Below are positions 1 through 10,519 of a DNA stretch of 10,519 nt, piece after piece. The position numbers and the translations under genes are program-made. The stretch is from Candidatus Moranbacteria bacterium CG_4_9_14_3_um_filter_42_9. Its GTDB lineage: Bacteria > Patescibacteriota > Minisyncoccia > Moranbacterales > UBA2206. Under the pieces are notes generated by a model, which did not search any database, was not told where the DNA came from, and saw only the letters and a list, made by a program, of their open reading frames with translations. The stretch covers positions 1 to 10,519 of the forward strand of contig PFVN01000079.1 of the NCBI GenBank assembly GCA_002790635.1, read 5' to 3'. Each line of letters opens with the position of its first letter. Position 1 is the first letter of the stretch.

Positions 1-801
1 GGAGCTATTTTTGGGATTGCTTTTATCGTCGGCCCCGTTTTCGGATCGCTCTTAAGCTCAATTTCCCCAGCCTTCCCTTTCTGGTTTGCAGGAGAGCTCG
101 CTACAGCCAACCTAGTTGGCGCTATTTTTTTTCTGCCGGAAACTCACAATGACCGAAAAAAGGGCGGAAAAATAAATTTTAATCCCTTTGTCCCGATCGG
201 GCGGGCGATGAAAGACGTTCTTCTGCGCTCGCGATATGCAGCCTGGTTTTTCTTTGGCCTGGCCACTTCCATGTTGCAAGCCATTTTCGCTCTTTATTTA
301 GGCGTGCAATTTGGGATAAAAACAACACTTATCGGATTCATTTTTGCCGGCATGGGAGGCTTGATGGCGTTTAATCAGGGGATTTTGCTTAAAAGATTTT
401 GGTTAAAAAAATTTCAAGAATCATTTTTGGAAATATGGCTGTTTATTTTTTTTGCGGTCGCTTTTTTGCTGATGGGAATCGGTAATATTTATATATTTTT
501 ATTCGGACTGGTTATAAATGTTTTTGCGCAGTCCATCCTCCGCGTGGTTATTTCCAGTCGGGTTTCCGGAATGGCCGGAAAAGAAAAAAGAGGAGAGGTG
601 ATGGGAGTCATGGCATCGGTGCTTTCGGCTGCTATGATCACCGGTCCGCTGATTGCCGGAGTTGTATTTGAAGCTCATCCATCCCTCCCCTTTGTTTTCG
701 GCGCACTTTCACTTTTGGCGGCCTTTGTTGTGATGAAATTTGCCTGTAAACCTGGTCAAGAAAAATACGATCAGGAAAGCATCGTTCCGGAAGTTTTATA
801 G
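1..801 (+). CDS. MFS transporter, C-terminal part (5' end outside window)
   Basis: The frame is open from base 1 to the TAG at 799-801 (266 codons), so the gene begins upstream; the ATG at 208 is internal. The product is very hydrophobic, with about eight membrane helices separated by short charged loops. Near the end, RVSGMAGKEKRGEVMGVMAS followed by a Gly/Pro-rich helix (MITGPLIAGVVFE) resembles the last helices of drug-efflux MFS proteins (TetA/MdtG-like). The opening GAIFGIAFIVGPVFGSLL looks like the helix-5 'GP' motif, which suggests that roughly the first third is missing. An inner-membrane proton-driven exporter is likely, but its substrate cannot be read from sequence. The sigma-factor gene follows after 10 nt, so the two are probably co-transcribed. 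Confidence 0.85.
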   Translation, partial: GAIFGIAFIVGPVFGSLLSSISPAFPFWFAGELATANLVGAIFFLPETHNDRKKGGKINFNPFVPIGRAMKDVLLRSRYAAWFFFGLATSMLQAIFALYLGVQFGIKTTLIGFIFAGMGGLMAFNQGILLKRFWLKKFQESFLEIWLFIFFAVAFLLMGIGNIYIFLFGLVINVFAQSILRVVISSRVSGMAGKEKRGEVMGVMASVLSAAMITGPLIAGVVFEAHPSLPFVFGALSLLAAFVVMKFACKPGQEKYDQESIVPEVL

Positions 802-811
802 CCGCAATCCT

Positions 812-1369
812 ATGATTGAAGAAAATCGAAAATTGATTGAAGATTTTCTCTCCGGAGACGACGCGGCTTTTGAGTTGTTGCTCAAAAAATATCTGAAACC
901 CGTCTATAATTTTTTGTTTCAGCTGACTGGTGACCGTTCGGCGCTGGACGATCTGACGCAAGTCACTTTTCTAAAAGCCTGGAAAAATATTGAACGCTTT
1001 GATCAAACCAAAAATTTTAAGGTCTGGCTTTTTGCCATTGCCAAAAATACGGCCTACGACCACTTCAAAAAGAAAAAAACCATTCCTTTTTCTTTTTTTG
1101 AAAATGAGGCAGGCTACAATAAGCTGGCCGAAATCGCCGAAGACAAAATATTACCGGACGAACTTCTGAACAGACAATATTTGGCTCGAGAGCTGGAGGA
1201 AAAGTTGAAAGAATTGCCAAAAAATTACCGTCTCATTCTCATTTTGCGTTATAAAAATGATCTGACACTCTCGGAAATTTCCGAAGTTCTGGGGGTTCCG
1301 TATAACACCGTTAAAAGCCAGCACTCGCGGGCGCTTATGGCGCTGCGGCAAAAATTTATAAATAATTAA
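812..1369 (+). CDS. ECF-type RNA polymerase sigma factor
   Basis: The 185-aa product has the two-domain sigma-70 group 4 layout. Region 2 is at about residues 18-86: FELLLKKYLKPVYNF, then DDLTQVTFLKAW for core binding, then FKVWLFAIAKNTAYDHFKKK for -10 recognition. Region 4 is at about 130-182: LKELPKNYRLILILRYKNDLTLSEISEVLG, with the helix-turn-helix VPYNTVKSQHSRALMALR for -35 binding. A longer frame starts at 740, but its first 24 codons overlap the transporter gene and show no sigma features, so I chose the ATG at 812. It has no clear SD and sits 10 nt after the transporter stop, which suggests translational coupling. No anti-sigma gene follows. Likely targets are the downstream GAAC boxes and operon (inference). 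Confidence 0.9.
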   Translation: MIEENRKLIEDFLSGDDAAFELLLKKYLKPVYNFLFQLTGDRSALDDLTQVTFLKAWKNIERFDQTKNFKVWLFAIAKNTAYDHFKKKKTIPFSFFENEAGYNKLAEIAEDKILPDELLNRQYLARELEEKLKELPKNYRLILILRYKNDLTLSEISEVLGVPYNTVKSQHSRALMALRQKFINN

Positions 1370-1373
1370 TTTT

Positions 1374-1524
1374 GGAACCGACGTTTTTTTATTTTTGGGA
1401 ACCCACGCCCTAAAATAGAGACAGTCGAACCTTTACAGTTAAAAAACGGGAACTTGTTGACTAAATGACATTTTTTAATTAAAGTTATCTATCAAGCAGG
1501 ACCTTAAAAATCTAACTCAGAACC
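1374..1524 (+). promoter_or_regulatory. Cluster of five GAAC boxes between sigma gene and downstream operon
   Basis: GAAC occurs at 1375, 1399, 1427, 1450 and 1520. In context these read GGAACC, GGAACC, CGAACC, GGAACTT and AGAACC. The first four are spaced 24, 28 and 23 nt apart. A 4-mer is expected less than once in this length. ECF sigma factors commonly recognise a -35 element containing AAC (GGAACTT for E. coli sigma-E), so these may be target sites of the sigma factor encoded just upstream. I could not find a convincing partner -10 (such as CGTC or TCTGA) at 15-17 nt from any copy, so the role is inferred. Confidence 0.4.
1457..1485 (+). promoter_or_regulatory. Possible housekeeping promoter for the 1539-2790 operon
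   Basis: TTGACT at 1457-1462 is separated by 17 nt from TAAAGT at 1480-1485. The -35 is close to consensus but the -10 matches only four of six positions. It overlaps the fourth GAAC box (GGAACTT at 1449-1455), so two sigma factors might compete here. It lies 54 nt upstream of the first start codon. Confidence 0.4.
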
Positions 1525-1538
1525 TGAAAGGAGCGCTT

Positions 1539-1784
1539 ATGGACAAGCCATTTCCCAAAGAGTTTGTCGGTTTCATTTATGAAAAAAATGGCCAGCTCTT
1601 CTACGGCTTGGAAAAGTCTGGAAAAGCTGCAGAACGCTGGAAAAAACTGGTAGATGCCGGCTGCGAAGTCATCTACATGCCGGATCTGGAAGAAGATTCT
1701 GAAATAAAAGTTTTTCTGGTCCGCGCTGCTTATTACGCGGATAATGTATGGCCAATATTACATCGCCAGCAAGCCAATCCTTAA
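1539..1784 (+). CDS. Small protein of unknown function (81 aa)
   Basis: I do not recognise a family. The start is well supported by a GAAAGGAG Shine-Dalgarno sequence about 5 nt upstream, one of the strongest in the window. The product is soluble and mildly acidic, with FVGFIYEKNGQLFYGLEKSGKAAERWKKLVDAGCEVIYMP, then an acidic stretch (DLEEDSEIKVFLV) and a short C-terminal helix. This looks like a small alpha/beta fold with no signal peptide and a single Cys (about residue 43). It is the first gene of a compact operon, with 20 nt to the next start and a shared terminator at 2809-2844. Being first behind the sigma gene, it could be a cytoplasmic regulator, but nothing in the sequence proves that. 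Confidence 0.8.
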   Translation: MDKPFPKEFVGFIYEKNGQLFYGLEKSGKAAERWKKLVDAGCEVIYMPDLEEDSEIKVFLVRAAYYADNVWPILHRQQANP

Positions 1785-1804
1785 AAACGGGAAAGAAGAA
1801 AGCG

Positions 1805-2317
1805 ATGAACCAAAAAATTATCGGTTGGCTACTGCTGTCAGCTCTCGCCGTACACAGCCTCCTGGGCAACAATTGGTTCGTTGAAGACGATCCATTTTCC
1901 CGCCGTCCGGAAATAAGTAACGCCAGATTTTCTATTCATAACAGAACTGTGAAAGTCAGATTTGACTACAAGGGCGTAGCCGGACACATCCGCGACGCAA
2001 AGCTGGTGCTCACTGTCTTAGTTGCTGTCAAACATCACGAAGATCGGTTTGAGCCTCTCTTGTTTAAAATCGGCGGCTGGAAAGGTCTGCTCTGGACGGC
2101 GGAGTGCGACCAAAGAACCACACGGGGAACGAGCACCGCTGTGACCGAATTGCCAGAATATCTGGGCATCGATCAAAATACCAAAATCACTGGCCTTGGC
2201 CTTGGTTTCAAAAATTCCGGTGGGATGGTAGCTATACCTGTTTTCATCAATGGTGAAATAATCCATGAAACCAAAACCGAGCGGATGTTCCGGCTCCTCA
2301 AGGAGGCGCTGACATGA
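1805..2317 (+). CDS. Signal-peptide protein of unknown function (paralog 1)
   Basis: The 170-aa product starts MNQKIIGWLLLSALAVHSLLG, a typical signal peptide or membrane anchor. For that reason I start it at 1805 rather than at the in-frame ATG at 1748, which lies inside the previous gene. The mature part looks beta-rich, with FDYKGVAGHIRDAKLVLTVL at about 53-72, LLFKIGG at about 85-91, and KITGLGLGFKNSGGMVAIPVFI near the C-terminus. An Ig-like sandwich is possible. The block around VAG aligns with the next gene's product, so the two appear to be tandem paralogs. Its stop overlaps the next start (ATGA, 2314-2317), which indicates translational coupling. No family is recognised; an extracytoplasmic role is inferred. 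Confidence 0.8.
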   Translation: MNQKIIGWLLLSALAVHSLLGNNWFVEDDPFSRRPEISNARFSIHNRTVKVRFDYKGVAGHIRDAKLVLTVLVAVKHHEDRFEPLLFKIGGWKGLLWTAECDQRTTRGTSTAVTELPEYLGIDQNTKITGLGLGFKNSGGMVAIPVFINGEIIHETKTERMFRLLKEALT

Positions 2318-2790
2318 GAAAAATATATCTGTTCGTATTGGCGGCACTTCTTCTTTCGCTTCCCATTCATCCTTTCTGGGCCGAGGAAATTTCCGAAGCA
2401 CGCCCAACGGACTCAAGTTCGATACTGCAGCTGGACAGCGAGTTGAATTTCAACGTTAGTATCGAATACTCGGATGTGGCCGGCGGCTTGGCGAACGCAA
2501 CGATCTTTATTATGATAACCTTCCAGCGGGACGACAAGCACGTAGTCTATGATGCATTTACGCTCAAAATAAAAAGCGGAAAGGACCAAGAAAGTTTCAA
2601 AAATGAGAATCAGGGTACATTGGAATTCTCAGTGCCGCTGAAAGAGCATACGGATGTCGAGAAGTATGAGGACATCATCGAGATCAGGCTGTTCTTGGTC
2701 GATGCGCTGGGACGCAAATCCAAGACCAAGTCGATAAAACTTGATCCAGACAAAAGAAAAACTCCACAAGGGCAAAGAATGCTTATCTGA
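2314..2790 (+). CDS. Signal-peptide protein of unknown function (paralog 2)
   Basis: The 158-aa product has a classical signal peptide (MRKIYLFVLAALLLSLPIHPFWA, likely cut before EEIS at about residue 23). The mature part looks like one beta-sandwich: VSIEYSDVAGGLANATIFIMITF, then FTLKIKSGK, EFSVPL, and IIEIRLFLVDALGRKSKTKSIKL. The last strand pair resembles the end of bacterial Ig-like domains. An AAGGAGG Shine-Dalgarno sits inside the end of the upstream gene, 8 nt before the ATG, and the frames overlap by 4 nt. A strong terminator starts 19 nt after the stop. With its upstream paralog it probably forms a secreted or periplasm-facing pair, perhaps binding partners. No family is recognised. 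Confidence 0.8.
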   Translation: MRKIYLFVLAALLLSLPIHPFWAEEISEARPTDSSSILQLDSELNFNVSIEYSDVAGGLANATIFIMITFQRDDKHVVYDAFTLKIKSGKDQESFKNENQGTLEFSVPLKEHTDVEKYEDIIEIRLFLVDALGRKSKTKSIKLDPDKRKTPQGQRMLI

Positions 2791-2808
2791 AATCCGCTTC
2801 TCCCACAC

Positions 2809-2844
2809 CCCCGCTGGACACGCAATGTCCGGCGGGGATTTTTT
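2809..2844 (+). terminator. Rho-independent terminator of the 1539-2790 operon
   Basis: CCCCGCTGGACA (2809-2820) pairs with TGTCCGGCGGGG (2826-2837) over 12 bp with one G-T wobble, around the 5-nt loop CGCAA. It is followed by A and six Ts. Confidence 0.9.
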
Positions 2845-2852
2845 ATTATAAT

Positions 2853-2877
2853 AAAAAACCACCGGCTTTAGCCGGTG
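2853..2877 (-). terminator. Terminator-like hairpin facing the minus strand
   Basis: CACCGGC (2860-2866) pairs perfectly with GCCGGTG (2871-2877) around TTTA. On the minus strand the stem is followed by GG and then six Ts (complement of the A-run 2853-2858). It would stop transcription arriving from the hairpin island on the minus strand, back-to-back with the plus-strand terminator at 2809-2844. No minus-strand gene is visible for it to serve. Confidence 0.55.
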
Positions 2878-2931
2878 TGTGCGTTTAGAGCGTAGCGCGT
2901 AAAAACGCTGCATAAAATCCTAAGCTTTTAT

Positions 2932-2979
2932 AGTTCTCCTTACTTTTTCTTTCCGCAAGAAAAAGTAACAAAAAGAACT
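2932..2979. repeat. Long hairpin, 12-bp perfect stem plus outer stem
   Basis: TTACTTTTTCTT (2940-2951) and AAGAAAAAGTAA (2957-2968) form a perfect 12-bp stem with loop TCCGC. An outer stem AGTTCT (2932-2937)/AGAACT (2974-2979) extends it across a small internal loop. From memory, similar ACTTTTTCTT...AAGAAAAAGT palindromes are dispersed in some Bacteroidota and CPR genomes; I could not verify this. Confidence 0.6.
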
Positions 2980-2988
2980 CTCAAGCCC

Positions 2989-3098
2989 GGCTCAGTCTCA
3001 GACGAATTCTAGCCTCACTCGCTAAAACTCCTAATTCGCTCCGCGAAGATCGTGCGGAGTTTTTTTACACTCGTTTCGGCTGAATTCGTTCCTGAGCC
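2989..3098. repeat. Nested 110-bp inverted-repeat element
   Basis: The outer arms GGCTCAG (2989-2995) and CTGAGCC (3092-3098) pair. ACGAATTC plus AGCC (3002-3014, with one extra T) then pairs with GGCTGAATTCGT (3078-3089). The inside holds a second hairpin with a T-run (3039-3066) and an alternative pairing of AAAACTCC (3025-3032) with GGAGTTTT (3056-3063). Such nested symmetry suggests a folded RNA or a miniature mobile element. Confidence 0.6.
3039..3066 (+). terminator. Terminator-like hairpin inside the nested element
   Basis: CTCCGC (3039-3044) pairs with GCGGAG (3054-3059) around a 9-nt loop, followed by seven Ts. No coding gene ends just upstream, so if it works it would end a non-coding transcript. 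It may equally be just a structural part of the repeat element. Confidence 0.5.
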
Positions 3099-3120
3099 TT
3101 TCGCAAGGCTGAAATTTTTT
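3095..3120 (+). terminator. Second hairpin with T-run, competing with the outer arm
   Basis: AGCCTT (3095-3100) pairs with AAGGCT (3105-3110) around TCGC, followed by GAAA and six Ts. Its left arm shares AGCC with the right outer arm of the 2989-3098 structure, so the two folds cannot coexist on one transcript. Confidence 0.45.
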
Positions 3121-3133
3121 AAATCGGCTAATA

Positions 3134-3187
3134 TATCCGCCGGCGACTAGCCGGCAGGATAGAAACCGCCAGTGTAACCAGTGGTTT
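3134..3187. repeat. Two adjacent hairpins upstream of the propeller gene
   Basis: TATCC-GCCGGC (3134-3144) pairs with GCCGGC-A-GGATA (3150-3161) around GACTA with one bulged base. Immediately next, AAACCGC (3163-3169) pairs with GTGGTTT (3181-3187) with one wobble. Neither has a long T-run on the plus strand. Confidence 0.5.
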
Positions 3188-3216
3188 TCATTTCTTCCGC
3201 AGAGAGCAGGCTGTAA

Positions 3217-3246
3217 TTGTCAAGAAAGTCGGAGATAGTATATAAT
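3217..3246 (+). promoter_or_regulatory. Sigma-70-type promoter for the beta-propeller gene
   Basis: TTGTCA (3217-3222) and a perfect TATAAT (3241-3246) are separated by 18 nt. The predicted transcript start near 3253 leaves a leader of only about 17 nt before the ATG at 3270, with no SD in it. Confidence 0.75.
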
Positions 3247-3269
3247 AAAGCTACAAAATTGCTTTTCAA

Positions 3270-4190
3270 ATGAAAATACCAAAAAAAATAAAACCGGAAA
3301 TTGCACTAGGGATAATTTTAATCCTAGCGTTAACCGTCGTAGTTTTGACTTATTTCTTGAGTCAGGTTAATTTTGAAGCCGCCAAGTTGATATTCACAAA
3401 AGGTTCTGGCCCATCATCGCAAAAACAAAAAAAGGATCTGCGGCTTCTTTTTGCTTCTAATGGGAAAAGGGAAATTTATCGGGAGCAGCGGGAGGACAAA
3501 TGGGTGGTGATAATTGACGGGCAAGAAAGCGCGGCTTATGACTATGTGGAAAATGCCACTTTCAGTCCGGACGGAACACTCTTTGCCTATAGCGGCGTTG
3601 TCAACGGCCAGTCGGTGGTTATTCTGGAAAACACGGTGCAACAACAACTCTATGATGCGATCCGGGAAATTATCTTCAATACCAACGGCAACGTTTTAGG
3701 TTATGTGGCGGAAAGAGGGGGATATAGCGTCGTTGTTTATAACGGTCAGGAAAGCCAGCCCTATCAGGCGATCGCGCCTCTGGAAACTTCCTCCGGGACG
3801 AGCTACATAATTTTCAGTCCGGACGGAGAAAGTATCGCTTATAAAGTGGTAGATGATCAGGGTGCCTACATCGTCATCAATGGTCAGGCTGGAGTAAGAT
3901 ACGACGATATAACCAGTTTTGTTTTTGCTCAGGACGGAACTTATACGTATCAGGCCGAGTCGAACGGCCAGCCGGTTGTCGTCACGAATGGCCAAACAAA
4001 CACGACTACCGGCACTACAACGACAACCACCACTACGACGCAAAATTCCGGTACCTCTTCATCATCGTCTTCTTCATCTTCAAATTCTTCCGGATCGTTT
4101 CGCAAAAGGGAAAAAGATGTCCAGCTGGATCAGGAGCGTCTCTATTATCCGACTTGCGGCGGGACAACTGGCGTAAGCTGCAATTTTTAA
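3270..4190 (+). CDS. Membrane-anchored beta-propeller protein with Ser/Thr-rich stalk
   Basis: The 306-aa product has a basic N-terminus, one membrane helix (about residues 11-32), and four or so repeated blades of the pattern 'VVxxNGQ...YDxI...FSPDGxxxAYxxxxxGQ'. These lie at about 78-112, 113-150, 151-197 and 198-232, with SPDG at 99-102 and 183-186. This resembles WD40-like/TolB-type propeller repeats, though four blades is few for a closed ring. Residues 243-274 are nearly all Thr then Ser, a low-complexity linker. The tail ends with two Cys (CGGTTGVSC), which could form a disulfide. The protein is probably displayed outside the membrane and may bind a ligand or another protein. Its own promoter lies directly upstream, and no SD is present. 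The function is unknown. Confidence 0.85.
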   Translation: MKIPKKIKPEIALGIILILALTVVVLTYFLSQVNFEAAKLIFTKGSGPSSQKQKKDLRLLFASNGKREIYREQREDKWVVIIDGQESAAYDYVENATFSPDGTLFAYSGVVNGQSVVILENTVQQQLYDAIREIIFNTNGNVLGYVAERGGYSVVVYNGQESQPYQAIAPLETSSGTSYIIFSPDGESIAYKVVDDQGAYIVINGQAGVRYDDITSFVFAQDGTYTYQAESNGQPVVVTNGQTNTTTGTTTTTTTTTQNSGTSSSSSSSSSNSSGSFRKREKDVQLDQERLYYPTCGGTTGVSCNF

Positions 4191-4214
4191 TTAAGAATTG
4201 GAAAAAGCAGGCAT

Positions 4215-5402
4215 ATGGTAAATTCTGCTGAATTTTTTTTTAAAAAAATCATTCCAGAAGTTCCCAAGAAAGAGAAAGATGTGGAATTTGCTGGAAAATG
4301 CCGCCGCCTGGTGGTCAAGGTTTTAAAGTGGGCGGAAAAAAGCGGAGTAGAGATCATGGATATGAAAAAACTGAGCGGGGGTTTCAAAAACCCCATTATC
4401 TTGATTGAAACAACTGATGGGCGCTCATTCGTTGCCAAGGGATTTATAGAAAGTGGAGAAGCGGGAAAAGTCCGACAGGCGCAAAAAACTTTTGATAAAA
4501 TTTCCGATGATGACGAGAAGTTTATCCCAGAAGTTGTCGCTTGGCTGGATGACGAAACGCTTATTTCAGAAAAAACAGAAGGAAAAACAATTGAAAAAAA
4601 AATCAGGATGTTTGCTCGAGGTGAAGTGCCACCGGAGGAAGTGGAAAGCGATCTTTATGCGTTGGGGGATGCTTCTTGGATCATTGCACGAGAGGACGGA
4701 GCAACTCGCCAGTAACTATGGAAAAGGAGAACACAATCAAGATCTAGATAAAATTAAAAAACATTTAATTAGTCTCATTCCCGATCTGATGGATATCCCA
4801 ACGACTATGAAAAACTTGGGAAAATCATGGATGAATTGACTAGGGAGGATTATATTTCCATTGTTCATGGTGACGCGCACTTAGGGCAGTTTGTTTCAGC
4901 TCCGGACAAATCCCTTATGACGATTGTGGATTATGACACAGTCTCTGAAGGAGATCCCATGGCCGACATCGCGCGTTCACTTTCGAGTCTTCGTTCTTGG
5001 TCGCAACAAACCGGTATCGAAAAAGAAACCGAGAACAAGCTGACGCGGTCTCTTATGCAAGGCTATCGATCCACTCGCATCGAACAGCCAAATCCAAAAG
5101 AATCAGAGTTTGATTACCGGAAAATCATCGCCTATGAAATACGGCTTTATCTTGTCCAAGCCAAAGGTTTCGCTGATGTCAGGAAAAAAATAAAGGACAA
5201 TCTCGATGATATTATAGCGGGGGAAGGTATCGAGCTATCTGCAGAAAAAAACTTATATCAAAAAATTTCTGATAAAGATTTTCCGATAGAAAATCTAAAA
5301 AAATACGGATTTGAGGATGGAGATCTGGCGGATATTCAGAAGCTGGTCAATGTTATCGGAAATATCAGGGAGTGTATAGAATATCTTTCATCTGTAGAAT
5401 AA
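4215..5402 (+). pseudogene. APH/choline-kinase-like phosphotransferase, split by two compensating frameshifts
   Basis: The first part (4215 to about 4664) has a kinase N-lobe: LSGGFKNPIILIETTDGRSFVAKGF, with K75 as the probable ATP-binding Lys. That frame stops at 4713-4715. The natural continuation, MLLGSLHERTEQLASNYGKG, is in the +1 frame, entered at the GGGGG run at 4664-4668, as if one G were extra. That frame must in turn shift back near the CCC at 4797-4799 (one C short). The original frame then gives PNDYEKLGKIMDELTREDY, the catalytic loop HGDAHLGQF (His codon at 4866) and the metal-binding segment IVDYDTVSEGDPMADIAR. Corrected, the protein is about 395 aa, a little longer than typical APH enzymes. 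The loop has Gln where the family normally has Asn. This could be a real pseudogene, homopolymer sequencing errors or recoding; errors seem likeliest. The substrate is unknown. Confidence 0.8.
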
Positions 5403-5435
5403 TTTTTTATGTAAAATTTGGCGAAAAATAAATTT

Positions 5436-6107
5436 ATGAATTATGATGTTCCAAATAAAGATAAATTTGAAATAAGCCCAGAATTCATCGAAGCGGTGGA
5501 AAGATCAAAACTGGATGCCGACTATAAATCCGAACTCCTACTCACCAAAGCCGGGCTGAAACCGGCGACTGAGATAGAGTTGCCGATCAGTCTGAAAACC
5601 GAAGAAGGCACCAATCAATATCTGACGGAAGATGACATACTGGAAATAATCGAATTGATAAAAAATTCCGGGTTGTTTTATAAGATCGGAGAAAGAAAAA
5701 TCATCGAGGGAACTTATGGCGCATTCGAAGCGCCGGGGAAGCCAGCCGTTAGGAAGCCCTCAACGGCTGAAAGTATTCAGACTTTTATCGCCAATTCCCA
5801 AGAACAGCTCGATGCCTTGGCGAAAGTCTGGGGGACAGAGGATGATGAAGCAATTGGTCTTGCGCTTGGCATTCCGAGATCAGCCGTCGAGGCTTTTGCC
5901 GGCAAAAGGGAGCAAATAAACTTGCATGATCTGCCGGAAGAGGTGCAAAATAAAGAAGCCGCGGCGTTCCTCACCCCGACCTTATCCAGAGATAATTGGC
6001 AGGAAGAGATGAAAGTTGGGCATGCGCGGGCGGCTTTTATAAAGAAAACCTGTCCTAAGATATATGATGAATTGATGGGAAGAAAGCCGGGAGTGACTCA
6101 TGATTGA
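5436..6107 (+). CDS. Unrecognised soluble protein (223 aa)
   Basis: I do not recognise a family. The product is soluble, with no signal peptide or membrane segment, and probably has several helical segments. It begins with a charged helical stretch (EFIEAVERSKLDADYKSELLLTKAGL, about 16-41). A middle part follows with EDDILEIIELIKNSGLFYKIGERK (about 65-88). The C-terminal half contains DDEAIGLALGIPRSAVEAFAG (about 136-156) and HARAAFIKKTCPKIYDELM (about 196-214). I chose the ATG at 5436; an in-frame TTG at 5418 is possible but neither has an SD. A TAAAAT at 5412-5417 could be a -10 box giving a very short leader. It follows the kinase-like gene after 33 nt and is closed by a terminator at 6157-6180, so it may work with the kinase. 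Confidence 0.75.
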   Translation: MNYDVPNKDKFEISPEFIEAVERSKLDADYKSELLLTKAGLKPATEIELPISLKTEEGTNQYLTEDDILEIIELIKNSGLFYKIGERKIIEGTYGAFEAPGKPAVRKPSTAESIQTFIANSQEQLDALAKVWGTEDDEAIGLALGIPRSAVEAFAGKREQINLHDLPEEVQNKEAAAFLTPTLSRDNWQEEMKVGHARAAFIKKTCPKIYDELMGRKPGVTHD

Positions 6108-6122
6108 TTATTGAGATATAAA

Positions 6123-6150
6123 TTTAATACTTACCTTAATATGTATTAAA
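6123..6150. repeat. 28-bp palindromic element, copy 1
   Basis: It reads TTTAATACTTAC-CTTAA-TATGTATTAAA. Read in reverse complement, copy 2 (6977-7004) has the same two arms and differs only in the central 5 nt. The arms are near-perfect inverted repeats (TTTAATACWTA). It lies between the end of the 5436 gene and its terminator. Confidence 0.6.
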
Positions 6151-6156
6151 ATAATC

Positions 6157-6180
6157 CCCAGCCTTTTGGCCGGGTTTTTT
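6157..6180 (+). terminator. Rho-independent terminator after the 5436 gene
   Basis: CCCAGCC (6157-6163) pairs with GGCCGGG (6168-6174 region) around TTTT with one A-C mismatch, followed by six Ts. Confidence 0.75.
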
Positions 6181-6193
6181 ATTTTGGCTCGGA

Positions 6194-6222
6194 TTGACAA
6201 TTATGGGGTAATCAGCTATAAA
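6194..6222 (+). promoter_or_regulatory. Strong sigma-70-type promoter for the 6277 gene
   Basis: A perfect TTGACA (6194-6199) is followed after 17 nt by TATAAA (6217-6222). This is the best -35/-10 pair in the window. A transcript from about 6229 would have a 48-nt leader ending in a strong SD. Confidence 0.85.
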
Positions 6223-6276
6223 AGAAAGCTGCTGTTTTTCAAACGAATATAAAAAATTTCGGGAAAGGAGTCTCTC

Positions 6277-6942
6277 GTGCCTGTCATATTTGAGGACATT
6301 GATCCGATCGGAAAGGATTTTCTGGCCAATTTTCTGGCCGCGACTGTTCACGGAAACTGCTACCATTTCGCGCTTGCACTCTACCGAAACCTGGACTGGT
6401 CCATAGTGGGTGTGGTAAAGGACTCCGCAATCCAGCACGCCGGTGTGAAATCTCCGGATGGCAAATTCTGGGACGGGCGGGGAGCGATTTCCAGAAAAGA
6501 GTTCGCTTCTCTAGTAGCCCCTCCGTGGGTTATCCGTGCTGTCGGGGAGGAGGAACTCGTTTCCGCGTTTCCTGTCAGTGAGCGGATGGTTGAAACGATA
6601 TCGGAAAGAGCGCAGATGGTCTGGCCGCACCTGCCCTGGAAAAAGGGAACTCTTCGGGACAGGATCGCCGCATTTGCCAGTGACCTGGAAGCATTGAGCC
6701 GGAAACATAAGTTCTGGATATGCGGAACGACTCCCATGAGCCTCCCAGTAATCTTCCAGGGTTATGATGATGAAGCCGGCTATGCAGTCAGGCCTAGCGT
6801 GGACGGCAATGCCCACATCATCAACCGAGTGATCGGACGGATTAAACCAACCGGAAAGCCCGGCCGCCGGCAGACAACTCTGTCAGCGGCCTTTTTATTC
6901 CTATTTTCCGGCCGACTAGAGCCGGTTTTTTTAGTGGTATAA
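6277..6942 (+). CDS. Possible papain-like Cys/His/Asp protein, unknown function; 3' end doubtful
   Basis: The GTG start is supported by GGGAAAGGAG 6 nt upstream and by the promoter at 6194. The product (221 aa as it stands) is soluble with no signal peptide. Near the N-terminus, GNCYHFALALYRNL (about 26-39) is followed by QHAGVKSPDGKFWDGRG (about 53-69). This Cys-helix, His-strand, Asp order (C28, H54, D66) resembles papain-like or transglutaminase-like peptidases and some toxin domains; that reading is inferred from motifs only. The remainder includes a helical segment (about 100-150) and GYDDEAGYAVRPSVDGNAHIINRVIGRIK. The last 30 or so codons run through two terminator-like hairpins (6862-6932), and the stop lies inside the next promoter's TATAAT. 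The true C-terminus is therefore probably near residue 189, with its stop lost or shifted. Confidence 0.7.
   Translation: MPVIFEDIDPIGKDFLANFLAATVHGNCYHFALALYRNLDWSIVGVVKDSAIQHAGVKSPDGKFWDGRGAISRKEFASLVAPPWVIRAVGEEELVSAFPVSERMVETISERAQMVWPHLPWKKGTLRDRIAAFASDLEALSRKHKFWICGTTPMSLPVIFQGYDDEAGYAVRPSVDGNAHIINRVIGRIKPTGKPGRRQTTLSAAFLFLFSGRLEPVFLVV
6862..6896 (+). terminator. Terminator hairpin overlapping the 3' end of the 6277 frame
   Basis: GGCCGC (6862-6867) pairs with GCGGCC (6886-6891). An inner GACA/TGTC stem (6873-6884) lies inside, and five Ts follow. It lies within the annotated reading frame. Confidence 0.65.
6908..6932 (+). terminator. Second terminator hairpin in the 6277 3' region
   Basis: CCGGC (6908-6912) pairs with GCCGG (6921-6925) around CGACTAGA, followed by seven Ts. 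The stem is short but the T-run is good. Confidence 0.55.
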
Positions 6943-6943
6943 T
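6935..6943 (+). promoter_or_regulatory. Extended -10 promoter upstream of the 7038 gene
   Basis: TGG-TATAAT is a perfect extended -10. The surrounding 12-mer GTGGTATAATGA (6934-6945) is identical at 7427-7438 in front of the regulator gene. No clear -35 is present because the terminator T-run occupies that space. The leader to the ATG at 7038 would be about 88 nt and contains repeat copy 2. Confidence 0.65.
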
Positions 6944-6962
6944 GAGATTGATGAAAGCACAT

Positions 6963-7004
6963 AATTGATTCTTGAATTTAATACATACTTCAGTAAGTAT
7001 TAAA
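6963..7004. repeat. Palindromic element, copy 2, with shared upstream flank
   Basis: The palindrome at 6977-7004 reads TTTAATACATA-CTTCA-GTAAGTATTAAA. The flank plus left arm (6963-6988) matches copy 3 (9475-9500) at 23 of 26 positions in direct orientation. It lies in the leader of the 7038 gene, downstream of the TATAAT. Confidence 0.6.
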
Positions 7005-7037
7005 AAAATCTAAAAAAGTAATAATTAGTTTAAAATT

Positions 7038-7358
7038 ATGCAAAAAAAAACTATCCAAGCTGCGTTCTTGCTGGCTCTGGGCGAAGTGGGATATATCTTT
7101 CTGGTGGCGATGTTCTTTCATACTATGGAAAAATACTTCGGCGGTCAGCCGGATCCGCCGGCGCCGTTCGGCATGGTCATTATCCTCACGCTTTTAGTTC
7201 TTTCAGCAGCGGTTTCCGGCGCGCTCATCCTCGGGAAACCCTTGCTTATGTACCTGGATGGAAAGAAGCGGGAAAGCGTCGAACTCTTCGCTTTCACTCT
7301 CGGCTGGCTGGTGCTTTTCCTGGTAATATCTATTGCTGTATTGGCCTACCGAAGCTGA
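7038..7358 (+). CDS. Small three-helix membrane protein of unknown function
   Basis: The 106-aa product has three strong membrane helices at about residues 8-29, 44-66 and 82-103. A short loop with GGQPDPPAPFG lies between the first two, and a basic loop (YLDGKKRES) between the second and third. The positive loop suggests that side faces the cytoplasm. No catalytic motif is visible and I do not recognise the family. The ATG has no SD; its leader is AT-rich. It is preceded by an extended -10 promoter and repeat copy 2, and the regulator's operator begins 36 nt after its stop, so it is probably a single-gene unit. Confidence 0.75.
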   Translation: MQKKTIQAAFLLALGEVGYIFLVAMFFHTMEKYFGGQPDPPAPFGMVIILTLLVLSAAVSGALILGKPLLMYLDGKKRESVELFAFTLGWLVLFLVISIAVLAYRS

Positions 7359-7393
7359 GAGGCTCAAAGTAATCTTTCTAAAATCTCCACCGG

Positions 7394-7425
7394 ACATTCC
7401 GACATTCTTAAGAATATTAGAATGT
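7394..7425. promoter_or_regulatory. Operator 1: 32-bp near-palindrome over the regulator promoter
   Basis: The site is built from ACATTC half-sites: two direct copies with an 8-bp period, then their inverse. It matches operator 2 at 29 of 32 positions. The central 9-bp arms CGACATTCT and AGAATGTCG pair perfectly. It covers the -35 and most of the spacer of the promoter ending at TATAAT 7431-7436, as expected for autorepression. Confidence 0.8.
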
Positions 7426-7436
7426 CGTGGTATAAT
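7408..7436 (+). promoter_or_regulatory. Promoter of the winged-helix regulator gene
   Basis: TGG-TATAAT (7428-7436) is a perfect extended -10. TTAAGA at 7408-7413, 17 nt upstream, is a weak -35 and lies inside operator 1. Confidence 0.75.
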
Positions 7437-7467
7437 GATTTAAGGTAAAAAAGTAAAATAAATAAAT

Positions 7468-7794
7468 ATGCTAGCCAAGAAAAAGAGATCTTCATATGGA
7501 AATATATCAATTTCCAAGAAAAAATCTCCCAAGCAAATAGAACGCCATTTGAAGGGAGTGGCGAATCATCGGCGAATTGAAATTTTGTTCCTGATTGCCA
7601 GCAATAAGGGGATTACGGTGGATAAAATTACTAAACGTCTAAATTGCAACTTTAAAACTATTTCAGTCCATACTCAGCGCCTGGCCCAAGCAGGACTTAT
7701 AAGAAAGGACTATCAGGGAAGAGCAGTGGTCCATGAGCTTTCACCCTACGGAAAAACTTTATATAACTTCCTAAAAACATTCCAACATTCTTAA
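7468..7794 (+). CDS. ArsR-like winged-helix transcriptional regulator
   Basis: The 108-aa product has a basic N-terminal tail (1-22) and an ArsR-type winged-helix domain. KQIERHLKGVANHRRIEILFLI (about 22-42) is the first helix pair. ITVDKITKRLNC with FKTISVHTQRLAQAGLI (about 49-78) forms the helix-turn-helix, and RKDYQGRAVVHELSPYG (about 79-95) the beta wing. The ELCVCDL-type metal site of classical ArsR/SmtB sensors is absent, and the only Cys is C60, so a metal signal is not supported. Its gene is bracketed by two nearly identical 32-bp palindromes, one over its promoter and one over its stop codon. This strongly suggests autoregulation and control of the 7874 gene (inference). The ATG has no SD. 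Confidence 0.85.
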   Translation: MLAKKKRSSYGNISISKKKSPKQIERHLKGVANHRRIEILFLIASNKGITVDKITKRLNCNFKTISVHTQRLAQAGLIRKDYQGRAVVHELSPYGKTLYNFLKTFQHS

Positions 7795-7808
7795 GAATGT
7801 TGGAATGT
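7777..7808. promoter_or_regulatory. Operator 2: perfect 32-bp palindrome across the regulator stop codon
   Basis: The half ACATTCCAACATTCTT is followed by its exact reverse complement, so all 16 pairs match. The last codons and the TAA of the regulator (7792-7794) lie inside it. It ends 4 nt before a TTGACT box, so a bound protein could block or activate transcription of the 7874 gene. A 16-bp hairpin in RNA is also possible, but no T-run follows, so termination is less likely. Confidence 0.8.
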
Positions 7809-7811
7809 CCT

Positions 7812-7842
7812 TTGACTTTCACGGTCCGGCGGGAAAAAATAT
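7812..7842 (+). promoter_or_regulatory. Weak candidate promoter for the 7874 gene
   Basis: TTGACT (7812-7817) is a good -35. The best -10 is AAATAT at 7837-7842 with a long 19-nt spacer, so the assignment is tentative. A poor promoter next to an operator would fit an activated gene. Confidence 0.35.
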
Positions 7843-7873
7843 GGAAGACGAAGCAGTAAATTAAAACAAAAAA

Positions 7874-8992
7874 ATGAAGCGAAAAATTTTAACCTTGACC
7901 GGTGTCGTGATCATTTTGATCATCGGCGTGACCATCGGAATATTTTACAAGAAAGCGCAGGAAACCAGTCCGCCTCCCAATTTTCAAAATTCGGTTTCGA
8001 ATAATATTCAAAATAGGGATCAGTCCACTCCGACTGATACACGCCCAGGGAGGGATTGCGTTTCCAATGCCCAGCCTATTTTCACCCACGATTTCACCGA
8101 TCTTTCACAGATCGAAAAGATCGCGCCGCTCGGCGGAGTCGGCGGAGGCTCGCCGGGCCGCAGTTATGTGACTATAAAAGAAGGCAAGGTGCCGGTCTAT
8201 GCTCCGATGGACGCAACGCTTGAGACGATTGTTTACGCCCGAAGAGGCGGCGCGGAAACTCCGGGGGAATACGGACTCTATTTCCGGGCGAGTTGCGAAG
8301 TGACGTTCCTTCTGGATCATATTGATGAGGTAGTAGATAAAATCAAGGCTTTGGCGCCCAAAGACCCGGCGGCCAGCAGCGCCACGCAATATGGCACAGC
8401 GCCTCAGGCGAAAATAAAAGCCGGAGAACTCTTGGGCTATTCTGACGGCACGCCGCTGGCCCACACTTTTGATTTTCTGGTCGAGAGCACCGAAGCTGAG
8501 ACCGAACATATCAATCCGGTGCGCTGGACCTGGAATCAGACCACTAATGCAGTTTGCCCTTATGATCTTTACGCGAAAGAACTAAAGGATAAATATTTTT
8601 CCTTGCTGCGCGAACGGGACGCAACAAATAATTATGTGCCGGCCAAAAGTTGCGGCAGCCCTTCACAGGATGCGGCCGGGACGCTTTCCGGCGGCTGGTT
8701 TCAGGGGGCTGCCAATAATATGCAAGGAAAATGGCTGGCGCTCGGGCAGATGTTCAGCTGGTCGGAAGCGGCCATGCGGGAAAATGGAAATTTTGTTTTC
8801 TCACTCAGGGACTACGGCAAAAAACCCAAACCCGATGAGATAAAAGTCGGTCAAAGCGTTTGTTATCAAGGTTATGCCAATAATTGGATCTGGCTAAATT
8901 TATTTTCCGAGACCCAGATGAAAGCGGCGATGGGGCAGGGGACGTGTCCGGCGGATTTTCCTGAGGCCAAGGCGGAGACTTGGGAAAGATAA
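7874..8992 (+). CDS. Exported or anchored M23-fold (duplicated hybrid motif) protein
   Basis: The 372-aa product has a short basic start and a membrane helix (about 5-25). A Pro/Asn-rich linker (about 30-60) follows. The next domain resembles the M23 metallopeptidase/duplicated-hybrid fold: KVPVYAPMDATLETIVYA (about 105-122), VTFLLDHIDEV (about 143-153), IKAGELLGYSDGT (about 181-193) and AHTFDFLV (about 196-203). H149 and H197 sit where M23 metal ligands would be, but the first HxxxD and the second His of HxH are not seen, so it may bind cell-wall material without cutting it. Six Cys (62, 141, 228, 260, 330, 358) would suit disulfides outside the membrane. The C-terminal third is unrecognised. 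No SD precedes the ATG. Operator 2 lies upstream and the methyltransferase gene begins 5 nt after the stop. Confidence 0.75.
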   Translation: MKRKILTLTGVVIILIIGVTIGIFYKKAQETSPPPNFQNSVSNNIQNRDQSTPTDTRPGRDCVSNAQPIFTHDFTDLSQIEKIAPLGGVGGGSPGRSYVTIKEGKVPVYAPMDATLETIVYARRGGAETPGEYGLYFRASCEVTFLLDHIDEVVDKIKALAPKDPAASSATQYGTAPQAKIKAGELLGYSDGTPLAHTFDFLVESTEAETEHINPVRWTWNQTTNAVCPYDLYAKELKDKYFSLLRERDATNNYVPAKSCGSPSQDAAGTLSGGWFQGAANNMQGKWLALGQMFSWSEAAMRENGNFVFSLRDYGKKPKPDEIKVGQSVCYQGYANNWIWLNLFSETQMKAAMGQGTCPADFPEAKAETWER

Positions 8993-8997
8993 TTCAT

Positions 8998-9468
8998 ATG
9001 AATATCAAACAGAAATCAGTTAGTCCCTTGCTCATGTGGCTGATCGTCATCGCCGGTCTGTTTCTGGCGTTCCAACTGATTCCGGCGCGCTTTGTTTTCC
9101 CACGAAACCTGTTCACTTCATTCCTGATTTTTCCGAGTGTAGTCTATTGGCTCTACTTTTTAACGGGAGCCTTGAAAGTCCACCGCCAAGCGCCGCTCTC
9201 CGCGGACAAGATTAATAAATTGGTAACAGATGGCGTCTATGCCCAAGTCCGCCACCCGATCTATTCCGCCGATATTATCCTCGGCTGGGCGATATTTTTC
9301 TTCTATCCGGATGTGCGGCTGATGATCGGCGCCCACTGGCTGATGTTCGTTCTGCTTTTCTGGATCCACCGGGAAGAGAAGGCGCTAATTGAAAAATTCG
9401 GAAGTGAATATCTGGAATATATGAAACGCGTGCCGAAAATGTTTCCGAAAAAAACCATATCAAAATAA
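8998..9468 (+). CDS. Isoprenylcysteine/phospholipid methyltransferase-family membrane protein
   Basis: The 156-aa product has membrane helices at about residues 11-30, 38-58 and a long pair at about 91-122. It carries the family signature: DGVYAQVRHPIYSADIILGWA (about 78-98), then REEKALIEKFGSEYLEYMKRVPKMFP (about 125-150). In ICMT and PEMT relatives the RHPxY and EE...Y..Y elements bind S-adenosylmethionine, and the enzyme methylates a membrane lipid or isoprenoid-linked substrate; the substrate here is unknown. I chose the ATG at 8998 over an in-frame TTG at 8980 that overlaps the upstream gene. The 5-nt gap suggests co-transcription with the M23-like gene. Confidence 0.85.
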   Translation: MNIKQKSVSPLLMWLIVIAGLFLAFQLIPARFVFPRNLFTSFLIFPSVVYWLYFLTGALKVHRQAPLSADKINKLVTDGVYAQVRHPIYSADIILGWAIFFFYPDVRLMIGAHWLMFVLLFWIHREEKALIEKFGSEYLEYMKRVPKMFPKKTISK

Positions 9469-9474
9469 TTCAGA

Positions 9475-9500
9475 AATTAATTCATGAATTTAATACTTAC
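9475..9500. repeat. Repeat element, copy 3 (half-palindrome)
   Basis: AATTAATTCATGA followed by ATTTAATACTTAC matches copy 2 at 6963-6988 in 23 of 26 positions. The inverse right arm is missing here. It ends 18 nt before the ATG of the flavoprotein gene. Confidence 0.5.
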
Positions 9501-9518
9501 ATAAAAAGCACCTGAAGC

Positions 9519-10229
9519 ATGCATACGCTAAAATTGCTGGAAAAAAAAGAACTGGCCGAAGGAACGATGGCTTTTTATTTCGGGAAGCCCGCAAGTTTCA
9601 GTTATCTCCCCGGGCAATACGCCTTCTTCTCCATCGGCGAGAAAGGACTATTTAAAAAGAAATTGGTCCGGCATTTCACCCTGATCACCATCCCCTCGGA
9701 GGACCGGCTCGGCTTTGCCACCCGGATGCGGGCCGAAAGCGATTTTAAAAACAAGCTCAAGGCCATGCCGATCGGCAGCCCGGTGGACATAAGCGAACCG
9801 TTAGGGAGTTTCATCCTGCCCGAATCGGCCGGCGCCCCGCTCGTCTTTCTGGCCGGCGGCATCGGCATCACTCCGGGTTATTCAATGCTCCAAAGCGCGG
9901 CCGCTGCCGGCTCGGCTCAGGAGATCACCTTGTTCTATTCCAACCGCAACCCGAAAGCCACCGCTTTTTTGGCAGAACTGAAGGGACTCGCAAGCGATAA
10001 GATCAAAATTGTCGCCACCATGACGGATGACGGTCTCAGCCTGGCGGAGTGGGACGGCGAACGGGGACGGATCAGCCCGGAACTCATAAAAAAATATGTG
10101 GCTTCCTGGCCAGAAGCCCTTTATTACATGTCCGGACCGCTTGAGATGGTCAAGGCCATGAAAAAAATGCTGACTGAGATGGGCATTAAGTCCGCTCAAA
10201 TCAAGATCGAAACTTTCACCGGATACTAA
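9519..10229 (+). CDS. Ferredoxin reductase-like FAD/NAD(P)H oxidoreductase
   Basis: The 236-aa product has the full two-domain FNR layout. In the FAD domain, YLPGQYAFFSIG (about 29-40) is followed by RHFTLITIP (51-59), the RxYS-type flavin motif, and EPLGSFIL (93-100). In the NAD(P) domain, LAGGIGITPGYSML (111-124) is the nucleotide loop, with LYYMSGPLEMVKAMKKML (201-218), and it ends in IKIETFTGY, a typical FNR C-terminus. No 2Fe-2S ferredoxin domain or membrane segment is attached, so an electron partner must be separate. It would pass electrons from NAD(P)H to an unidentified acceptor. No clear SD is seen before the ATG. The exported MsrA gene lies 63 nt downstream. Confidence 0.9.
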   Translation: MHTLKLLEKKELAEGTMAFYFGKPASFSYLPGQYAFFSIGEKGLFKKKLVRHFTLITIPSEDRLGFATRMRAESDFKNKLKAMPIGSPVDISEPLGSFILPESAGAPLVFLAGGIGITPGYSMLQSAAAAGSAQEITLFYSNRNPKATAFLAELKGLASDKIKIVATMTDDGLSLAEWDGERGRISPELIKKYVASWPEALYYMSGPLEMVKAMKKMLTEMGIKSAQIKIETFTGY

Positions 10230-10280
10230 GCCTGTTATAAGGAAAAACGCGGAACAGGGAATTAATTAGCGAAATTTTTG

Positions 10281-10310
10281 TATTATCAGGGCATGAGATA
10301 CCTGATAATA
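10281..10310. promoter_or_regulatory. Perfect inverted repeat around the msrA start codon
   Basis: TATTATCAGG (10281-10290) and CCTGATAATA (10301-10310) are perfect 10-bp arms. The loop GCATGAGATA contains the start ATG. C plus eight Ts follow, giving a terminator-like form. TATTAT at 10281-10286 could also be a -10 box, which would place the transcript start at or next to the ATG. The site may be an operator, an attenuator, or the terminator of the flavoprotein gene. Confidence 0.6.
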
Positions 10311-10519
10311 CTTTTTTTTATTCTTCTTATGGCTATTGGTTTAGCGGGACTTAGCAAGGATAATCCGACCAGAAATCCGCAAGCGGTGCCGAACCAGACC
10401 AATTCGGCCCAAGCCGTGCTGGCGGGCGGCTGCTTTTGGTGCGTCGAGGCGGATTTCGAAAAGCTGCCCGGCGTCTTGGACGTGGTTTCCGGCTACGGCG
10501 GGGGGAAAGGAGAAAATCC
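10293..10519 (+). CDS. msrA: Peptide methionine sulfoxide reductase MsrA, exported form (3' end outside window)
   Basis: The frame begins [20 protein letters not shown], a signal peptide or membrane anchor, then a short Asn/Pro/Gln-rich linker. The MsrA N-terminus [20 protein letters not shown] follows (catalytic Cys in GCFWC, about residues 50-54), then [15 protein letters not shown]. MsrA reduces methionine-S-sulfoxide in proteins, and the leader implies repair of proteins outside the cytoplasmic membrane. The window ends after 75 codons. The ATG at 10293 lies in the loop of an inverted repeat; an in-frame ATG at 10329 would destroy the signal sequence, so the first is preferred. The upstream flavoprotein could belong to the same redox unit, but this is not shown. 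Confidence 0.92.

Follow-up and report, generated by a model that had tools for sequence, protein, structure and literature searches.

The window, by which we mean the whole stretch of 10,519 nucleotides analysed here, carries a 415-bp unit on its forward strand (positions 7394–7808) in which a regulator gene lies between two copies of a 32-bp palindrome, hereafter P. The upstream copy, Op1 (7394–7425), forms the left end of the unit and the downstream copy, Op2 (7777–7808), forms its right end; the two are identical at 29 of 32 positions. Op2 is perfectly palindromic: its ACATTC half-sites lie at 7777 and 7785 and its GAATGT half-sites at 7795 and 7803. The arms of Op1 pair at 13 of 16 positions. 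The palindrome consensus matches the window four times, in two places on both strands, and has no match in any of 200 dinucleotide shuffles. The regulator gene (7468–7794, forward strand) encodes 108 amino acids, and its predicted promoter on the same strand consists of a −35 hexamer TTAAGA (7408–7413) at the centre of Op1, a 17-bp spacer and a −10 hexamer TATAAT (7431–7436) that lies 5 nt outside Op1. Together the hexamers match the consensus at 10 of 12 positions, and a TG precedes the −10. At the other end, the regulator's stop codon TAA (7792–7794) falls within Op2, which as RNA would form a 14-bp hairpin (the fold of 7750–7840 has a z of −3.93). The positions of both palindromes, the overlap of Op1 with the −35 and spacer of the regulator's TATAAT promoter, and the overlap of Op2 with the stop codon had all been claimed in the initial annotation, and each is confirmed here.

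Outside the window, the same genome (801 kb in 107 contigs, about 81% complete) contains three further copies of P, arranged in tandem with a 53-bp spacing (L198, G000:C105, 1269–1406); the triplet sits upstream of a Trp-repressor-like gene (PF01371). The window also holds a second palindrome of 28 bp, TTTAATACNTAC..GTATTAAA, at 6123–6150 and 6977–7004, where its copies flank an ORF at 6277–6942. With up to 3 mismatches allowed, this palindrome occurs only at those two places genome-wide, its backwards control occurs once, and a half-copy lies at 9475–9500, ahead of a gene at 9519. At 10278–10517 there is presumably the first part of a gene similar to peptide methionine sulfoxide reductase A whose product has a signal peptide, as judged by eye.

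By its predicted structure and family matches, the 108-aa protein is an ArsR-type winged helix. Its Pfam matches to MarR (29 bits) and HTH_5 (24.4 bits) are weak but above their cut-offs, an hmmsearch links it to HlyU (5e-11), and its AF2 model (pLDDT 86.8) has ArsR, CzrA, HlyU and CadC chains as its top Foldseek matches (TMq 0.66–0.74). Against the NCBIfam metalloregulator NF033788 it reaches 42 of 55 bits, below the cut-off, and neither alignment A1 (22 sequences) nor A2 (37) has a cysteine column that is fully or almost invariant, in agreement with the earlier statement that the usual ArsR metal site is lacking. PF01797 (Y1) is absent among the regulator's Pfam matches at E 0.1, no transposase family appears among its Pfam, NCBIfam or Foldseek matches, and the unit, with its single ArsR-fold ORF, encodes no recombinase. 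The regulator family is patchily distributed. Within the order, a cut of E ≤ 1e-20 finds it in 26 of 128 genomes and a cut of 1e-3 in 39; in a sample of 379 genomes across the phylum, 18 have it at E ≤ 1e-15. There are at most three matches per genome. We rejected a phage or plasmid origin; the window protein has no match among plasmids and phages, and one IMG/VR contig holds a unit together with tspO.

We compared 81 loci, namely the window and the 80 named records that ranked best among 111; the record titles give Patescibacteria groups or only 'bacterium'. A motif-free test, which scores the palindromicity of both sites and the identity between them, was calibrated on 283 displaced controls. 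A bracketing pair scores beyond their 99th percentile in 75 of the 81 loci; two of the 283 controls also exceeded this threshold. The unit in these 75 loci has a median length of 369 bp (range 327–552). Six loci fail the test. L064 sits at the edge of a contig, and L063 retains only the last half-site of the upstream P (U). In L078 an upstream site is present as well, but within an ORF start called too early. L101 has the downstream P (D) alone, L121 has U alone, and L105 has neither by score. Gene calls are simple ORF calls, and many loci come from MAG contigs, which can be chimeric. The half-sites vary by subfamily (ACATTC, ACATCC, CTATTC, TTATCC and others), and the two sites within one locus are alike, at least 29 of 32 positions being identical in 34 of the 75. 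U is centred 12–199 bp (median 42) ahead of the start codon, and D is centred −2, 7 or 15–18 bp from the stop codon in 61 of 75 loci. With one mismatch allowed, TATAAT starts 2–6 nt outside U in 44 of 75 loci and 2–6 nt outside D in 6 of 75, with 5 of 75 and 5 of 75 in the outward controls.

Two general roles for the paired sites were tried and rejected. T-runs follow D in 18 of 74 loci versus 43 of 292 controls, and we do not treat Op2 as a general intrinsic terminator, since these counts are not decisive when the other strand of U gives 31 of 75. As for DNA looping by helically phased sites, a spacing of 335 bp, equal to 32 turns, recurs in 11 of 73 units, but a circular test on all, unique and off-peak distances found no peak at 10.5. 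We also observed a second type of winged-helix gene, of about 112 aa, that is bracketed by P (L262 1831–2246, L079 6518–6952); its products are apparently membrane-anchored, with the segment judged by eye, and the downstream P again lies at the stop codon. Fragments of this gene type occur near P in L253, L254, L064 and L130.

The protein and its site vary together. When protein columns are paired with arm positions, the association is strongest for residue 66 (codon 7663–7665) with arm positions 5 and 13 (z of 31 and 35 over shuffles), which are the fifth base of both half-sites. Residue 66 lies close to the beginning of the predicted recognition helix (residues 62–74, codons 7651–7689 on the forward strand, placed by the AF2 model). 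Where it is serine or alanine the base is T, and where it is glycine the base is C or A, the exceptions numbering at most three in each case. Once corrected for descent, the covariation of residue 66 is not significant, the independent changes being few: a tree built without those columns gives one supported pair of independent changes, and five in all. Because residue 66 tracks both half-sites, one recognition helix per half-site fits, and the arrangement is consistent with two dimers on four half-sites.

Across genomes, P occurs in 20 of 26 regulator-bearing genomes versus 12 of 102 regulator-less ones (p 2e-10), and within the window's family f1 in 13 of 14 versus 1 of 20. The initial annotation had proposed a scan for the 32-mer to ask whether it co-occurs with this regulator family, and these counts show that it does; the palindrome without that link, which it had named as a refutation, is seen in part only, in those 12 genomes of the order that carry P but no regulator. 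One genome, G051, is regulator-less and yet has eight copies of P. The backwards-pattern control has no match among those of the 128 genomes that were listed with their control, and that of the second pattern has none in 23 genomes. On these comparisons the regulator belongs to the P sites and very likely represses itself. Where a compact autoregulated switch for a cell-envelope gene had been proposed, the autoregulation is upheld by the bracketing in 75 of 81 loci, the placement of the −10, the covariation and the co-occurrence; the control of an envelope gene is not.

We now turn to the boundaries of the unit. Locus pairs, which are not independent of one another, share at least 72% identity over the unit in 79 cases; neither flank is similar in 70 of them, and a flank is shared on at least one side in the other 9. 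Flanks were compared up to 300 bp, a few being shorter, and the 14-nt left flank of L072 hardly tests that side. For those of the 70 pairs at 75% identity or more, identity is about 0.2–0.3 from 7 nt outside P, and with plain blastn most of the 45 matches listed end near the outer edges of P. Some pairs are old or plainly vertical: L077 and L086 are syntenic, and L097 and L098 have a regulator synonymous identity of 0.31 versus 0.62 for rpoB, so selection alone could give sharp boundaries in old pairs. It cannot explain the boundaries of pairs such as those among L072, L079 and L081, whose regulators have synonymous identities of 0.72–0.87 versus 0.26–0.34 for rpoB (62–66% at the amino acid level). 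In L129 and L134 the corresponding values are 0.63 and 0.29, and the regulator exceeds rpoB in 10 of the 11 pairs compared, L097/L098 being the exception. Among 17 pairs examined, 11 are non-syntenic with a synonymous identity of 0.62 or more, and L063 shares 387 bp with G082 at 98% (98–100% over the unit) with flanks that have no match.

Such comparisons show that some units have been transferred horizontally between distantly related Patescibacteria, and P-regulator-P appears to move as one unit. The initial annotation had missed this, and also that P behaves like a repeat dispersed through genomes. We found no target-site duplication, the lengths of direct repeats being like those of shuffled flanks (73 units). 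A search for the empty site of L063 found no flank match in six related genomes, save one 71% match in G086.

Beyond the units, pattern matches to P number 0–24 per genome (128 + 23 genomes), and some lie within genes. P is in frame within tspO (L088, L108, L128 and one IMG/VR contig), mnmA (L110) and hsdS (L261), and it is absent from the tspO of L107, L099, L141 and L122. The five in-gene copies that we read (L088, L108, L128, L110, L261) use the same frame, [HR][PT][YN][IK]LEN[VI]RM, and by eye the remaining two frames contain a stop. Fifteen extra sites fall in ORFs of the simple caller; those of L088, L108, L110 and L128 are the ones among them that were read in frame, L261 being a later addition, and most of the others fall in short or doubtful ORFs. 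At L092 the downstream P is fused to the C-terminal half of tspO, at the place where relatives hold an internal P, apparently by deletion between two P copies. Truncated units, composed of P, the promoter and the first bases of the gene, lie at 3459 in L092 and at 2001 in L111.

Several further observations concern repeats near P. Genome G505 (L130, L111) has 24 P matches, several with a further shared upstream module of about 60 bp; 81-bp repeats lie close by and P is nested in larger repeats, so that in this genome what spreads may be a longer repeat than P itself. Genes with a weak SWIM domain have P on both sides at L092 2688–3490 and L128 4187–5010, the match of L128's gene (17.3 bits) being below the cut-off. 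An IMG/VR contig of 40,750 bases catalogued as viral (L225/L304) holds a unit and a tspO with an internal P, and may be host DNA. A remnant at 3534 in L092 resembled, to our eye, the start of a 16S rRNA, but it has no Rfam match. L063, L064 and L096 contain a separate family of dispersed palindromes, TCCTCATAATCCCACGACCGTATAATTATGAGGA and its variants.

What the unit does for its neighbours bears on how it should be explained. The gene that follows the window's Op2, earlier called M23-like, matches no Pfam family even at E 5 and no NCBIfam entry, and its AF2 model (pLDDT 34.8) is unusable; it has partial matches only, in 3 of 52 related genomes. The initial annotation read the unit as a local switch for this envelope gene and suggested asking whether the palindrome co-occurs with it. 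A relative does follow the L087 unit (38.5% identity over 187 aa of the core), and a weak TTGACT-17-AAAAAT lies beyond Op2, as a local switch would have it. However, the pairing of unit and downstream gene recurs just that once, in two of 81 loci including the window, first neighbours mostly differ between loci, and neither the promoter scan nor the sequence has a TATAAT 2–6 nt past Op2. The downstream site is moreover retained ahead of convergent genes: a convergent ORF comes next in 17 of 73 loci, compared with 93 of 450 in the background, and the distance of this site to the stop codon takes the same few values whatever comes next, convergent genes included. Pfam, run on 10 of the 17 convergent ORFs, put 3 over the cut-off, and that of L128 is an ORF antisense to tspO. 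We give a dedicated envelope-gene switch almost no credence.

A broader version would be an ordinary autoregulated repressor with a regulon, in which selection maintains only the gene and its two operators, so that similarity ends there; larger pieces would have been transferred and their flanks later lost, and solo P would be operators for tspO, SWIM-like and glycosyltransferase genes. In keeping with this, TspO-like proteins are the commonest neighbour, in 15 of 81 loci with 9 directly downstream (a single-linkage blastp cluster, with Pfam run on two members, L107 and L128), P lies just upstream of the SWIM-like genes of L092 and L128, and a solo P precedes a glycosyltransferase gene in L176 and L203, a relative of which follows a unit in G082 (L070). 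Third positions are also near saturation in some pairs. Yet non-syntenic pairs with synonymous identities of 0.62–0.94 still have no common flank, a P that lies inside a gene's coding part cannot serve as the operator of its promoter, and divergent promoters show no excess of the 70 extra P sites outside ORFs (6 in divergent and 13 in convergent gaps, versus 91 and 93 of 631 background gaps). We consider such a regulon unlikely, if credible. In another reading, which we regard as improbable, a Y1 transposase (IS200/IS605, RAYT-like) mobilises P in trans as a repeat of the REP kind, with the regulator as cargo that has P as its operator. PF01797 is present in 29 of 32 genomes with P versus 42 of 96 without (p 3e-6), and within family f1 in 13 of 14 versus 11 of 20 (p 0.024), and P is a 32-bp palindrome that is also found within genes. 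This association may, however, mirror overall mobile-element load or kinship; by eye, no Y1 gene lies between P copies among the matches listed, the nearest pair among them is about 1.1 kb apart (G007 C14), and the sequence of P tracks the regulator's recognition helix. That the winged-helix protein itself moves an autonomous IS-like element would fit the promoter in the left end, the right end at the stop codon, the sharp boundaries and the truncated copies; with an ArsR fold, no transposase family among the protein's matches, no target-site duplication in 73 units and at most three family matches per genome, we find it very improbable.

The explanation that we favour, with modest confidence, is that the P-regulator-P unit works as a small regulatory cassette, complete in itself, and spreads between Patescibacteria by horizontal transfer. 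The ArsR-fold protein would bind P, most likely as two dimers with one recognition helix per half-site, and at Op1 it would cover the −35 and shut its own promoter; strong comparative evidence speaks for both the binding of P and the block of the promoter. At Op2 the bound protein would probably be a roadblock to the transcription of its own gene, much like LacI at O3, or alternatively P would serve as a hairpin terminator of the regulator's transcript; Op2 probably acts on the regulator's own transcript rather than as an operator of the next gene. The unit would be inherited or transferred as a block that ends at the outer edges of P, with recombination at P after DNA uptake as the favoured mode of movement, and P copies would recombine together to yield solo P and truncated units. 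Solo P near promoters may provide extra binding sites in trans, and other solo P may be a dispersed repeat that is tolerated in genes only as an open frame.

Parts of this cassette resemble known systems. ArsR/SmtB regulators (HlyU, CzrA, CadC, SqrR) share the fold and size of the protein, and they have a self-operator over the −35, as with Op1; unlike them, the family described here has no conserved cysteine, a 32-bp operator with four half-sites and a second operator at the stop codon. Rickettsia palindromic elements (RPE) are longer than P, and we know of no bracketed regulator gene for them. Both, as far as the cited pages on RPE-bearing proteins in Rickettsia go (the Ogata reference in PMC2635572), are palindromic repeats that lie in frame inside protein genes, here tspO, mnmA and hsdS. 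LacI at O3 is described, in the excerpt cited, as a roadblock that stops the repressor's own transcript (PMC3711431), and there too a repressor site lies past the promoter on its own transcription unit; in contrast to that excerpt, the stop-codon site here is found in nearly every family member and shows no helical phasing.

The nearest published architecture that we found is the REP/RAYT pair. REPtrons, in the portions of the two papers cited, combine REP palindromes with a RAYT/TnpA_REP transposase (PMC2817692, PMC8266576), usually with more than 100 REP copies per genome (PMC2817692). As in those accounts, one gene lies between two copies of a short palindrome (as seen here in 75 of 81 loci), the palindrome accompanies the protein, with solo copies elsewhere in gene-bearing genomes, and pieces of the gene are caught beside palindromes. 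The protein here is, in contrast, an ArsR-fold repressor without a Y1/HUH domain, P is a promoter operator and also lies within genes, and its copies number 0–24 rather than more than 100 per genome. P-regulator-P thus resembles a REPtron in its anatomy and is not a member, because the transposase is missing. A repressor-only REPtron, in which the ArsR-fold protein helps the 32-bp site that it binds to spread and the binding site is the mobile entity, seems to us rather doubtful. The protein would bring P copies together for recombination or guide a resident Y1 transposase, changes in recognition-helix specificity would found new palindrome families, and P would colonise intergenic DNA and genes.

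In the open-licence PMC literature we found nothing on a P-regulator-P system. If the cassette explanation is true, a transcription factor can travel together with its operators in a self-bounded package of about 370 bp. Such a package would bring along a promoter, an end site and binding sites ready for use, and would offer a direct route for the spread of regulation in bacteria with very small genomes. The family is also a source of dozens of natural protein-operator pairs whose specificity has changed, and it allows tests of how palindromic repeats spread without a transposase of their own.
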